From assembly GCA_023663185.1 (NCBI GenBank), contig JAMPHY010000009.1, forward strand, positions 63,751 to 127,750: a DNA stretch of 64,000 nt, given 5' to 3'. A program made the position numbers and the translations under genes. Within the stretch, counting starts at the first letter, position 1, and each line of letters opens with the position of its first letter. The notes below the pieces were generated by a model, which saw only the letters and a list, made by a program, of their open reading frames with translations, was not told where the DNA came from and made no database searches. Source of the stretch: Clostridiales bacterium. Its GTDB lineage: Bacteria > Bacillota > Clostridia > Lachnospirales > Lachnospiraceae. This document shows, one piece after another, positions 1 to 64,000 of the stretch.

Positions 1-93
1 ATTTACCCCTTTACAAATAGCAGTAAAATCCGAAATAATATATATAAGAATGAATCTGTAAAAATGTTTCGACACGGACGTCGATAGAACATG

Positions 94-123
94 CAGCAAG
101 AAAGTAACAGATATACTTTCTGC
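94..123 (+). other. 5' leader hairpin upstream of the FliD-like gene
   Basis: Arms AGAAAGTA at 99-106 and TACTTTCT at 114-121 pair perfectly. They extend by GC pairs with one bulge, around a 7-nt loop. The hairpin ends about 12 nt before the AAAGGAG ribosome binding site, so it lies in the probable 5' leader. No poly-T follows, so it is not an intrinsic terminator. Its function is unknown. Confidence 0.35.
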
Positions 124-149
124 CTAAACAAATCAAAGGAGTGATAATT

Positions 150-1379
150 ATGGGAGTAAGTCTTTCAGGCTTAAATTCAGGTGTTGGCGATGTTTATTCC
201 AGCTTGTTAAGTTCAGGCGGCACATCTTCTTCAAGCGGCTTTGATGGCTCAAGCCTTTTGAGCGACTATGCCTCTATCAAGAACGGCAGTTATGGTAAAA
301 TGATGAAAGCATACTATGCAAAGCAAAAAGCTTTAGACGAAGATGAGTCCTCTGTTTCCGAAGCAAAGAAGTCAAGGGAAACAAAAGATGCTGCGTCGGC
401 AAGCTCAGCAAGAAAATTCTACGAAACTGCCTCTAAAATGAGCAGTCTTGATTACAGTGAGGGCAATATTGATAAGTTATATGACGAGGTATCCGCTTTT
501 GTTAAGGATTACAATTCTTTAATAACCACAGCTTCTAAGAGCAAAAATTCTGTCGTTCAGGCACAGGCTGACGCGCTGAATGATTATACTTATCAGAACT
601 ACAAATTATTTGCCAAAATCGGAATTACAATGAATTCCGACCGTACGTTATCTATTGATGAAGATACATTTAAGAAAGTAAATGAAAAAACCGGAGCTAC
701 AAATGTTCCCACTATTACTACTTTATTTAAAGGTAATAATTCATTTGCAAGCAGGGCGGCGGACAGAGCAAGCAAAATCTATCGCGTTGCCGGAGACGGT
801 GAAGCAGTTACTTCTTCCAAAGCAAAATACGCCGGCTCTACAGGAAGCGCTTCTTCAAGCAGCAAGACCGCTTCCGAAAAAGAAGCTTCTAAAACTGTTA
901 AGGATTCATCATCGGCAGAGTTAGCGGAAGCGCTTTATAAATCCGTTGATAAACTTGGCGCAATGGAAATCACTAACGAGAATAAGGATAAAGTGTACGA
1001 CGCATTTTCCGCTGTTATTAAAGATTATAACTCTTTGGTAGAGAAATCTTCCAAGAGTGAAAACTCTAACGTTACTAACCAGACAAATTACTTAAAGAAC
1101 CTTGTAAGCGGCAATAAGAGCGCCTTCTCCAGAATGGGCGTTACGGTTAATTCCGATAAGACCTTGTCTATTGACGAGAAGACTTTCAAAGAATCTGATA
1201 TGAGCAATGTGAAAAATCTGTTTAACGGAGCATATTCTTTTGCTGAGAAGATGAAAGACAGAGTCAATCAGATTCACCGTTATGCTACGCAGGGAGAAGC
1301 CCTTAATAACAAGACTTATACAAGTCAGGGCGGTTATACTTCCTTAGATACTGATTCAATAATAAATTCTATCGTATAG
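150..1379 (+). CDS. FliD-like flagellar-associated protein with duplicated FliD C-terminal segment
   Basis: This 409-residue protein is rich in Ser, Lys and Asp and contains no Cys. The ATG at 150 is chosen because AAAGGAG (135-141) lies 8 nt upstream; an in-frame GTG at 141 falls on that site. Two segments of about 70 residues (roughly 105-175 and 280-345) match each other. Each has a VKDYNSL or IKDYNSL helix, then a GITMNSDRTLSID or GVTVNSDKTLSID turn. That pattern resembles the end of the FliD filament cap protein, where a coiled helix meets the IGI...LTID motif. No signal peptide is seen, as expected for a substrate of flagellar export. It is too short and too repetitive to be a standard FliD. 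It could be a secreted or cytoplasmic FliD relative. No other flagellar gene is in view. Confidence 0.6.
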   Translation: MGVSLSGLNSGVGDVYSSLLSSGGTSSSSGFDGSSLLSDYASIKNGSYGKMMKAYYAKQKALDEDESSVSEAKKSRETKDAASASSARKFYETASKMSSLDYSEGNIDKLYDEVSAFVKDYNSLITTASKSKNSVVQAQADALNDYTYQNYKLFAKIGITMNSDRTLSIDEDTFKKVNEKTGATNVPTITTLFKGNNSFASRAADRASKIYRVAGDGEAVTSSKAKYAGSTGSASSSSKTASEKEASKTVKDSSSAELAEALYKSVDKLGAMEITNENKDKVYDAFSAVIKDYNSLVEKSSKSENSNVTNQTNYLKNLVSGNKSAFSRMGVTVNSDKTLSIDEKTFKESDMSNVKNLFNGAYSFAEKMKDRVNQIHRYATQGEALNNKTYTSQGGYTSLDTDSIINSIV

Positions 1380-1433
1380 GAATAAAGCTCTGATACACAT
1401 AGTTCAAAGAATATTTTGACATATCTGTCATAT

Positions 1434-1468
1434 AAAAACTCTCGCAGGCAAACCTGCGAGAGTTTTTT
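1434..1468. terminator. bidirectional intrinsic terminator between convergent genes
   Basis: A 10-bp GC-rich stem, CTCTCGCAGG (1439-1448) with CCTGCGAGAG (1453-1462), has a 4-nt loop. It is flanked by A5 on the left and T6 on the right, so it can end transcripts from both sides: the FliD-like gene (+) and the isomerase operon (-). Confidence 0.9.
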
Positions 1469-1496
1469 ATGTCATAATGCTATTCTCAAACTTCTT

Positions 1497-2981
1497 TTAT
1501 GCAAACGGATTTTCCGTAGGATACGGAAGGTTCTTAGGCTGATTGTATCCGATTTCGCTCACATCTACGCCGATGTATTTGAATACTTCATAGAGCGCTT
1601 TTCCATAGTGACCGAAAGCAACTGCGCCATGATGAGGATAATTTTTCTCAATCAATACATGACGGTAAAATCTTCCCATCTCTGGAATTGCGAATACGCC
1701 GATACCACCGAATGACCTTGTTGCAACCGGAAGCACCTCGCCCTGCGCTACATATGCCCGTAAAATATTATCGGCTGTGCTTTGCAGGCGGTAGAATGTG
1801 ATATCGCCGGGAACGATATCGCCTTCCAAAGTACCCTGAGTAACTTCTTCAGGAAGGCTTCTTGCCATTATCATTTGGTATTCCATGCTGCACTTGGAAA
1901 GTTTCTTAGAGCAGGTATTTCCACAGTGGAAGCCCATAAATGTATCGGTATACTTATAGTTAAATTTGTTCTCAATAGATTCCTTATACATATCCTTCGG
2001 TACGGAATTGTTAATATCAAGCAATGTAACGATATCATCGCTTACAGCTTCACCTATAAACTCACTCAGGCAGCCATAGATATCAACTTCACAAGATACC
2101 GGAATGCCTCTTCCTGTAAGGCGGCTGTTGACATAGCAGGGAACGAAGCCGAACTGTGTCTGGAATGCCGGCCAGCATTTTCCCGCGATTGCCACATACT
2201 CTCTGTAACCTTTATGCTCTTCTATCCAATCAAGCAGCGTCAGTTCGTACTGTGCCAATTTAGGAAGAATTTCAGGCTTATTGTTGCCGCTTCCGAGTTC
2301 TGCTTCCATATCCTTTACAATATCAGGAATACGGGAATCACCATCATGTTTATTAAATGCTTCAAACAAATCCAGCTCTGAATTTTCCTCAATCTCAACG
2401 CCCAGATTGTAAAGCTGCTTAATAGGAGCGTTACATGCAAGGAAATTAAGCGGACGAGGACCGAAAGAAATAATCTTTAAGCTTGACAGTCCTACTATAG
2501 CGCGTGCAATCGGGATAAATTCATGAATCATATCCGCACAATCCTGCGCATCGCCTACCGGATATTCCGGAATATATGCTTTTACATTACGCAGTTTCAG
2601 GTTATAGCTCGCATTCAGCATACCGCAGTACGCATCTCCACGTCCCTGAATTAAATCGTTCTGAGATTCTTCTGCCGCTGCTACAAACATCTTAGGTCCT
2701 TCAAAATGTTTAGCAAGCAAAGTTTCTGAAATTTCAGGACCGAAGTTTCCAAGATATACGCAAAGCGCATTACACCCGTTATCTTTTACGTCCTTTAAAG
2801 CATTTACCATATCGATTTCGCTTTCAATAATGCACACAGGACATTCATAGATGTCTGAAGCGTCATATGCCTTTTTATAGGCTTCAACAAGCGCTTTTCT
2901 TCTGTTTACCGCCAATGACGCAGGAAAGCAATCACGGCTTACTGCAACAATACCGATTTTTACTTTGGGTAAATTATTCAT
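1497..2981 (-). CDS. L-fucose/L-arabinose isomerase-family protein
   Basis: This 494-residue cytoplasmic enzyme resembles the FucI/AraA isomerase superfamily. It has an N-terminal Rossmann-like part (KIGIVAVSRDCFPASLA) and a C-terminal sugar-isomerase part with conserved acidic and His positions (MGFHCGNTC, PGDITFYRLQ, HHGAVAFGHYGKAL). These enzymes interconvert aldoses and ketoses at a divalent metal. The start has AAAGGAGG just upstream. It is the last gene of a xylulokinase-DUF4867-isomerase operon, with about 40 nt to the DUF4867 gene. The kinase suggests that the ketose product is phosphorylated at once. The substrate (fucose, D-arabinose or another pentose or deoxyhexose) cannot be read from the sequence. 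Family call is solid; specificity is open. Confidence 0.75.
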   Translation of the reverse strand: MNNLPKVKIGIVAVSRDCFPASLAVNRRKALVEAYKKAYDASDIYECPVCIIESEIDMVNALKDVKDNGCNALCVYLGNFGPEISETLLAKHFEGPKMFVAAAEESQNDLIQGRGDAYCGMLNASYNLKLRNVKAYIPEYPVGDAQDCADMIHEFIPIARAIVGLSSLKIISFGPRPLNFLACNAPIKQLYNLGVEIEENSELDLFEAFNKHDGDSRIPDIVKDMEAELGSGNNKPEILPKLAQYELTLLDWIEEHKGYREYVAIAGKCWPAFQTQFGFVPCYVNSRLTGRGIPVSCEVDIYGCLSEFIGEAVSDDIVTLLDINNSVPKDMYKESIENKFNYKYTDTFMGFHCGNTCSKKLSKCSMEYQMIMARSLPEEVTQGTLEGDIVPGDITFYRLQSTADNILRAYVAQGEVLPVATRSFGGIGVFAIPEMGRFYRHVLIEKNYPHHGAVAFGHYGKALYEVFKYIGVDVSEIGYNQPKNLPYPTENPFA

Positions 2982-3021
2982 TATTTTTATATCCTCCTTT
3001 AACCGGGGCTACCGGTAATAA

Positions 3022-3645
3022 CTATTCTCTGATATCCGGGTTCTTTCCTATAAGTCCGATATGGGCGCCTTCGTCCAGACCGCCCTGCTCATGACCGATA
3101 AGCCACTTATTCTGTGCTGTAATAAGCGCATCTTCCCAACCTTCATGTTGCTCATTCAAAGGATAATTTGTGCCTGCCGGCAAAACAATCCCCACCTTAA
3201 ACCCTTCTTCACCTACGCTGCAGGGTGCATAGTGAAGCGTCGTCGCATAAATTTCAACCGCAGTTCCCGCAGGTACTAAAAACGCCTCCACTAACGAGGT
3301 ATCATATGTAAAATCATCAGTAATATCCTGCTGCAAACCAAGAATCAGAATAGCGTCGGTCGCCGCAACGTTAATTTCTGAGCTTCTATGATACTCTACC
3401 GCATTCAGCTTATAATTGTGCCCATTGCAATAGCCTATCTGAATGGGAAGCTCTCCATATGTCTTCTTCCGCAATTCCTGCGCACATTTAGTTCTCTCAA
3501 GCTCACCAATTGAAGGTTCATATTCAACTCCCTTAGGCAGTGGAGTCTTATTTTTAATTACTTCAATTAAATCGCTGAAATCGATGCCTTGTACTACCCT
3601 TCCATATTTTCTAAATGCGGAATCAGTAATTTTCTTAATTTCCAT
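3022..3645 (-). CDS. DUF4867 family protein, cupin-like
   Basis: About 207 residues, soluble and without a signal peptide. I recognise it as a DUF4867-type protein, a family that tends to sit beside sugar kinases and isomerases. The middle has cupin-like features: NAVEYHRSSEINVAATD, then VPAGTAVEIYATTLHYAPC, with His and Glu residues that could bind metal. Function is unproven; a sugar epimerase or mutarotase-like role in this operon would fit. Two starts are possible: ATG at 3654, only 2 nt after AAGGGGG, or ATG at 3645, 11 nt after it. The second is chosen with doubt. It sits between the xylulokinase and isomerase genes and is probably co-transcribed with both. Confidence 0.65.
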   Translation of the reverse strand: MEIKKITDSAFRKYGRVVQGIDFSDLIEVIKNKTPLPKGVEYEPSIGELERTKCAQELRKKTYGELPIQIGYCNGHNYKLNAVEYHRSSEINVAATDAILILGLQQDITDDFTYDTSLVEAFLVPAGTAVEIYATTLHYAPCSVGEEGFKVGIVLPAGTNYPLNEQHEGWEDALITAQNKWLIGHEQGGLDEGAHIGLIGKNPDIRE

Positions 3646-3666
3646 GCCTTGCATAACCCCCTTATT

Positions 3667-5136
3667 TTATTGAATTTTGTCAAAAAGTGCCTTACATGCA
3701 GGATAAATTTCTTTAAACTGCTGATAACGCGCTTCATATTTCTCAACCAGCTCAGGCTCAGGCTCCACTGTATCGATAACCTTTACAATCTTGTCAGCCG
3801 CAGCTTCCACGTTTGCATATTCGCCGCATGCAACCGCCGCTAACATCGCCCCGCCCATTGCAGGTCCTTCTTCGCTCTCGATTATATCCACTTTCAGATT
3901 GAGCACATTGGCGATTATCTTTTTCCAAAGCGGGCTCTTTGCTCCACCGCCACAGATTTTCGTCCTGTCTATTTTAATTCCAAGCGACTTAGCCACCTCA
4001 AATGAATCTCTAAGCGCAAAGGCAACGCCTTCTAAAACTGCCTGAGTCATATCGGCTCTTGTGGTGTCCATTGTCATGCCGATAAATGTCCCTCTCGCAT
4101 TAGGATTATTATGCGGTGAACGCTCTCCCATAAGATATGGCAGGAAATAGACATGATTTTCTCCCAGTGCGGTAATTTTCTTCTGCTCTGCGCCGTAATC
4201 GGTAGTTCCTATAATCTCGTCCAGCCACCATTTATTGCAGGAAGCTGCGCTAAGCATACAGCCCATCAAATGATAATGTCCGTCCGCATGAGCAAACGCA
4301 TGAAGTGCATTATACTTGTCTACTCCGAATTTATTGGAAGATATAAAAATAGTTCCGCTGGTTCCCAGCGAAATATTACACATACCGTCGCCAACCGTAC
4401 CGGTTCCTACTGCTGCCGCCGCGTTGTCGCCTGCGCCCGCCGCCACTTTGACGTTTGCCGAAATTCCCAGCTCTTTTGCTATATCGGGAAGCACGCAGCC
4501 CACTGTTTCGTAGCTCTCATAAATTTTAGCAAGCTGGCTCTCATTGACGCCGCAGATTTCACACATCTCTTTAGACCAGCAGCGGTTTTTTACATCAAAA
4601 ATCAGCATACCCGAAGCATCGGATACGTCCGTACAATGAACCCCCGTAAGTTTGTATGCTATGTAATCCTTAGGCAGCATTATCTTCTTAATTCTGGCAA
4701 AATTTTCCGGTTCTTTATTCTTAACCCAGAGTATTTTAGGCGCCGTAAAACCGGTAAAAGAAATATTGGCAGTATATTCAGACAGCTTTTCTTTACCTAT
4801 AACATTATTCAGATAATCACATTCCTCGTAAGTCCTTCCGTCATTCCATAATATAGCGGGCCTGATAACCTCGTCGTTATCGTCAAGAATAACAAGACCG
4901 TGCATCTGACCACCGAAACTAATGCCGGCAACCTGACTCTTATCACAATCCTTCAAAAGCTCTTTTATCCCCAGAATAGTCTGTTCATACCAGTCCTCCG
5001 GTTTTTGCTCAGACCAGCCCGGCTGCGGAAAATATAACGGATATTCTTTCGATACAATATTCTCTATTCCGCCGTCGCCGTTCATCAAAAGCAGCTTAAC
5101 TGCTGATGTCCCCAAATCAATACCTATATATAGCAT
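3667..5136 (-). CDS. xylB: xylulokinase (FGGY carbohydrate kinase)
   Basis: This 489-residue FGGY kinase has a normal length for the family. The N-terminal phosphate-binding motif IGIDLGTSAVK starts at residue 4. The substrate-pocket region reads GISFGGQMHGLVILD, ILWNDGRT follows, and the C-terminal lobe has GGGAKSPLWKKIIANVL. All are typical of XylB, which phosphorylates D-xylulose with ATP for entry to the pentose phosphate pathway. It is the first gene of the operon, has an AAAGGAGG ribosome binding site and lies behind a consensus promoter at 5196-5224. Because the next genes are an isomerase-like enzyme and a DUF4867 protein rather than XylA, the true ketose may not be xylulose. Confidence 0.85.
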   Translation of the reverse strand: MLYIGIDLGTSAVKLLLMNGDGGIENIVSKEYPLYFPQPGWSEQKPEDWYEQTILGIKELLKDCDKSQVAGISFGGQMHGLVILDDNDEVIRPAILWNDGRTYEECDYLNNVIGKEKLSEYTANISFTGFTAPKILWVKNKEPENFARIKKIMLPKDYIAYKLTGVHCTDVSDASGMLIFDVKNRCWSKEMCEICGVNESQLAKIYESYETVGCVLPDIAKELGISANVKVAAGAGDNAAAAVGTGTVGDGMCNISLGTSGTIFISSNKFGVDKYNALHAFAHADGHYHLMGCMLSAASCNKWWLDEIIGTTDYGAEQKKITALGENHVYFLPYLMGERSPHNNPNARGTFIGMTMDTTRADMTQAVLEGVAFALRDSFEVAKSLGIKIDRTKICGGGAKSPLWKKIIANVLNLKVDIIESEEGPAMGGAMLAAVACGEYANVEAAADKIVKVIDTVEPEPELVEKYEARYQQFKEIYPACKALFDKIQ

Positions 5137-5195
5137 TACAAACCTCCTTTTATTGTTAATTCGGGTAAAAATTTTTCAATAATACCCATATATTA

Positions 5196-5224
5196 ATATT
5201 ACTAATTGAGGAGAAAGCTGTCAA
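5196..5224 (-). promoter_or_regulatory. housekeeping promoter of the xylB operon
   Basis: On the minus strand, TTGACA (5219-5224) and TAATAT (5196-5201) are separated by 17 nt, close to the ideal sigma-A pattern. The xylB start lies about 60 nt downstream. Confidence 0.75.
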
Positions 5225-5232
5225 CCTAAATC

Positions 5233-5261
5233 TATACAAACTCTCGCGGTTATGATATAAT
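5233..5261 (+). promoter_or_regulatory. promoter of carbamate kinase gene
   Basis: TATACA (5233-5238) and a perfect TATAAT (5256-5261) are separated by 17 nt, about 40 nt before the arcC start. The -10 box lies in the loop of a small inverted repeat, GCGGTTAT/ATAACCGC, at 5247-5267. That repeat could be an operator. Confidence 0.65.
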
Positions 5262-5300
5262 AACCGCAAGGAAAAATCAAGCAAAAAGAAGGGCAACAAT

Positions 5301-6236
5301 ATGAGCAAAAAGAAAGTAGTCGTGTCTCTTGGACATGAAGCATTAGGTTATACTACATTAGAACAGTGGGACGCTGTCAAGAAAACCGCCAAAGCGCTTG
5401 CAGATTTAGTGGAGTCTGATTACCAGCTCACCATTACGCACAGTAACGGTCCACAGGTCAGTATGATTCATAAGGCAATGACCGAGCTTCGCCGTGTCTA
5501 TATCGATTATACGCCCGCACCGATGTGCGTCTGTTCGGCTATGAGTCAGGGCTATGTGGGGTATGATATCCAAAGCGCGCTGCGCACAGAGCTGCTTAGC
5601 CGCGGCATTTCCAAAACCGTCAGCACAATCCTTACTCAAGTCACGGTAGACCCTTATGACGAGGCGTTCTATGAACCGACTAAGGTTATCGGCAGATATA
5701 TGTCCAAAGAAGACGCTGAAATAGAAGTGAAAAAAGGTAATTATGTACAGGAAGAAACCGGCAAAGGCTTCCGCCGTATAGTTGCGGCTCCAAAACCGAT
5801 AGATATTGTAGAAATTGACGCTATCCGCACTCTTGCTGATGCAGGTCAGGTGGTAATTGCCTGCGGTGGCGGCGGTATACCCGTTATTGAACAGAACCAT
5901 GTTTTAAAAGGCGCTTCCGCCGTAATAGAAAAAGACTCGATTGCAGGAAAGCTTGCAGGCGACTTAAAAGCCGACAAACTTATTATATTGACAAGCGTAC
6001 CCTTCGTATATGAAAGCTTCGGAAAAGAAAACCAGACTCCGATAAAGAGCATGACAATATCGGAAGCTAAAGCTTATATTTCAAAAGGAGAATTTGAGCA
6101 AGGAACAATGCTTCCTAAGATTGAAGCCGCTATTTTCTACTTAAGCGTCAATAATGAAGGCAGCGTTCTTATTACCTCCCTAGATTCCGTATCGGACGCG
6201 ATTAAAGGCAAAAGCGGCACAGTCATTACTTCATAG
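5301..6236 (+). CDS. arcC: carbamate kinase
   Basis: This 311-residue amino-acid-kinase-fold enzyme is of typical ArcC length. It matches carbamate kinase along its length: NGPQVSMIHKAM for the phosphate and substrate loop, SQGYVGYDIQSAL, DPYDEAFYEPTKVIGRYMS, the glycine-rich ACGGGGIPVI, and EKDSIAGKLAGDLKADKL. The family converts carbamoyl phosphate and ADP to carbamate, ammonia and ATP. The N-terminal motif here is SLGHEALGY where classic members have ALGGNALG, so it belongs to a divergent branch. It stands alone: no arginine deiminase or ornithine carbamoyltransferase gene is adjacent. Its 3' end overlaps the 3' end of lspA on the other strand by 11 nt. Confidence 0.85.
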   Translation: MSKKKVVVSLGHEALGYTTLEQWDAVKKTAKALADLVESDYQLTITHSNGPQVSMIHKAMTELRRVYIDYTPAPMCVCSAMSQGYVGYDIQSALRTELLSRGISKTVSTILTQVTVDPYDEAFYEPTKVIGRYMSKEDAEIEVKKGNYVQEETGKGFRRIVAAPKPIDIVEIDAIRTLADAGQVVIACGGGGIPVIEQNHVLKGASAVIEKDSIAGKLAGDLKADKLIILTSVPFVYESFGKENQTPIKSMTISEAKAYISKGEFEQGTMLPKIEAAIFYLSVNNEGSVLITSLDSVSDAIKGKSGTVITS

Positions 6237-6681
6237 ATGGGCTCCCCAGCGCCATGCAGAGCGCGCCTATAATAATGCAGAAATCAGAAATATTAAAGAT
6301 TATGCTCCTTATAGCTTTATTTTTAACCGGAAAGCTCACATAATCAACAACATAGCGTCTGCATATACGGTCGTAAGTATTACTGTATGCACCGCCTAAA
6401 AGCAGGGCAAGTCCGGTTTTTAACAGCCTGCTGCCCCTAAAGCTGAAAGTTACCAGAAATACTACGGTAAGCGCAAGCGTCAAGGCAATGGAGAGAAGAG
6501 TGACAAATATACTTTTCTTCTCTCCCGCATTTAAGAAAGCCCCTTTATTATGGTGTTTTCTAAGAAGCAAAAGGCCGTTGCCGATTTTTCTTTCTTCGCC
6601 TTCCGTCACTTTCCGCTCAACCATATTTTTAATCCACATATCCGCCAAAAAAATTATCGCCGCTACACCTGCGTAAATCAT
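6226..6681 (-). CDS. lspA: lipoprotein signal peptidase (signal peptidase II)
   Basis: This 151-residue integral membrane protein has four hydrophobic segments at about 2-18, 58-80, 89-100 and 125-145. The aspartyl-protease motifs of LspA are present: NKGAFLN near residue 45, GGAYSNTYDR with D104, and VVDYVSF with D113. LspA cuts prolipoprotein signal peptides before the lipidated cysteine. Its stop codon region overlaps the end of arcC by 11 nt in antisense. It is the last gene of a minus-strand group that starts with the Csp-like subtilase; the 27-nt gap to that gene suggests co-transcription. A slightly long charged loop follows the first segment (VERKVTEGEERK). Confidence 0.85.
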   Translation of the reverse strand: MIYAGVAAIIFLADMWIKNMVERKVTEGEERKIGNGLLLLRKHHNKGAFLNAGEKKSIFVTLLSIALTLALTVVFLVTFSFRGSRLLKTGLALLLGGAYSNTYDRICRRYVVDYVSFPVKNKAIRSIIFNISDFCIIIGALCMALGSPSMK

Positions 6682-6708
6682 TTCTTACATATCCTTTCAC
6701 AGACCTTT

Positions 6709-8394
6709 TTATAACCTTGCAAGAGTCTCAAACGTCCCATTTACATTTATTTTGCCGTATCCCCATCTTCTATCCGGATACACTATGTTATTCTCCCTCA
6801 CGGCTCCCCGCACGAAATAGCTCTTTATGCCTCCGCTTCCTACAAGCGGCGCGTTTCCTTCCACTATCGCCCATTCCATAAACTGCGCGATACAGCCTGC
6901 GCCAAGCGCCGCCGCCAGACTTGAGCCCGTTCTGCTGCCAAGAGCTGTAGAAACCTGTACTCCCGGCGCCGCCAAATCGGGCTTAATCAAATTATTTCTG
7001 GCAAATCCCCTTCCGGATTCAAAGTACCAGCTTCCATTTATACCGTTATAAGCGGAAATCGTTATGACCTTTTCTGCATTGGAAGGCTCTGTCAATGTTA
7101 TCTCCGGATCCGGCTCCGAAAATTCTACCGCTCCGTCAATAAATTCCGTAATCGGAAGCCATATATTAAAATTTCCGTTTCCTCGCAGCCGTTCCTGCTC
7201 CGAAGGCTGTACGATTATACTCCACACGCCCGGCGTAGGATTTACAAAGCGGAAAAATATAAGTTCGTCTCCCGACCTTTGCTCTACCAGCAATATCCCG
7301 ACACTTATCCTCGTCCTGTCAAAAAGAAAAGATATATCACTGTCAGTTTCATTTCTAAAGTCTATGATAGAACTTATCTCTCCGCCCGGAGCCCTGATAT
7401 AAGCGACATAGGTATCTACCTTGCAGCCCCAAAGTTCCATGCAGAAGCCTCTTGTATTCTGCTCTACCCTGATTTCTACCTGTTCCGATACGGCTCCGCT
7501 ATAATGATGTTCTTTATCGCCCTCATTGCCTCCGCATACGACAACCGCCCGACTCCTTTTCGTTGCAATCTTATTAAGATATGCGCCAAGCGGTGAAGAA
7601 CCCGTATGGCTTCCCATATTCGTTCCGACGCCCAGCACGATTACTACCGGTCTGCTGAATACGACTGCCATCTGCTCAAGATATTTGACGGCTTCCATGA
7701 TATCGTTTTCCTGATATGCCGTTGCTTCATCATTTATTACATAGAAATCCCGCAGATATCTTTTTGCTTCCTTAAGTTTCACAACCGCAATATCCGCCTG
7801 TGGAGCTGCACCGCGAAATGTCAAGCCTTGGTCTAGTATACTGCCTGCCGCGGCGGAAGCCATCGCGGTTCCATGCCCGTTTTCATCTGTTGACGGTACA
7901 ATATCAAGCGGGTTGTCGCTTCTAAGCGCCAGATTAATCTCTTCCCTCGTATATTCAGTTCCGTATAAAAATCCTTCCGGCGCCTCTCCGCTTTGTATCG
8001 TCTGATCCCATATGGATATTATACGGCTGTTTCCGGCATCATCTCTGAAAACGTCCAGTTGATAGCGGATTCCCGTATCTATAAATCCTATAATAACTCC
8101 GTCTCCCTGTAAGGACAGCGGCGGATTCTGTATCCTGATGTTTCCCATTTCCACCAGATTTTCTGGCAAAAAAGTCTGCATAAGCCCATATAGTTTGGGA
8201 ATTGCCTCATAACCATACACACCGACAGAAATTGCAGGAAGCCTGTTTCTGTCTATATGGACGATTCCAAACTCATCATCTACTCTACGAAAGCAATAGT
8301 CAATGTCCAGTGTGGACAGCACTTCATCTGGCAGCGTAAAGTCCAATATAATGTCTGCATAATCATTTGAAAGAATTGCCTCTTTACAGGTCAT
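6709..8394 (-). CDS. S8 family serine peptidase, Csp-like subtilase
   Basis: This 561-residue subtilase has an intact triad: D106 in FIDTGIR, H174 in NGHGTAMAS and S492 in TGSSLAAA. There is no signal peptide. About 95 N-terminal residues look like a prodomain. A large beta-rich insertion lies between the His and Ser blocks, as in the jellyroll of Csp germination proteases. Length and layout match CspB-type proteins of Clostridia, which activate the cortex hydrolase SleC during spore germination. No SleC, CspA or CspC is in the window, so the role is inferred from the family. It could be a housekeeping intracellular protease instead. The lspA gene follows 27 nt downstream. Confidence 0.75.
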   Translation of the reverse strand: MTCKEAILSNDYADIILDFTLPDEVLSTLDIDYCFRRVDDEFGIVHIDRNRLPAISVGVYGYEAIPKLYGLMQTFLPENLVEMGNIRIQNPPLSLQGDGVIIGFIDTGIRYQLDVFRDDAGNSRIISIWDQTIQSGEAPEGFLYGTEYTREEINLALRSDNPLDIVPSTDENGHGTAMASAAAGSILDQGLTFRGAAPQADIAVVKLKEAKRYLRDFYVINDEATAYQENDIMEAVKYLEQMAVVFSRPVVIVLGVGTNMGSHTGSSPLGAYLNKIATKRSRAVVVCGGNEGDKEHHYSGAVSEQVEIRVEQNTRGFCMELWGCKVDTYVAYIRAPGGEISSIIDFRNETDSDISFLFDRTRISVGILLVEQRSGDELIFFRFVNPTPGVWSIIVQPSEQERLRGNGNFNIWLPITEFIDGAVEFSEPDPEITLTEPSNAEKVITISAYNGINGSWYFESGRGFARNNLIKPDLAAPGVQVSTALGSRTGSSLAAALGAGCIAQFMEWAIVEGNAPLVGSGGIKSYFVRGAVRENNIVYPDRRWGYGKINVNGTFETLARL

Positions 8395-8429
8395 AATTAT
8401 CTGCTCTTTACATTAACTTTACTTACCAT

Positions 8430-8459
8430 ATTATATGCCAAAGCATGAAATGTTGCGAA
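8430..8459 (-). promoter_or_regulatory. possible promoter of the Csp-like subtilase gene
   Basis: On the minus strand, TATAAT at 8430-8435 lies about 35 nt before the start codon. A weak -35 match, TTCGCA, is at 8454-8459, 18 nt away. The -10 match is perfect; the -35 match is poor. Confidence 0.35.
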
Positions 8460-8465
8460 ATTTCT

Positions 8466-10001
8466 TTATCCTTCCACAACATTCAGATCTTCTATTTTTC
8501 CCATCATTCCGCTTCTGATATCTATAATAGGACCGCCCGTTCCTTCTATATACTCTCTGGTAATCGTAATCTTGCCGATATTATCATCTTTGGGAATCTC
8601 ATACATAATATCCAGCATAAATTCCTCAATAATAGCTCTAAGCGCTCTTGCTCCGGTTTCCTTTTCCAGCGCCTTATCCGCGATTGCCTCTAATGCACCC
8701 TCATCAAATTCCAACTTAACTTCATCTAGTTCAAGCAGTTTTTGATATTGCTTTAAAATAGCGTTTCGCGGCTCTTTTAATATTTTAACCAGCATTTCTT
8801 TACCCAGACCTTCCAAGGTAAAAATTATCGGAAGTCTGCCTATAAACTCCGGAATCATACCAAATTTTTTAATATCCTCTACGGTTACTTTACTGAGAAT
8901 ATTTTTCTCTTTATCTATTTCATCACGAAGCTGTGCATTATAACCTATGGAAGTCTTTTTATTCAGACGCTGTTTAATAATATCGTCTAAATCAGGGAAG
9001 GCTCCGCCGCAGATAAAAAGTATATTTCTGGTATTAACCGTGGCAAGCGGCACCATTGCATTTTTAGAATTAGCGCCCACAGGAACCTCTACTTCCGCCC
9101 CTTCCAAAAGCTTCAGCATTCCCTGCTGTACGGATTCTCCGCTTACGTCTCTGGTGTTGCTGTTCTTCTTTTTGGCAATCTTATCTATTTCATCAATAAA
9201 TATTATTCCCTGCTCGGCTCTTTCCACATCATTCTCCGCCGCCGCAAGCAGCTTGGAAACAACGCTCTCTATGTCGTCTCCGATATACCCTGCCTCTGTC
9301 AATGAAGTTGCGTCAGTAATCGCTAGCGGAACATCAAGCAGTCTCGCCAGCGTCTTAACCAGATAAGTTTTACCACAGCCGGTCGGTCCTATCATTAACA
9401 TATTGGATTTTTCGATTTCAATTTCGTCCATCGTCCCCGTGGCAACTCTTTTATAATGATTATAAACGGCTACCGACATTACTTTTTTCGCATGTTCCTG
9501 TCCCACCACATATTCGTCAAGCTTCGCTTTAATCTTATGCGGCGGCATAATATTCTTAATATCGATTACAGGCGTAGCCGCTTTAGATTTTTTCTTGATT
9601 TTCTGTTTGTTTGGGATACCACCGTCCCCTTGTAAATCAGCAAGATTGACAAAGCTGATATTCGGAAAGCCTTTACCGTTATTGAAATCTGTCATATTGC
9701 CGCCGGGCATACCCGGATGATTCAACAGTCCCTGATAGTCAAACTGGCTCACGGTCTCCATCGTCTTGTGCATACAGTCGTTGCAGACACAGATATTATT
9801 TGGAAGTTTAAACATCTTTCCTGCTTTGCTCTCCGGACGCCTGCAGATAAAGCAGACTTCTTCATATTCATCATGCTTCTTATCACTGTCAGATTTATTA
9901 CTTAGAAGCTTATCCTTCTGCGCATCTACATCGTCCAGCTCCCTAAAGTCCCATGCGTTATCTTCCTTTTTATCATTATCGATTCTTTCATCATCGTTCA
10001 T
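8466..10001 (-). CDS. clpX: ATP-dependent Clp protease ATP-binding subunit ClpX
   Basis: This 511-residue AAA+ unfoldase is about 90 residues longer than usual ClpX. It has the N-terminal zinc-binding domain with cysteines at 50, 53, 73 and 76. A long linker of about 65 residues, rich in Gly and Asn, follows. The AAA+ core has Walker A GPTGCGKT at 205-212, pore loop GYIGDD, Walker B IIFIDE at 266-271, a ClpP-docking loop around TSIGYN, and sensor 2 in ETGARALRAII. It should feed unfolded proteins to ClpP. No clpP or tig is adjacent, unlike the usual tig-clpP-clpX order, so this may be a second or specialised ClpX. The very acidic first 48 residues are unusual. Confidence 0.85.
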   Translation of the reverse strand: MNDDERIDNDKKEDNAWDFRELDDVDAQKDKLLSNKSDSDKKHDEYEEVCFICRRPESKAGKMFKLPNNICVCNDCMHKTMETVSQFDYQGLLNHPGMPGGNMTDFNNGKGFPNISFVNLADLQGDGGIPNKQKIKKKSKAATPVIDIKNIMPPHKIKAKLDEYVVGQEHAKKVMSVAVYNHYKRVATGTMDEIEIEKSNMLMIGPTGCGKTYLVKTLARLLDVPLAITDATSLTEAGYIGDDIESVVSKLLAAAENDVERAEQGIIFIDEIDKIAKKKNSNTRDVSGESVQQGMLKLLEGAEVEVPVGANSKNAMVPLATVNTRNILFICGGAFPDLDDIIKQRLNKKTSIGYNAQLRDEIDKEKNILSKVTVEDIKKFGMIPEFIGRLPIIFTLEGLGKEMLVKILKEPRNAILKQYQKLLELDEVKLEFDEGALEAIADKALEKETGARALRAIIEEFMLDIMYEIPKDDNIGKITITREYIEGTGGPIIDIRSGMMGKIEDLNVVEG

Positions 10002-10128
10002 GTCGTCTCCATACCCTTCCCATATATATTTTTTACTGCCTTGAACTTAAAATATATTCCTGTATCTATTTAATAATATTATAAAACCATTGTTACTACA
10101 AGTTAATATTTTCTAAACAACCTAAAGC

Positions 10129-10212
10129 AAGTTTAGCCGAAATGAACAAAAACGGGACTCCATGCCTAAAAAGCGGTAAGTCGCCCCTTATTTTGTTCAT
10201 TTCGACTAAACT
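10129..10212 (-). terminator. long inverted repeat downstream of htrA, terminator-like
   Basis: Arms at 10129-10151 and 10190-10212 are 23 nt long and pair except for one position. The 38-nt loop holds a smaller nested stem (GGGAC with GTCGCCC). It lies just after the HtrA stop and before clpX on the minus strand, so it probably ends the htrA transcript. The arm length exceeds that of a normal terminator. Confidence 0.55.
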
Positions 10213-10246
10213 TTGACTTTGATACTACAATTATCTAATTATATAT

Positions 10247-11992
10247 TTACTGTTCCGTCTTCTCGCCCAGTGTAACACTTATCTTCGTGCTGCGGTATCC
10301 GTTGTTACCCACTTTCATGACTACAAGCTCTACCGTGTCCCCTTTAGCATAATATTCCAGCAGAAGATACAAATCGTCCATAGATGTTATTTCTTCTCCG
10401 TCAAAAGATGTGATAATATCGCCCTTTTTCAGACCAATTTCTTCCGCCGGAGTATCTTCATATACCTTCGTGATATACAGACCTCTTGGCATACCATAAT
10501 CGTCAGCTATCTCCTGCGTAACGCTGACACCGGATATACCTAAAAATCCGCGCTCATCTTTTGCCACCTTATTCTTCGTCTCTTTCAGCATCAAATCCGC
10601 AATAATCGGACTTGCCGCAGAAATCGGTATCGCATATCCCATGCCTTCGATAACTTCTCCACCGATTTTATTTGAATTTATTCCTATAACTTCGCCGTTA
10701 ATATTTAAAAGCGCTCCGCCCGAATTACCCGGATTAATCGCTGCATCTGTCTGGATAAATGTTCCGGTACTTCCATCTTCAAGCTCCATCTCCCTATCTA
10801 GCGCGCTTATGCAGCCTGTTGTTACGGACTGTCCATATCCAAGCGCATTACCGATTGCAATCGCCGGCTCTCCTACCTTAAGTTCATCGGAATCTCCCAA
10901 TTTAGCAATGGCAATCTGATTCAAGGTAGCAGTACGAATATTCTCAAGCGGAACTGCAATTACCGCTAAGTCCATATCAACGTCCATTCCTTTAAGTGAA
11001 GCTTCGGCTTCGCTGCCATCTGCAAATATGACTCCCAACGAATCCGCACCGTTTACCACATGATAATTCGTTGCAATCAGAAGTTCAATATCATTTTCTC
11101 CTACAATGATACCGGAGCCGCTCGCCTGTGCCTCGCTAGTATAAGTCTGTCCAAAATAGGATATTCTTTCGGTATAAGTATTATTAATAGATACTACTGC
11201 CGGCATAACCGAAGCAACCATATCCGATACATCTAACGCCGTCGCTGTAACATCTATCGCCGCCTCTTTTACGGAGCCTGACACCACTTCTTCGGCAGCT
11301 CCCATAACTTCATCAGCTTCATCTAAAAGTGCATTTGTCACTTCCTCTTCGGGAATATGAACGGCGGTGTTTTCCGTCTGCTCTTCTACAATACCATTCC
11401 TACCGTTAAACGAATCTACCACATAAAATCCAAGCCCCGCGCAGATACCAAATATCAGCCCCAGTGAAACGCACACTAACGCTTTCTTAAAATATCCGTT
11501 TCCCTTTTTCTCTTTCTTTATTTTTTCCTTCTTTACTGTTGAAGAACTACTCTGATTCGCGTTTATACTCTGATAAGCATTCCCGCTCTGGTACGCACTT
11601 TCTGTCTGATATGCGTTCCCATTTTGATATGTGTTTCCACTACGGTAAGTATCCCTGCTTTGATACGCATTTCCTGTCGGATATGTGTTTCCGCTCTGGC
11701 GCGTACTTCCATACTGATAGCTTGTTGAATTACTTGCGGCATTTGGTCTATAATTCGGATTCTGCCACGTTCCCTGTGCATATCTGTAATCATTTTGCTG
11801 ATTATTACTATAATGATTGTCATTTACAGTTTGCGAACTAAATCTTCCTTCTGTAAGTCTTAAATCGGTGCCGGTTACATTATTTGCACTGTCTACAGTA
11901 TTGGTACCGCTTACATCGTCTGTACTGCTTATACTGTTTACATCGTTTTCCGTTCCATTATTAATAATGTCCGAATTTTGTCCTTCATACAT
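10247..11992 (-). CDS. HtrA/DegP-like membrane-anchored serine protease with PDZ domain
   Basis: The start is set at the ATG at 11992, which has GGGAG 8 nt upstream; an upstream in-frame codon at 12025 lacks one. The 581-residue protein has a long Asn/Ser/Tyr/Gln-rich cytoplasmic region (1-158), a Lys-rich stretch and one membrane segment near 170-192. The extracellular trypsin-like domain has the HtrA triad: His in ATNYHVV, Asp in DMDLAVI and Ser in GNSGGAL. One C-terminal PDZ domain follows, with GLYITKVYEDTPAEEIGLKKGD. HtrA proteins degrade misfolded exported proteins at the membrane-wall interface. The N-terminal region holds eight 6-residue repeats, an odd addition for the family. The gene is flanked by glmS upstream and clpX downstream. 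Confidence 0.88.
   Translation of the reverse strand: MYEGQNSDIINNGTENDVNSISSTDDVSGTNTVDSANNVTGTDLRLTEGRFSSQTVNDNHYSNNQQNDYRYAQGTWQNPNYRPNAASNSTSYQYGSTRQSGNTYPTGNAYQSRDTYRSGNTYQNGNAYQTESAYQSGNAYQSINANQSSSSTVKKEKIKKEKKGNGYFKKALVCVSLGLIFGICAGLGFYVVDSFNGRNGIVEEQTENTAVHIPEEEVTNALLDEADEVMGAAEEVVSGSVKEAAIDVTATALDVSDMVASVMPAVVSINNTYTERISYFGQTYTSEAQASGSGIIVGENDIELLIATNYHVVNGADSLGVIFADGSEAEASLKGMDVDMDLAVIAVPLENIRTATLNQIAIAKLGDSDELKVGEPAIAIGNALGYGQSVTTGCISALDREMELEDGSTGTFIQTDAAINPGNSGGALLNINGEVIGINSNKIGGEVIEGMGYAIPISAASPIIADLMLKETKNKVAKDERGFLGISGVSVTQEIADDYGMPRGLYITKVYEDTPAEEIGLKKGDIITSFDGEEITSMDDLYLLLEYYAKGDTVELVVMKVGNNGYRSTKISVTLGEKTEQ
11555..11698 (-). repeat. 18-nt tandem repeat coding for hexapeptides in HtrA N-terminus
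   Basis: Eight imperfect 6-residue units of the type (Q/R)SGN(T/A)Y lie in the cytoplasmic tail of the HtrA protease. Examples are QSGNTY, PTGNAY, RSGNTY, QNGNAY and QSGNAY. Such codon-phase repeats can change number by slippage without shifting frame. Confidence 0.7.
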
Positions 11993-12111
11993 AATTAAAA
12001 CTCCCTTCTTCCATATAAGTCTCATTAACTATGAACACAGTATAACTTCCAATTGTGAATAAATTGTGATGAAAATTTTTATTTTTTGTGTTTTTTAAGT
12101 CATTTTTCAAT

Positions 12112-13938
12112 CTATTCAACAGTAACAGATTTCGCCAGATTTCTCGGCTTATCAACATCGCAGCCCTTTCCTACTGCTACATAATATCCAAATAACTGCA
12201 ACGGGATAATTGCAAGCGAGTTGGCAAAATACGGATTAGTTTCCGGAATATATATAACATAATCCGCCGCCTTTTCAATTTCCTTATTAGCCTCGCAGGT
12301 AACTGCCAGTACAAATGCGCCCCTTGCTTTTACCTCTACCATATTACTAATTGTCTTAGCGTATAAATCCGGCTGCGTAGATACCGCCGCTACTAACGTT
12401 CCTTCTTCAATCAATGAAATAGTTCCGTGCTTAAGTTCCCCTGCGGCATATGCTTCCGAATGTATATAGGAAATTTCCTTTAATTTAAGCGAACCCTCAA
12501 GCGAGATTGCATAATCAATTCCGCGCCCTATAAAGAATACGTCTTTCGCGCCGATATAACGGTTTGCAAATTTCTGAATTTTAAGCTTATTATTTAACAA
12601 CAATTCTATCTGGTCAGGCAGACATTTCAAATCTTCCAGCATGGAAGCAAAGTCTTCCTCAGATATCTTTCCCCTTACTTTTCCAAGCTTCATCGCTAAC
12701 AGATATAAAGCGATTAGCTGCGCGCTATACGCCTTCGTCGTCGCTACCGCTATTTCAGGTCCTGCCCATGTATACATAACATTATCAGCTTCCCTTGCTA
12801 TAGAGCTTCCCACTACATTGACGATTCCGAGAACCTTAAAACCCCTAGCCTTAGATTCTCTAAGCGCGGCAAGCGTATCGGCAGTCTCTCCCGACTGGCT
12901 GATTACCACTACCATAGCGCCTTCTTCCAAAATCGGATTGCGGTAACGAAACTCCGAAGCCAAGTCAACCTCTACCGGAATCCTTGCTATCCCCTCCAAT
13001 ACATACTTACCCGTCATTCCGGCATGATAGGCGGAACCGCAGGCAACAATATGTATTTTGCTGATTGCCTTTAATTCTTCGTCCGACATATTTAGCTCTT
13101 CTATTACGATATCATTTTCTTTGACTCTAGGAGTCAATGTATCTGAAACGGTTTTAGGCTGCTCATACATCTCTTTTAGCATAAAGTGCTCATATCCCGC
13201 TTTTTCCGCCGCATTCGCGTCCCAGTCAATCATAACCGGCTCTTTCTTAAGCTCTTCTTCGTCCACCGTATAAAAGTGCATATGGTCGGTACGCAGCCTT
13301 ACCACTTCCTGATTATCCACATAATATACTTTTCTGGTATATTTCAAAATCGCAGGGACGTCAGAGGCGATAAAACAGCCGTCCTCATTCTGTCCTACTA
13401 TAAGCGGACTATCCTTCCTTGCAGCAAAAATCTGGTCCGGACAGTCTGCAAACATAATACCAAGCGCATAGGAGCCTTCTACGCGGTGAAGCACTTTTGA
13501 TACCGCTTCCAAAGGATTGCCCTTATAGTAATAATCCAATAAATGAGCCAATACTTCCGTATCTGTTTCCGAACGGAATTTATAGCCCTTGCCTGTTAAT
13601 TTTTTCTTAAGCTGTATATAATTCTCTATAATTCCGTTGTGAACAACCGTAATAGTTTCAGATTCATTAAAATGCGGGTGCGCATTCACATCGCTCGGCG
13701 CTCCATGCGTCGCCCATCTGGTATGCCCTATACCGCATAAGCCGGGCATACTTTCACCGCCGTGAGTCATATTTTCAAGAACTTTAAGTCTGCCTACAGA
13801 CTTCTGAATATTTATTTTCTCTCCGTCATAAACCGCCATTCCCGCGGAATCATACCCTCTATATTCAAGCCGTGATAAACCGTCTAAAATAATCGGAGCT
13901 GCCGGTTTAGTTCCGATATATCCTACTATCCCACACAT
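12112..13938 (-). CDS. glmS: glutamine--fructose-6-phosphate aminotransferase (isomerizing)
   Basis: This 608-residue protein has the standard GlmS length and plan. The glutaminase domain starts MCGIVGYIG with the N-terminal catalytic Cys2, followed by RLEYRGYDSAG and GIGHTRWATHG. Two SIS sugar-isomerase domains follow (ACGSAYHAGMTGKYV, SQSGETADTLAA, GRGIDYAISLEGSLKLKEISYIH), and the tail ends with AKSVTVE. It makes glucosamine-6-P from fructose-6-P and glutamine, the entry to UDP-GlcNAc for wall and surface polysaccharides. The start lies 1 nt after the upstream glycosyltransferase stop, with its AGGAG inside that gene. There is therefore no room for a glmS ribozyme leader. Confidence 0.97.
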   Translation of the reverse strand: MCGIVGYIGTKPAAPIILDGLSRLEYRGYDSAGMAVYDGEKINIQKSVGRLKVLENMTHGGESMPGLCGIGHTRWATHGAPSDVNAHPHFNESETITVVHNGIIENYIQLKKKLTGKGYKFRSETDTEVLAHLLDYYYKGNPLEAVSKVLHRVEGSYALGIMFADCPDQIFAARKDSPLIVGQNEDGCFIASDVPAILKYTRKVYYVDNQEVVRLRTDHMHFYTVDEEELKKEPVMIDWDANAAEKAGYEHFMLKEMYEQPKTVSDTLTPRVKENDIVIEELNMSDEELKAISKIHIVACGSAYHAGMTGKYVLEGIARIPVEVDLASEFRYRNPILEEGAMVVVISQSGETADTLAALRESKARGFKVLGIVNVVGSSIAREADNVMYTWAGPEIAVATTKAYSAQLIALYLLAMKLGKVRGKISEEDFASMLEDLKCLPDQIELLLNNKLKIQKFANRYIGAKDVFFIGRGIDYAISLEGSLKLKEISYIHSEAYAAGELKHGTISLIEEGTLVAAVSTQPDLYAKTISNMVEVKARGAFVLAVTCEANKEIEKAADYVIYIPETNPYFANSLAIIPLQLFGYYVAVGKGCDVDKPRNLAKSVTVE

Positions 13939-13939
13939 T

Positions 13940-14962
13940 TTATAATTTTTCTCCTCTCCTTGCTAACTCTTCTTCCGAGCGTCCATATCCTTTGGTCGCA
14001 TCGATTCCTTTATTCGCCTTAATTAAACTGTCCTGCTCCCAATACTCCTTACTTGCGGAGCATTTTAAAATAAGTTTTGCCGGAAGCTTCTTATAATTTT
14101 TACCGGCAAGATAACCCATGTACTTAAATCCACTCTTAATAATGACATTCGGGATTTGCTTTTTCTGCTTTGTCTCTTTCAAATATGCAACTGTATTTTT
14201 TACCAGTTTGATACCTTCCGATTCTGAGGTGATATCTGCAAAAACCTCAGGGTGATCCGCTTGGGATACTCCTAAATCAAAGTTTCTTCTAAACTGCTCC
14301 ATGTTACTATAGTCGTGCGAGTGATACACCTTCGCCTCCGGCTGATAGGAAACGGCATAATCTTTTTTTATGGCTCCGGCAGCAAAAATCATATCTTCAT
14401 TAAATATAGTATGATTTATGAAGCCGCCTAACGAATCAAAAACCTTTCTTTTATACGCCGCACACACATTAGAGCAAAAAAAGGTTTTAATTCCCAGCCT
14501 TTCAATATCTGCCTTAGTTTTTATGCTTTTCTCCTGCGGATAATTAAAATTTCTGGTATAACGCTCCGCCGCTGAACAAGCATCGTCCGCAAGCTGTCTT
14601 GCGTATGCTATTGCCACATTATCCTGCTCTAGCGCCTCAAGCAGCTTCTCAACCATATATTCGTCTGCCGGTACTGCGTCCTGCGTCATCATAATGAATA
14701 CTTTCGCATCAGAATAGCTAAGCGCCTGATTTCTGGTGCGTCCATGATCGTACTCCCGCTTTGAGAGATGCCTTACCAATACATTCCTGTACTTTTTAGA
14801 AAAAGAAGTGCCATAAGTCAATCTGTCAAAATATTTCTGTTCTGTATTCATAATAATAACGCGATTAATGGAAACTGTCTGATTTTCCAACATTTCCATT
14901 AATTTCAAAAACTTGCCGTCCGGCTTATACGTCGGGATAATGACGTCAACGCTGTCTATCAA
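13940..14962 (-). CDS. family 2 glycosyltransferase, rhamnosyltransferase-like
   Basis: About 340 residues with one GT-A domain: DVIIPTYKPDGKFLKLM, the RfbN-like DHGRTRNQAL, a TQDAVPAD nucleotide/metal segment and NEDMIFA. This pattern is typical of GT2 enzymes that use dTDP-rhamnose. TTG at 14962 is chosen because AGGGGG lies 6 nt upstream; an ATG at 15004 has no ribosome binding site. There are no membrane segments, so it should act at the cytoplasmic face on a lipid-linked acceptor. It is followed by glmS with essentially no gap. Donor and acceptor are inferred only; the dTDP-sugar genes at 30-34 kb support a rhamnose-type donor. Confidence 0.75.
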   Translation of the reverse strand: MIDSVDVIIPTYKPDGKFLKLMEMLENQTVSINRVIIMNTEQKYFDRLTYGTSFSKKYRNVLVRHLSKREYDHGRTRNQALSYSDAKVFIMMTQDAVPADEYMVEKLLEALEQDNVAIAYARQLADDACSAAERYTRNFNYPQEKSIKTKADIERLGIKTFFCSNVCAAYKRKVFDSLGGFINHTIFNEDMIFAAGAIKKDYAVSYQPEAKVYHSHDYSNMEQFRRNFDLGVSQADHPEVFADITSESEGIKLVKNTVAYLKETKQKKQIPNVIIKSGFKYMGYLAGKNYKKLPAKLILKCSASKEYWEQDSLIKANKGIDATKGYGRSEEELARRGEKL

Positions 14963-15028
14963 ATTTTTACCCCCTACACCAATATATACTTTAAACCAGT
15001 ACATTAATACATATTATATAATATCATG

Positions 15029-15055
15029 AAAGGGGCTGAAATACCAGCCCCCTTT
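15029..15055 (-). terminator. hairpin after the LCP gene, probable terminator
   Basis: AAAGGGGCTG (15029-15038) pairs with CAGCCCCCTTT (15045-15055), with one bulged C and a 6-nt loop. It lies just after the LCP stop and before the glycosyltransferase start. The trailing T run on the minus strand is short, so termination may be partial. Confidence 0.5.
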
Positions 15056-15084
15056 GCTTTTCTAATATCTATTAATAACAGGTG

Positions 15085-16260
15085 TTAGTCTACTTTTGGA
15101 TACTCAGCGTAATCCTCCGCAATTACTTTGCTGCATTCCTTTACAGTATCAGATGGATCATAGTTCTCAACGCCAAACAGGAATTCATGCAGCCATACAA
15201 CATTTTCCGTCAAATCTGTCGGCGCTATACAGTCGCCTTTCTTCGGGTGATCCATATAGCCTAACTTCCCGTCAGTCGGGAAGCCCGCGGTCTCCACTAT
15301 ATTATATTTGCTAATATCTCTCAACAGTTCAAGTATTTCGTCTAAGCTTAGTGAAGTATACACTTCTGGGAAAACACTGTTTGCAGTTTGTTCAAGTGTA
15401 GACAATGACGCCTTCTTTGCCTGATCCGCAGCTGCAGTTAAGACCTGTCTCTGATGCTGCGCACGCATCAAATCACCGCCTGCAATGTAACGTATACGAC
15501 AGTATGCCGTCGCCTGAAGTCCATTAAGAAGCTGATATCCCGGTGTTTCTACCTTTGTGTAATCACGTTTTAAATTCTCTGAAATTCCTATCTGATAGTT
15601 ATTTAAGTGAACAATCTCATTGCTTTGCACATCAATGTATACGCCGCCAAGCGCATCTATCGCATCTGTCAGACCTGCGAAGCCTACCGTAACAAAATCC
15701 GTAATGTTCAAATCCAGATTCATGTTAAGCATATTCATCGCCATCTCAGGACCGCCGCTATTGTAAGCAGCATTACATTTTGTATAAGTATCATTGCTCA
15801 GATTCAGATAAGTATCACGGTATACGGATACCAGTCTGCAATCGCCCGTATCCTGATTAATTGACGCAATCATAATAGTATCGCTTCGGGTATTCTTCGT
15901 TAATGCCCCGGCAGTAGAGTCAACGCCGAACAATGCAATATTGCGGTATCCGCGCAACGTCGTCTCTTCCGCTTCCTTAACCTTTTGGTTGATTATGATG
16001 TCCTCTTCATTTAATTCCACACGCGGTAGTATTTTTTTATCAACTTTTAGCACTTCCCATAAGACCATCACCATAACTACAAGAACGAGAATTTCTGCAG
16101 TGAAAAATATTATTCTTTTTCTCTTTTTCTTCGCCTGCTCTTTTTTGCTTAATTCTTTCTTGACCGGCTTTTTAACAGGCTTCTTTCCTGCCGGCTTTTG
16201 AGAAGGTTTCTTTGTAGTTCTTTTTTCATCATCATACGCATCTTTATTATTTTTTGTCAT
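15085..16260 (-). CDS. LCP family (LytR-CpsA-Psr) glycopolymer ligase
   Basis: The ATG at 16260 is chosen because AAAGGGAG lies 7-8 nt upstream, giving 391 residues. A Lys/Pro-rich cytoplasmic tail (KKPSQKPAGKKPVKKPVKK) is followed by one membrane segment near residues 46-68. The extracellular LCP domain then has GVDSTAGALTKNTRSDTIMI, the catalytic-type SVYRDTYLNL, and RIRYIAGGDLMRAQHQRQVL. LCP enzymes move lipid-linked glycopolymers onto peptidoglycan or other wall acceptors. Its place among the polysaccharide genes, with its own promoter at 16325-16352, supports that role here. The acceptor chemistry cannot be told from the sequence. Confidence 0.9.
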   Translation of the reverse strand: MTKNNKDAYDDEKRTTKKPSQKPAGKKPVKKPVKKELSKKEQAKKKRKRIIFFTAEILVLVVMVMVLWEVLKVDKKILPRVELNEEDIIINQKVKEAEETTLRGYRNIALFGVDSTAGALTKNTRSDTIMIASINQDTGDCRLVSVYRDTYLNLSNDTYTKCNAAYNSGGPEMAMNMLNMNLDLNITDFVTVGFAGLTDAIDALGGVYIDVQSNEIVHLNNYQIGISENLKRDYTKVETPGYQLLNGLQATAYCRIRYIAGGDLMRAQHQRQVLTAAADQAKKASLSTLEQTANSVFPEVYTSLSLDEILELLRDISKYNIVETAGFPTDGKLGYMDHPKKGDCIAPTDLTENVVWLHEFLFGVENYDPSDTVKECSKVIAEDYAEYPKVD

Positions 16261-16324
16261 ATCATGTACTCCCTTTATATCCTGTTTTTGCACACGTCAC
16301 AAAATAATGCGACTACCTTATAAG

Positions 16325-16352
16325 ATTATACTACATATTGTAATAATTGCAA
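16325..16352 (-). promoter_or_regulatory. promoter of the LCP gene
   Basis: On the minus strand, TTGCAA (16347-16352) and a perfect TATAAT (16325-16330) are separated by 16 nt. The LCP start lies 65 nt downstream of the -10 box. This marks a transcription unit boundary inside the polysaccharide locus. Confidence 0.7.
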
Positions 16353-16442
16353 CAACTTTGTAATATATTTGGCGATTTTTATAAATTCTTAAGAAATTCC
16401 CGCGAAAAATACGTATATCATGCCATTTATATTAGTATCTCT

Positions 16443-17852
16443 TTAGTAAGCGTTTTTATTTATGAAGCCTTTGAATATGGTTAAAAACATAATTTTGATA
16501 TCAAAGGCAAGAGTCCAGTTTTCAATATAAAAGATATCGTACTCTATACGACGTTTAATCGAGGTATCTCCGCGGTATCCGTTAATCTGCGCCCAGCCCG
16601 TAAGTCCCGGCTTAACCTGATGTTTTACCATATATCTTGGTATTTCTTCTTTAAATTTCTCCACAAACTGCGGTCTCTCCGGTCTGGGACCTACGACGCT
16701 CATATCACCCTTTAAAATATTAAAAAGCTGAGGCAGCTCGTCCATGCTTGTCTTACGCAACAGTTTGCCGACCTTAGTAACACGCGGATCGTTTTTCACA
16801 GTCCAGCCGTTCTTCTCCGTACTCGATTTCTGGATTTCCATAGTTCTAAATTTATACATTTCAAACGGTTTATTATGCAGCCCTATTCTCTCCTGCTTAA
16901 ATATGACAGGTCCTTTGCTGCTGCATTTAATTGCAATCGCAGAAATAAGCATAATCGGTGAGAATACTACAGCTCCAACCAGTGACACCACAATATCCAC
17001 TATTCTTTTGATTATACGGTTTAAGGTATTCGTCAGCGGCACATACCGGATATTTACGACAGAAAGCCCCATCATGTCCTCCGTGTAAGGCTTGTTCGGG
17101 AAAAGGCTGTTATAATCAGGTATAAACTTGGTATGCACGCCCGATTTCTCACACAACGCCACTATTTTCTCCAGACGGTCATAATCGCTAAGGGATAAGG
17201 TAATAGCGATTTCATCCAGCTTGTTTTCCGGCAGGATATAGAGAAGATTGTCGATTGAGCCGATTACCTTTACCCCTTTATATACCGCGCCTCTTGGCAC
17301 TGTATCATCTAAAATTCCGCGTATCACGTATCCCCACTGAGGGTTGGAGTCAATTCTTTTTATATATTCCTCCGCCGCCCTCGAATAGCCGACCAGCAGA
17401 ATATATTTCAGGTTAAAGCCTTTATTTCTCATGCGCTGCAGCACCATTCTGATAACAGAGCGGTATATAGCTGTAAAAGCTATGTTGAAAACATAAAACA
17501 TCGCCATCATGCTACGCGAAAAGTCCATCTGCTTAACCGCGTACATGCCGACCATTAACATTATAACTCCTACCGTATTTGCTTGAATAATATTAAAAAT
17601 CTCATACTTATGCGCTGTGGCACGTTTAGGGGTATACAGCTTAAAATAGTAGCACAGAATAACATAGCCCGGTACGATAAAATAGAGCATCTCAAAATAG
17701 GTGTTCTGGGAAAGCACTCCTATCGCAGGATCGATATCGGAAAACGGGCTTTCAAACTTCAAATACCACGCAAGAATATAGGAGATGGCAACAACAATCC
17801 CATCTAATAACAGATGTAATCTATTGAAATATTTCTGATTATCTTTAATCAT
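16443..17852 (-). CDS. polyprenyl-phosphate sugar-1-phosphate transferase (initiating glycosyltransferase)
   Basis: The start at 17852 has GGGAGGG 6 nt upstream, giving 469 residues. Four N-terminal membrane segments and a Rossmann-like middle domain (KYILLVGYSRAAEEYI) are followed by a further membrane helix. The conserved phosphoglycosyltransferase domain has KQERIGLHNKPFEMYKFRTM, MDELPQLFNILKGDMSVVG, PRPERPQF and KPGLTGWAQ. This is the WbaP/CpsE/WcaJ type, which loads the first sugar phosphate on undecaprenyl phosphate. It therefore probably starts the repeat unit or primer of the locus. It is the last gene of the upstream unit; the next gene, the LCP ligase, has its own promoter. Confidence 0.92.
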   Translation of the reverse strand: MIKDNQKYFNRLHLLLDGIVVAISYILAWYLKFESPFSDIDPAIGVLSQNTYFEMLYFIVPGYVILCYYFKLYTPKRATAHKYEIFNIIQANTVGVIMLMVGMYAVKQMDFSRSMMAMFYVFNIAFTAIYRSVIRMVLQRMRNKGFNLKYILLVGYSRAAEEYIKRIDSNPQWGYVIRGILDDTVPRGAVYKGVKVIGSIDNLLYILPENKLDEIAITLSLSDYDRLEKIVALCEKSGVHTKFIPDYNSLFPNKPYTEDMMGLSVVNIRYVPLTNTLNRIIKRIVDIVVSLVGAVVFSPIMLISAIAIKCSSKGPVIFKQERIGLHNKPFEMYKFRTMEIQKSSTEKNGWTVKNDPRVTKVGKLLRKTSMDELPQLFNILKGDMSVVGPRPERPQFVEKFKEEIPRYMVKHQVKPGLTGWAQINGYRGDTSIKRRIEYDIFYIENWTLAFDIKIMFLTIFKGFINKNAY

Positions 17853-17889
17853 TGTTCGCCCTCCCTTCTCACTCAACCTGCGAGTTTCC

Positions 17890-19290
17890 TTAGAGTTTTA
17901 TCGTAATCTGCGGATTCCACACAACCAGATATCCCAGCCTTACCGCAGCCTCTCCCAGCTCCAAGCTGAGTTTACGGTATCCTTCCTCATCACACAAAAT
18001 TCCAGAAACATCTAGCAGATTTTGCTTTCCGCTTTCCTTATAAGTAACGTGTGTTATTTTCTCAAATACAGGCTGTAATTCACTTCTTACGCGCATACAG
18101 CGTATATCCACCGCCGCACAGTCCTGAATCAGCGCCGCCCTATGAGTCCTTCCGCCGCTGTATTCCCTATGGACTCCTACATACAGCCTTTCTCCATTTT
18201 CATTATATATCCCCGACATTATTTTATTCTGTCCGTCCAAAATCCTTCCGCCTATAATGCCTATATCTGAACGAACAGAAAATATATCGGGTAGATATTC
18301 TATTCTGTAAAATCCCAAATGCAGCGAGTGGCTTATCTGAACTTCCCAATTCCTTTTTTGACAAAAATCCACTAACGCCGCTTTACCCGCTTCATACGCA
18401 TATGACTTGCTGGCAGTATTTTCCGCCGTAGAATTCTCATGACAGCGCCAATGGTACAGAACTTTAGGCACATGAAGTATGCGCTTATTCAACTTTGTCA
18501 CGTCAGTTCTTTCTTTTGATGAAAGCAGCCTGTCTATAACTCTTAAAACCAAATCATAATCTTGCGCGCCGTCGTATTTACTCCGCAATTTCAAGGTTTT
18601 CATCATATTGGCGTCCGTTACCATAAAATGACAGATGTAATTATTGGATAATATCAAGTCCAGATTAAAATCATATTTTCTATTTACATCTTTATATATA
18701 TTTGTATTGCTATCAAACTTGTCCTCATCAGAATAAATAATTACAGGCTTATTTCCTTCCTTTTCCGCCTCATAAATAACATATGCTATTTCATATAATG
18801 CGTCCGCGCTGAGAATATCGTCATGGTCTAACAAGCCGATATAATCTCCCTCGGCAGTCTCAATTCCCGCGTTAGTATTCTCGGAAATTCCTCTGTTTTC
18901 CAGCAAATGAATATACCGAAGCCGTCTTTCATGCTCTTTCTCTTGATATTCAGACACGATTTGCTCTACATGCCCGCTGCTGCTGGCGTCGGCAATAATA
19001 AGCTCCCATCTTTCATAACTTTGCTTTCTGACTGAATCTATTAGTGCGCGCATATATTCTTCCTTAGTCTCATATGCAGGCACTACAATGCTGAACCTAT
19101 ATGGAAATTCTTTCCAGCTCTCCTGCTGTGTGGTAAGAATATCTTCTCTAGGCTCTTCATATATATAATCTGATTTTCTTTCTTCCTCTATTCGTTCCTT
19201 TGCCGCATAATATGCGTGCCGGATTCCATTTTTTTGCAAATAATTTATGGTTTTCCTTATATTTGCAGTATTAAAAAGATGATTGCTCAT
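17890..19290 (-). CDS. family 2 glycosyltransferase with degenerate C-terminal region
   Basis: This 466-residue protein has one clear GT2 domain at about 55-320: FSIVVPAYETKEEYMRALI, a NRGISENTNAGIETA segment and the metal motif GLLDHDDIL. The next 120 residues resemble the second GT2 domain of its neighbours (IGIIGGRILDGQNKIMSG, LGYLVVWNP), but that domain's nucleotide and metal motifs are gone. It is thus a shortened paralogue of the two-domain enzymes at 21-25 kb. The start follows GGGGAAAA. It sits between the phosphoglucomutase and initiating transferase genes. The donor is unknown. Confidence 0.8.
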   Translation of the reverse strand: MSNHLFNTANIRKTINYLQKNGIRHAYYAAKERIEEERKSDYIYEEPREDILTTQQESWKEFPYRFSIVVPAYETKEEYMRALIDSVRKQSYERWELIIADASSSGHVEQIVSEYQEKEHERRLRYIHLLENRGISENTNAGIETAEGDYIGLLDHDDILSADALYEIAYVIYEAEKEGNKPVIIYSDEDKFDSNTNIYKDVNRKYDFNLDLILSNNYICHFMVTDANMMKTLKLRSKYDGAQDYDLVLRVIDRLLSSKERTDVTKLNKRILHVPKVLYHWRCHENSTAENTASKSYAYEAGKAALVDFCQKRNWEVQISHSLHLGFYRIEYLPDIFSVRSDIGIIGGRILDGQNKIMSGIYNENGERLYVGVHREYSGGRTHRAALIQDCAAVDIRCMRVRSELQPVFEKITHVTYKESGKQNLLDVSGILCDEEGYRKLSLELGEAAVRLGYLVVWNPQITIKL

Positions 19291-19305
19291 TTTTCCCCGA
19301 TAGTA

Positions 19306-19337
19306 TAGAATCGCCCTAAAGCATCAGGACGATTCTA
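19306..19337. other. intergenic hairpin between phosphoglucomutase and GT2 genes
   Basis: TAGAATCGCCCT (19306-19317) pairs with AGGACGATTCTA (19326-19337) with one wobble, around an 8-nt loop. On the minus strand there is no T run after it, so within this operon it may act as a processing site or weak attenuator rather than a full terminator. Confidence 0.45.
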
Positions 19338-19351
19338 TCTTCTTTTAATTA

Positions 19352-21073
19352 TTATAAATATGCTTTTAAATCCTCGGTAAGTTTAGCCAGTTTAGCTTCC
19401 GCGTCTTTTAAGTCAGTTCCCTTAACTCCCATGTAGAACTTAATCTTCGGTTCTGTTCCTGAAGGACGCGCGCAGCACCATGAATCATTAGTCAGGTCAA
19501 AATAGAGCACGTTAGACTGTGGCAGCCCTGTCTCGCCTTCCGCACCGGTCTCAAGATTTAAGGTCTTGCCTGTATCGTAATCCCTAAATTCTTTCACTTT
19601 CAAATCACCGAAGCTCTTAGGCGGATTGCTTCTTAATTTATCCATGAGTTCCTCAATCTGTTTAGCTCCGTCGATACCTTTCATCGTGATGGAATACTGT
19701 CCCTCTTTAAAATAACCGTATTTCTCATACAAAGCAATCATCTGATCCCATACAGTCAGACCGTTATTCTTACACCATGCCGCCATTTCGCACAGACACA
19801 TTACCGCAACGATGGCGTCCTTGTCTCTTGCATGGGTTCCTGCAAGACAACCATAGCTTTCTTCCAGACCGAATACATAATTGTTAGAGCCGGACTGCTC
19901 AAATAGTTTAATCTGTTCGCCTATATACTTAAATCCGGTCAATACTTCTATAAACCTAACTTTATAGTCCTCGCTAATCGCCCTTGCCATATTTGTAGTA
20001 ACAATCGTCGTAACAAGCGCGGGATTTTCAGGCATTTTGCCTGTTGCCGTTCTCTCTCTTAATATGTATTCTGCAATCAGCATTCCCGACATATTACCGG
20101 TAAAAGACACATACTCGCCGCTCTTTGTATCCAATGCGTAAATACCAAGTCTGTCGGCATCGGGGTCTGTCGCAAGTACGATGTCCGCATTCTTCTCTTT
20201 TGCCAGTTCAAGCGCTAATGTAAATGCTTTCGGGTCTTCCGGATTAGGATATTCCAACGTGGTAAAATCAGGATCCGGCATCTCCTGTTCAGGTACGACA
20301 TAAACATTCTTAAAGCCGATTTCGTCCAAAATCCTTCTTACTGGCAGATTTCCGGTGCCATTGAACGGTGAATATACAATCTTAATATCGTCGGCAACTT
20401 CTTTAATAATCTCAGGGTGAATAATCTGTTTCTTAAGTTCAACCATATATTTATCGTCGATTTCTTTGCCGATAACCTGATACAAGCCCGCTTTAACCGC
20501 CTCTGATTTGGGCATTGTCTTAACAGTATGATAATCGGTTACATTATTTACTTCCGTAATAATTTCTTTATCTCTCGGAGCCGTTACCTGTGCGCCGTCT
20601 TCCCAATAGCATTTATATCCGTTATATTCAGGCGGATTATGGCTCGCTGTAATAACGATACCCGAAACACAGCCTAATGTACGCAGCGCGAACGATAACT
20701 CCGGCGTAGGTCTTAACGAATCAAATACATAAGCCTTAATGCCGTTTGCCGCAAGACACAGCGCCGCTTCGTCGGCAAATTCAGGCGATTTACGCCTTGA
20801 ATCGTAAGCAATAGCCACGCCCTTAGCTTCCCCGCCCTGCTTCTTGATATAATTGGCAAGCCCCTGCGTCGCCTTACGAACAGTGTAGATATTCATTCTA
20901 TTGGTTCCTGCGCCTATCACGCCTCTTAGTCCGCCGGTACCAAATGCCAGTTCCTTATAAAAGCGATCCTCTATTTCCTTCTCATCGCCTTTAATTCCCT
21001 GAAGTTCCTTTTTTGTGTCCTCATCAAAGTAAGAATCTTCCAACCAGAATTCATATTGCTCTTTGTATCCCAT
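19352..21073 (-). CDS. phosphoglucomutase (alpha-D-phosphohexomutase family)
   Basis: The ATG at 21073 is chosen because GGAGG lies 8 nt upstream; the protein has 573 residues. It shows the phosphohexomutase blocks in order: FGTGGLRGVIGAGTNRMN, the phosphoserine loop ITASHNPPEYNGYK with S144, the metal loop ATDPDADRLG, the sugar loop FGLEESYG, and the phosphate-binding ARPSGTEPKIK. This long form matches the PgcA-type phosphoglucomutases of Firmicutes, which swap glucose-6-P and glucose-1-P. The product is the substrate of RfbA and of the UDP-glucose pathway, both represented in this window. It lies between two GT2 genes. Confidence 0.9.
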   Translation of the reverse strand: MGYKEQYEFWLEDSYFDEDTKKELQGIKGDEKEIEDRFYKELAFGTGGLRGVIGAGTNRMNIYTVRKATQGLANYIKKQGGEAKGVAIAYDSRRKSPEFADEAALCLAANGIKAYVFDSLRPTPELSFALRTLGCVSGIVITASHNPPEYNGYKCYWEDGAQVTAPRDKEIITEVNNVTDYHTVKTMPKSEAVKAGLYQVIGKEIDDKYMVELKKQIIHPEIIKEVADDIKIVYSPFNGTGNLPVRRILDEIGFKNVYVVPEQEMPDPDFTTLEYPNPEDPKAFTLALELAKEKNADIVLATDPDADRLGIYALDTKSGEYVSFTGNMSGMLIAEYILRERTATGKMPENPALVTTIVTTNMARAISEDYKVRFIEVLTGFKYIGEQIKLFEQSGSNNYVFGLEESYGCLAGTHARDKDAIVAVMCLCEMAAWCKNNGLTVWDQMIALYEKYGYFKEGQYSITMKGIDGAKQIEELMDKLRSNPPKSFGDLKVKEFRDYDTGKTLNLETGAEGETGLPQSNVLYFDLTNDSWCCARPSGTEPKIKFYMGVKGTDLKDAEAKLAKLTEDLKAYL

Positions 21074-21119
21074 CGCTTCTACCTCCATAATATATAGTTA
21101 TTTTGAGTATAACACACTA

Positions 21120-23075
21120 TTATATAATTTTCAAAGCAAAGTCGCTTCTATCTAAAGAAAAATTAGGATTATAATACGGGTCCCCTGCTTCAAGGACTTT
21201 CTTCCACTTAGTTCTGAACCTCTCAGACTCTTCATTATACCTTGCCGCTCTCTCTCCCTTATCGTCCAAGCCCCGCGATTTAGATTCATAATGATAGAGC
21301 TCGGCAAACGGCGTAAATACATTCAAATAACCCTTCTCCCGCAGTTTCAGGCAGAAATCCACATCATTTAAAGAGACTGCAAAGCTCTCGTCCAAGCCGC
21401 CCACGGCATCGAACAGTGCTTTTTTCACCAAAAGACACGCGCCCGTAACCGCAGAGACATTCTGCGCATAACACAAACGCCCCATATATCCTAAGTTATC
21501 CCTATGTTGTCCGTAATGGCTATGTCCCGCAGTTCTGTGCGCTCCCAGAGCAAGCACTACGCCCGCATGTTGTATAGTCTTATCTGCATAATAAAGTTTG
21601 GCTCCGACTGCGCCCACATCTTCACGCTGGGCATACATCAGCATTTCTTCTATCCAGTTCACAGTAATAACCTGTGTGTCATTATTAAGAAGAAGAAGGT
21701 ATTCTCCCGACGCATTGGCAGCTCCCAGATTATTTATTGCCGAATAGTTAAATTCGCCCTCATATTTAACCACTTTAATCCTGTCGTCTTCTTTAAGTTC
21801 TTCATAATAGGCGAAAATATCCTGCTCGGTACTATTATTTTCCACCACGATAATCTCATAATTCTCATATGTGGACTTTTCTATAACAGACGTTATTATT
21901 CTTTTTAAATCTCCTGCATGGTCTTTATTAGCAATTATTATCGATATTTTCGGACTTCCTATAATCTGATATCTTATCTTAAAGATTGTTTCAAACGCGC
22001 GTGTGGAGGTAATCTGAAAATGCTCAAAGCCATGCCGCCTAAGGTGGTCTGCTACCGCCCCCTTCGCAGATTCAATCGCATACGGCTTCGCATTTATATC
22101 CGCCGCCGTGCTGCCGGGGTGGCTTCGCCAATAATACATAAGCTTCGGTATATGCACCACGTTCTTCGCCCTATCCGTCAGGCGCAAAATCATATCATGG
22201 TCCTGACTTCCATCAAATCTGGAGCGGAAAAGCTCCGTACCGTCAAGCAGTTCTCTTGCAAACACGCTGAAATGGCAGATGTAGTTATTAGCGCGCAAAT
22301 TATCTATGGCATAATCAGGCTTAAAGTGCATAGTCAGCATATGGTTGATGTCGCCGCTTTTAAACGTAGTCTCATCGCAGTACAAATAATCTGAAGCTTT
22401 TTCATTTATCGCCTTGACATATTCATAAAGGACGCTAGGGTGAAGGATATCGTCGTGGTCGAACAAGCCTATATATTCTCCTGTGGCAAGCTCCAGACAT
22501 TTATTAGTGTTGCCGGAAATTCCTTCATTCTTTTCCAGCTTCTTATAAACTATTCTATCCTGCTTATCATTCTTCTGATATTCTTCTACTATTTTTCTTA
22601 CATCGCTATGTTCAGAGTCCGAGCCGTCCGCCAGACAAAGCTCCCAATTCTCATAGGTCTGAGCCGTTACCGACTCAATCATCTCACGAAGGAAAGGTTC
22701 GGGAGTATTATAAAGCGGCACAAGAATGCTGAATTTAACCATTCTCGGAAATCGCTGCTCCCGCTGTCTCTTGGCTTCTTCTGCGTCAGGGAAGCTCTGA
22801 GTGCCATAGCTTAACATCGCCTTCTTCTCAATCTTTTTATATTCGAGTTTAGAAAGGACTCCTTTTATACTGCCGCAGTTCTTAAGCCTGCGTGCCTGCC
22901 TTATAACAAAGTGCATTAAACGGCGCAAAGGAGCAGACGCTTTCCATATCGGATTGGTTTTAATTCGGTTTAACTGAAAATTCAAGTCGTCGCATTTTGC
23001 CTCTAAATCAGCCACGCGCCCCGCCAAATCAGCGTTGCGCAAATGCTCATTCTCATAAGCCTCTTTATAGTCCAT
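21120..23075 (-). CDS. two-domain family 2 glycosyltransferase
   Basis: This 651-residue protein starts with a coiled-coil stretch (about 1-40, LAGRVADLEAKCDDL). Two GT-A domains follow. The first (about 115-370) has FSILVPLYNTPEPFL and GLFDHDDIL. The second (about 375-650) has ISIIIANKDHAGDL, LLLLNNDTQV, TGACLLVKKALFDAVGG and NDVDFCLKLREKG. Tandem GT2 proteins of this kind add two different sugars or alternate linkages in O-antigen and rhamnan-type polymers. No membrane segment is present. It is co-directional with the next GT2 gene, 20 nt away. Donors are unknown. Confidence 0.85.
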   Translation of the reverse strand: MDYKEAYENEHLRNADLAGRVADLEAKCDDLNFQLNRIKTNPIWKASAPLRRLMHFVIRQARRLKNCGSIKGVLSKLEYKKIEKKAMLSYGTQSFPDAEEAKRQREQRFPRMVKFSILVPLYNTPEPFLREMIESVTAQTYENWELCLADGSDSEHSDVRKIVEEYQKNDKQDRIVYKKLEKNEGISGNTNKCLELATGEYIGLFDHDDILHPSVLYEYVKAINEKASDYLYCDETTFKSGDINHMLTMHFKPDYAIDNLRANNYICHFSVFARELLDGTELFRSRFDGSQDHDMILRLTDRAKNVVHIPKLMYYWRSHPGSTAADINAKPYAIESAKGAVADHLRRHGFEHFQITSTRAFETIFKIRYQIIGSPKISIIIANKDHAGDLKRIITSVIEKSTYENYEIIVVENNSTEQDIFAYYEELKEDDRIKVVKYEGEFNYSAINNLGAANASGEYLLLLNNDTQVITVNWIEEMLMYAQREDVGAVGAKLYYADKTIQHAGVVLALGAHRTAGHSHYGQHRDNLGYMGRLCYAQNVSAVTGACLLVKKALFDAVGGLDESFAVSLNDVDFCLKLREKGYLNVFTPFAELYHYESKSRGLDDKGERAARYNEESERFRTKWKKVLEAGDPYYNPNFSLDRSDFALKII

Positions 23076-23095
23076 TCAATAACCATGCCCCTTTC

Positions 23096-25222
23096 TCATT
23101 TTACCTCCAATATCCAATTACTCCAATTCACTAACTTCTGCCTTGAGCACAAGTCCTTAGCAAGTATGCCGAAACGGTATGTCCCTTCGATAAGGCTGCC
23201 GTCTTGAATTTTAGCGGAAAATCCCGTCAGGTCAACATTTATCTGGTCCTTCAGATTGTTTCTGATATCCTCTCTGTATACTGTTTCTACCGGAACGCTG
23301 TATACTTCCCCGGTATGCTTATTTTGCAAAAGCAGTTCCTTTCTATAACATGCGTTATCTGCACCGATGACAAAAGAATACCCTTGAAAGAAATAGCCCA
23401 TATCCTGCGGTTTCGCTTCTATTTTTCCCTTCTGTCTTGAAACGCCGTACTTCCATTTATAAATATCCATAGCACATTCCATACCGACTACCAGACATTT
23501 ATCCTCTCTGGCGTTTTCCACAATTTTAGCTGCATTTTTCACCTTCGACCACGCCATATCTTCCAGCATATGATAGCGGTAGTCCAAAGTATAACCGGCG
23601 TCAAGCCTGTCCGTAGTCAGATATTTATGATAAAACGGATCTTTTCCATATAATTCGCGGTGCCTTTCGTAGAGAACGTCTTTTTCCTTCATAAGACGAA
23701 GCTGTTTTTCCTCGGATTCTCCGTCATGCCCCCTGCTCAATGACTCATGGTGATACAGTACCACATCGTTGCGCACTATGTTATAATAGCCGTTTTCATA
23801 AATGGAATAGCATAAATCCACATCATTAAACGCTACGGCAAGCTCCTCAGGAAACCCCCCCGCCTGCTCAAAGACTTCTCTCCTAAGCATAAGGCAGGCT
23901 CCTGTTACCGCCAGCACGTTATGAACTCCCCTGTTTTTCCCAAAATAATGCACTTCTTCATCATCTAAAAACTGCAGCTTATGAGCCGGTCCTATTCTCA
24001 GATTTGTTATTCCTGCATGCTGAATAATATGTGAATCGGGATATAAGAGTTTAGCGCCAACCGCTCCGGCGTATGAAAGCACTGCCTTATTCGCCAGCCT
24101 ATCCAACCAATCCGCCTGAATAATCTCCATATCGTCATTTAGAAAAAGTAAAAGTTCTCCTTTGGATTCCTTCGCTCCCATATTGCACATAACAGAAAAG
24201 TTAAACTGCATTGGACGATAAATATAACGGCAGTCCAAAAAAGCGTAATTCATATTCTTTGCCGTATCGTTAAGGCGTTCTGTCCAAGCCTCGATTTTAT
24301 CCTTATTCTCCGTATTGCTCCCGTTATCTATCAGAATGATTTCAAAACCGCGGCGGGTTACGGTTTTATTAAGCAAAGACTCTACGCACTTAAACAAGGT
24401 ATCCGGATTGTCTTTAGAGGGGATAATCACGGATATAACGTCTTTACTTGAAGCAGGTGTATGCACAGTTGCATACAACTTGTCAGCAGCTTCTGTGGGT
24501 AGTTTTTGAAGGATACGTTCTTTGCCTGTATCTTTATCTTTGTCTTTCTCAATACTATTAAATAACACCTGTTGTATATGACAGACAGGAATGTAAGAGT
24601 GCAAGTTCCATTTATCGAAGCCGCCACAGCTCTTAATCATGTCAAAAAGCAGCATATACAGCCCATAATCACCGTTTATCGAAACCGACTGCTCAAAGGC
24701 GGCAGTCCTGACCGCAATAAGTCCGCCAAAGTAAAGCGTATCAAGGAAGTTATCAGGCGACCAGTCCGGCTTAAACCACGGATTTTCGCGGACTTCTCCG
24801 TTAAGTACGTCTTCGTCTCCATATACTAAAACAATATTACTATCCTCGCGAAATTTTTCATCTATTAATGGCAAGGCAATATCATTAAGTTTGCCGTCAT
24901 ACATTTTGAATATGATAATATCGGAAGCATACTTTTTCAGGACAAGCTCTCTATTCTTTTCAAATGCGTCTGCTGAAACGATGGTATATGTCCGTCTTTC
25001 GCCGTTTCTATCTGTGATTTCCGTCTGTGTGAGGGGTTCCCCCGTGGTTTCCTGCTTTTTCTCCCTTATCCGCGCAATAAGCGAAGCGGCGTTTAATTTA
25101 TCCTCCTGCGCCCTAATCCACGCATCATAATAAGTCAGGTTCTTCTCCACGACCTCTTTCTGATACCGCTTATGCTGTTTATTAATCAAAAGCTGCTTTA
25201 TGCTACGTCTTAAGGAAGCCAT
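23096..25222 (-). CDS. multi-domain family 2 glycosyltransferase
   Basis: This 708-residue protein has a partial N-terminal region with VSADAFEKNRELVLK and a VYGDEDVL segment like a degenerate GT. A complete GT-A domain lies at about 255-520: ISVIIPSKDNPDTLFKCVE, LLFLNDDMEI, TGACLMLRREVFEQAGG and NDVDLCYSIYENG. A C-terminal beta-rich domain (about 590-708) of the Ig-like type is common at the end of surface-glycan enzymes in Clostridia. The first GT-like half lacks a clear metal motif, so only one active site may work. It lies between the methyltransferase-kinase gene and the two-domain GT2. Donor and acceptor are unknown. Confidence 0.82.
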   Translation of the reverse strand: MASLRRSIKQLLINKQHKRYQKEVVEKNLTYYDAWIRAQEDKLNAASLIARIREKKQETTGEPLTQTEITDRNGERRTYTIVSADAFEKNRELVLKKYASDIIIFKMYDGKLNDIALPLIDEKFREDSNIVLVYGDEDVLNGEVRENPWFKPDWSPDNFLDTLYFGGLIAVRTAAFEQSVSINGDYGLYMLLFDMIKSCGGFDKWNLHSYIPVCHIQQVLFNSIEKDKDKDTGKERILQKLPTEAADKLYATVHTPASSKDVISVIIPSKDNPDTLFKCVESLLNKTVTRRGFEIILIDNGSNTENKDKIEAWTERLNDTAKNMNYAFLDCRYIYRPMQFNFSVMCNMGAKESKGELLLFLNDDMEIIQADWLDRLANKAVLSYAGAVGAKLLYPDSHIIQHAGITNLRIGPAHKLQFLDDEEVHYFGKNRGVHNVLAVTGACLMLRREVFEQAGGFPEELAVAFNDVDLCYSIYENGYYNIVRNDVVLYHHESLSRGHDGESEEKQLRLMKEKDVLYERHRELYGKDPFYHKYLTTDRLDAGYTLDYRYHMLEDMAWSKVKNAAKIVENAREDKCLVVGMECAMDIYKWKYGVSRQKGKIEAKPQDMGYFFQGYSFVIGADNACYRKELLLQNKHTGEVYSVPVETVYREDIRNNLKDQINVDLTGFSAKIQDGSLIEGTYRFGILAKDLCSRQKLVNWSNWILEVK

Positions 25223-25300
25223 TTCATTAAGTCCTTTCGTTTCAGCACTTCCACATTACTTTTTCACAATCTTCGGGCTGCATACAAACTGTTACGTCTA

Positions 25301-27511
25301 TTATCTATTCCACAACGCCGCCAAACCAGACTGTTCCTTTTTATTCATATGCGCCACAGTTTCAGCCGGCATGCGAGTAACCTGCATAGATACCTGTAAA
25401 AAGTTCTCCTGCCGCTGCTCCAGCTCGGATACTTGTATGGTAATGTTCGGGTCTATAGTATCAAAGGCGTATAGATTATCCCCTACTCTAAATCCGTTTG
25501 TCGATATACACTTACTCTTTGATGGGATTACCATGTCATTCCATTTCATTTCCTTAAGCCATACTACGCAGCTATCACTGCAAGGATCTAAGCGCAGACT
25601 TTTTCTTCCTGCCGCTATCTTTACCCTGAATTCTCTGCCGTTTGTATCAGGCTGCTCTGTAAAATATTCCTTTTCAACCTCTTCGGACGCATAAAGTTCT
25701 TCTTCAAGTATCTTCTTTAACGGAAGTTCATCGGGAAAGAAGGAATTCTGCTCCGAAAATCCTTCTCCCATATCTTCATAAATCTGCACCTTATTTTTCC
25801 GCTTTTCAATAATTTTATCTTCAATCAGTCCTTCAACATCATAAACAGGCTGTCCTATTATATCGCGGATTTCAATCATCGACCTTTTTCTTTCCGTGAC
25901 ATACTTCTGAAACTCTTTTTCATTATGCCTGAACTGTTCGGCGTCTTCCTGAGTCACATTCAGCTTGTTCAGAATAAAGTCAAAATCCAATTTATTTCTT
26001 TTCTCGTTCTCAAGCAGATAGCAATAGACCGCGCGAAACGCTATTTCTTTTACCTCTACCTGCTTGCCAAAAGTCCATTCATAATCTATCACATGCCACT
26101 TACCATCTGGCGCAACCAGAATATTAGAGAATATTAGGTCATAATCTGTAACCGCCATCTCAGTATTATAAGAAATACATTCCAGATATTCATTGAATAA
26201 CGCATGAAATTTATCCATATCGTTTTTCGCCAGACATTCATCGAGAAGCTCCTCTAACGTTCTGCCTTCAAGATATTCAAAGACGGCGTATAAGCCCTCG
26301 TCGCCACTTTCCGACGCACCCGTAGCTGCTTCTGCCAAAGCACACCGGTTTATCAAAAGCTTCCCACCGTCAAATCGCCTAGAAAGCCCTTCATACGCCT
26401 TCTCCATCTGTATTACATGTTGTTGTGCCTCTTTAGATAACGCATGTTTTTCTATCTGTTTTACCACATTCCTGCCTTGCTTATCAGGCATAACAACATT
26501 ATGCGTAACAAGTGTTTTTATTTTATAGGAGTCCGCCCTGTCATTAGAATACTTAGCATACTTTATCCTAAGCTCCGATCCTAATACCATCATATATGAA
26601 TTGGAAAATAGCGGAAACTGTCCTTCTTTAATAAGAGTATCAAATACCAGTTTTTCATCAAATAACTGCATCCTGTCCCTATCAAAATTGCGTAAGCTTG
26701 CCGACAGTTCTCCCAATTTCGGTAGACGCTCGTCCGAATAAAGATGTGTCATGAATTTATAATCCGGATACGGATAATATATGGATATCTCAGAAAAACC
26801 GCAGTTTTTTGCGATTTTAACAAGACCGTCTTTAGTAAATGTCCTTGCCGGACTCCCTTTCGGATAGTCCTCTAAACTATCAAACCACGTTCCCAGATGG
26901 TCTTCCTTGCAGCCCGCCCAATACTTTAAACCTAATTTATTCTCAATGGCGATAACAATATGACCGCCTTCTTTTCTATGTTTCGCTATAATATTCAGAA
27001 AATCTTCATAAGGATTGTCCGAATCAATATACGCCTGCCCGTATTCAAATACGCCAATCAGACAGATATAGTCATAATCGCAGGGCAGCGTAGTTTCTAT
27101 ATCCTGAAAATTGCCTACATGGATAGTCACATTATCACAATCCATATGTCTGTATGCGTTTATCATGCTTCTTTTTTTGGAAAGTTCAATGCAGGTCACT
27201 TCTTTTGCTTTTCTTGAAAGCGCTCCCGTGATTGCGCCGCAGCCTGCACCGATTTCCAGTACTTTCATACTTTTATCAATCGGCAGCCATTCCACGATAT
27301 TCTCGCGGAAAGGCGACAAATGATAAAGAATAGGCCAGCTTCTTCTCGCCTCTATGATTTTCTGATATTCAACCTCGGAATAATTTCGGGCAATATTAAG
27401 CAGCTCGTCCTCAATCTCACCGTCGCAGTAATAATCTTCGCCCGGATATTGAGACAAGTCCAGTTTGATTTTACCAATCTCTTCAATTATTTCTTTATTT
27501 TTATCTTCCAT
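25301..27511 (-). CDS. methyltransferase-kinase fusion, WbdD-like candidate chain terminator
   Basis: This 736-residue protein has a class I SAM methyltransferase domain at about 65-250, with motif I VLEIGAGCG at 84-92 and acidic motif 2 in CIELSKK. A protein-kinase-like or APH-like domain lies at about 320-520: catalytic-loop type TDYDLIFSNILV at 455-466 and a metal-binding DYEW at 476-479. The last 150 residues form a charged helical stretch and a beta-rich module (RKSLRLDPCSDSC). The order methyltransferase then kinase recalls WbdD of Escherichia coli O9a, which phosphorylates and methylates the chain end. It is the next gene after Wzm and Wzt, as expected for such a role. The homology is inferred from domain order; catalysis is untested. 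Confidence 0.7.
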   Translation of the reverse strand: MEDKNKEIIEEIGKIKLDLSQYPGEDYYCDGEIEDELLNIARNYSEVEYQKIIEARRSWPILYHLSPFRENIVEWLPIDKSMKVLEIGAGCGAITGALSRKAKEVTCIELSKKRSMINAYRHMDCDNVTIHVGNFQDIETTLPCDYDYICLIGVFEYGQAYIDSDNPYEDFLNIIAKHRKEGGHIVIAIENKLGLKYWAGCKEDHLGTWFDSLEDYPKGSPARTFTKDGLVKIAKNCGFSEISIYYPYPDYKFMTHLYSDERLPKLGELSASLRNFDRDRMQLFDEKLVFDTLIKEGQFPLFSNSYMMVLGSELRIKYAKYSNDRADSYKIKTLVTHNVVMPDKQGRNVVKQIEKHALSKEAQQHVIQMEKAYEGLSRRFDGGKLLINRCALAEAATGASESGDEGLYAVFEYLEGRTLEELLDECLAKNDMDKFHALFNEYLECISYNTEMAVTDYDLIFSNILVAPDGKWHVIDYEWTFGKQVEVKEIAFRAVYCYLLENEKRNKLDFDFILNKLNVTQEDAEQFRHNEKEFQKYVTERKRSMIEIRDIIGQPVYDVEGLIEDKIIEKRKNKVQIYEDMGEGFSEQNSFFPDELPLKKILEEELYASEEVEKEYFTEQPDTNGREFRVKIAAGRKSLRLDPCSDSCVVWLKEMKWNDMVIPSKSKCISTNGFRVGDNLYAFDTIDPNITIQVSELEQRQENFLQVSMQVTRMPAETVAHMNKKEQSGLAALWNR

Positions 27512-27571
27512 ACCCTAATTACCTCAATCTTACGAAATTCTATTTCCATAACCAGAGTTTAGGCTACGCAA

Positions 27572-28864
27572 TTACTTAATCTCTATCTCAGAATTCATAT
27601 CATAGAAGCCCACAGTGTCTTTATCTGAAATAACCGTCAAATTCAAAACGTCATACAACCTATGATAGACCGTAAAATCGTCGCCCTCATATCCCGTTAC
27701 GCCAAGAGAAAGTAGATATTCTCCGCCTTGAAGGTTCATTTGCTGCTTAAAAATAATTTCCTTCGTATCGCCCGCCTTAACCGATTCAAGAAATACCTTC
27801 TCAAACATTGTGTTAGTTCCCGTAATCTCAGTGCCCTTGATATCCTTAATTGTAAACGCGAAAACAGGCGCCGCTATATCCTCCGCCATCTCCACTTTCA
27901 TATGGATATTAAAACTATCGCCTTTAATAATCGCCGAAGTTTTCTTATCTTTATTATCCGTTATAAAATATTCCGTAATTACAGCTTTTTTGGAGCCATA
28001 CTCTAACAACTCCGGATTAACATTCATATCCTTATCCGTCCCGCCGCCTGCTTTTTTTGCCGCTGCTGCGCGAACCTGCTCATCATCAAGCAGCTGCACA
28101 TTTTCCTGCTCGTCGGTAGGATACTGCCCTACAAGCACCTGCTTATATGCGTCTATCATTTCTTTTGGCTCGCCCTCGCCAAGTTTAACGCCCTGATTTA
28201 ACAGCACCACCCTGTCGCAATACTTGCTGATACTGCTTAAATCATGGCTGACAAATACAATGGTCTTGCCAAGACGCTTAAATTCTTCAAATTTATGATA
28301 ACATTTCGCCTGAAAAAAGACATCTCCCACTGAAAGCGCCTCGTCAACAATAAGGATTTCCGGATCGATATTAATCGCCACGGCAAACGCAAGCCTTACG
28401 AACATACCGCTGGAATAGGTCTTTACAGGCTGATAGACATATTCTCCGATATCGGCAAAGTCTAATATGTCCTGCATTTTCTCATCAATTTCCTTCTTAG
28501 AAAAGCCTATCATAGTGCCGTTAAGATATATATTATCAATTCCGTTGTATTCCATGTTAAATCCCGCGCCAAGCTCTAGCAGCGCAGAAATTCGTCCATT
28601 GACTATAACCTCTCCCGCCGTGGGATTCAATACTCCTGTAATAATCTTTAGAATTGTGGACTTACCAGAACCGTTTGTTCCTATAATCCCCACGGTTTCA
28701 CCCTGATGAATGGTTAAATCCACTCCCTTTAAGGCGTAATGCTCAGTGTGCCTTTTCTTTCTGCCAAGCCCCAGAGTTTCTATTAATCTGTCAGAAGATT
28801 TATTATACAGTTTGTATGCTTTTTCCAAGTTTTTTACCTGAATAGCAATGTTTTCACCTTCCAT
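27572..28864 (-). CDS. ABC transporter ATP-binding protein, polysaccharide export (Wzt-type)
   Basis: This 430-residue protein has an ATPase domain (about 1-250) with Walker A GTNGSGKST, signature YSSGMFVRLAFA, Walker B ILIVDEALSVGD and switch His in FVSHDL. This is the polysaccharide-export class (RfbE/TagH/Wzt). The last 160 residues form a separate beta-sandwich (VITEYFITDNKDKKT, GDSFNIHMKVEM, QGGEYLLSLGV) like the Wzt C-terminal domain, which in O9a binds the capped glycan before export. Such a domain is absent from short TagH forms, so export may depend on a terminal modification. It pairs with the permease 15 nt upstream and precedes the methyltransferase-kinase gene. Confidence 0.9.
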   Translation of the reverse strand: MEGENIAIQVKNLEKAYKLYNKSSDRLIETLGLGRKKRHTEHYALKGVDLTIHQGETVGIIGTNGSGKSTILKIITGVLNPTAGEVIVNGRISALLELGAGFNMEYNGIDNIYLNGTMIGFSKKEIDEKMQDILDFADIGEYVYQPVKTYSSGMFVRLAFAVAINIDPEILIVDEALSVGDVFFQAKCYHKFEEFKRLGKTIVFVSHDLSSISKYCDRVVLLNQGVKLGEGEPKEMIDAYKQVLVGQYPTDEQENVQLLDDEQVRAAAAKKAGGGTDKDMNVNPELLEYGSKKAVITEYFITDNKDKKTSAIIKGDSFNIHMKVEMAEDIAAPVFAFTIKDIKGTEITGTNTMFEKVFLESVKAGDTKEIIFKQQMNLQGGEYLLSLGVTGYEGDDFTVYHRLYDVLNLTVISDKDTVGFYDMNSEIEIK

Positions 28865-28879
28865 ATAACCCTGCCTTTC

Positions 28880-29953
28880 TTAAAGCACATCGGCAAAATG
28901 TACCCGCAGCTTCTTAAAAATTAACGTTCCTAAGCAAAACAGACTGACCGTAAATATCCAGAAATAAGTCGAAGAATAAAAATGCTCCCAGAACCATATC
29001 TTTTCATAAATTGCGCTACGGTATCCGTTGACGATATATACTAACGGATTAAGTTTAAAAAACGCCTTCATAGAATCGGTTTTCAACATGGAAATATCCC
29101 ACAGAATCGGGGTTGCCCACATACCAATCTGCAGCGCTATATTAATAATAGGCTGCAAGTCCCTGAAAAAGACAACCAGCGCGCAGGTAAAATAACTCAT
29201 ACCAAGCACCAAAAGAAACAGGCATATACTGTAATATAGTATCTGCAAAGTATATATGCTTGGATAATACCCATATGCGATTGCCACAATCAGCAGAATA
29301 CATGTGAAAAAAATATGAATAAAGGTTGCCGCAATAACCTTGATAATAGGCAGAATACTTATATTAAAAACAACCTTCTTAACCAGATAATTATATTCTA
29401 AAAGCGCCGTGGTCCCCTGAGTAATTGCCTCTGTGAAATAAAACCATGGCACAAGCCCCGCCGTCAGATATAAGACATACGGAACTTCTATTCCGCCTGC
29501 CACCAGCTGACTTCTTGTATCAAATACCCTGTCGAATACTATCCAATACATGACTACGGTAACTACCGGCTGCGCCAGCGCCCAGATAATCCCCAGATAT
29601 GAACCGGCATAGCGTTTCTTAAAGTCATTTTTAGCAAGCTTCCATATCAGTCTGCGGCTTTGAAAAAGCTCTTTAGGAATAGTTGTTATCCCATCATAAA
29701 AGATAGTAAAAATAATACAGGTAAACACAGTCAATGCGCACCCGCTGATTTTCTTCATGGTCTCTGTCCCTTGGTCTGCTAACGGATTGTGATGCAGTAC
29801 AATCACAGCGAACATAATCAAACCAAGCCCCCAGAAAATAGCGATTGCTGCGGGCTTAGAAATAAAATTTTTACTTGTATTATTCGTACTCTTTTTCATA
29901 TGAAATCTCATTTTTTCTACGAAATCTTTCGTGTAACTGCTAAACGCCTTCAC
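28880..29953 (-). CDS. ABC transporter permease, polysaccharide export (Wzm-type)
   Basis: This 357-residue membrane protein has two extra N-terminal membrane helices (about 33-52 and 70-90) before the usual ABC2 permease core. The core has the LIWKLAKNDFKKRYAGSYLG coupling region, then IIWALAQPVVTVVMYWIVF, and five more membrane spans, ending with FKLNPLVYIVNGYRSAI. That core is the signature of Wzm/TagG polysaccharide exporters. The start is a GTG at 29953 with only a weak AAGAG upstream; a later ATG cannot be excluded. It lies 16 nt after rfbC and 15 nt before the ATPase gene. It should form the transmembrane channel for the lipid-linked glycan. Confidence 0.9.
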   Translation of the reverse strand: MKAFSSYTKDFVEKMRFHMKKSTNNTSKNFISKPAAIAIFWGLGLIMFAVIVLHHNPLADQGTETMKKISGCALTVFTCIIFTIFYDGITTIPKELFQSRRLIWKLAKNDFKKRYAGSYLGIIWALAQPVVTVVMYWIVFDRVFDTRSQLVAGGIEVPYVLYLTAGLVPWFYFTEAITQGTTALLEYNYLVKKVVFNISILPIIKVIAATFIHIFFTCILLIVAIAYGYYPSIYTLQILYYSICLFLLVLGMSYFTCALVVFFRDLQPIINIALQIGMWATPILWDISMLKTDSMKAFFKLNPLVYIVNGYRSAIYEKIWFWEHFYSSTYFWIFTVSLFCLGTLIFKKLRVHFADVL

Positions 29954-29969
29954 AGTTACTCTTACACTT

Positions 29970-30533
29970 CTATTGACGGTATTCTTTAGTAAACTCCTTG
30001 ATACCGCCCCACTTAGTATCTTTATCCGACTGAATCAGCTTCATTCCTTCTTCAATAGGCCACTCTATACCAATATCAGAGTCATTCCACAGAATACCGC
30101 CCTCATCATTAGGGTGATAAAGCTCGGTACATTTATATGCAAATTCCGCATAATCCGACATGACAAGAAATCCATGCGCAAAATTCTTCGGCACAAAAAA
30201 CTGCTTCTTATTCTCTGCGGAAAGTCTCACTCCATACCATTTGCCATAAGTCTTAGAGTCTTGACGCAAATCTACGGCAACGTCATAAACCTCTCCCTGC
30301 AAAACCCGCACCAGCTTATCCTGTGGATAATTAATCTGGAAATGAAGTCCCCTCAAGACTCCTTTAACAGACGCCGACTGGTTATCCTGTACGAATATCT
30401 GGTCGATACCTGCCGCCTTAAAATCTTCATATTGATAGGTTTCCATGAAGTATCCTCTTTCATCTTCACGCACCTGCGGCGTAATAATCTTAAGACCTTC
30501 TATCTCGCATGTCTCCACAGTTATCTTTCCCAT
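29970..30533 (-). CDS. rfbC: dTDP-4-dehydrorhamnose 3,5-epimerase
   Basis: This 187-residue cupin-fold enzyme has standard RfbC length and motifs: DERGYFMETYQYEDF, FVQDNQSASVKGVLRGLHFQ with the catalytic His, KLVRVLQGEVYDVAVDLR, the Tyr in SKTYGKWYGV, and FVPKNFAHGFLVMSD. It converts dTDP-4-keto-6-deoxyglucose to dTDP-4-keto-L-rhamnose. The gene lies between a GH25 gene and the ABC permease. RfbA and RfbB are also encoded nearby, but no RfbD (the reductase) appears in the window. The final step must be coded elsewhere. Confidence 0.93.
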   Translation of the reverse strand: MGKITVETCEIEGLKIITPQVREDERGYFMETYQYEDFKAAGIDQIFVQDNQSASVKGVLRGLHFQINYPQDKLVRVLQGEVYDVAVDLRQDSKTYGKWYGVRLSAENKKQFFVPKNFAHGFLVMSDYAEFAYKCTELYHPNDEGGILWNDSDIGIEWPIEEGMKLIQSDKDTKWGGIKEFTKEYRQ

Positions 30534-30586
30534 TTCAATTAAAATCCTTTCCTTGATTTCTAATTTATATTTCCTGTTTTTGCTAT

Positions 30587-31963
30587 CTAATCCGTCGGCA
30601 CATTTCCGGTATCACCGTTCACAATTCCCGTGTATCCCATAGAATATGCTGAATGGTCGATTGACGTATCTATATTCATATAAGACAGATTCAAATCCAC
30701 ATTCGTCGTGATTCCATCTATTCTTCCTTTTGAAGTATACTGCCACATATGATAATATCCCTCATATGTCGGCACGTCGGCATACTGTGCCAGCCATGTA
30801 TTATAATTCGACAATTCGTTCATATTTACCCTGTTGTTTAACCAATTAGTAGAGCCGTAAACGCCTGTCGCATACCCTGCAGAAGCGATTGTCTGCATGA
30901 ACGCTTTATGATTTCTTGTGCGCTGTTCGGTCGTAAGGTCGTCCGCCCTTCCGTTTCCGCCCGCGCTCTCACTGTCCAGAAATACAGGATAATCCACATC
31001 ATACTTCGCAATAAGGTTAATCACCATACTTGCCTCTTCCACAGCTTCTATCTCATTTATTGCCTGCGTGAAAAAGTACACTCCGACAGGAACGCCTGCA
31101 TTAATTGCACCTGTTATGTTTTCTTCATAAAGCGGATCAATAATCAGATAGCCCGTAGACGAACCCCTGTAACCACATCTTATAATTGCAAACTCCACTC
31201 CGTCCGCTTTTGCCGCTTCCCAATCTATATGCTGATTCCACTTGGAAACATCTATTCCCTTGCGGGCGTCCTGTCCCGAAACTTCAAACAAAGTATTTTC
31301 AGTGCCGTCAGCTTCTTCCTCAGCGCCCTTTACCTCGGTATCTTCTTTGGACGCATCAACATCATCTTCTGTCAACATCATATATTCCACGCCCTCAAGC
31401 ACCCTATAATCAATATCCTGTTTTACCTGAATAGTAGTTACCGTATTAGGAACCCTGAAACCCTCAGCCTCATTCATATAAACGCTGTATTCGCCGGCTC
31501 GCAGCTTATCTATATATATAATTCCGTCTTCATTATTATCCACATATTCACCCAATCCCTGTATCGTTACAGAAAAGGGAGTGCCGGTTACAAGTCTGCC
31601 TGCGCTGTTCACTATCATTATACGCAAATCCTTAGCAACGCTGCTCATAACCATAAAAACGTTTCGTCCCGAATATGTCTCTATACTTTTATAATGAATA
31701 TCAGGATCAAAAAAAGTTTCGTCCTGCATAAAAGCATAAAGATCGTTGCCAACCTGCTTGCTGTCTCTATCCGTCACGATTTCAGTCTGTCCTGAGTTTT
31801 CGTTTTGTATGTTACTATTTTGCACGCTGCTATTTTGCATATTTTCCTGCATACCAAACTTTTTTTGCAATAAATCTTTATTTGTTACTACGATAACAGC
31901 CGTTATCATAATGAACATCAAAATCATTGCAAATATAGTTTTCCGTAGTTTCTTAGAGCCCAT
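30587..31963 (-). CDS. membrane-anchored GH25 muramidase
   Basis: The ATG at 31963 is chosen for the GAGG 6 nt upstream; the gene overlaps the end of rfbA by 11 nt. The 458-residue protein has one N-terminal membrane anchor (about 8-27), an Asn/Ser-rich stretch, and a SpaA-like beta domain (about 105-185, [35 protein letters not shown]). The glycoside hydrolase family 25 domain (about 245-445) has [23 protein letters not shown] and the catalytic DxE in FLDSES. GH25 enzymes cut the MurNAc-GlcNAc bond of peptidoglycan. It probably opens or remodels the wall near the exporter. The same architecture recurs in the larger protein at 34-37 kb. Confidence 0.88.
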
Positions 31964-32822
31964 TTGCAACCTCTATCAAATATTTTCCATAATTGGTCTT
32001 CGTTAGCGGTTCCGCCAGCTTTATAAGCTGTTCTTTATCAATAAAGCCTCTCTTATATGCAATCTCTTCTATACACGAGATATAAAGCCCCTGACGTTTC
32101 TGGAACGCCGCCACAAAATCCGCTGCGTCTAAAAGCGAATCGTGGTTTCCTGTATCAAGCCATGCAAAGCCTCTTCCCAATGTCTCGACATGAAGGGTTC
32201 CCCTGCGTAAATATTCGTTATTTATGCTTGTAATTTCAATCTCTCCACGCGCGGAAGGTTTCACGCCTGCGGCGATTTCCACTACATCATTATCATAAAA
32301 ATACAGTCCGGGCACCGCATAATTGCTCTTTGGATTTTCCGGCTTCTCTTCAATAGAGATGGCAAGTCCATTTTTATCGAATTCCACGACACCGTATTCT
32401 CTGGGGTCTCTGACATAGTATCCGAAGATAGTCGCGCCTGACTGCCTTGCCGCCACTTCCCTAAGTAATTTAGAAAAGCTCTGTCCATAGAAAATATTAT
32501 CTCCGAGTATCAGAGCTACACTGTCGTTACCGATAAATTCAGCTCCAATAATAAAGGCGTCGGCAAGTCCCCTCGGAGTCTCCTGCACGGCATACTCCAT
32601 TCTTAAACCGAGCTGTTCTCCGGTTCCAAACAATTCTTTAAAAGTCGGCAAATCCCTCGGCGTAGATATAATCAAGATATCCCTTATTCCTGCCAGCATT
32701 AGTATTGATAACGGATAATAAATCATCGGTTTGTCATAAACCGGCATGATTTGTTTGGATATTGCTTTCGTCAACGGATACAGGCGCGTTCCTGAACCGC
32801 CTGCCAGAATAATTCCTTTCAT
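31953..32822 (-). CDS. rfbA: glucose-1-phosphate thymidylyltransferase
   Basis: The ATG at 32822 gives the canonical beginning [18 protein letters not shown]; an upstream GTG at 32837 adds five residues and lies within the AAGGTGAG site. The enzyme has 289 residues, with the pyrophosphorylase signature, the substrate loop [20 protein letters not shown] and the second metal site near [10 protein letters not shown]. It makes dTDP-glucose from glucose-1-P and dTTP. Its 3' end overlaps the GH25 start by 11 nt, which suggests translational coupling. rfbB is 33 nt upstream. Confidence 0.95.
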
Positions 32823-32855
32823 ACTACCGATACTCACCTTTCATAATTCGTTCAG

Positions 32856-33944
32856 TCAATTGCTTTTTGCATTATACATTTCGTCATAATACTTCTGATA
32901 ATCTCCGCTTGTCGCGTTCTTCATCCAGTCCTCGTTCTCAAAATACCACTGAATTGTACGACGGATTCCTTCTTTAAACATCGTCTCCGGTTCCCAGCCG
33001 ATTTCCGCCTTAATCTTGTCCGGGGCAATAGCATAACGCCTGTCATGCCCCTTTCTATCCTCCACATAGGTAATAAGTTCTTCTGTCGCAAGCTTCTTTC
33101 TAGGATCATCATCGTCCAACATTTCCTGAAGCGTGTCCAGAATAATATGAAGTATCTCTATATTCTGCTTTTCATTGTGCCCGCCTATATTATAGGTTTC
33201 AAACAGTCTGCCTTTTTCCTGAACCATATCAATCGCCTTAGCATGATCCTCTACATACAGCCAGTCACGGACATTTTTTCCATCTCCATATACCGGAAGT
33301 TTCTTGCCTTGAAGGGCGTTATTGATAACCAACGGTATAAATTTCTCTGGGAACTGATAAGGTCCGTAATTATTGGAGCAGTTCGTAATATTTGCTGGAA
33401 AATGGTAAGTATCCATATAAGATTTTACCAGCATATCAGAACCCGCCTTGCTTGCAGAATACGGACTGTGCGGCGCATAAGGAGTGGTTTCATAGAAATA
33501 TCCGCCGTCCTCTTCAAGCGAACCATAAACTTCATCTGTGGAAACATGAAGAAATTTTTTATCCGCCTTATATGTGCCGTCAGGCAGTTCCCATGCTTCC
33601 TTAGCGCAGTTAAGCATAACTGCCGTTCCAAGCACATTGGTTCTAATGAATACTTCGGGATTTTTGATACTTCTGTCCACATGACTCTCCGCTGCAAAAT
33701 GCACCACTCTGTCAATATCATTCTCGGCAAAAATCTTCCTTATCGCCTCTTTATCGCAGATATCCGCTTTAATAAAAGAGTAATTTTCCCTGTTTTCAAC
33801 GCTCTTTAAGTTCTCCAAATTACCTGCATAAGTCAGGACGTCCACATTAATAATCCTGATTTCATCACCATACTTCTTAAACATATAATGAATATAGTTG
33901 GAACCGATGAAACCCGCTCCGCCCGTTACAAGATAAGTTCTCAT
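32856..33944 (-). CDS. rfbB: dTDP-glucose 4,6-dehydratase
   Basis: This 362-residue extended short-chain dehydrogenase has TGGAGFIGSNYIHYM for NAD binding, HFAAESHVDRSI, the STDEVYGSL motif with the Thr-Asp-Glu proton relay, YSASKAGSDML as the YxxxK pair, and NCSNNYGPYQFPEKFIPL. It makes dTDP-4-keto-6-deoxyglucose, the branch point for dTDP-rhamnose and for dTDP-amino sugars. In this window RfbC and the WecE-type aminotransferase both use that product. The gene follows the giant GH25 gene by about 55 nt and precedes rfbA. Confidence 0.96.
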   Translation of the reverse strand: MRTYLVTGGAGFIGSNYIHYMFKKYGDEIRIINVDVLTYAGNLENLKSVENRENYSFIKADICDKEAIRKIFAENDIDRVVHFAAESHVDRSIKNPEVFIRTNVLGTAVMLNCAKEAWELPDGTYKADKKFLHVSTDEVYGSLEEDGGYFYETTPYAPHSPYSASKAGSDMLVKSYMDTYHFPANITNCSNNYGPYQFPEKFIPLVINNALQGKKLPVYGDGKNVRDWLYVEDHAKAIDMVQEKGRLFETYNIGGHNEKQNIEILHIILDTLQEMLDDDDPRKKLATEELITYVEDRKGHDRRYAIAPDKIKAEIGWEPETMFKEGIRRTIQWYFENEDWMKNATSGDYQKYYDEMYNAKSN

Positions 33945-34000
33945 ATTATTATATAATCTCCTTTTTACAACATAATATTTTATACAGCTATACAGCCAGC

Positions 34001-36931
34001 TTAATTCATATAATTAATATTCATGTCCACATTGCCGTTTATGCCGCCTATGGTTCCTTTGCTGGAATACTGCCACATATCGACTCTGGTTCTTGTATAA
34101 GTAGGCGCCGCCGCATACTGTGCAAGCCATATCTTATAACTTGTAAGCGCCGGGGCATTTATATAACTCTCAAGCCATGTCTTATTCGCATATATCCCCG
34201 CCTTGTAGCCGGAATTTTGTATCGTCTGGCAAAAAGCCTGACATACTGCCGTTCTGGAATCCGCGCTGATTGCATCCCCGCGTCCGCTACTTGGCTCCAC
34301 GTCCAAGAACACGGGCAGAGACAGATTATATCCCTTAATTAAACTCAAGACCATAGAGGCTTCTTCTACTGCTTCTACGTCATTTACTGCCTGAGTAAAG
34401 AAATATACTCCGACTTTAATTCCGGCATTCTGCGCGCCCTGTATGTTAGCGCGAAATTTCGGGTCTTCAATCAAAGCGCCGGTAGTAGAACCGCGGTATC
34501 CGCATCTTATTATAGCATATGATATACCAGAATTTTTAACGGCATTCCAATCGATACTGCCATTCCACTTGGACACATCTATTCCCAACACTCCTGAGCC
34601 GGAAGAAAGGCGTCCTGTTGCATCAAACGAGTATTTTGCACCCTGAATGACCTGTTCGCCGGTAACATAATTTCCATTCTTATCAAAGAAATATGTATAA
34701 CCGTCTATGGTCTGCCAGCCTGTATAAGAATATGAAGCGTTAGCATTCCTTAAGTAAAATGTGGAATTGGTATAGTAGTCTGCATATACTGCTTCCGCAT
34801 AACTGCCGTCAGATTTTTTAATATAAATCTGATTTCCATTTTTGTCCTTTAATTTTGAGGTATAGTTGCTCGCAGCGTCATTAACAACTTTAACTTTCCA
34901 TTCCGCTTTAGCGTCTCCACAGGTTCCTGTAATTGTTACCTCGCCTACGGTAACGCCTGTTATTGTTCCATCGGCATCTATTTTTGCAATGCCGGTATTA
35001 CTGCTTGTCCATTCGACTTTTCCACCTTCTGGGTTTGATTTCGCGGTAAGTTTTATGGTCTTACCCACGCGGACAGTGTTGTCACCGGAGATGGTAAGGG
35101 AGGTATATTTAATTACAGGTTCAGTAACGGTGACTGTAATTTTTTCGCTCACTTTACTATTATCTTCGTTACTACATTCGGCTGTAATTGTAGCTGTTCC
35201 AGCAGTAACACCTGTTATTTTTCCACTGCCATCTACTGTTACATTACCATTATCGCTAGACCATGTGACAGTACCACCTGCCGGCTCCGTCGTCGCACTA
35301 AGCTGCTTCGTGCTGCCTTTTTCTATACTAGTGCTGTCGCCTTCGGCTATTGTGACTTTTGTATATACTGTTGGTTTCGGTTCTGTAGGTTGTTCAGGCT
35401 CTGTCGGTTTCGGTTCAACTGTCGGGTCTGTAGGCTTTTCAGTTAGTGTATCGTCACCGCCGACTCCCCCTTCATTTCCGCTTACGGTTTTTTCCCCCTC
35501 AGTAGAAGGTGTACTCGTGAACTTCATAAACCCTGCCGCCCTCGCGATAGTCGCCGGGTCCGGAATATCAGATGCGTTAATCTGGGTATAATTACTGTCA
35601 GAGTTAAGCTCGGTTTTAGTAGAAGGCACCCATTCTACAGTATCGGTCAAAACGGATTCTATTTCTGTATTTTGCTGTGCCGTATCTTCTACTGCAACGT
35701 TAATCTCCGCCTCTGTCTTGATTTCGTCCTCAACATCTACTTTTTTATACTCTATCGTATCTATAACTTTTACAGTTTGGCTCTCTGAAGGCAAAGAATA
35801 CTTACTATACGCCTCGTCCGTCAAAGCGACTACTTTTACAGTATATGTACCGGCTGCAATTCCATTCTGATATATAATTCCGTCCTTATCATCATCCTTA
35901 AGGTTATATGTCTTATTGCTTCCTACAACTTCTACTTCAAAAGGTACACCACCTATAAGTTTATTTGTCTTTTTATTATCAAATTTAATCTTAATATCAG
36001 ATTTAATGGTAGTAATATTAATGCCAACTTCTATTACATTAACGACTTTTTCCTCTTCGGGAGCATTAGTCTCCTGTTCTTCCGCTTCATCTCCTATTAC
36101 TAACATCTGGGATAGTCTTGCGGATTCTGCATCGGCAACGGCTATCAGCCCGCTTTCTCCGATAACTTCTATGCTCTCTACTTCTGTTCCAACCTCTGCA
36201 AAAGCTTCTACCTGTTTATCCTCTGCCCTTGCCGTCAAATAGATATTTCCGACTATAATAGCAGCTATTAATATGAAGCAGCCGAATCCCCCCACAACAT
36301 AATCCAGCGGAGTAAGCTGCTTAAAGAAATACACTATACGCTCAGCCGCACTTCCAGTATATTTCGCACTATGTTCGTAATCCTCTTCATCTTCGTAGTC
36401 TACTTCTTCGTCATCGTCGTCCTCATAGTCCTCGTCTTCGTAGTCTACTTCTTCGTCGTCATCGTCCTCATAGTCCTCATCTTCGTAATCTACTTCGTCA
36501 CCGTCTTCTTCGTCCTCATAATCCTCGTCTTCGTAGTCTACTTCCTCATCGTCTTCTTCGTCCTCATAGTCCTCGTCTTCGTAGTCTACTTCTTCATCGT
36601 CTTCTTCGTCCTCATAGTCCTCATCTTCGTAGTCTACTTCTTCATCGTCTTCTTCGTCCTCATAGTCCTCATCTTCGTAGTCTACTTCTTCATCGTCTTC
36701 TTCGTCCTCATAATCCTCATCTTCGTAATCTACTTCTTCGTCTTCATAATCCTCATCTTCGTAATCTACCTCTTCGTCCTCATAATCTTCCTCATAGCGA
36801 CTACGTGAACTTTTTCTTGATTTAAAAGCATGAGATTTTTTTTCATACGATGCGATAGTATCATCGTCCAGACTCAAAAACTCCAATGTATCCTCAAGGT
36901 TATTCTGGTTATTTTTATCTGTCCTTTTCAT
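34001..36931 (-). CDS. large membrane-anchored GH25 muramidase with acidic cytoplasmic repeats
   Basis: This 976-residue protein, read from N to C, has a basic start, an acidic repeat region (about 46-187) made only of Asp, Glu, Tyr and Val, and a membrane helix (about 211-234). A SpaA-like beta domain follows (about 305-395, KTNKLIGGVPFEVEVVG), then a Pro/Thr/Glu linker (about 485-530). Two Big_2-type bacterial Ig domains come next (LSATTEPAGGTVTWSS, LTAKSNPEGGKVEWTSS), then two choline-binding-like repeats (GWQTIDGYTYFFDKNGNYV). The C-terminal GH25 domain has [13 protein letters not shown] and catalytic DxE in FLDVEP. It probably cuts peptidoglycan while tethered across the wall. A promoter lies at 36979-37007. 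Confidence 0.88.
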   Translation of the reverse strand: MKRTDKNNQNNLEDTLEFLSLDDDTIASYEKKSHAFKSRKSSRSRYEEDYEDEEVDYEDEDYEDEEVDYEDEDYEDEEDDEEVDYEDEDYEDEEDDEEVDYEDEDYEDEEDDEEVDYEDEDYEDEEDDEEVDYEDEDYEDEEDGDEVDYEDEDYEDDDDEEVDYEDEDYEDDDDEEVDYEDEEDYEHSAKYTGSAAERIVYFFKQLTPLDYVVGGFGCFILIAAIIVGNIYLTARAEDKQVEAFAEVGTEVESIEVIGESGLIAVADAESARLSQMLVIGDEAEEQETNAPEEEKVVNVIEVGINITTIKSDIKIKFDNKKTNKLIGGVPFEVEVVGSNKTYNLKDDDKDGIIYQNGIAAGTYTVKVVALTDEAYSKYSLPSESQTVKVIDTIEYKKVDVEDEIKTEAEINVAVEDTAQQNTEIESVLTDTVEWVPSTKTELNSDSNYTQINASDIPDPATIARAAGFMKFTSTPSTEGEKTVSGNEGGVGGDDTLTEKPTDPTVEPKPTEPEQPTEPKPTVYTKVTIAEGDSTSIEKGSTKQLSATTEPAGGTVTWSSDNGNVTVDGSGKITGVTAGTATITAECSNEDNSKVSEKITVTVTEPVIKYTSLTISGDNTVRVGKTIKLTAKSNPEGGKVEWTSSNTGIAKIDADGTITGVTVGEVTITGTCGDAKAEWKVKVVNDAASNYTSKLKDKNGNQIYIKKSDGSYAEAVYADYYTNSTFYLRNANASYSYTGWQTIDGYTYFFDKNGNYVTGEQVIQGAKYSFDATGRLSSGSGVLGIDVSKWNGSIDWNAVKNSGISYAIIRCGYRGSTTGALIEDPKFRANIQGAQNAGIKVGVYFFTQAVNDVEAVEEASMVLSLIKGYNLSLPVFLDVEPSSGRGDAISADSRTAVCQAFCQTIQNSGYKAGIYANKTWLESYINAPALTSYKIWLAQYAAAPTYTRTRVDMWQYSSKGTIGGINGNVDMNINYMN
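36370..36796 (-). repeat. 48-nt tandem repeat coding for acidic D/E/Y units
   Basis: Nine tandem units start with EVDYEDEDYEDE. Most are 16 residues (48 nt, ending EDDE); the edges have 12- and 15-residue variants. Near-identical DNA across five central units points to recent expansion by unequal crossing-over or slippage. Confidence 0.88.
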
Positions 36932-36978
36932 TATTCAATACAACCCCTCTATGAAATCTGAAAAATATATTCTTTGAC

Positions 36979-37007
36979 ATTGTACCACATTATAAAATTA
37001 TAGACAA
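36979..37007 (-). promoter_or_regulatory. promoter of the acidic-repeat GH25 gene
   Basis: On the minus strand, TTGTCT (37002-37007) and TACAAT (36979-36984) are separated by 17 nt, about 48 nt before the start codon. It probably drives the unit GH25-rfbB-rfbA-GH25-rfbC and onward. Confidence 0.65.
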
Positions 37008-37012
37008 GGACT

Positions 37013-37034
37013 TAATACGCGATTAATACGCGAT
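37013..37034. repeat. two tandem copies of an 11-nt motif in the divergent intergenic region
   Basis: TAATACGCGAT occurs twice head to tail (37013-37023 and 37024-37034), about one helical turn apart. It lies just upstream of the GH25 promoter and between divergent genes, which suits a regulator binding two adjacent sites on one DNA face. Confidence 0.6.
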
Positions 37035-37157
37035 ACTTAACACCCCTTTTTTACCATTTTCTGCCTGAATACGCTTGACTTTATCCTCTAAAACTGACAC
37101 AATATAAGTGCAACATTACAATTTCAACATTATCAACTGAGAAAAGGGGAATTTTTC

Positions 37158-37481
37158 ATGATGTACATGCACTATTGTAAGCGTTGCCACCGTGTCCATA
37201 TGCTCAATGGACACAAGCGTTCCTGCCCTAACTGTAATGAAAGCATTACCGAGCTTAAAATTCCTTACATGGAATACATAGCCATGAACAAGGAAGAAAG
37301 GGCGCTTTTCCTTACTCGTCTTGAGGACGAGACGCAGCTTAAGGGGTTAAGTACCACCTACCGTATGTATAAATACAGCAAATGGTACAAAGAGCTTCAC
37401 AATCAGCTTTCAGGTAATGCAATTATCACTTACACAATTACGGGCGAGACCAAAATGGACAATGCGGCATCTGCTGTTTAA
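37158..37481 (+). CDS. small zinc-ribbon protein of unknown function
   Basis: This 107-residue protein starts with a four-cysteine zinc ribbon: CKRC at about 7-10 and CPNC near 23-26, with His residues nearby. The rest is helical and charged (NKEERALFLTRLEDETQ, YRMYKYSKWYKELHNQL). AAGGGGA lies 7 nt before the ATG at 37158; two more in-frame ATGs follow closely. A strong terminator follows, so it is a single-gene unit. There is no signal peptide. I do not recognise a named family. A role in nucleic acid or protein binding is possible, but nothing here proves it. Confidence 0.75.
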   Translation: MMYMHYCKRCHRVHMLNGHKRSCPNCNESITELKIPYMEYIAMNKEERALFLTRLEDETQLKGLSTTYRMYKYSKWYKELHNQLSGNAIITYTITGETKMDNAASAV

Positions 37482-37490
37482 CCAAACAGC

Positions 37491-37550
37491 GTAGGAAGGA
37501 GTGCTGCCAGTAGAACAAATGCTGGCAACACTCTTTCTTACTTTTTTCTT
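37491..37550 (+). terminator. strong intrinsic terminator after the zinc-ribbon gene
   Basis: A 20-bp stem (37491-37510 with 37522-37541) has three wobble pairs and an 11-nt loop. It is followed by a T-rich run at 37542-37550. Confidence 0.9.
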
Positions 37551-37697
37551 AAATTTTTGTGAATACATGGATTTTTATGGATATTCATAGTAAAATACAG
37601 ATATATTTGGAAATAATCTATATGAATGAATATTTAAAGTACCAGCAAGAAAAGTGTGAAAGATAAATTCACAATCAGAAGGGAGCATGGTTATTAT

Positions 37698-38765
37698 ATG
37701 AGCCAAAACACAGGAAAAAATACCAAGAAGCAAGATATGCAAGAGCAGAATATAGATGTGGATATAGATACAGATGCTAATGTAAATATAGATGAAGATA
37801 GCGATACCAAAAAACCCGCTTTTCAAGTAAACGCCCACATTGTATTAGTATCCATAATCGTCCTTATTTTTGCCATTATCGCTTTCAGACTTTATAAGTG
37901 GAATAAAGGCGTCCAGTCCAGTTATGATCCTAACGCCGATATAGAGGTCGTTGAGCTGGAAACGTTAGACATTATCATGCCGATGGATCCCGACAATTTG
38001 GAAGGGCATGAGGACGACGGCGTTACCACTATTCTCTGTCTGGGAAACGATCCGTTTTTCCAAAATAAAGGTGAAAAGAACGGACTTGCAGAATTAATTG
38101 CCGATAAGACCGGTGCGACAGTCTACAACGGTTCCTTTGGCGGTTCGTGTATCGCCGCTTCGAGCACTACCTATAGCGACGGAGAATGGATTGACGCCTT
38201 TAGTATGCCTTATCTGGCACAGGCAATGTGCAGCGGTGATTTTTCCATACTCAGAAACGTAGCCGAACTTCACAGCGACGAAGCCGACTTTATCCCTACG
38301 ATAGAGATGTTTGAAAATCTTGATATGAATTCTGTTGACATGATATGTATAATGTACGACGGCACCGACTATCTTAAACAAAGAGGCAGCGACGACCCGA
38401 ATAATCCATATTCCATCGTCGCATTTACCGGAGCTTTAAATTTTGCTCTTACCAACATTAAGGAGACTTACCCTTTTATAAGGATTGTCGTGATGTCGCC
38501 CCCGTTCTGTCTTACCGAAGATGGCGAAAGCGGCCGCGTCACTAATTTGGGCAACGGTACATTATACCACTATTTTTTGAAAGAAATAGATGTTGTACAA
38601 TATCATGGCGCTTCCATAATAGATAATTACTATGGCTCTATCAGCGAGGCGAATTATTTAGAATATCTGAGCGATAATATACATCTGAACGATAAGGGGC
38701 GGGAATTGATAGCGCAGCGTTTTAAAGACTGTATCTTCGGCAGCGATGAGGACACAGAGGAATAA
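37698..38765 (+). CDS. membrane-anchored SGNH/GDSL-like protein with altered nucleophile motif
   Basis: The ATG at 37698 is preferred, about 12 nt after GAAGGGAG; an upstream GTG at 37656 has no good site. The 355-residue protein has an acidic Asn/Asp-rich cytoplasmic tail, one membrane helix (about 47-65) and an extracellular SGNH-like fold. Block I reads LCLGNDPF at about 113-120, with Asp where the catalytic Ser of GDS or GNS is expected. The Gly block NGSFGGSCIA and the final DNIHLN (DxxH) are kept; the Asn block reads GTDY. Active relatives remove acetyl or acyl groups from surface glycans. This one may be inactive or use other chemistry. It ends 5 nt before the convergent gene. Confidence 0.7.
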   Translation: MSQNTGKNTKKQDMQEQNIDVDIDTDANVNIDEDSDTKKPAFQVNAHIVLVSIIVLIFAIIAFRLYKWNKGVQSSYDPNADIEVVELETLDIIMPMDPDNLEGHEDDGVTTILCLGNDPFFQNKGEKNGLAELIADKTGATVYNGSFGGSCIAASSTTYSDGEWIDAFSMPYLAQAMCSGDFSILRNVAELHSDEADFIPTIEMFENLDMNSVDMICIMYDGTDYLKQRGSDDPNNPYSIVAFTGALNFALTNIKETYPFIRIVVMSPPFCLTEDGESGRVTNLGNGTLYHYFLKEIDVVQYHGASIIDNYYGSISEANYLEYLSDNIHLNDKGRELIAQRFKDCIFGSDEDTEE

Positions 38766-38770
38766 TTGTT

Positions 38771-39538
38771 CTATTTTAAGACTTCCAAATCCTTATAGAT
38801 ATTATAATTGGTCGTCTGGGCGAACAGTTCAAAGCCATAATCAGTAAGGGGCTCGCTAAGTTCCCTATCCTTACGAAGAACCACATATAAACAATAGCTG
38901 TCCCTTGTCAGTTCTACAAATGAGGGCGTTTCTATAACCTCAGACTGCTCCATAACCTTATATAAATCGCTTTGGAAATTCCATCTTGCAATCAACATTT
39001 CCCTACCATACGGCAGGGCTATTCTGTCTGTATACTGTCTGATAAAATGAATCATTTCCGCCGGAACCACCGCCATTATACGTCCCTCGCCGGGATCCAT
39101 TAAACTTGCCGCCTCGACAACTTCATTCGGTATATGGTACAGATTTTCCGCCTTAGTAATATTTACACTATTATAAACAAAGCTTCCGCAGGAGATTACT
39201 GCTACGCACATAACCGCCAGCATGAGCTTTCTGTATTTTCCGCACAGCTTCATCGCGCCATATGCGCTTATAAGACTCATTTGCAGCAACCACAGCAGTC
39301 TATAGTATGTTTCCTCTTCATTAAGCAGCAACGTAAATAACATACGAAACGGTGGACAGAAAAAACATACAAGTAAAACTGTCGGAGCATATACAAAGAG
39401 CGCACGGAACAATTTATTTTTTTCCGCTTTCCATAAATACAGCAGGAAAAACAAATAAATTCCGAATAAATACCTATTCTGGTCGTATCCGACATAGTTC
39501 TTAAATATATTAACGCTTTCTAAGAATATATCCCACAT
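38771..39538 (-). CDS. membrane protein of unknown function, coupled to the DUF6077-like gene
   Basis: About 255 residues, with three or four membrane segments in the first half (YLFGIYLFFLLYLW, FVYAPTVLLVCFF, LMLAVMCVAVISCG). A soluble C-terminal half follows (GRIMAVVPAEMIHFIRQYTD, YCLYVVLRKDRELSEPL, YNIYKDLEVLK). That tail looks like the extracytoplasmic end of large GT-C-like membrane proteins. An AGGAG site at the end of the upstream gene serves the ATG at 39538, 7 nt later, so translation is probably coupled. The two genes may code for one functional protein in two parts. No specific activity can be assigned. Confidence 0.65.
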   Translation of the reverse strand: MWDIFLESVNIFKNYVGYDQNRYLFGIYLFFLLYLWKAEKNKLFRALFVYAPTVLLVCFFCPPFRMLFTLLLNEEETYYRLLWLLQMSLISAYGAMKLCGKYRKLMLAVMCVAVISCGSFVYNSVNITKAENLYHIPNEVVEAASLMDPGEGRIMAVVPAEMIHFIRQYTDRIALPYGREMLIARWNFQSDLYKVMEQSEVIETPSFVELTRDSYCLYVVLRKDRELSEPLTDYGFELFAQTTNYNIYKDLEVLK

Positions 39539-39548
39539 ATGAACGCTC

Positions 39549-40661
39549 CTAATCAATATATATTAATGCAAGATAAGTAAGTACATAAATTGCGCTGGGA
39601 ATACATGTGAGTCCCAGCTTAAGCAGTATCTTCGCATTACGCTCTACCGCCGCAAGACATAACGCCGCTACAGCAAGCAGCATTGCTAATATAAAAACGG
39701 CAAGCGAACTGCATATTCCTGTCGCCATATTAAGAGCGACTAACATTATCCACAACCCTTCGCTATGCGCCCCCTTATCCGTTTTCCTACTAAATATCCA
39801 TAACAGCAATAGAAACATCATGGGAATTATAATACTGCATACTACCGCTTTACCCTGCCATGTGCGCGTTAAGAAAAAAGTTTCATTAGTATAAATTGAA
39901 ACGTTGCCAAACATCTGAAACATTCCCATAATAATCATAAAAACAGGAATATTCGCCTTCCTCTCAGCAAAGAGAACCTTCGCAATTTCATAATAAATAA
40001 GATAACTAAGCGGTATCAATACAAGCGGCAAAATCGCATGCGATACTATGGTCGCATGAATATTCGTCCTGACCGCCACAAAAGCCACCCACATAGGAAA
40101 TACTGCCAGCGCATGTCTGGCGTCCAGCGAAGTCGTCCAGCCCGTATACGGCAGATATTTATACATTGTTCCACTCTGCTGTGCAGTTACAGAATGCACC
40201 ACATAATAAGCATCGTCACCGTCAAATGAAACTCTTGTCAATGCCATATATAGCTGAAAGCCTACCAGTGCAAGAAACAATAACCATTCGATTTTTGCCT
40301 CTATATCACGCTTCAAAAGCAAAGGAATATTGGAAAATCTCAACTTAGTCTTAAAATTATTATTATTTCTTCTTAGGTCCATAAATCGTAGACAGACGCC
40401 CGCCGCAGCAAGAAGGACAGAGATTACCGTAAAGCACCTTACGACAAATATAAAATTATCATCTTGAATACAAAGCACAGCCGGAATGGTAATCACTTCA
40501 AAGGCTGCCCACATAAGCAGATATCCTGCAAGCAAAATCACTCCCGGATTATTTTTTTTATCCGATATGAAATTAACCGGTACAAGACCGATACAGAACG
40601 GAATAATTATGAGCCAGAAAATAATACCAATTATATGTGCTATAGATATAAGTTGTACCAT
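39549..40661 (-). CDS. polytopic membrane protein, DUF6077-like
   Basis: This 370-residue protein has about nine hydrophobic helices, for example HIIGIIFWLIIIPFCIGLV, GVILLAGYLLMWAAFEVITI, LLFLALVGFQLYM and VFILAMLLAVAALCLAA. A loop with DGDDAYYVVHSVTAQQSG lies after the fourth. I recognise the start as like DUF6077 membrane proteins of Clostridia, which often lie in surface-polysaccharide loci. Whole members are near 600 residues, and this one plus the next gene reach that size. It lies 6 nt after gtrA. The acidic loop resembles the first extracellular loop of GT-C glycosyltransferases, so sugar transfer from a lipid carrier is a possible role. Confidence 0.6.
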   Translation of the reverse strand: MVQLISIAHIIGIIFWLIIIPFCIGLVPVNFISDKKNNPGVILLAGYLLMWAAFEVITIPAVLCIQDDNFIFVVRCFTVISVLLAAAGVCLRFMDLRRNNNNFKTKLRFSNIPLLLKRDIEAKIEWLLFLALVGFQLYMALTRVSFDGDDAYYVVHSVTAQQSGTMYKYLPYTGWTTSLDARHALAVFPMWVAFVAVRTNIHATIVSHAILPLVLIPLSYLIYYEIAKVLFAERKANIPVFMIIMGMFQMFGNVSIYTNETFFLTRTWQGKAVVCSIIIPMMFLLLLWIFSRKTDKGAHSEGLWIMLVALNMATGICSSLAVFILAMLLAVAALCLAAVERNAKILLKLGLTCIPSAIYVLTYLALIYID

Positions 40662-40667
40662 CTTTTC

Positions 40668-41102
40668 CTACTTTCTAAAGGCAAAAAACTTTTGTCCGAA
40701 AAAATTCATCACAGTAAATAATACCATGCCGACTATTATCGCGATATTTTCCACAATAACTGTAGGCTGCGATGACAAGACATACCTTACCAACGGTTTT
40801 GCCACTCCGTACGCAACAAAATAGCATACGATAATATTAACCGCGAACCTCACCGGCAGCCATTTATCGCGGTCCTTTTCTTCTACTTTAAAGGTAACTT
40901 TACCGTTGACAAAATATGAAAATACGCCGCCTATGGTATAGGATATGCCGCTTGAAGCCCAATAGCTCAAATGGATAATATTATATAATACCTCTATTAC
41001 CACCAGTCCCATCAAGGTATTAATAACGCCTACTATGCAGAAATGAATTACTTCCATTATAAAAGTTTTATTTTTTTCATATAATTGTCTCAATTTACCC
41101 AT
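40668..41102 (-). CDS. GtrA family membrane protein
   Basis: This 144-residue protein has four membrane helices: HFCIVGVINTLMGLVVIEV, ASSGISYTIGGVFSYFVNG, AVNIIVCYFVAYGVA and IVGMVLFTVMNFFGQKFFAF. The spacing and the NFFGQKFFAFR end are typical of GtrA. GtrA proteins are proposed to flip undecaprenyl-phosphate-linked sugars for glycan side-chain decoration, together with a GtrB-type transferase. A GtrB/DPM1-like GT2 is coded at 54.7-55.6 kb in this window and could be the partner. An AGGTGA site precedes the start. It lies 2 nt after the epimerase gene and 6 nt before the DUF6077-like gene. Confidence 0.85.
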   Translation of the reverse strand: MGKLRQLYEKNKTFIMEVIHFCIVGVINTLMGLVVIEVLYNIIHLSYWASSGISYTIGGVFSYFVNGKVTFKVEEKDRDKWLPVRFAVNIIVCYFVAYGVAKPLVRYVLSSQPTVIVENIAIIVGMVLFTVMNFFGQKFFAFRK

Positions 41103-41104
41103 TA

Positions 41105-42103
41105 TTAATTCACCTTATAATACTCCCTATACCATGAGACAAAGCTGTTAAGTCCTTCTTCTATAGTAGTATCCGGCTTAAAATCATAATCATTCATCAA
41201 GCCGCTTACGTCTGCATATGTCTGATAAACATCGCCCGGCTGCATAGGTAGAAATTCTTTGATAGCCTTTTGGCCAAGACATTTCTCCAAAGTTTCAATA
41301 AAATCCATCAATTTCTCAGGCTTATTGTTCCCGATATTATACAGCCTGCTGCTTGCTCCCTTAGCATCAGCCTCAGGCGGATTACAAAGAATATTCTCAA
41401 TTCCCTTAACAATATCGTCAATATAAGTAAAATCGCGGTACATATCGCCCTGATTATATATTTGAATAGGTTCGCCCGCCAATATCTTCTTAGTAAATTT
41501 AAAATACGCCATATCAGGTCTGCCAAAAGGACCATAAACAGTAAAAAACCTAAGCCCCGTAACCGAAATCTTATATAGCTTACTATAAGCATAAGCCATC
41601 AGTTCATTAGATTTTTTCGTCGCTGCGTACAAACTTACCGGCTCGTCCACCTTATCTTCCGTGGAAAAAGGAACCTTATCGTTTCCGCCATAAACAGAGC
41701 TGGAAGACGCATAGACAAGGTGCTCCACCGGAAAATAACGACAGCTTTCGAGAATATTAAAAAAACCGACCATATTGGACTGTATATAGGCGTCAGGATT
41801 ATCAATACTGTAACGCACGCCTGCCTGCGCGCCCAGATTCACTACTATCTGCGGCTGGTACTCTTTAAAAATCCGCATTATTTCCTGCTTATTTGCTAAA
41901 TCTTCTTGAATAAATGTATATTTATCATACTGGCGCAGAATTTCGAGACGGTCTTGCTTTAGTTTAACGTCATAATAATCGTTCATATTATCCAGTCCGA
42001 TAACTGCTGCACCCTGCTCTAACAGCCTCTTAGATAAATGAAAACCGATAAATCCTGCTCCGCCGGTAATTAAATACTTTTTATTTATATCCAACAAATT
42101 CAT
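41105..42103 (-). CDS. UDP-glucuronate 4-epimerase (NAD-dependent epimerase)
   Basis: The ATG at 42103 has GGGAGA about 6 nt upstream; the ATA-rich extension to 42124 lacks one. The 332-residue protein has YLITGGAGFIGFHLSKRLLEQG for NAD, the family-typical LDNMNDYYDVKLKQDRL, the catalytic YAATKKSNELMAY, and GLRFFTVYGPFGRPDMAYFKFTKKIL with the GRPDMA signature of CapI/LpsL. These enzymes convert UDP-GlcA to UDP-GalA. The gene follows ugd, which makes UDP-GlcA, with a gap of only 17 nt. That pairing strongly supports the assignment. A galacturonic acid unit in the polymer is inferred. Confidence 0.88.
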   Translation of the reverse strand: MNLLDINKKYLITGGAGFIGFHLSKRLLEQGAAVIGLDNMNDYYDVKLKQDRLEILRQYDKYTFIQEDLANKQEIMRIFKEYQPQIVVNLGAQAGVRYSIDNPDAYIQSNMVGFFNILESCRYFPVEHLVYASSSSVYGGNDKVPFSTEDKVDEPVSLYAATKKSNELMAYAYSKLYKISVTGLRFFTVYGPFGRPDMAYFKFTKKILAGEPIQIYNQGDMYRDFTYIDDIVKGIENILCNPPEADAKGASSRLYNIGNNKPEKLMDFIETLEKCLGQKAIKEFLPMQPGDVYQTYADVSGLMNDYDFKPDTTIEEGLNSFVSWYREYYKVN

Positions 42104-42120
42104 ATATTTCTCCCGTCCAA

Positions 42121-43431
42121 TCAACGACCAATACTATAATACTCAACCTCTGCGTCCTTCATTTCTTTAACGCCGAATACATTTCTTCCGTCATAAACAA
42201 GCGGAGTTCTCATAAGTTCCTTAAATTCCGAAGCCTCAAGCGCTTTTATTTCGTCCCATTCGGTAAAAACAAAACAGATATTAGCGGCTTTCAACGCTTC
42301 CTGCGGAGAGTCTACATAATGTATAGAGCCTTTCAAATTATTGCCTTCCGGATAACGCGCCTTGAAGTTATCCGCTGCCACAGGATCATACGCATATATA
42401 TCTGCGCCATTTTCTAATAGCAGCTTCACATTATCCAATGACGGAGCTTCTCTCAAATCGTCAGTTCCCGGTTTAAACGCCAGCCCCAAAACCGCCGTCC
42501 GCAAATTCTGGAAAGTAATCATGCGGTCGCTTGCCTTCTTATAAAGTTTGGTTTTCTGCTCTGCATTTACATCGACTGCCGCCTCTACGGTACGCAATGT
42601 ATACCCGTGCTGGTGCGCCAGATACTTTAACGCCTTAGTATCTTTAGGGAAACAGCTTCCGCCGTATCCTATTCCGGCATTTAAAAATCTGGAGCCTATT
42701 CTTGTATCATAGCTCATTCCTTCTGCTACCGCGTCAATATCTGCGCCCACCAGTTCGCACAGATTAGCAATATCGTTCATATATGAAATTTTCAAGGCAA
42801 GGAAATCATTACATGCGTATTTAATCATTTCCGCTGAACGCCTATTGACCGATACAATCGGAATGTTAAAAGGCTCATAAATTCTCTTTAACTTGCTTTC
42901 AGCTTCCTTACTCTCGGTTCCGATTATAATTCTTGCCGCGCACAGCGTATCATGTACCGCTGAGCCCTGTGCCAGAAATTCAGGATTAGAAGCAACTTCT
43001 ACCTTTACGTCCTTTACTAAAAAGTCATGTATAAATTGTTCTACTTTATCATTTGTCCCTACAGGAACCGTAGATTTAACGACTACCAGACAATCCTTTT
43101 CCACAGATTCCGCAATCTGTCTGGATACTGTCGCTATATAGCTTAAATTAGCAGAACCGTCGCTTTGCTCAGGCGTCCCTACGCCGATGAAAATCGCGTC
43201 GGCGTCCTTATAAGCGTTCTTATAATCAGTCGTGAAACTAAGCCTGCCATCTGCTATGTTCTTCTTCATAAGCTCCTGAAGCCCTTCTTCATAGATTGGA
43301 GTTACGCCCGATTCCATCAGTTTTACTTTTTTCTCATCTACATCTACACATGTTACATCGTGTCCTTTTTCAGCCAGACACACTCCTGAAACCAAGCCGA
43401 CGTATCCTGTTCCTGCTACTGTTATTTTCAT
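42121..43431 (-). CDS. ugd: UDP-glucose 6-dehydrogenase
   Basis: This 436-residue UDP-sugar dehydrogenase has VAGTGYVGLVSGVCLAEKGHDVTCVD for NAD, the FIGVGTPEQSDGSA loop, KSTVPVGTNDK, SNPEFLAQGSAVHD, the middle Lys in MIKYACNDFLALKISYMNDI, and the catalytic Cys in GYGGSCFPKD. It oxidises UDP-glucose to UDP-glucuronate with 2 NAD+. The start has AGGAG. It is the first gene of a unit running through the 4-epimerase, gtrA and the DUF6077-like gene. Upstream is a long AT-rich inverted repeat and a palindromic repeat element, placing it at the border of the agr island. Confidence 0.95.
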   Translation of the reverse strand: MKITVAGTGYVGLVSGVCLAEKGHDVTCVDVDEKKVKLMESGVTPIYEEGLQELMKKNIADGRLSFTTDYKNAYKDADAIFIGVGTPEQSDGSANLSYIATVSRQIAESVEKDCLVVVKSTVPVGTNDKVEQFIHDFLVKDVKVEVASNPEFLAQGSAVHDTLCAARIIIGTESKEAESKLKRIYEPFNIPIVSVNRRSAEMIKYACNDFLALKISYMNDIANLCELVGADIDAVAEGMSYDTRIGSRFLNAGIGYGGSCFPKDTKALKYLAHQHGYTLRTVEAAVDVNAEQKTKLYKKASDRMITFQNLRTAVLGLAFKPGTDDLREAPSLDNVKLLLENGADIYAYDPVAADNFKARYPEGNNLKGSIHYVDSPQEALKAANICFVFTEWDEIKALEASEFKELMRTPLVYDGRNVFGVKEMKDAEVEYYSIGR

Positions 43432-43469
43432 TTTTCTTCTCCTCTAATCATTCAATAGTATGTGGTACA

Positions 43470-43517
43470 ATACAAAATAAGGTAAAAATCCTATAAGAAT
43501 TTTACCTTATTTTGTAT
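43470..43517. repeat. perfect 18-bp AT-rich inverted repeat upstream of ugd
   Basis: Arms 43470-43487 and 43500-43517 (ATACAAAATAAGGTAAAA and its complement) match perfectly around a 12-nt loop. It lies 38 nt upstream of the ugd start and downstream of the kinase gene on the same strand. It could be a terminator for the kinase transcript or an operator for ugd. A U-run after the stem is not clear, so both remain open. Confidence 0.7.
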
Positions 43518-43564
43518 CAATATGCAATGAGCAATTAAATTTGCTGCGTTATTTGAAGTCACTG

Positions 43565-43727
43565 TTCACAATCATATATGGCATAGACTCATATGTTTTC
43601 CTTCGTAGCACGCTCTCGCTCCGTGGAAAATCGCAGCGGTACTAAGCTCGAAAAAACCTCGCTAAGTACCGGCGTTTTCCAAGGGCTGCTCAGGAAAACA
43701 TATGAGTCCATGCCTCTAGGCTGTGAA
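43565..43727. repeat. nested palindromic repeat element, copy 1
   Basis: TTCACA (43565) and TGTGAA (43722) mark the ends. The outer arms at 43581-43601 and 43693-43713 pair in 20 of 21 positions. Inside, GGAAAA...CGGTACTAAG at 43625-43646 pairs with CTAAGTACCG...TTTTCC at 43662-43680. Several blocks of 15 or more nt recur inverted in copy 2 at 47.6 kb, such as the GCACGCTCTCGCTCC block at 43608. It fills most of the 314-nt gene-free stretch between ugd and the kinase gene. No coding potential is seen. Confidence 0.8.
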
Positions 43728-43745
43728 TAATAGCAATAGTTTAAG

Positions 43746-45113
43746 TTATTTTAACATCAAATGCGGATATACATAGGAAGAATCGGACTGATGCTCAGTG
43801 CTTTCATGCTCATCTTGAATCGGTAAAATAGCATTAACAACATATCTACCACCTTGCTTATTATTTTCGATAATTCCACCGTATTTTCTTACAATATTTT
43901 GTACGCTGTTTAATCCTATACCGTGCTTATTTCCTATCTGTTCCACGCTTTTTACTACAGTTTTCCTTAGCCTTAGTTTGTTATCATAATCATTTTCAAG
44001 ATGAATTACTATATGCCTGCCGTCTCTCGCCGTTCTCATATTAAGCAGAACAGGATTCTGATTATTGACGTACTTCTGCGCATCTATGGCGTTATCCAGC
44101 AGATTTCCTATAAGAGTAATAAGGTCAGAGTCCTGTATATTGTGCAAATTAAGCGGCTCAATAATCTCCATTTCTAGCGCAACGCCATTATCGGCAGCAT
44201 AGCCTTTTCTTTCTAACAACAAAGCGTTCAATACTTTATTACTGCATATTAACCCCTGCCCTATGTTCCCAACATCGATTCTCATTTGAGCAATAATACT
44301 GCTTATATTTTCGCAATCTCCATCTTCAGAAAGCGCTGCTATCGCTCTAAGCTGGTGCTTTATATCATGTATAAACGTATCATACTTTTCGTGCATATCT
44401 TCTATATTCTGATAATACTCTGCTAACTTTTCCAAACGAATGTTGATATTTTCGAGTTCCCTTGCTTTCACCAGCACTTCACCAAATATTCCATATAAGT
44501 GAACCATTGCTAAGACTGATACTATAAGGACAATATTCGCTATAACAAAACCAATACTCATTACTACACCCATATCAAGTACATCTTCCAATATATAAAG
44601 ACAGGCGGCAAATCCACAGACTACTATAGCAATCGAGTCAAATATCAGACGCTGCTTCATGGAATATCTTGATTTCATATTTAAATCCACTTTTGACACA
44701 GGCAGTTTCTTTACAGTCCACAATATTGCAGCTATCAGGACAGCTTCCACTAAAAATGCCAAAAGAGGTGAAACCACCGAAATATCGCTTAAGAAGTGAG
44801 TTGCCAGACATTCCAGCGATATACAGACAGCATGGTTGACAACTGTATAGAAAAATAATACTCCATAACGTCCGCTAAAAAGAATTATTGAAACAATAAG
44901 GCTGCACGCAATTCCCAACGCCATAGAAAACGCTGCGTTTCCCATCTCATTTGAATAGTATCTTACTACCGAAGCAAATAAAATAACAGCTATTATTATT
45001 CCATGATTCAGTTTTCTTCTGTTTACAAATTCCTTTAACCATATGTATAAAAAGCCAGTTTCCAATAAAGCTGTCAGTAACCCCATTCCTATACCTAAAT
45101 ATCCCATAATCAT
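43746..45113 (-). CDS. GHKL-domain sensor histidine kinase, AgrC-like
   Basis: This 455-residue protein has about six N-terminal membrane helices (roughly 1-215) and a cytoplasmic coiled coil (LENINIRLEKLAEYYQN). A dimerisation helix with the phosphoacceptor region FIHDIKHQLRAI and a GHKL ATPase domain with N-box NLLDNAIDA and G-box KHGIGLNSVQNIV follow. This is the AgrC/CitA-type plan for peptide-sensing kinases. It is transcribed divergently from agrBD, whose start is 297 nt away. Two LytTR regulators are coded at 47.8-49.3 kb as likely targets. The start at 45113 has only a distant AAGGAA. The C-terminal tail after the ATPase domain is unusually long and polar. Confidence 0.85.
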   Translation of the reverse strand: MIMGYLGIGMGLLTALLETGFLYIWLKEFVNRRKLNHGIIIAVILFASVVRYYSNEMGNAAFSMALGIACSLIVSIILFSGRYGVLFFYTVVNHAVCISLECLATHFLSDISVVSPLLAFLVEAVLIAAILWTVKKLPVSKVDLNMKSRYSMKQRLIFDSIAIVVCGFAACLYILEDVLDMGVVMSIGFVIANIVLIVSVLAMVHLYGIFGEVLVKARELENINIRLEKLAEYYQNIEDMHEKYDTFIHDIKHQLRAIAALSEDGDCENISSIIAQMRIDVGNIGQGLICSNKVLNALLLERKGYAADNGVALEMEIIEPLNLHNIQDSDLITLIGNLLDNAIDAQKYVNNQNPVLLNMRTARDGRHIVIHLENDYDNKLRLRKTVVKSVEQIGNKHGIGLNSVQNIVRKYGGIIENNKQGGRYVVNAILPIQDEHESTEHQSDSSYVYPHLMLK

Positions 45114-45410
45114 TTATCAAGCCGTTCCTTTCATTCCTTACTCCATTATCTTAAGTAATAATGTTGTAGCGCTGAATTTTAGTATGCTTCTATATTGCCT
45201 CAAAACTTATAACTATTGATGATATTTGCCTGAACCGTATATTTTTTATACCGAACGAGCTGATATTTTGGAAAAAACTGCAATTTTTGCTCATTTTTAT
45301 GAATTTTTTGCCGTTTAAGAGCAAAATTTGTTAGTTCAAGCTTAAAAAACGATTGTTGGGTATTTTTATATTAGAATTAAAAAACAAAAGAGAGGAAGGG
45401 AGCAGTTCAT
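45114..45410. promoter_or_regulatory. divergent control region between kinase gene and agrBD
   Basis: This 297-nt AT-rich gap holds no gene. Facing agrB, a -10-like TATATT (45367-45372) has no matching -35 box, as in promoters that need an activator. Two direct copies of TTGTT(A/G)G lie upstream, at 45328 and 45353. An imperfect inverted repeat (TTTTTGCTC...GAGCAAAA) lies near 45285-45328. LytTR regulators bind paired direct repeats, so these are candidate sites, but the spacing of 25 nt is a little wide. Confidence 0.3.
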
Positions 45411-45983
45411 ATGGATTCTATTTTGAGCAAAGTCCAAAAAGAATATGGATATTCAGATTATGAGATTAAGCTGATAAAATTTTCTCTGACCGGAATTTTT
45501 TATGATTTGAGTAAGACGTTAATATTTATGGTTTACTTCTATGCCACAGGCAAATTTATAGAGTTTATCTTCGCCGCAGTTCCACTTATACTGCTGCGAA
45601 CCAAAACAGGCGGAATACATTTAAAGAAATATTGGTCGTGTTTCCTATTCTCACTTGCCTATTTCCTTGCAGTTATATATGTACTGCCAGCACTAATCAC
45701 AGTACACCCACTGGCTGTGTATGCAATCCTATTAGTATGTGCGATTATGGATTATATGCTTGGACCTAACACCCTAAGCAAAAGACCTGCACCAGCAGAA
45801 GATTTTATTAAGAAAGCAAAGATACAAAGTTTTCAGGTGGTATTTATTGTAGCAGTATTATTTTTTATCTTTCCTAATGTTCCTTATCTTATTGTTAGTT
45901 TTTGGACTGTTGTGTTGCATACAGTTCAATTATCTATAGTGAAATTATTAAAGGAGGTGAAGTATCATGAAGAATTGGCTTAG
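45411..45983 (+). CDS. agrB: AgrB-like peptide-processing membrane protease
   Basis: This 190-residue polytopic protein has about six hydrophobic segments. The catalytic pair of AgrB is intact: His70 in KTGGIHL and Cys77 in YWSCFLF, seven residues apart as His77 and Cys84 are in Staphylococcus aureus AgrB. AgrB cuts the C-terminal tail of AgrD and closes the (thio)lactone ring. The start has GGAAGGGAG. Its last 17 nt overlap the agrD gene, whose AAGGAGGTGA lies inside agrB, so the two are translated together. The neighbouring histidine kinases and LytTR regulators complete an agr-type quorum-sensing set. Confidence 0.92.
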   Translation: MDSILSKVQKEYGYSDYEIKLIKFSLTGIFYDLSKTLIFMVYFYATGKFIEFIFAAVPLILLRTKTGGIHLKKYWSCFLFSLAYFLAVIYVLPALITVHPLAVYAILLVCAIMDYMLGPNTLSKRPAPAEDFIKKAKIQSFQVVFIVAVLFFIFPNVPYLIVSFWTVVLHTVQLSIVKLLKEVKYHEELA

Positions 45984-46095
45984 GAAGAATATGGCTACTA
46001 TTTGTAGTCTTTGTCTTGGATATACAGTATGGTATCGTATTGGCACATTTAGTCATTTTCTTTTTGGAGAACCAGATTTTCCGGTTGAAGACTAA
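45967..46095 (+). CDS. agrD: AgrD-like cyclic autoinducer precursor with Ser ring residue
   Basis: This 42-residue peptide is coded just after agrB, overlapping it by 17 nt, with a near-perfect AAGGAGGTGA 6 nt before the ATG. The N-terminus is basic (MKNWLRKN) and amphipathic. The C-terminus GEPDFPVED at 34-42 matches the conserved acidic tail of AgrD (xEPxxPxE). Counting five residues back from the cut site before G34 gives the ring S29-H-F-L-F33. The ring-closing residue is therefore Ser, implying a lactone rather than a thiolactone. Cys13 and Cys16 lie too far upstream for the usual ring. Ser-type autoinducers are known in Staphylococcus intermedius. The gene is short and easily missed by standard gene calling. 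Confidence 0.88.
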   Translation: MKNWLRKNMATICSLCLGYTVWYRIGTFSHFLFGEPDFPVED

Positions 46096-46106
46096 GCAAA
46101 CCTCCC

Positions 46107-46150
46107 AAAGAGGCAGGAATCGTCTTTATGATTTCTGCCTCTTTTCTTTT
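46107..46150. terminator. terminator shared by agrBD and the convergent kinase gene
   Basis: AAAGAGGCAGGAAT (46107-46120) pairs with ATTTCTGCCTCTTT (46131-46144) with one wobble, around a 10-nt loop. TTTTCTTTT follows on the plus strand. It lies 11 nt after agrD and overlaps the last codons of the kinase gene on the minus strand. Confidence 0.85.
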
Positions 46151-47436
46151 GGTATTACCACGGTAAAGATAAGACAATTCTCACCGCCTCGTTTTTCATT
46201 ACTTACAATAATATTTCCGTTTCTCTCATGTACAAGCCGTTTCAATTTGGACAGACCAATTCCACGTCCTTTTCCTTTACTACTGTATCCGTTCTCAAAG
46301 AAACGCGCTGTCATATCATCTTCATAATAAGCACTGGTATTGGCTACCACCAATTCTATATTTCTCTCTGTATCTTTGATGGAGAAAAATATTTTCTTAA
46401 TAGGATTGCTACCTTCCGTATCTGCGTCAACATTAGTCAACGCTTCTATAGCATTATCAGTCAGAATACCCATCATTTCTACCAGTTCATATTCCGGCAC
46501 AACTAAGGTTTCTTTCTTAATCTCAATTTCATATTCTACCTCAATACATTTACTTTCTGCTTCCTGTATCTTACTATACATAAAGCCAGCAATCAACGGA
46601 TTTCCTGACGCAAGCACTAATTTCGTCTTTTCATTCTGCTCGATTACATATCCGCAGTATTCTTTCTGTTTCTCTGTCAATTCCTCATAGTTATCTGTAG
46701 TATATATCATGCTTAGTATAGCATTAATATGGTTCTTCATATCATGTTGCCGCTCTCTGACAAGCATAATCAACTTATCATATGCTTCGTAATACAGACT
46801 GTTCATTTCCAACTGCGCTTTTCTCTTTTCCGCTTCGACTCTAGATTTCTGCCATTCATATATAACAAATAGAAATAATAAAATGAAATATATCATTTGA
46901 ACATATATTTCTTTCAATATTGCCCCTTCTTCTCTCATTTGATAGAAGTTTAATATAAGTCCACACAAAATCAGAATTGAAACTCCCACAATCAATTTAT
47001 CTCTTTTAATAAAAAAATCCGACAATTTCTTTATATTTATTTTACGACTACATAATATAATAACTAATAAACTTATCGTATTAATTATTAATTCATTAAT
47101 ATCTATATTCTCGTATTTTACATAGAACAAACTATATGAAGGTAAAAACAACATCAATTGTAAAACTGCAACAACCATTGCCGCAATAAAGCAATTTACT
47201 ACAGTAAGCTTAATGCTTTCTCTATAACACAGCATTCCATATACAAACATGCAAATATAGCTTAGTGAAATAAGATATTCAGGAAAACCATATTGGTCGA
47301 TACCTACCATTAAAAACATATCTAGAATTATATAAACCACAAGATAAATATCAATTTTAAGCTTCTTCCCAAATAATTCAGCCAGGCAATATAAGTAAGC
47401 AAATAATTCTATAATAATTAGAATGTCACTAATCAT
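46126..47436 (-). CDS. GHKL-domain sensor histidine kinase, second AgrC-like
   Basis: This 436-residue protein has about six membrane helices (roughly 1-195) and a linker of charged helix (EWQKSRVEAEKRKAQLEMN). The phosphoacceptor segment ERQHDMKNHINAI is the classic AgrC form. The GHKL ATPase domain has N-box GILTDNAIEAL and G-box GRGIGLSKL. Its HDMKNH motif is closer to AgrC than that of the other kinase in this island. It converges on agrBD with 30 nt between stop codons. The two LytTR regulators lie upstream on the same strand, beyond the second palindromic element. It is the best candidate receptor for the peptide. Confidence 0.88.
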   Translation of the reverse strand: MISDILIIIELFAYLYCLAELFGKKLKIDIYLVVYIILDMFLMVGIDQYGFPEYLISLSYICMFVYGMLCYRESIKLTVVNCFIAAMVVAVLQLMLFLPSYSLFYVKYENIDINELIINTISLLVIILCSRKINIKKLSDFFIKRDKLIVGVSILILCGLILNFYQMREEGAILKEIYVQMIYFILLFLFVIYEWQKSRVEAEKRKAQLEMNSLYYEAYDKLIMLVRERQHDMKNHINAILSMIYTTDNYEELTEKQKEYCGYVIEQNEKTKLVLASGNPLIAGFMYSKIQEAESKCIEVEYEIEIKKETLVVPEYELVEMMGILTDNAIEALTNVDADTEGSNPIKKIFFSIKDTERNIELVVANTSAYYEDDMTARFFENGYSSKGKGRGIGLSKLKRLVHERNGNIIVSNEKRGGENCLIFTVVIPKEKRQKS

Positions 47437-47593
47437 ATCTTCCGTACCTCAAATACTTTATAACATTTCAACTCTCAAAAACATAAACCTAATGTCCTTT
47501 ATTCCCACACGAGCAACAAGCCAAGTGGCTGCCTGCAGACATTTGGCGACTGTTGCGGGGTATTTAACTTAAAAAGTCCTTGCCCCGTTACCA

Positions 47594-47798
47594 TTCACAA
47601 CTTTTGGGCGGCATGGACTCATATGCTTCCTCTTGAGGTCCTTGCAAAACGCCGGTACTTAGTGAAAAAGCTGCTTTTTAAGCTTTTGAACTTAGTACCG
47701 CTGCGTAACAATAAGAATGTCCGCGCAGCGTGGCATTCGTTTGTTTATACACTGGAGCGAGAGCGTGCCTCAAGAGGAAGCATATGAGTCCATGCCGC
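47594..47798. repeat. nested palindromic repeat element, copy 2 with perfect 31-bp arms
   Basis: Outer arms 47608-47638 and 47768-47798 are perfectly complementary over 31 nt. Inside, CGCCGGTACTTAG (47650-47662) pairs with CTTAGTACCGCTGCG (47691-47705). A further small stem lies between them, and a 40-50 nt insert at about 47706-47753 is absent from copy 1. Blocks such as GGAGCGAGAGCGTGC (47754-47768) match copy 1 on the opposite strand. It fills most of the 368-nt gap between the kinase start and the response regulator stop. The right arm ends 6 nt before that stop. No coding potential is seen. Confidence 0.85.
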
Positions 47799-47804
47799 AT
47801 TATA

Positions 47805-48524
47805 TCACATCATTTCATTCAAAAACTTATGCTTAAACGCACTCCCAAACTCAATCATTTCCTTAACATCTTTCAGTTGCACATACTTATTGACAACATC
47901 AATCTTATCTATGTAATCCGTATTAATTATATGAAACCTACTACATTGCACAAATTTATCCGAACCCAGTTCTTCCAATATTTTCTTAATAGGCTTATAA
48001 GGAAGGCTAAGATTTCCATTAGTACAATGAACAATCTGTCCCGCTCTGCTGTTCTCTATATAGAGAATATCCGAAATCTGCTTTTTATACAAAATCCCGT
48101 CTTTGCGGAAGAATATACTCTGAGGTTCACTGTCATTTGCAGGAAAATCAAGCGCTTCGGCAATAACCTCAGATACCTTCTTCACATCATACGGTTTCTC
48201 AACGTAATAATAACAATGAAGATCACTATATGCGTATAATTCAGGATCTTCTAGTGCAGTAGTGAATATTATAGGAGTGTACTTATACTTCTTAAATGTG
48301 CGAATATACTTGGCAAAACTCATTCCCGATACATCGCTGGGATTGGAAGTATTTAAAACAATATCCAGCATAAACAAGTCGATATTGTTTTTCATCGCCA
48401 AAAGAGTTGCCTCTTCCTCGTTAGAAGCTGTTTTTATCTCCACATCATTTCTGACATTCTCTATTATTTTGACAAGCATATCCCTGCTTCTAATGTTATC
48501 TTCTACAATAAGAACCGTTTTCAT
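47805..48524 (-). CDS. LytTR-type response regulator
   Basis: This 239-residue protein has a receiver domain (about 1-125) with acidic VEDN, phosphoacceptor Asp in LFMLDIVL near residue 54, and the Lys in YYVEKPYD. A LytTR DNA-binding domain follows (about 140-238, ISDILYIENSRAGQIVHC, LPYKPIKKILEEL, FVQCSRFHIINTDYIDKID). LytTR regulators pair with AgrC-type kinases and bind direct repeats upstream of target promoters. The gene lies 24 nt after the other regulator, so the two form one unit. Its receiver has a longer loop after the Asp (NTSNPSDVSG) than AgrA, so it is the more divergent of the pair. Confidence 0.9.
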   Translation of the reverse strand: MKTVLIVEDNIRSRDMLVKIIENVRNDVEIKTASNEEEATLLAMKNNIDLFMLDIVLNTSNPSDVSGMSFAKYIRTFKKYKYTPIIFTTALEDPELYAYSDLHCYYYVEKPYDVKKVSEVIAEALDFPANDSEPQSIFFRKDGILYKKQISDILYIENSRAGQIVHCTNGNLSLPYKPIKKILEELGSDKFVQCSRFHIINTDYIDKIDVVNKYVQLKDVKEMIEFGSAFKHKFLNEMM

Positions 48525-48548
48525 ACTGTAAATCTCTTTCTGTTAGTC

Positions 48549-49283
48549 CTATAAAATGTATCTTACGCAGGCTGCCCTAAAGGATTTCTCTTTAGACCTG
48601 CTTATGCTTAAGCGCATGCCGTTTTTCAGCTCCAATTCATGTGTATCCCATTGTTTCAGATAATGGCAGTTCACCAAATAACTGTTATGTGGGACAGCAA
48701 ATCCAAATACGCATAACTGCTCATACAGTTCTTTAATCTTTTCCCTGACATTAATAACCGTTATTTCATCAGGAATATCATAATAGTGAATATTGCTTCC
48801 GTTCTTGGCAATTTCTATATACAGAATCTTGTCCACATCAAGAGGTATCATGCTTTTGCCTTTAGTAACCATAATCTTATTTTTCTCTTGACGCCTGTAC
48901 ATCTCCTGCACTGTTTCGAGCAGACTTTTCCTTAACTCTCTCTTCTGTTCTTTGCGTATATAACGATAAGGAGTGCACTTAAAGTCCGACGTCTTCGGCG
49001 TGGTTTTATCCGTGCAGAATACCAGCAGTCCGTCTTTATTCAGTTTTCGATATTCTTTGGCAATTTCCCTGCCGCTTCTACCGGGGAGCATAATATCCAT
49101 TATCACCAGATTATATCTGCTCACGCTTGCCTTGAGCAAATCCTCGCCGTTATTAAACATGGATATTTTAAAATCTCCCTGTTTCAGTTCGCCCTCAAGC
49201 AGAATATCTCTTATCTCGCGTGCGCTTTTCCTTTCATCGTCACAAATTGCAATCCATAATAATTCTTCACCTGTGTAATACAT
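48549..49283 (-). CDS. LytTR-type response regulator, AgrA-like
   Basis: The ATG at 49283 is chosen, 9 nt after AAGAGG; an upstream ATG at 49292 touches the site. The 244-residue protein has a receiver domain with IAICDDE, phosphoacceptor Asp in LVIMDIMLPG and Lys in YRYIRKEQ. A LytTR domain (about 135-242) contains DVDKILYIEIAKNG, FAVPHNSYLVNCHYLKQWD and ELKNGMRLSISRS. This is the AgrA/VirR plan. It is the first gene of a regulator pair and is divergent from the first XRE gene. It is the most likely partner of one of the two kinases here. Confidence 0.9.
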   Translation of the reverse strand: MYYTGEELLWIAICDDERKSAREIRDILLEGELKQGDFKISMFNNGEDLLKASVSRYNLVIMDIMLPGRSGREIAKEYRKLNKDGLLVFCTDKTTPKTSDFKCTPYRYIRKEQKRELRKSLLETVQEMYRRQEKNKIMVTKGKSMIPLDVDKILYIEIAKNGSNIHYYDIPDEITVINVREKIKELYEQLCVFGFAVPHNSYLVNCHYLKQWDTHELELKNGMRLSISRSKEKSFRAACVRYIL

Positions 49284-49410
49284 AATCTTCATCCTCTTAT
49301 AGTCTTTCTCTTTATTTTACATCATTAACTATGTTTATTTTCTATTTACAACATAGTATGGTAGTTATTTTCATTTTATTACACTTTACAGTATTTCATC
49401 AAACAACAAC

Positions 49411-49439
49411 TTGTTGTGTGGTAATATCTGTAACAACAA
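49411..49439 (+). promoter_or_regulatory. operator-like inverted repeat around the -10 box of XRE gene 1
   Basis: TTGTTGTGTG starts at 49411 and ACAACAA ends at 49439. Between them lies the -10-like TAATAT (49422-49427). ACAACAACTTGTTGT at 49404-49418 is itself a palindrome. The same 10-mer and the same right half-site recur before XRE gene 2, so the two small regulators are probably controlled alike, perhaps by themselves. Confidence 0.5.
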
Positions 49440-49487
49440 ACGCAATTATTATGTGTATTTTTCGCACTAAAATCAGAAAATAAGCTT

Positions 49488-49835
49488 ATGAAAACATTAA
49501 ACACCATTTTAAGAGATTTAAGGGAAGATAACGATTATAAACAGGAAACAGTCGCCAAATATCTGGGCGTATCACAGCAGACTTATTCTAATTATGAAAA
49601 CGGCAGGCGTGAAATTCCCATTGAGGCGGTCAAGAAATTGTCTGTACTGTATAAGGTAAGCACCGACTATCTTTTACGTTCAGACACCTCATATCTTGGC
49701 AGCGTAGATATGCAGGCAACATATATCGATAATATTACAATGCACGATATTGTCTATGATTTGCAGTCGCTGGGCGAGGCAGACCGTAAGAATCTTGTAA
49801 AATATATAAAGTTTCTACATCAGGAGTCAGACTGA
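49488..49835 (+). CDS. XRE-family transcriptional regulator 1
   Basis: This 115-residue protein has an N-terminal helix-turn-helix of the Cro/C1 type at about 5-62: LRDLREDNDYKQETVAKYLG, SQQTYSNYENGRREIP and LSVLYKVSTDYLL. A short C-terminal helical part (about 75-115, MHDIVYDLQSLGEADRKNL) probably dimerises. It is a close paralogue of the next gene and has the same length. The gene lies divergent to the LytTR pair. Its promoter region carries the TTGTTGTGTG operator-like repeat. Target genes are unknown; autoregulation and control of the agr island are inferred only. Confidence 0.88.
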   Translation: MKTLNTILRDLREDNDYKQETVAKYLGVSQQTYSNYENGRREIPIEAVKKLSVLYKVSTDYLLRSDTSYLGSVDMQATYIDNITMHDIVYDLQSLGEADRKNLVKYIKFLHQESD

Positions 49836-49901
49836 TATACATTCGTATGTTTGTTTTTTCTTTTTATCAACATCAATACGTTGTAAAGCCTTGTTTTCAA
49901 T

Positions 49902-49931
49902 TTGTTGTGTGTTATCTTAGTTTTACAACAA
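49902..49931 (+). promoter_or_regulatory. operator-like inverted repeat before XRE gene 2
   Basis: TTGTTGTGTG (49902-49911) and ACAACAA (49925-49931) repeat the arrangement seen before XRE gene 1, with half-site distances of 23 and 22 nt. A -10-like TATCTT (49913-49918) lies between them. The match over two separate promoters supports a shared regulator. Confidence 0.5.
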
Positions 49932-49980
49932 GTTGACTTATATCAAACATATATTTAAGAAAGAAGCAAGGTCGCAAGTT

Positions 49981-50325
49981 ATGAAACAAATACATGAGTT
50001 TATGCGTGAACTGAGGGAACAACAGGGTTATACTCAGGAGTATATTGCCAAATACTTAGGCATCACGCAGCAGACATACTCAAATTATGAATTAGGAATC
50101 CGCGAAGTTCCTCTACATCATATTGTAAGGCTGTCTCACTTTTATCAGGTAAGTACGGATTATTTGCTGGGAATTAAAAATCCATACTCAGGCAATCTCA
50201 ATCTGTCGCAGGAGTATTTCGACGGTATCTCTTTGCATGACTTTATCTATAATATCCAGCAGTTTGATACGGAAAAAAGAAAAAGTCTCGCTCAATTTGT
50301 ACGTTTCCTGAACAGTCAGGAATAG
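49981..50325 (+). CDS. XRE-family transcriptional regulator 2
   Basis: The ATG at 49981 is chosen; an in-frame TTG at 49933 lies inside the operator repeat and has no ribosome binding site. The 114-residue protein has the same plan as its neighbour: helix-turn-helix with LREQQGYTQEYIAKYLG, TQQTYSNYELGIREVP and LSHFYQVSTDYLLG, then a C-terminal helical part with LHDFIYNIQQFDTEKRKSL. The pair arose by tandem duplication. It ends 4 nt before the convergent polymerase-like gene. The two proteins differ most in the middle recognition-helix flank and the linker, so they may share sites or form heterodimers. Confidence 0.87.
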   Translation: MKQIHEFMRELREQQGYTQEYIAKYLGITQQTYSNYELGIREVPLHHIVRLSHFYQVSTDYLLGIKNPYSGNLNLSQEYFDGISLHDFIYNIQQFDTEKRKSLAQFVRFLNSQE

Positions 50326-50329
50326 CGTC

Positions 50330-52831
50330 TCACACCTTATCAACCATATTATAGGACTTGCCGCGCGCATCGCAAATAAGCGGCGCCAATGCAAGCAGCA
50401 TGCCAAACGCAAGCGGATTGCACGGGTGGAAAATCCACTCTGTTAGTCCGGCGCCTGCAAAGGCGATTGTCAAAGTAAACGGAAGCAGACTGCATATTCT
50501 GTCTTCTTTTCTTCTATTGTAATAAATCACAGCCCGTATCAGTGTATATATTATAAATAGTATAAAGATAATCCCTGTCGGAATGCCGTGGTCGTATGCC
50601 GCCTGAATATAGGTATTGTGCGCATGAACATTTCCCACGCTGCCATCCTCACTCATAAGGTCCATTTCGTCATGCCCTGTCATATTCAGATTAGATATAT
50701 AAAGTTTAAACAGATCTAGTCTGCCGCTTGAATATTCTCCTATGTTATCATTTTCAGGAATTTCATTTTCTCCATCAGAAATCATCGCGCCCGATGTCTC
50801 TGTTGATACTATGAGCATAGCATAACTATCCTCAGCTTTGGGTTCATAGGGCACAATACATTTATCCTCCGGTATCCCCAGAACCTTATTCTCAAAAATC
50901 TGGGCAAATCTCCTGATAGTTATATAATATCTTGAATCAGTATCTCTTTTTTCTTTAATTTCATCAGGAATCCACTCAATCTCAAACATCTCCGGTTTGG
51001 CAACCACCGCCGGTACAACGCGCTGCATGGTAAAGACCGCTGGAAAGCTTATGATAAACGAGGCGATAAGCATTGCCGCCAGCGGTAAAAAGGTTCGCGC
51101 TTTATAACGCCTGCATACGCATACAAGCGGAAACACAGTAATCATTGTCAAAATGATTGCAAGATAACCGGTCCGCGACAGTGTAAGCATAAGGTAAACT
51201 AAAGAAACTCCAAATATTGTCAATTCTTTCCAGATATTTGAAAACCGTTTTTCTTTATGGTATGCCTGAACCAGTTTAACAAACGCGGCGCCTATTACCA
51301 ATGACAGATATTCCGCAGAAATCGTTACCGTATGAAATACAAACGAATACCGCGTCTGGTTATAGAATAAATACGGTCTATGCAGCAGGCAATAACCAAG
51401 CATTACCAAAAAGTGAAGCAATATACCGTTGCAGATATTTTGAAGAAGTCTCTCTCTCTTATCCCACGCCGCCATTCGCAAATAGTAAACGGAAAAAACA
51501 CATGCCAGATATATAGGCCAATCTCTAGTATTGCGGAATATAATCAATAATGCAAAAGCAAGCGCTACAATAATCCCATACCACGAAAGTCCTCTGACCT
51601 GCCTGCGCAGCAGAATTAAAACAGTATTAATAATAACAATACCTACAATTACAATCGCATATGTGATAAGCTGCAAAATCTTCATTTCATCTTCTGTTTC
51701 GACATTAGCCATCTGCGCATTGTAGTATAAATATCCGCCGATAGCAGCTATTATAATATATATAAAATTAATACGGTTAAAAATTTCTTTCCGCTTATAT
51801 GTCACTATAATTGACAGTCCAAAATAAACTAACATCTCAAGATAGGCAATCGTATGATGATTTTCATACAGCGCATTCATATAATGAACTGACGCCTGAA
51901 CTGTCAAAGCAAAAAATATTGCCTGAAGATAGTCTGTCCAGTTTTCACGCAGTCTTGACAGCCCCATATCGTTGCTTTTATGACGTCTGATATGATTTAT
52001 ACCATATAATAAAATTCCAGCTGTAATCAAAATTCCGGCATAGTAAAAAACAACGTCCAGCGCATTAAAAAGAACATCATTATCCGTACCTGCTGAAAAC
52101 ATATTTAGCGGCCATATTGCCACTAGACATACCACGGCGCAGACAATAACTATAGGAGTTAAAACCCTTTTCCAAACCATTTCCACTGTGAGTAGACAAT
52201 TTTTTTCAGAATACTTTTCATAATGTTTCTTTGCTAAGAAGGAAATAAGCAAACCGAGTAATATAATCGCTGCATAAAACGCAAATGCTTTACCTTTTCC
52301 AAAAGGAAGCTCGTAGTCATATTCCGTGATGATATTACTGCCCCTGACTTCCGCCCCGCAATAAAACAGCTGACCGTTGTATGTTGTGCCGGATGCTGCC
52401 GTATCCTCATATGCTACATAAAATTCCTCAGAAATACCCTGTATCATATAGCAGTATTCTCTGCCTGCTTCCACGTCCTGATTAAGTTCTATCGCATATA
52501 ATCCGGGCAGCTCTTTTGTATCTTCAACAATAACGTTTTTATCCATAATGGGATTATAATCGGCGTCGAAAAGAATAAATCTAAATTCTCCGCCTGGGTT
52601 TTCATTTAGCAGATAAATTTTGATATCTGCCAAATGACTGTATGGCGCAACAAATCTCTGCGCCGCCAGATTATCGTCTTTTATAGCCTCCGAGCGCGCA
52701 GAAATCTCCTGATTGCTTACTACAACAGGCTTTTCGGTCACGAAGCGAGTCGGTCTAAGTATTAAAATGCAGCAAATTACAATCCAGACCACTCCGCAGA
52801 TGGCTTGATATTTATTAATAATTTTATCCAT
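50330..52831 (-). CDS. O-antigen polymerase/ligase-like membrane protein
   Basis: This 833-residue protein has one N-terminal membrane helix, then an extracytoplasmic beta-rich domain (about 35-180, LADIKIYLLNENPGGEFRF). About twelve more membrane helices follow. The Wzy/WaaL-type signature is a long external loop between helices, ending in HAHNTYIQAAYDHGIPTG. Such enzymes join lipid-linked glycans end to end or to an acceptor. The added beta domain is similar to those on other Lachnospiraceae polymerases. The gene ends 4 nt from the convergent XRE gene and is last in the unit. With an ABC exporter also coded here, its exact role (polymerase or ligase) is open. Confidence 0.75.
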   Translation of the reverse strand: MDKIINKYQAICGVVWIVICCILILRPTRFVTEKPVVVSNQEISARSEAIKDDNLAAQRFVAPYSHLADIKIYLLNENPGGEFRFILFDADYNPIMDKNVIVEDTKELPGLYAIELNQDVEAGREYCYMIQGISEEFYVAYEDTAASGTTYNGQLFYCGAEVRGSNIITEYDYELPFGKGKAFAFYAAIILLGLLISFLAKKHYEKYSEKNCLLTVEMVWKRVLTPIVIVCAVVCLVAIWPLNMFSAGTDNDVLFNALDVVFYYAGILITAGILLYGINHIRRHKSNDMGLSRLRENWTDYLQAIFFALTVQASVHYMNALYENHHTIAYLEMLVYFGLSIIVTYKRKEIFNRINFIYIIIAAIGGYLYYNAQMANVETEDEMKILQLITYAIVIVGIVIINTVLILLRRQVRGLSWYGIIVALAFALLIIFRNTRDWPIYLACVFSVYYLRMAAWDKRERLLQNICNGILLHFLVMLGYCLLHRPYLFYNQTRYSFVFHTVTISAEYLSLVIGAAFVKLVQAYHKEKRFSNIWKELTIFGVSLVYLMLTLSRTGYLAIILTMITVFPLVCVCRRYKARTFLPLAAMLIASFIISFPAVFTMQRVVPAVVAKPEMFEIEWIPDEIKEKRDTDSRYYITIRRFAQIFENKVLGIPEDKCIVPYEPKAEDSYAMLIVSTETSGAMISDGENEIPENDNIGEYSSGRLDLFKLYISNLNMTGHDEMDLMSEDGSVGNVHAHNTYIQAAYDHGIPTGIIFILFIIYTLIRAVIYYNRRKEDRICSLLPFTLTIAFAGAGLTEWIFHPCNPLAFGMLLALAPLICDARGKSYNMVDKV

Positions 52832-52849
52832 TCTTATATAATCCCTTTT

Positions 52850-54679
52850 CTATATTTTATTCTCAAACTTCTTTCCTTCCCATGTCAATGCGATAAAAAG
52901 AGGTAATGCAAACCACAAAATTAGTGCGTATCTAACCAGATATGTCGGTCCAAGCAGCATTGTCAGCCAGACCAAAAATATCATCAAATAAGGCGGCAGA
53001 ACATAATATTTCTTCCTATAAACCGCATAACTAAACGCAAATACATAACACCAGAACATAAATCCCGGAGAAAATAACATGGACACAAGCGGAATTTTCT
53101 CCTTAGCAATCTCCAATGACATCTTTCTATATAATTCGTCTAACCACGGAATCTTACTTTCTCTAGTCCCTGGTGGCTCCGTTTCATATTCAAAATAAGA
53201 ACTGTCCTCATATACGAATGTAAACTTATTGTTGCCTCTATAGACGTCAACGACTGTATCAGGATACCACAATCCGTATGTATTTACCAACCACGCATTA
53301 ATATAGGTTAAAGGTTTTTTTAAGCCGATTTTTATCCACAGTTTTGCATATTTAAGTTTATTTTCCTCATATGCAGCATTTTGAAAATTATATTTAACTG
53401 CGTCAGATAATTTGGGATTGTATAGTTTAAGCGCCTCTTCCGGCAGTATTTCATACAGCGTGGCAATATCTTCCTCTTCAAATGCGTCTCTATTATATTT
53501 ATAGGCTCTTGTAAGCTGCTGTATCGGCACTGTCAATATTTCCTGATTTTCCGAATTATCCGCATGAAGTACAAGCGTCAGAGTTCCGTCTATTAGAAAG
53601 AATGAAACAAAAACAGCTGTTATTAATAGCGCCATTTTCTTAAAATACTTTCTAAAAAATATCAAAAGCAAAGGCGTCATTACAATAAAGGCATAAACTG
53701 CATTTCTTCTAAATAATAGCATTACCAGCACACTACAAATAAAAACCGACATCTTAATTTTAGAAAAGAAAAATTTTTCGTCCTCAAGCCCCATTTTCAG
53801 CATACTTATTATTACAAGCAGTAACGCCGCCGTAAAAATCGTATCTTTAGTAGAACACAGGGCATACATTACAATCACAGGAAATAAAGCATAATATATT
53901 ACAGCCGTTATTCTTAGTCCGCCTGAAACTTTCCTTTTTCTCAGAAAGTTTATCATATATGTAAAAGCCCCACCCACCATAAACATCTGCACAATCATAT
54001 AGCAGGCGATTCCGAGATTATAAGAACCCGTTACTTTATGCACGGCGCAGATTATACCGCCAAGCATCAACACATGCACAAGCGGGTGGTGGGTTGAAAA
54101 GTCCCTTAGCGCCACCTGCAAGTATTCCGTCTGCGCATCATATACAAAAAAGCCCGGATATACTGCAAGCAGTACGAAAAACCAGCATATAATCATAATA
54201 AAATATATCGTTAAATTTTCATGCTTTTTTATAACTTCAAGAAACCGAAACGTTTTTACAGTATTCACATGGCTTGATATTTTTTCTTCTCTATCCTCTA
54301 CCGCTTTCCATAGTCTTCGTATCGGAATGGCAAAAAAGCATGTGAATACCGGAATTGAAATCCAAAATTGCCATTCTTTAATGTTGACGCTTCCAGCCGT
54401 ATCTAACCTTACTCCCAAAAGCATTGCCAGAGAAAACAGAAACGCCAAAACTCCGGCAATCCTCCACCCCCTGATATCCCTTATATCAATGTCATTTAGC
54501 GCATAGTTTAACATATATATACATATAAGCCATATAAATACGGCAAATATGCTATTCGTAAAGCCTAGACTGTTTTCCTCTAAATTCAATATCTGTGGGA
54601 AGCAAAGAACTCCTGCCGTAGCAACAATAACAGCAGTTATCCCTAAGTGAACTTTATCGTTATATTTATTCCCGTCCAT
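52850..54679 (-). CDS. polytopic membrane protein, DUF6020-like
   Basis: The ATG at 54679 is chosen, 7 nt after AAGGGAG, and overlaps the end of the GT2 gene by 14 nt. The 609-residue protein has about twelve membrane helices. A conserved loop after the fifth reads YPGFFVYDAQTEYLQVALRD and HHPLVHVLMLGG, typical of DUF6020 proteins. A large C-terminal external part has LWYPDTVVDVYRGNNKF. This layout is like GT-C glycosyltransferases that use polyprenyl-phosphate sugars, with acidic residues in the first loop. It lies between a GtrB-like GT2 and a polymerase-like gene, so glycan decoration is a fair guess. No activity is proven. Confidence 0.65.
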   Translation of the reverse strand: MDGNKYNDKVHLGITAVIVATAGVLCFPQILNLEENSLGFTNSIFAVFIWLICIYMLNYALNDIDIRDIRGWRIAGVLAFLFSLAMLLGVRLDTAGSVNIKEWQFWISIPVFTCFFAIPIRRLWKAVEDREEKISSHVNTVKTFRFLEVIKKHENLTIYFIMIICWFFVLLAVYPGFFVYDAQTEYLQVALRDFSTHHPLVHVLMLGGIICAVHKVTGSYNLGIACYMIVQMFMVGGAFTYMINFLRKRKVSGGLRITAVIYYALFPVIVMYALCSTKDTIFTAALLLVIISMLKMGLEDEKFFFSKIKMSVFICSVLVMLLFRRNAVYAFIVMTPLLLIFFRKYFKKMALLITAVFVSFFLIDGTLTLVLHADNSENQEILTVPIQQLTRAYKYNRDAFEEEDIATLYEILPEEALKLYNPKLSDAVKYNFQNAAYEENKLKYAKLWIKIGLKKPLTYINAWLVNTYGLWYPDTVVDVYRGNNKFTFVYEDSSYFEYETEPPGTRESKIPWLDELYRKMSLEIAKEKIPLVSMLFSPGFMFWCYVFAFSYAVYRKKYYVLPPYLMIFLVWLTMLLGPTYLVRYALILWFALPLFIALTWEGKKFENKI

Positions 54680-55601
54680 CAATGCACTCCCTTACCACAT
54701 ATTGTGGTGAGTTATTAAGCGATATATAAATCCTGCCGATGTACTCGCCGATTATGCCAAGCATTAGCATCATCATACCGCCAATGAACATGATTGCCGC
54801 CATAATCGAGCTGAATCCGATTACAACATTTGGGTCCACCAGTTTACGTATAACTGTATAAATTCCATATATGAAGCCCATACATGCCGCTAAAGCTCCT
54901 ATAAAGGTGGCAATTCTAAGGGGCTTGATGCTGAATGCCGTAAAGCCGTTAAACCACAGCGCAAGCAGTTTTCCTATAGTGTATCCGGAAGTGCCGATTT
55001 CACGCTCTCTGTGATTAACGTCTACATTAGCGATTTTTTTGGTAGTACGAAGAACCAAGCCAATTACATAGGGATATGGGTTAGTATAGCGCACCATTTC
55101 ATCTACTATAAATCTTTTTACCGCAAAATAACTTGATACATACAGCTCCTTAGGTTTTCCCAGCATCACCCTTGCCATCAGTTCATTGACTTTACTGCCA
55201 AAATTGCGGAACGCCGAATGTTGTTTATGCTCATATCTGGCATATACCGCGTCAAATCCTTCCTCAATCTTTTCAAGCAGTTTCCCGACCTCATTCGCAG
55301 GTGTCTGTCCATCATCGTCAAGGCATACCACAATGTCTCCGTGTACATAGTGGAAGCCCGCCAACAACGCCGCATGCTGCCCGAAATTTCTGGCAAGGTT
55401 TATACCGCAGACGTTATTTTTCGCCTTACAGATACGTTGTATTTCTCCAAAGGTATCGTCGGGCGAACTGTCGTTTACCAGAACAATTTCATATTCATAC
55501 TCTTTCATTGCTTCCATCGTTACGCTGATTTCTTCTACCACCTTATCAATTGTGCGTGATGAATTATAGCATGGAATTACAAAGCTGACTAACCGACTCA
55601 T
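54666..55601 (-). CDS. family 2 glycosyltransferase, GtrB/DPM1-like with two C-terminal membrane helices
   Basis: This 311-residue protein has the GT-A domain of polyprenyl-phosphate glycosyltransferases: FVIPCYNSSRTIDKVVEEI, VNDSSPDDTFGEI, LARNFGQHAALLAGF, CLDDDGQTP and NHREREIGTSGYTIGKLLAL. Two membrane helices follow, at about 230-255 and 265-290. These enzymes attach a sugar to undecaprenyl phosphate. GtrA-type flippases then turn the product outward, and a gtrA gene lies at 40.7-41.1 kb. The start overlaps the acetyltransferase stop by 4 nt. The sugar is unknown. Confidence 0.88.
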   Translation of the reverse strand: MSRLVSFVIPCYNSSRTIDKVVEEISVTMEAMKEYEYEIVLVNDSSPDDTFGEIQRICKAKNNVCGINLARNFGQHAALLAGFHYVHGDIVVCLDDDGQTPANEVGKLLEKIEEGFDAVYARYEHKQHSAFRNFGSKVNELMARVMLGKPKELYVSSYFAVKRFIVDEMVRYTNPYPYVIGLVLRTTKKIANVDVNHREREIGTSGYTIGKLLALWFNGFTAFSIKPLRIATFIGALAACMGFIYGIYTVIRKLVDPNVVIGFSSIMAAIMFIGGMMMLMLGIIGEYIGRIYISLNNSPQYVVRECIDGRE

Positions 55602-56131
55602 TTATCTGCCTCCATAAAAATCACTCTTCTGCTTACCCCGTCTATAACAACGTCTTCATGTTTTCCTTCTATCAATCTAAATCCTGCTTTTTCGCTGCTT
55701 TTTCTTGACGGCATATTAGTTTCAAATATTCTTACGAATGTAGATTTAAGTTTTAGTTTTTCAAATGCGTAGTCAAGTGTCAATCTTAGCGCCTGCGCTC
55801 CATATCCTCTTCCAACCGCATCGTCTTCCCCAATAAATATCCCACATTCAGCACAGCCTTTTTCTCTATCAATATCCCTTAAATATGTGCTTCCTACTGC
55901 CCTGCCGGATACTTTTTCACAAATTATAAACTGTACCACATGTCCGGGCTTTATCTGTGTCTCTATCCAGTTAAGATGCCCTTCTATAGTAAAAGGTTTT
56001 TGGTATATAAACTTACTCCGGACTCTTGGATTATTACGCCATTTTACGATTTTTTCAGTGTCAGATACTTCCATCAGCCGTAAATAAATCAATTCCGGTT
56101 TTTCCTGTAATTTCTCTTCCATGTTACTCAT
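55598..56131 (-). CDS. GNAT-family N-acetyltransferase
   Basis: The ATG at 56131 lies 8 nt after GGGGA; two upstream ATGs (56137, 56146) are less well placed. The 177-residue protein has a GNAT fold: LRLMEVSDTEKIVKWRNNPRV, FIICEKVSGRAVGSTYLRD, the acetyl-CoA loop around VGRGYGAQALRLTLDYAF, and FETNMPSRKSSEKAGF. Similar enzymes acetylate amino sugars or protein N-termini. Because a WecE-type aminotransferase is coded two genes upstream, acetylation of dTDP-4-amino-4,6-dideoxygalactose is a good guess, but the sequence does not fix it. It overlaps the GT2 gene by 4 nt and follows the polytopic membrane protein by 19 nt. Confidence 0.8.
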   Translation of the reverse strand: MSNMEEKLQEKPELIYLRLMEVSDTEKIVKWRNNPRVRSKFIYQKPFTIEGHLNWIETQIKPGHVVQFIICEKVSGRAVGSTYLRDIDREKGCAECGIFIGEDDAVGRGYGAQALRLTLDYAFEKLKLKSTFVRIFETNMPSRKSSEKAGFRLIEGKHEDVVIDGVSRRVIFMEADK

Positions 56132-56150
56132 TGTCATTATCCCCATTATA

Positions 56151-57980
56151 CTATTCTTCCACTACTTGATAAACCGTAAACCCTTCGTCAATTAAGTCTA
56201 CCTGTTCAATACGTACCATTACGCCCTTTTGCTCATAATATTGCTCTAACCAGTCGGTATTGCCGGTTGGTTCTCTTGTATCAACTATTAAATATACAAA
56301 CGGATTATACAAAAGCCCGTCTTCCATAGTCGTAATGCCTACTTTTTTAAGCTTTTCCTTATAAAGAGGGCTCTTACAAAACCAACCGCCCATTACGTCA
56401 TAATTTGTAAATGAATTATCCACATTTTTAAATATTTTCTGCGAGAAATACACAGTTGAGTATACATCCTCAAAATAGTAATTCTCCGGATGCGCCCTAC
56501 AGTATGCGGCAACAGCCTGTCCGCCTCTGTTTATTTCTTCCCTGTTCTTTATATCCAATTTTACTATGCTTAAGCTCTTAGGAATAAAAATTATACATAT
56601 TAATGCGATAAGTACCGGCGCCGCTGACAACAGCAATATTTCTGGCAATTCCTTATTCTTACATGTCAGTCCCGTGCCCGACAGTCTTATATTCTTTAGT
56701 CTCATGCACAACAACCCCATAAGTACCATAAACTCAGCCAGATACAGTGAATGGGTAATTCTTTCGGGATATCTTCCCTGCAGCAGAATATACAGCCACA
56801 ATACCATTCTAAATATTACAAGCAATGCAAGTTCCCAAAGAAACGAAAGCCGTCTTCCTGAAGTATTTTCTCTGCGCATATCTAAAATTCCTAAGATAAA
56901 GACGCATATATATCCGCAAATCACCAGTATATTATACGGCGCATCTTCTGCATGGAAAAGGCGGTAAATACAGATTCTTGTCTGCCAAAATATACCTCCA
57001 ATCCATACCCTAAGTGTTCCTTGACTCTCCAAATTCTCATTAGTATCCGCTTCTACAGCATAGTCCGCAATCCGCCCCATTACCTCGTCATCAATATCTT
57101 CGGATAAGCCAAAGTTATAATTAGCAAGAAGCTCCTGCTGTGAATCATTTAGTCCGATTGATTCAAGATATTCACTATGTTCTCCACTTCTAAGTATATC
57201 ATAGTGAAAATCATAGACCTCCGTTCTGCTATTAAAGAAGGAGACAAACGCCTTCCAGTCCTCACTTCCGTAGGCGGCTACATCAATCAGTCTACTGATA
57301 AGCATTCCACATAAAATAACGCCTATTATGGTTCCATATTTAAGGAAATTATCCTCCTGAAAAAACTTTTTTTCCCCAGCCCATCTGAATAACCCCGCAA
57401 GACAAATGAAGGGAAATAACAAAAGAAGCATCTCCGTCCTAAGTTGATACGCAAGAATAACAAGCGTTATTGATGGAATATTCTTAATAATAAATTCCTT
57501 CGTAGGCAAACCACTCTCAGTTGTCATAAAAAGAAATATTGCCGCCGCAGCCATCATACTACAGGTCAATGTATACTGTATGGAAATAATATGCGTCAAA
57601 GATATTCCCCATATGAACGCGGTAATCAACGCCACGCAGCCTGCCTTAGCCCACTTCTTCCTGCACAGCTTAAACAATCGCAATCCCACCAGATAAATAC
57701 TGCCCATCTGACATATAAACAAAAACAGACCATACCATGAAATATTCCCGCACAGTCTGTAAAGTAAGCTTATAAATATTCCCAAGATATACAACGTCTG
57801 CATGTTATGAGCGTCAGGGGTTCCTGAATAAGCCCCCGACATAATATCCTTCATCATAACATCATCATTCATATCATAATAAAAATCAAAGAAAAGACTC
57901 AGTAGAATTATATTGACTAATATAGTCAAAACGGCTATTATGCAATTACTATATTTCTCCCAAGCTTTTTGAATCTTCAT
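56151..57980 (-). CDS. polytopic membrane protein of unknown function
   Basis: This 609-residue protein has about eleven membrane helices, starting NCIIAVLTILVNIILLSLFF. An acidic first loop, YDMNDDVMMKDIMSGAYSG, precedes helix 2, as in GT-C enzymes. After the last helix (LLSAAPVLIALICIIFI), about 120 external residues follow (YYFEDVYSTVYFSQKIF, LIVDTREPTGNTDW). That tail and the acidic first loop recall EpsG- or GT-C-like glycan enzymes of Clostridia, but no named family is clear. The start has AGGAAGGCAG upstream. It lies between the aminotransferase and acetyltransferase genes of the amino-sugar branch. Confidence 0.65.
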   Translation of the reverse strand: MKIQKAWEKYSNCIIAVLTILVNIILLSLFFDFYYDMNDDVMMKDIMSGAYSGTPDAHNMQTLYILGIFISLLYRLCGNISWYGLFLFICQMGSIYLVGLRLFKLCRKKWAKAGCVALITAFIWGISLTHIISIQYTLTCSMMAAAAIFLFMTTESGLPTKEFIIKNIPSITLVILAYQLRTEMLLLLFPFICLAGLFRWAGEKKFFQEDNFLKYGTIIGVILCGMLISRLIDVAAYGSEDWKAFVSFFNSRTEVYDFHYDILRSGEHSEYLESIGLNDSQQELLANYNFGLSEDIDDEVMGRIADYAVEADTNENLESQGTLRVWIGGIFWQTRICIYRLFHAEDAPYNILVICGYICVFILGILDMRRENTSGRRLSFLWELALLVIFRMVLWLYILLQGRYPERITHSLYLAEFMVLMGLLCMRLKNIRLSGTGLTCKNKELPEILLLSAAPVLIALICIIFIPKSLSIVKLDIKNREEINRGGQAVAAYCRAHPENYYFEDVYSTVYFSQKIFKNVDNSFTNYDVMGGWFCKSPLYKEKLKKVGITTMEDGLLYNPFVYLIVDTREPTGNTDWLEQYYEQKGVMVRIEQVDLIDEGFTVYQVVEE

Positions 57981-58013
57981 GAAGTATCTGCCTTCCTGAT
58001 ATCCCTTAACTAA

Positions 58014-59141
58014 CTAAGCATAAAACAGCTTAATTTGCTCCGTGATATATTCAACCTCGTCCGCCGTCAGCTTATAGAACATAGGCAGACGCAGCAGCCT
58101 GTCACTTTCTTTAGTCGTATACTTATCTTCTCCGTGAAATCTTCCAAACTTAACGCCTGCCGGCGCCGTATGGAGCGGAACATAATGAAACACTGCCCAT
58201 ACGCCTTTTTCCTTCAGGAATGTAATCAAGCGGCTTCGTTCCTCCAAGTCCTTCGTTTTAATATAAAACATATGCGCATTGTGACTGCAATGCTCAGGAA
58301 TATACGGAAGTTCTATCCTACCGCTCTTAGCAAGCGGAGTAAGCAGTTCCTTGTACTGATTCCATCTATCCATGCGAGCCTTCGTAATCTCGTCGGCGAT
58401 TTCTAACTGCGCATACAGATAAGCCGCATTCATATCGCTTGGCAGGTATGAAGAACCATAATTCTGCCAACGGTACTTATCCACCTGACCTCTGAAATAT
58501 TTACTGCGGTCTGTGCCTTTTTCCCTGAATATCTCAGCATTCTCAATATTTTTCTCATCACGAATAAGTAAAGCTCCGCCCTCGCCCATACTGAAATTCT
58601 TCGTCTCATGGAAGCTAAAACATCCGAAATCTCCGAAGGTTCCAAGCGCCCTGCCTTTATATGACGCCATAATGCCCTGCGCCGCGTCTTCTATAACCAT
58701 TAGATTATGCCTGTTAGCAATATCCATAATGGTATCCATCTCGCAGCCTACTCCGGCATAATGTACAGGCACTATCGCTTTCGTATGCTCCGTAACGGCG
58801 TCTTCAATCAGTTTTTCATCGATATTCATGGTATCCGGCCTGATATCCACGAACACGGCTTTCGCTCCACGCAGCACAAAAGCGTCTGCTGTGGAGACAA
58901 AAGTATATGAAGGCAGAATTACCTCATCGCCTTCTTTAATATCTGCAAGCAGCGCCGCTAATTCCGTCGCGTGAGTACAGGAAGTCGTCAGAAGACATTT
59001 GGCGGTTCCGGTTTTTTCCTCTATCCATTCACTACATTTCTTAGTAAACGGACCGTCACCGCATATCTTCTGATTTTCAATAGCTTCCTTCATATAACTA
59101 AGTTCATTCCCCGTATAAGGGGGCACATTAAAATTTATCAT
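58014..59141 (-). CDS. wecE: dTDP-4-amino-4,6-dideoxygalactose transaminase
   Basis: This 375-residue DegT/DnrJ aminotransferase is strikingly like enterobacterial WecE (RffA): FNVPPYTGNELSYM, KICGDGPFTKKC, LPSYTFVSTADAFVLRGAK, VPVHYAGVGCEMDTIM, the PLP Lys181 in CFSFHETKNFS, REKGTDRS and FHGEDKYTTKESDRLLRLP. WecE converts dTDP-4-keto-6-deoxyglucose to dTDP-Fuc4N. RfbA and RfbB, coded at 32-34 kb, make that substrate. The acetyltransferase two genes down may finish dTDP-Fuc4NAc. It starts 6 nt after the glycogen phosphorylase stop, so it is probably transcribed with it. Confidence 0.92.
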   Translation of the reverse strand: MINFNVPPYTGNELSYMKEAIENQKICGDGPFTKKCSEWIEEKTGTAKCLLTTSCTHATELAALLADIKEGDEVILPSYTFVSTADAFVLRGAKAVFVDIRPDTMNIDEKLIEDAVTEHTKAIVPVHYAGVGCEMDTIMDIANRHNLMVIEDAAQGIMASYKGRALGTFGDFGCFSFHETKNFSMGEGGALLIRDEKNIENAEIFREKGTDRSKYFRGQVDKYRWQNYGSSYLPSDMNAAYLYAQLEIADEITKARMDRWNQYKELLTPLAKSGRIELPYIPEHCSHNAHMFYIKTKDLEERSRLITFLKEKGVWAVFHYVPLHTAPAGVKFGRFHGEDKYTTKESDRLLRLPMFYKLTADEVEYITEQIKLFYA

Positions 59142-59147
59142 TTTTAC

Positions 59148-61625
59148 CTATTTTCCGCTCTTTTTCGGTATTACTACCTTGTCAAGCTTCCAAATCTCAT
59201 CTACATACTCCTGAATGGTTCTATCGGACGTAAACTTGCCGCAGCACGCCGTATTCAGTATGGCGCTCTTAGCCCATGCCTTCTCGTCCTTATACGCCGC
59301 TTCCACTTTCCTTTGCGCCTCAGCATACGCCTTGAAATCTTTCAAGATAAAGTACATATCCGCCTTTGAGGTACTCTGCGTATTCAATAAAGAATTATAC
59401 AAAGTTCTGAACAGCTCAGGGTCATTCGGTGAGTAAGTGCCGTTAATAAGCTGCATCAGCACTTTCCTTACGTCAGGATCGTTATTGAAAATTTCCATCG
59501 GATCATATCCGCCGTTATTCTCATAGTTAATTACTTCATCAGAGCTTAATCCGAAGATAAAGGCGTTCTCTTCCCCAACTTCTTCAACAATCTCCACATT
59601 CGCGCCGTCCATAGTTCCTATTGTCAGTGCGCCGTTAAGCATGAACTTCATATTACCGGTTCCCGACGCTTCTTTACTTGCCGTAGATATCTGTTCGGAT
59701 ACGTCTGCTGCCGCAAATATAATTTCGGCGTTGGATACCCTGTAATTCTCAATAAATACAACTTTTATTTTACCGTTAATCGCCGCATCGTTATTTATCA
59801 CGTCTGCAACCGAGTTAATAAGCTTAATAGTAAGCTTGGCGTTGCGGTATCCTGCTGCCGCCTTAGCGCCAAAGATAAAAGTTCTCGGATAGAAATCCAT
59901 ATCCGGATGCTCTTTTAACTCATTATACAGATACATTACATGCAGTATATTAAGAAGCTGACGTTTATATTCATGCAGTCTCTTAACCTGAACGTCAAAG
60001 ATAGAGCGAGGATCTACTTCAATACCATTATTCTCTAAGATATATTTTGCCAAACGTACCTTATTCTGATACTTGATATTCATAAATTCCTGCTGCGCTT
60101 TTTCATCGTCGGCATATACTTTTAACTTGCTGATTTTGGATAAATCGGTTATCCAGTCGTTCCCTATATGGTCCGTTACCCAGTTTGCAAGCAGCGGGTT
60201 AGCATGAAGAAGGAAACGTCTCTGGGTAATGCCGTTGGTCTTATTATTGAATTTCTCCGGCATCATCTCATAGAAATCTTTAAGCTCCTGATTTTTAAGG
60301 ATTTCCGTATGTAATCTCGCTACGCCGTTGACTGAATAGCCGGCTGCAATAGCAAGATGCGCCATCTTAACCTGTCCGTCATAGATAATTGCCATCTTAC
60401 GAATTTTATCCTGATTGCCCGGATAGCGCTGTTCTATACGTGCGATGAATCTACGGTTGATTTCCTCTATAATCTGATATACGCGCGGCAGGAGTCTGGA
60501 GAAAAGCTCAATCGGCCATTTTTCCAAAGCTTCCGACATAATCGTATGGTTAGTATATGCGCAGGTCTTAGTCGTAACTTCCCACGCCTCGTCCCATGTC
60601 AGATAATAATCGTCCATCAGGATACGCATCAATTCCGCTACCGCTACCGTAGGGTGCGTATCGTTCAACTGGAACGTAACTTTCTCATGGAACTTCCTTA
60701 TATCATCATGCTTACGCATATATTTCTCAACCGCTTCCTGAACAGACGCTGAGATAAAGAAATACTGCTGTTTTAAACGCAGCTCTTTTCCTGCGTAATG
60801 ATTATCGTTAGGATAAAGCACCTCTACGATATTTCTCGCGAGATTCTCCTGCTCTACTGCTTTATGGTAATCTCCCTTATCGAAAGAATCAAGCTGGAAG
60901 CATTCTACCGGCTCGGCGTCCCAGATACGCAGCGTATTAACTATTCCATTGCCATATCCTACAATCGGGATATCATAGGGAATTGCGCGTACCGACTGAT
61001 AACCTTCCTGCTTAAAGTTATTTCTACCGTTTTCATCTACATAGACATTGACATATCCGCCGAATTTAACCTCTTTAGCATATTCAGGTCTGCGCAGTTC
61101 AAACGGATTGCCGTCTTTTAACCAGTTATCCGGCACCTCTACCTGATAACCGTCTCTGATTTCCTGTTTGAACATACCGTAACGATATCTTATACCGCAG
61201 CCATACGCCGCATATCCCAGAGTCGCAAGGGAATCTAAGAAACACGCCGCAAGTCTTCCCAAACCGCCGTTACCAAGCGCCGCATCTGGTTCCTGATCTT
61301 CAACTACATTAATGTCAATACCTAATTCATTCAGCGCGTCTTTGAATACATCATACGCCTGTAAGTTAATCATATTATTACCGAGAGCACGTCCCATCAA
61401 AAATTCCATTGACAGATAGTATACCATCTTAGGATCCTGTTTCTCATATTCCTGCTGGCTTGCAAGCCACTGGTCTACAATCGCGTCCTTGACCGCGTAT
61501 GATACCGCTTGAAAAATCTGCTGGTCCGTTGCTTCTTCAAGAGTCTTACGATAAAGCGTCTTCACATTATATAAAACACTTCTTTTAAAAAGCTCTGTAT
61601 CAAATGTTACTGGTTTCTTCTGCAT
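59148..61625 (-). CDS. glgP: glycogen/alpha-glucan phosphorylase
   Basis: This 825-residue enzyme is of standard length. It has YYLSMEFLMGRALGNNMINL, GNGGLGRLAACFLDSLATLG, the active-site NDTHPTVAVAELMRIL, the KRLHEYKRQLLN block, and the PLP-lysine segment EASGTGNMKFMLNGAL. It releases glucose-1-P from glycogen or maltodextrin with phosphate. The start has AGGAGGTAG upstream and a promoter lies at 61662-61690. It is followed after 6 nt by wecE. That coupling is unusual and could channel glucose-1-P to dTDP-sugar synthesis, though housekeeping use is equally possible. Confidence 0.95.
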   Translation of the reverse strand: MQKKPVTFDTELFKRSVLYNVKTLYRKTLEEATDQQIFQAVSYAVKDAIVDQWLASQQEYEKQDPKMVYYLSMEFLMGRALGNNMINLQAYDVFKDALNELGIDINVVEDQEPDAALGNGGLGRLAACFLDSLATLGYAAYGCGIRYRYGMFKQEIRDGYQVEVPDNWLKDGNPFELRRPEYAKEVKFGGYVNVYVDENGRNNFKQEGYQSVRAIPYDIPIVGYGNGIVNTLRIWDAEPVECFQLDSFDKGDYHKAVEQENLARNIVEVLYPNDNHYAGKELRLKQQYFFISASVQEAVEKYMRKHDDIRKFHEKVTFQLNDTHPTVAVAELMRILMDDYYLTWDEAWEVTTKTCAYTNHTIMSEALEKWPIELFSRLLPRVYQIIEEINRRFIARIEQRYPGNQDKIRKMAIIYDGQVKMAHLAIAAGYSVNGVARLHTEILKNQELKDFYEMMPEKFNNKTNGITQRRFLLHANPLLANWVTDHIGNDWITDLSKISKLKVYADDEKAQQEFMNIKYQNKVRLAKYILENNGIEVDPRSIFDVQVKRLHEYKRQLLNILHVMYLYNELKEHPDMDFYPRTFIFGAKAAAGYRNAKLTIKLINSVADVINNDAAINGKIKVVFIENYRVSNAEIIFAAADVSEQISTASKEASGTGNMKFMLNGALTIGTMDGANVEIVEEVGEENAFIFGLSSDEVINYENNGGYDPMEIFNNDPDVRKVLMQLINGTYSPNDPELFRTLYNSLLNTQSTSKADMYFILKDFKAYAEAQRKVEAAYKDEKAWAKSAILNTACCGKFTSDRTIQEYVDEIWKLDKVVIPKKSGK

Positions 61626-61661
61626 TTAGCTACCTCCTCATGCTGACTTTTTATAGATATT

Positions 61662-61690
61662 ATTATATTACGCTGTTCATTGTTTTTCAA
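61662..61690 (-). promoter_or_regulatory. promoter of the glgP-wecE unit overlapping the ileS stop
   Basis: On the minus strand, TTGAAA (61685-61690) and a perfect TATAAT (61662-61667) are separated by 17 nt. The -35 box lies in the last codons of ileS. The glgP start is 37 nt downstream of the -10 box. Confidence 0.72.
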
Positions 61691-64000
61691 TCCCGATAAT
61701 AACCTTTTCTCCATTGACGTTCCACTCTTTAGATACCGCAAGCCGCTCATTGTCCGTAATGCTCTGCGCCAGAACCTTGCCCGATATCATGGCTTCATTT
61801 TTGTGTACTATCTTGGATATCTTCTCATTATCGCAGATTGATACTTTAATATGATCCATCACTTCAAAGTCCGCATCTTTACGCATGGTCTGAATCTTAC
61901 TTATTACTTCATATACAAAGCCTTCCTCAATAAGCTCGTCAGTCAGTTTCGTATCCAATACCACGGTAACAGTATTGTCAGCTTCCGATACATAGCCTTC
62001 CTTTTGCGCCATTTCAATAAGCAAATCTTCCTTAGCCAGAGAAATCTCTACTCCGTCCACTTCAAACTTAAGCGTGCCTTTGTCATTCAGCTCGTCCATC
62101 GCAAGATTGCCGTCCACACTGCTTAAATACTTCTGGATACCGCCAAGCTGTTTGCCGTATTTAGGTCCTACCGTACGAAGCTGCGGTTTGAAGCTATAAC
62201 TTGTAAAGTCTCGCACATCATCGGTAAAGATAATCTTCTTCACATTCAGTTCGTCTTTTATGATATCCTGATAAAATTCGCTTAACTCATTCTGCGCTTT
62301 GACAAACATGGTTCCGATTGGCTGACGGTTCTTAATATTAGCGGCGTTACGCGCTGCGCGTCCCATCACGACAATCTTTAAGACTTCTTCCATATCGTCT
62401 TCCAGCTTTACGTCAATCATTTTCTCATCTGACACAGGGAAGTCACACAGATGAATACTCTCCGGAGCATTTTTATCAATGCTTCTTACCAGATTCTGAT
62501 ATATTTCCTCCGTCATAAAAGGAATCATGGGCGCAGCTGCTTTGCATATATTAACCAGAGCCGTATATAAAGTCATATAAGCGTTAACCTTATCCTGCTC
62601 CATTCCCTTCGCCCAGAAACGCTCGCGGCTTCTTCTGACATACCAGTTGCTCATTTCATCAACAAAGTTATCCAGTACGCGCGCCGCCTCCGGAATCTTA
62701 TATTCGTTCAGATTGGCGTCTACTTCCTTAACCGCCGTATTTAACTTGGATAAAAGCCACTTATCCATAACGGGAAGTTTATCATAATCCAATGAATACT
62801 TCGTCGCATCGAAATTGTCGATATTCGCATACAGTATGAAAAAGGCATAAGTATTCCACAATGTACCTAAAAACTTACGCTGTCCTTCCTGTACCGCTTT
62901 TCCGTGGAATCTGTTAGGCAGCCACGGCGCCGAATTGATATAGAAATACCAGCGGATTGCATCTGCACCGTATGTTTCCAGAGCTTCAAACGGATCTACT
63001 GCATTTCCCTTTGATTTGGACATTTTCTGCCCGTTTTCGTCCTGTACATGTCCAAGAACGATTACATTTTCAAAAGGAGACTTATTAAACAGCAGGGTTG
63101 ATTCTGCCATCAGGGAATAGAACCAGCCGCGCGTCTGGTCTACCGCTTCCGAGATAAACTGCGCCGGAAACTGCTTTTCAAAAAAATCCTTATTTTCAAA
63201 GGGATAATGATGCTGTGCAAAAGGCATGGCGCCCGAATCAAACCAGCAGTCGATAACCTCCGGCACACGCTTCATTATTTTGCTGCAATTTGGACATTTA
63301 ATCGTAATCTCATCTATATACGGTCTGTGAAGTTCTACCGTCTTAGCCGCAGGATTACCGCTCATCTTCTCAAGCTCTTCACGTGAACCGATTGACTCCA
63401 TATGTCCGCACGACTCGCACTCCCAGACATTAAGCGGCGTTCCCCAATAGCGATTGCGTGAAATACCCCAGTCCTGAATATTTTCCAGCCAGTTTCCGAA
63501 GCGTCCTTCTCCGATGGACTCTGGAATCCAGTTGACAGTCTTATTATTGCGTACCAAATCGTCGCGTACTGCCGTCATTTTAATAAACCACGACTCCCTT
63601 GCATAATAAATAAGCGGGGTATCACATCTCCAGCAGAACGGATAATCATGCTCGAATTTAGGCGCGTCAAATAATTTTCCTTCTTTATCCAAATCCTTCA
63701 GAATTTCGGGATCGGCTTTCTTTACGAACAGTCCGGCATAGGCGGTCTCCTGCGTCATTTCACCTTTGCCGTTTACGAACTGTACGAAAGGAAGGTCGTA
63801 TTTGCGTCCTACCTGCGCATCGTCTTCACCGAAGGCAGGCGCTATATGCACGATACCTGTACCGTCCGTCATGGTAACATAGGTATCGCAGGTTATAAAA
63901 TGCCCTTTCTTATGCTGTTTTGCCGCCGCTTCTCCCGCGCAGGCAAACAAAGGCTCGTATTCTTTATATTCCAAATCCGTTCCTACATAAGTTTCCAGTA
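61677..64000 (-). CDS. ileS: isoleucine--tRNA ligase, C-terminal part (runs off window)
   Basis: The reading frame stays open to the right edge, so the N-terminus is missing; about 774 residues are visible. It begins within the editing domain (ETYVGTDLEYKEYEPL, GTGIVHIAPAFGEDDAQVG). The catalytic part follows, with the WCWR-type zinc region FCWRCDTPLIYYAR, SISRNRYWGTPLNVWEC, and the signature KMSKSKGN. The anticodon-binding domain and a C-terminal tail (VYEVISKIQTMRKDADFEVMDHIKV) come last. The cysteine pairs CESCGH and CPNC suggest a zinc-binding insertion, as in the longer clostridial or eukaryotic-like IleS. The stop codon region contains the -35 box of the next gene. Confidence 0.96.
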   Translation of the reverse strand, partial: LETYVGTDLEYKEYEPLFACAGEAAAKQHKKGHFITCDTYVTMTDGTGIVHIAPAFGEDDAQVGRKYDLPFVQFVNGKGEMTQETAYAGLFVKKADPEILKDLDKEGKLFDAPKFEHDYPFCWRCDTPLIYYARESWFIKMTAVRDDLVRNNKTVNWIPESIGEGRFGNWLENIQDWGISRNRYWGTPLNVWECESCGHMESIGSREELEKMSGNPAAKTVELHRPYIDEITIKCPNCSKIMKRVPEVIDCWFDSGAMPFAQHHYPFENKDFFEKQFPAQFISEAVDQTRGWFYSLMAESTLLFNKSPFENVIVLGHVQDENGQKMSKSKGNAVDPFEALETYGADAIRWYFYINSAPWLPNRFHGKAVQEGQRKFLGTLWNTYAFFILYANIDNFDATKYSLDYDKLPVMDKWLLSKLNTAVKEVDANLNEYKIPEAARVLDNFVDEMSNWYVRRSRERFWAKGMEQDKVNAYMTLYTALVNICKAAAPMIPFMTEEIYQNLVRSIDKNAPESIHLCDFPVSDEKMIDVKLEDDMEEVLKIVVMGRAARNAANIKNRQPIGTMFVKAQNELSEFYQDIIKDELNVKKIIFTDDVRDFTSYSFKPQLRTVGPKYGKQLGGIQKYLSSVDGNLAMDELNDKGTLKFEVDGVEISLAKEDLLIEMAQKEGYVSEADNTVTVVLDTKLTDELIEEGFVYEVISKIQTMRKDADFEVMDHIKVSICDNEKISKIVHKNEAMISGKVLAQSITDNERLAVSKEWNVNGEKVIIGIEKQ

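Follow-up and report, generated by a model that had tools for sequence, protein, structure and literature searches.

A serine-type AgrD precursor with a predicted five-residue lactone ring in an agr-type locus of the Lachnospiraceae

The DNA analysed here is a stretch of 64,000 nucleotides from a genome of the Lachnospiraceae (the window). In this stretch, agrB and a small agrD gene lie on the forward strand between two genes for histidine kinases, followed by two genes for response regulators on the opposite strand (Table 1). Positions 45967-46095 translate to MKNWLRKNMATICSLCLGYTVWYRIGTFSHFLFGEPDFPVED. As agrB covers 45411-45983 and agrD starts at 45967, the two genes overlap by 17 nt, and the ribosome binding site AAAGGAGGTGA ends six bases upstream of the agrD ATG. 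A sequence-only reading of this DNA had described a 42-codon agrD with a 17-nt overlap and a good ribosome binding site within agrB. Coordinates and translation agree with it, and the core of the binding site, GGAGGTGA, was found in all 17 family members having an AgrD of 42 aa (17/17), while three other members carry the variant AGAGGTGA.

Table 1. Features of the agr-type locus in the window
Feature	Position	Strand	Basis
HK1, an accessory second GHKL kinase transcribed divergently from agrB	43746..45113	-	15/19 relatives
Conserved block upstream of agrB, candidate promoter or operator	45326..45378	+	9 loci aligned
agrB, membrane peptidase expected to cut and cyclise AgrD	45411..45983	+	Pfam AgrB; catalytic motif
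agrD ribosome binding site AAAGGAGGTGA, located within agrB	45950..45960	+	Read from sequence; core conservation
agrD, 42-aa autoinducing-peptide precursor	45967..46095	+	Translation; 19 relatives behind AgrB orthologues
Predicted ring codons S29-H-F-L-F33 (Ser codon AGT, 46051-46053)	46051..46065	+	Column 29 Ser or Cys only
Tail GEPDFPVED, presumed to be recognised and removed by AgrB	46066..46092	+	Invariant residues in 20/20
Intrinsic terminator with 17 pairs that follows agrD and overlaps HK2 at its 3' end	46107..46144	+	Terminator prediction
Histidine kinase HK2, probable AgrC, convergent with agrD	46126..47436	-	GHKL domain; in 19/19 relatives
LytTR response regulator RR1, probable AgrA	47805..48524	-	Response_reg and LytTR
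Second LytTR response regulator RR2, accessory	48549..49292	-	Domain match; 10/19 relatives

Searching 77 genomes of the genus (its own included) with the peptide returned the window and 16 matches in 15 other genomes (E <= 4e-8), one genome (G007) having two copies. Each of these matches adjoins an AgrB orthologue with at least 61% identity to the AgrB of the window, so agrD is not a chance open reading frame. Three more distant members gave weak E-values (0.05-0.13) and their AgrB proteins are 40-45% identical, but the peptide is still encoded behind AgrB. Altogether, 19 relatives have agrD in the same place, immediately adjacent to agrB and in the same orientation. When all pairs of the 17 members were compared with the agrB overlap left out, the differences at the first, second and third codon positions amounted to 1672, 1447 and 2542, and the excess at third positions is as expected for coding sequence. 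The peptide starts with MK[NST]WL[KR][KR]N in 16/17 members, the remaining one having V for M. Judged by translation, gene order and conservation, 45967-46095 encodes an AgrD-type precursor of a putative cell-to-cell signal peptide.

The agrB product matches the Pfam family AgrB (PF04647) with 95.1 bits (cut-off 23; E 4.4e-27), and its residues R63, G68, H70 and C77 correspond by spacing to R70, G75, H77 and C84, which are described as required in AgrB of Staphylococcus aureus (PMC10196373). The same R/G/H/C spacing is present in 20/20 AgrB proteins of the window's clade, including those of the two members with a Cys-type AgrD, and in 105/107 other AgrBs of the set. Counted against the reading as an agr locus, the AgrB-like model of NCBIfam gave 34 bits with the window AgrB (cut-off 282). 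No relative of AgrB with a solved structure was found at E <= 1. The same genome contains a second AgrB (L002, contig C4) between a GHKL kinase and a LytTR regulator, beside which no AgrD was recognised by the tail pattern. In three other loci (L003, L008 and L028 of genomes G016, G032 and G037), AgrB continues in the same reading frame into a long C-terminal extension. The two fusions that were scanned (L003 and L028) have a Pfam von Willebrand A domain, and just upstream of all three lies an AgrD whose ring place is occupied by Ser-Cys or Thr-Cys.

A homologue of HK2, convergent to agrD and within about 1.2 kb, was found in 19/19 relatives (two of them cut by a contig end), and its sensor half is 31-69% identical to that of the window in the 18 alignable relatives. 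RR1 lies near HK2 in 13/19 relatives, the contig ends in 4, and in L101 and L102 it was not found despite sufficient room, which was counted against the reading as an agr locus. The deepest relatives (L113-L115) have HK2, two RR1-like genes and an HTH2-like stretch, but no match to HK1 or RR2. In 6/15 relatives with HK1 (L103, L104, L107, L108, L110 and L112), the sensor half of this kinase is lost and a kinase-only open reading frame of 225-272 aa is left. Since HK2 is present throughout and has kept its sensor half, while HK1 has lost it in these six, HK2 and RR1 are the probable AgrC/AgrA pair by domain type and place. HK1 was also considered as the cognate receptor and is not favoured, being unseen in L113-L115 (and in L101, where the contig ends) and sensor-less in the six relatives named. 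Counted against the assignment of HK2 and RR1, the best NCBIfam match of HK2 was a DcuS/MalK-type kinase (78.2 bits, below the cut-off), and the staphylococcal models for AgrC and AgrA gave 43.1 bits with HK2 and 30.5 bits with RR1, both far below their cut-offs.

Genes for a UDP-glucose dehydrogenase and a sugar epimerase adjoin the locus (Pfam), and further polysaccharide genes were named by eye; the UDP-glucose dehydrogenase is found near the locus in 12/19 relatives. A promoter scan yielded no more sites than shuffled sequences. In the nearest relatives, the conserved block upstream of agrB contains a pair of half sites with GTT, spaced by about 25 nt, which may be bound by a regulator. 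Intergenic copies of a dispersed repeat, whose complementary ends measure about 30 nt and which resembles MITE or REP elements, lie at 43580-43714 and 47608-47798. A role of these copies as borders of an HK1-agrBD-HK2 cassette was ruled out, because the second copy gave 102 match rows in its own genome (arms on both strands counted), which marks the repeat as a multi-copy element. Elsewhere in the window, 34001-36931 encodes a large protein with acidic repeats of the EDYEDEEVDYEDE type near its N-terminus.

In the AgrD of the window, Ser29 opens the sequence SHFLF, which is followed by G and then by EPDFP, and the only cysteines are Cys13 and Cys16. The sequence-only reading had placed the start of the ring at Ser29 and had fitted the tail GEPDFPVED to the rule of a five-residue ring, one residue and EPxxP. 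It had proposed an alignment of homologues as a check and had named a Cys at the ring position as an outcome that would speak against Ser. Across 20 family members, this column is occupied by Ser 18 times, by Cys twice (L105 with CLCLF, L106 with CNFLF) and by nothing else. Among the 17 members of 42 aa, position 29 is Ser in 15 (codons AGT in 9 and AGC in 6) and Cys in 2 (both TGT), while position 28 has nine residue types and position 30 has six. As only an exchange of oxygen for sulphur occurs at this one fixed column, column 29 is taken as the ring nucleophile. The two Cys residues, one base away from Ser, do not have the refuting effect foreseen but identify the nucleophile, which supports the reading with Ser. 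The residues F33, G34, E35, P36 and P39 are invariant, and GEPxxP is present in 20/20, in line with the proposed tail. The pattern used to locate the peptides itself required GE[PS]x[FLVI]P, yet each of the 19 loci, picked by similarity of AgrB or AgrD, had one. The first tail residue of the clade is Gly at the place of the Asp D33 of S. aureus, which was counted against a Ser-type AgrD. With the catalytic residues of AgrB kept, the ring of the window AgrD is very probably closed by Ser instead of Cys, and a lactone is predicted.

Closure of the ring through Cys13 or Cys16 was rejected and is hardly conceivable. Although both are common (14/17 each), each is missing in 3/17. At 16 and 13 residues ahead of the ring position, they are too distant from the tail, and in both Cys-type relatives the Cys stands exactly at column 29; the view that the upstream cysteines are unfit for the ring was therefore sustained. 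A Ser-closed AgrD could also form another ring, either by a cut one residue later (SHFLFG, six residues) or through a Ser or Thr near position 27. Rings of 6 and 9 residues have been described (PMC4916163), and in a class-level sample 5/17 tailed AgrDs have a Cys one or two residues further up (hand count). The cut site is not decided by Phe33 and Gly34, as neither of them varies. However, column 29 alone is restricted to Ser and Cys, position 27 being S, G, T, A or E, and the proven peptide of Clostridium thermocellum is cut between the residues equivalent to F33 and G34 (PMC5322536), which makes another ring unlikely.

The window peptide had no match in the models of Pfam, NCBIfam or PHROGs, which was counted against its explanation as a Ser-type AgrD; a match to a curated AgrD profile is a detection aid and was not counted as defining. 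The NCBIfam AgrD model TIGR04223 scored 50.7 and 53.6 bits with two Cys-type AgrDs of the order (cut-off 19), and 14.2 bits (E 0.037), below the cut-off, with the Cys-type clade member L105. According to the ungapped ranges, the ring Cys (Cys29 in L105) lies on profile position 23, likewise in both typical Cys-type AgrDs. At E <= 0.1, the model detected 19/20 Cys-type AgrDs (the first 20 such rows not belonging to the clade) and 14/20 Ser-type AgrDs outside the clade, and 1/20 in the window's clade, this one below the cut-off. Most of the other Ser-type precursors are therefore AgrDs by this model too, while the window's clade escapes. The idea that Ser alone hides the precursor from TIGR04223 was not borne out by these 14/20, and Ser alone does not explain the escape of the clade, because L106, one of its two Cys members, is also missed. 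The window's clade is an AgrD group missed by the curated AgrD model.

Motifs around the AgrB active site were compared between Ser- and Cys-type loci. The motif of L082 (Cys), HAKTYWGC, is that of its Ser-type sisters L084, L085 and L086, and the motif of L106 (Cys), HMQKYWSC, is that of Ser-type L111, while HFNRYWSC of L105 (Cys) has no counterpart in its neighbours. In this comparison, no change of the AgrB active-site motif consistently accompanies the switch between Ser and Cys. Serine is the weaker nucleophile, which would favour a relic or a linear peptide that is cut but not cyclised. Against this, Ser is present in 18/20 members with AgrB and the receptor intact, and Ser lactones are known from Staphylococcus pseudintermedius, Enterococcus faecalis and C. 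thermocellum (PMC3673130, PMC12312760, PMC5322536), so that such a peptide is very improbable.

For the survey of the order, 168 distinct AgrB open reading frames from the genus and the order were used, which were the best-scoring or hand-picked ones among the matches listed and hence form a non-random sample. An automatic rule yielded AgrD candidates for 129 of them and none for 39. Two candidates (L007, L222) were dropped by hand as spurious, leaving 127 classified AgrDs. Five were relabelled as Cys, namely L021 and L022 (better candidates) and L137, L181 and L224 (Cys one residue further up), and nine rows with Ser or Thr next to Cys and three others were set apart. L086 appears in the trees under the name of a spurious candidate; its better candidate, SAILF, is also of the Ser type. 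In this non-random sample, the 127 AgrDs comprised 77 with Cys, 38 with Ser, 9 ambiguous and 3 others, and outside the window's clade (n=107) the numbers were 75, 20, 9 and 3. Ser-Cys stands at the ring place in L003, L025, L028, L150, L154, L204, L205 and L223, and Thr-Cys in L008; because the two residues are adjacent, this group is ambiguous in nucleophile and ring size. The earlier statement that Ser rings are rare thus applies to the characterised autoinducers in the papers cited here, but not to the genomes of this order as represented in the non-random sample (20/107 outside the clade). In a class-level draw of 196 genomes, 77 had AgrB, and 17 of 30 loci examined had a recognisable tail, with a five-residue Cys ring in 10, a longer Cys ring in 5 and Ser in 2 (hand count). 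In the class-level loci L239, L240, L250, L251 and L258, the Cys further up would give a ring of six or seven residues.

A quick tree of the 127 AgrBs required at least 11 changes between Cys and Ser over its 115 rows of either type. With 34 AgrBs, a careful tree required 6 (bootstrap range 6-6), of which three lie inside a Ser clade of 26 rows and one within the pair that forms the outgroup; the changes were counted without direction, and long branches make the deeper part of this tree less sure. Forcing the three Cys rows of the Ser clade together was rejected with a p-AU of 4.7e-149, the group having been chosen by label after the quick tree. The simplest reading is that Ser is ancestral in the clade and that Cys was regained.

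Taken together, the region is very probably a quorum-sensing locus of the agr type whose AgrD belongs to the Ser type, and from this AgrD the AgrB would make the predicted SHFLF lactone to be read by HK2 and RR1. Following the known mechanism of AgrB, Cys77 would cut AgrD after Phe33, and the hydroxyl group of Ser29 would close the ring to the five-residue lactone. A second cut upstream would set the N-terminal tail, and the exported peptide would be sensed by HK2 (AgrC), which would phosphorylate RR1 (AgrA). The neighbouring polysaccharide genes as targets are one guess. The chances are about even that, in the Lachnospirales, single-base changes at the ring position repeatedly convert Ser- into Cys-type autoinducers and vice versa, with no consistent change in the AgrB active-site motif. 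If true, AgrB would not distinguish between the two nucleophiles, and lactones would be a common and recurrent autoinducer chemistry in the Lachnospirales, overlooked because Cys is the ring residue of the model species and because the curated AgrD model misses some groups of the Ser type, the window's clade among them.

The chemistry of Ser rings is already known, though little studied; in the window's group of Lachnospiraceae it is conserved, with Cys at the same position in a few members. The analysis predicts the structure of a Lachnospiraceae signal and provides natural Ser/Cys pairs with closely related AgrBs, such as SNFLF (L109) and CNFLF (L106). Such a natural switch series makes discrimination between lactone and thiolactone by AgrB and receptor testable within one family. 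In the literature, a paper on the Listeria autoinducing peptide mentions replacement of the central Cys by Ser in some cases (PMC4916163). A review from 2023 reports agr genes in 199 genomes of rumen bacteria and describes the evidence for peptide signalling as limited (PMC10838665). A Lachnospiraceae genome with an array of cyclic lactone autoinducer genes has been published in a paper whose main text contains neither 'AgrD' nor 'serine' (PMC11352710). No other paper on Ser-type AgrDs of this group was found among the matches listed, as judged by title or start of the abstract, with subscription journals and preprints outside the scope.

Among known systems, AgrD Clo1313_2818 of C. thermocellum, for which LC-MS/MS confirmed a lactone pentapeptide spanning Ser25 to Phe29, is likewise a clostridial AgrD with a five-residue, Ser-closed ring ending in Phe, and it has a Pro five residues beyond the residue following the ring, so that the spacing from ring end to Pro is equal (PMC5322536). 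It differs in having no apparent agr operon beside it (PMC5322536), while agrB, kinase and regulator genes are adjacent here and the tail reads GEPxxP. A primer from 2025 lists the autoinducer of S. pseudintermedius and GBAP of E. faecalis as Ser-closed lactones (PMC12312760). The S. pseudintermedius/intermedius peptide, RIPTSTGFF with the tail DEPEIP, shares with the window AgrD a Ser five residues before the cut, an EPxxP tail and an agr locus (PMC4774685, PMC3673130). Ring and leader differ, its tail starts with Asp instead of Gly (PMC4774685, PMC3673130), and kinase and regulator are encoded on the opposite strand in the window. Exchange of this Ser for Cys lowered RNAIII expression in S. 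pseudintermedius (PMC3673130). GBAP/FsrD is also a Ser-closed lactone from an agr-like locus, but with a ring of nine residues in an 11-residue peptide (PMC12312760). With AgrBD of S. aureus, the locus shares the spacing of R, G, H and C in AgrB and a glutamate as the second residue after the cut site, whereas the S. aureus ring is a Cys-closed thiolactone and D33, essential for cleavage there, is Gly here (PMC10196373).
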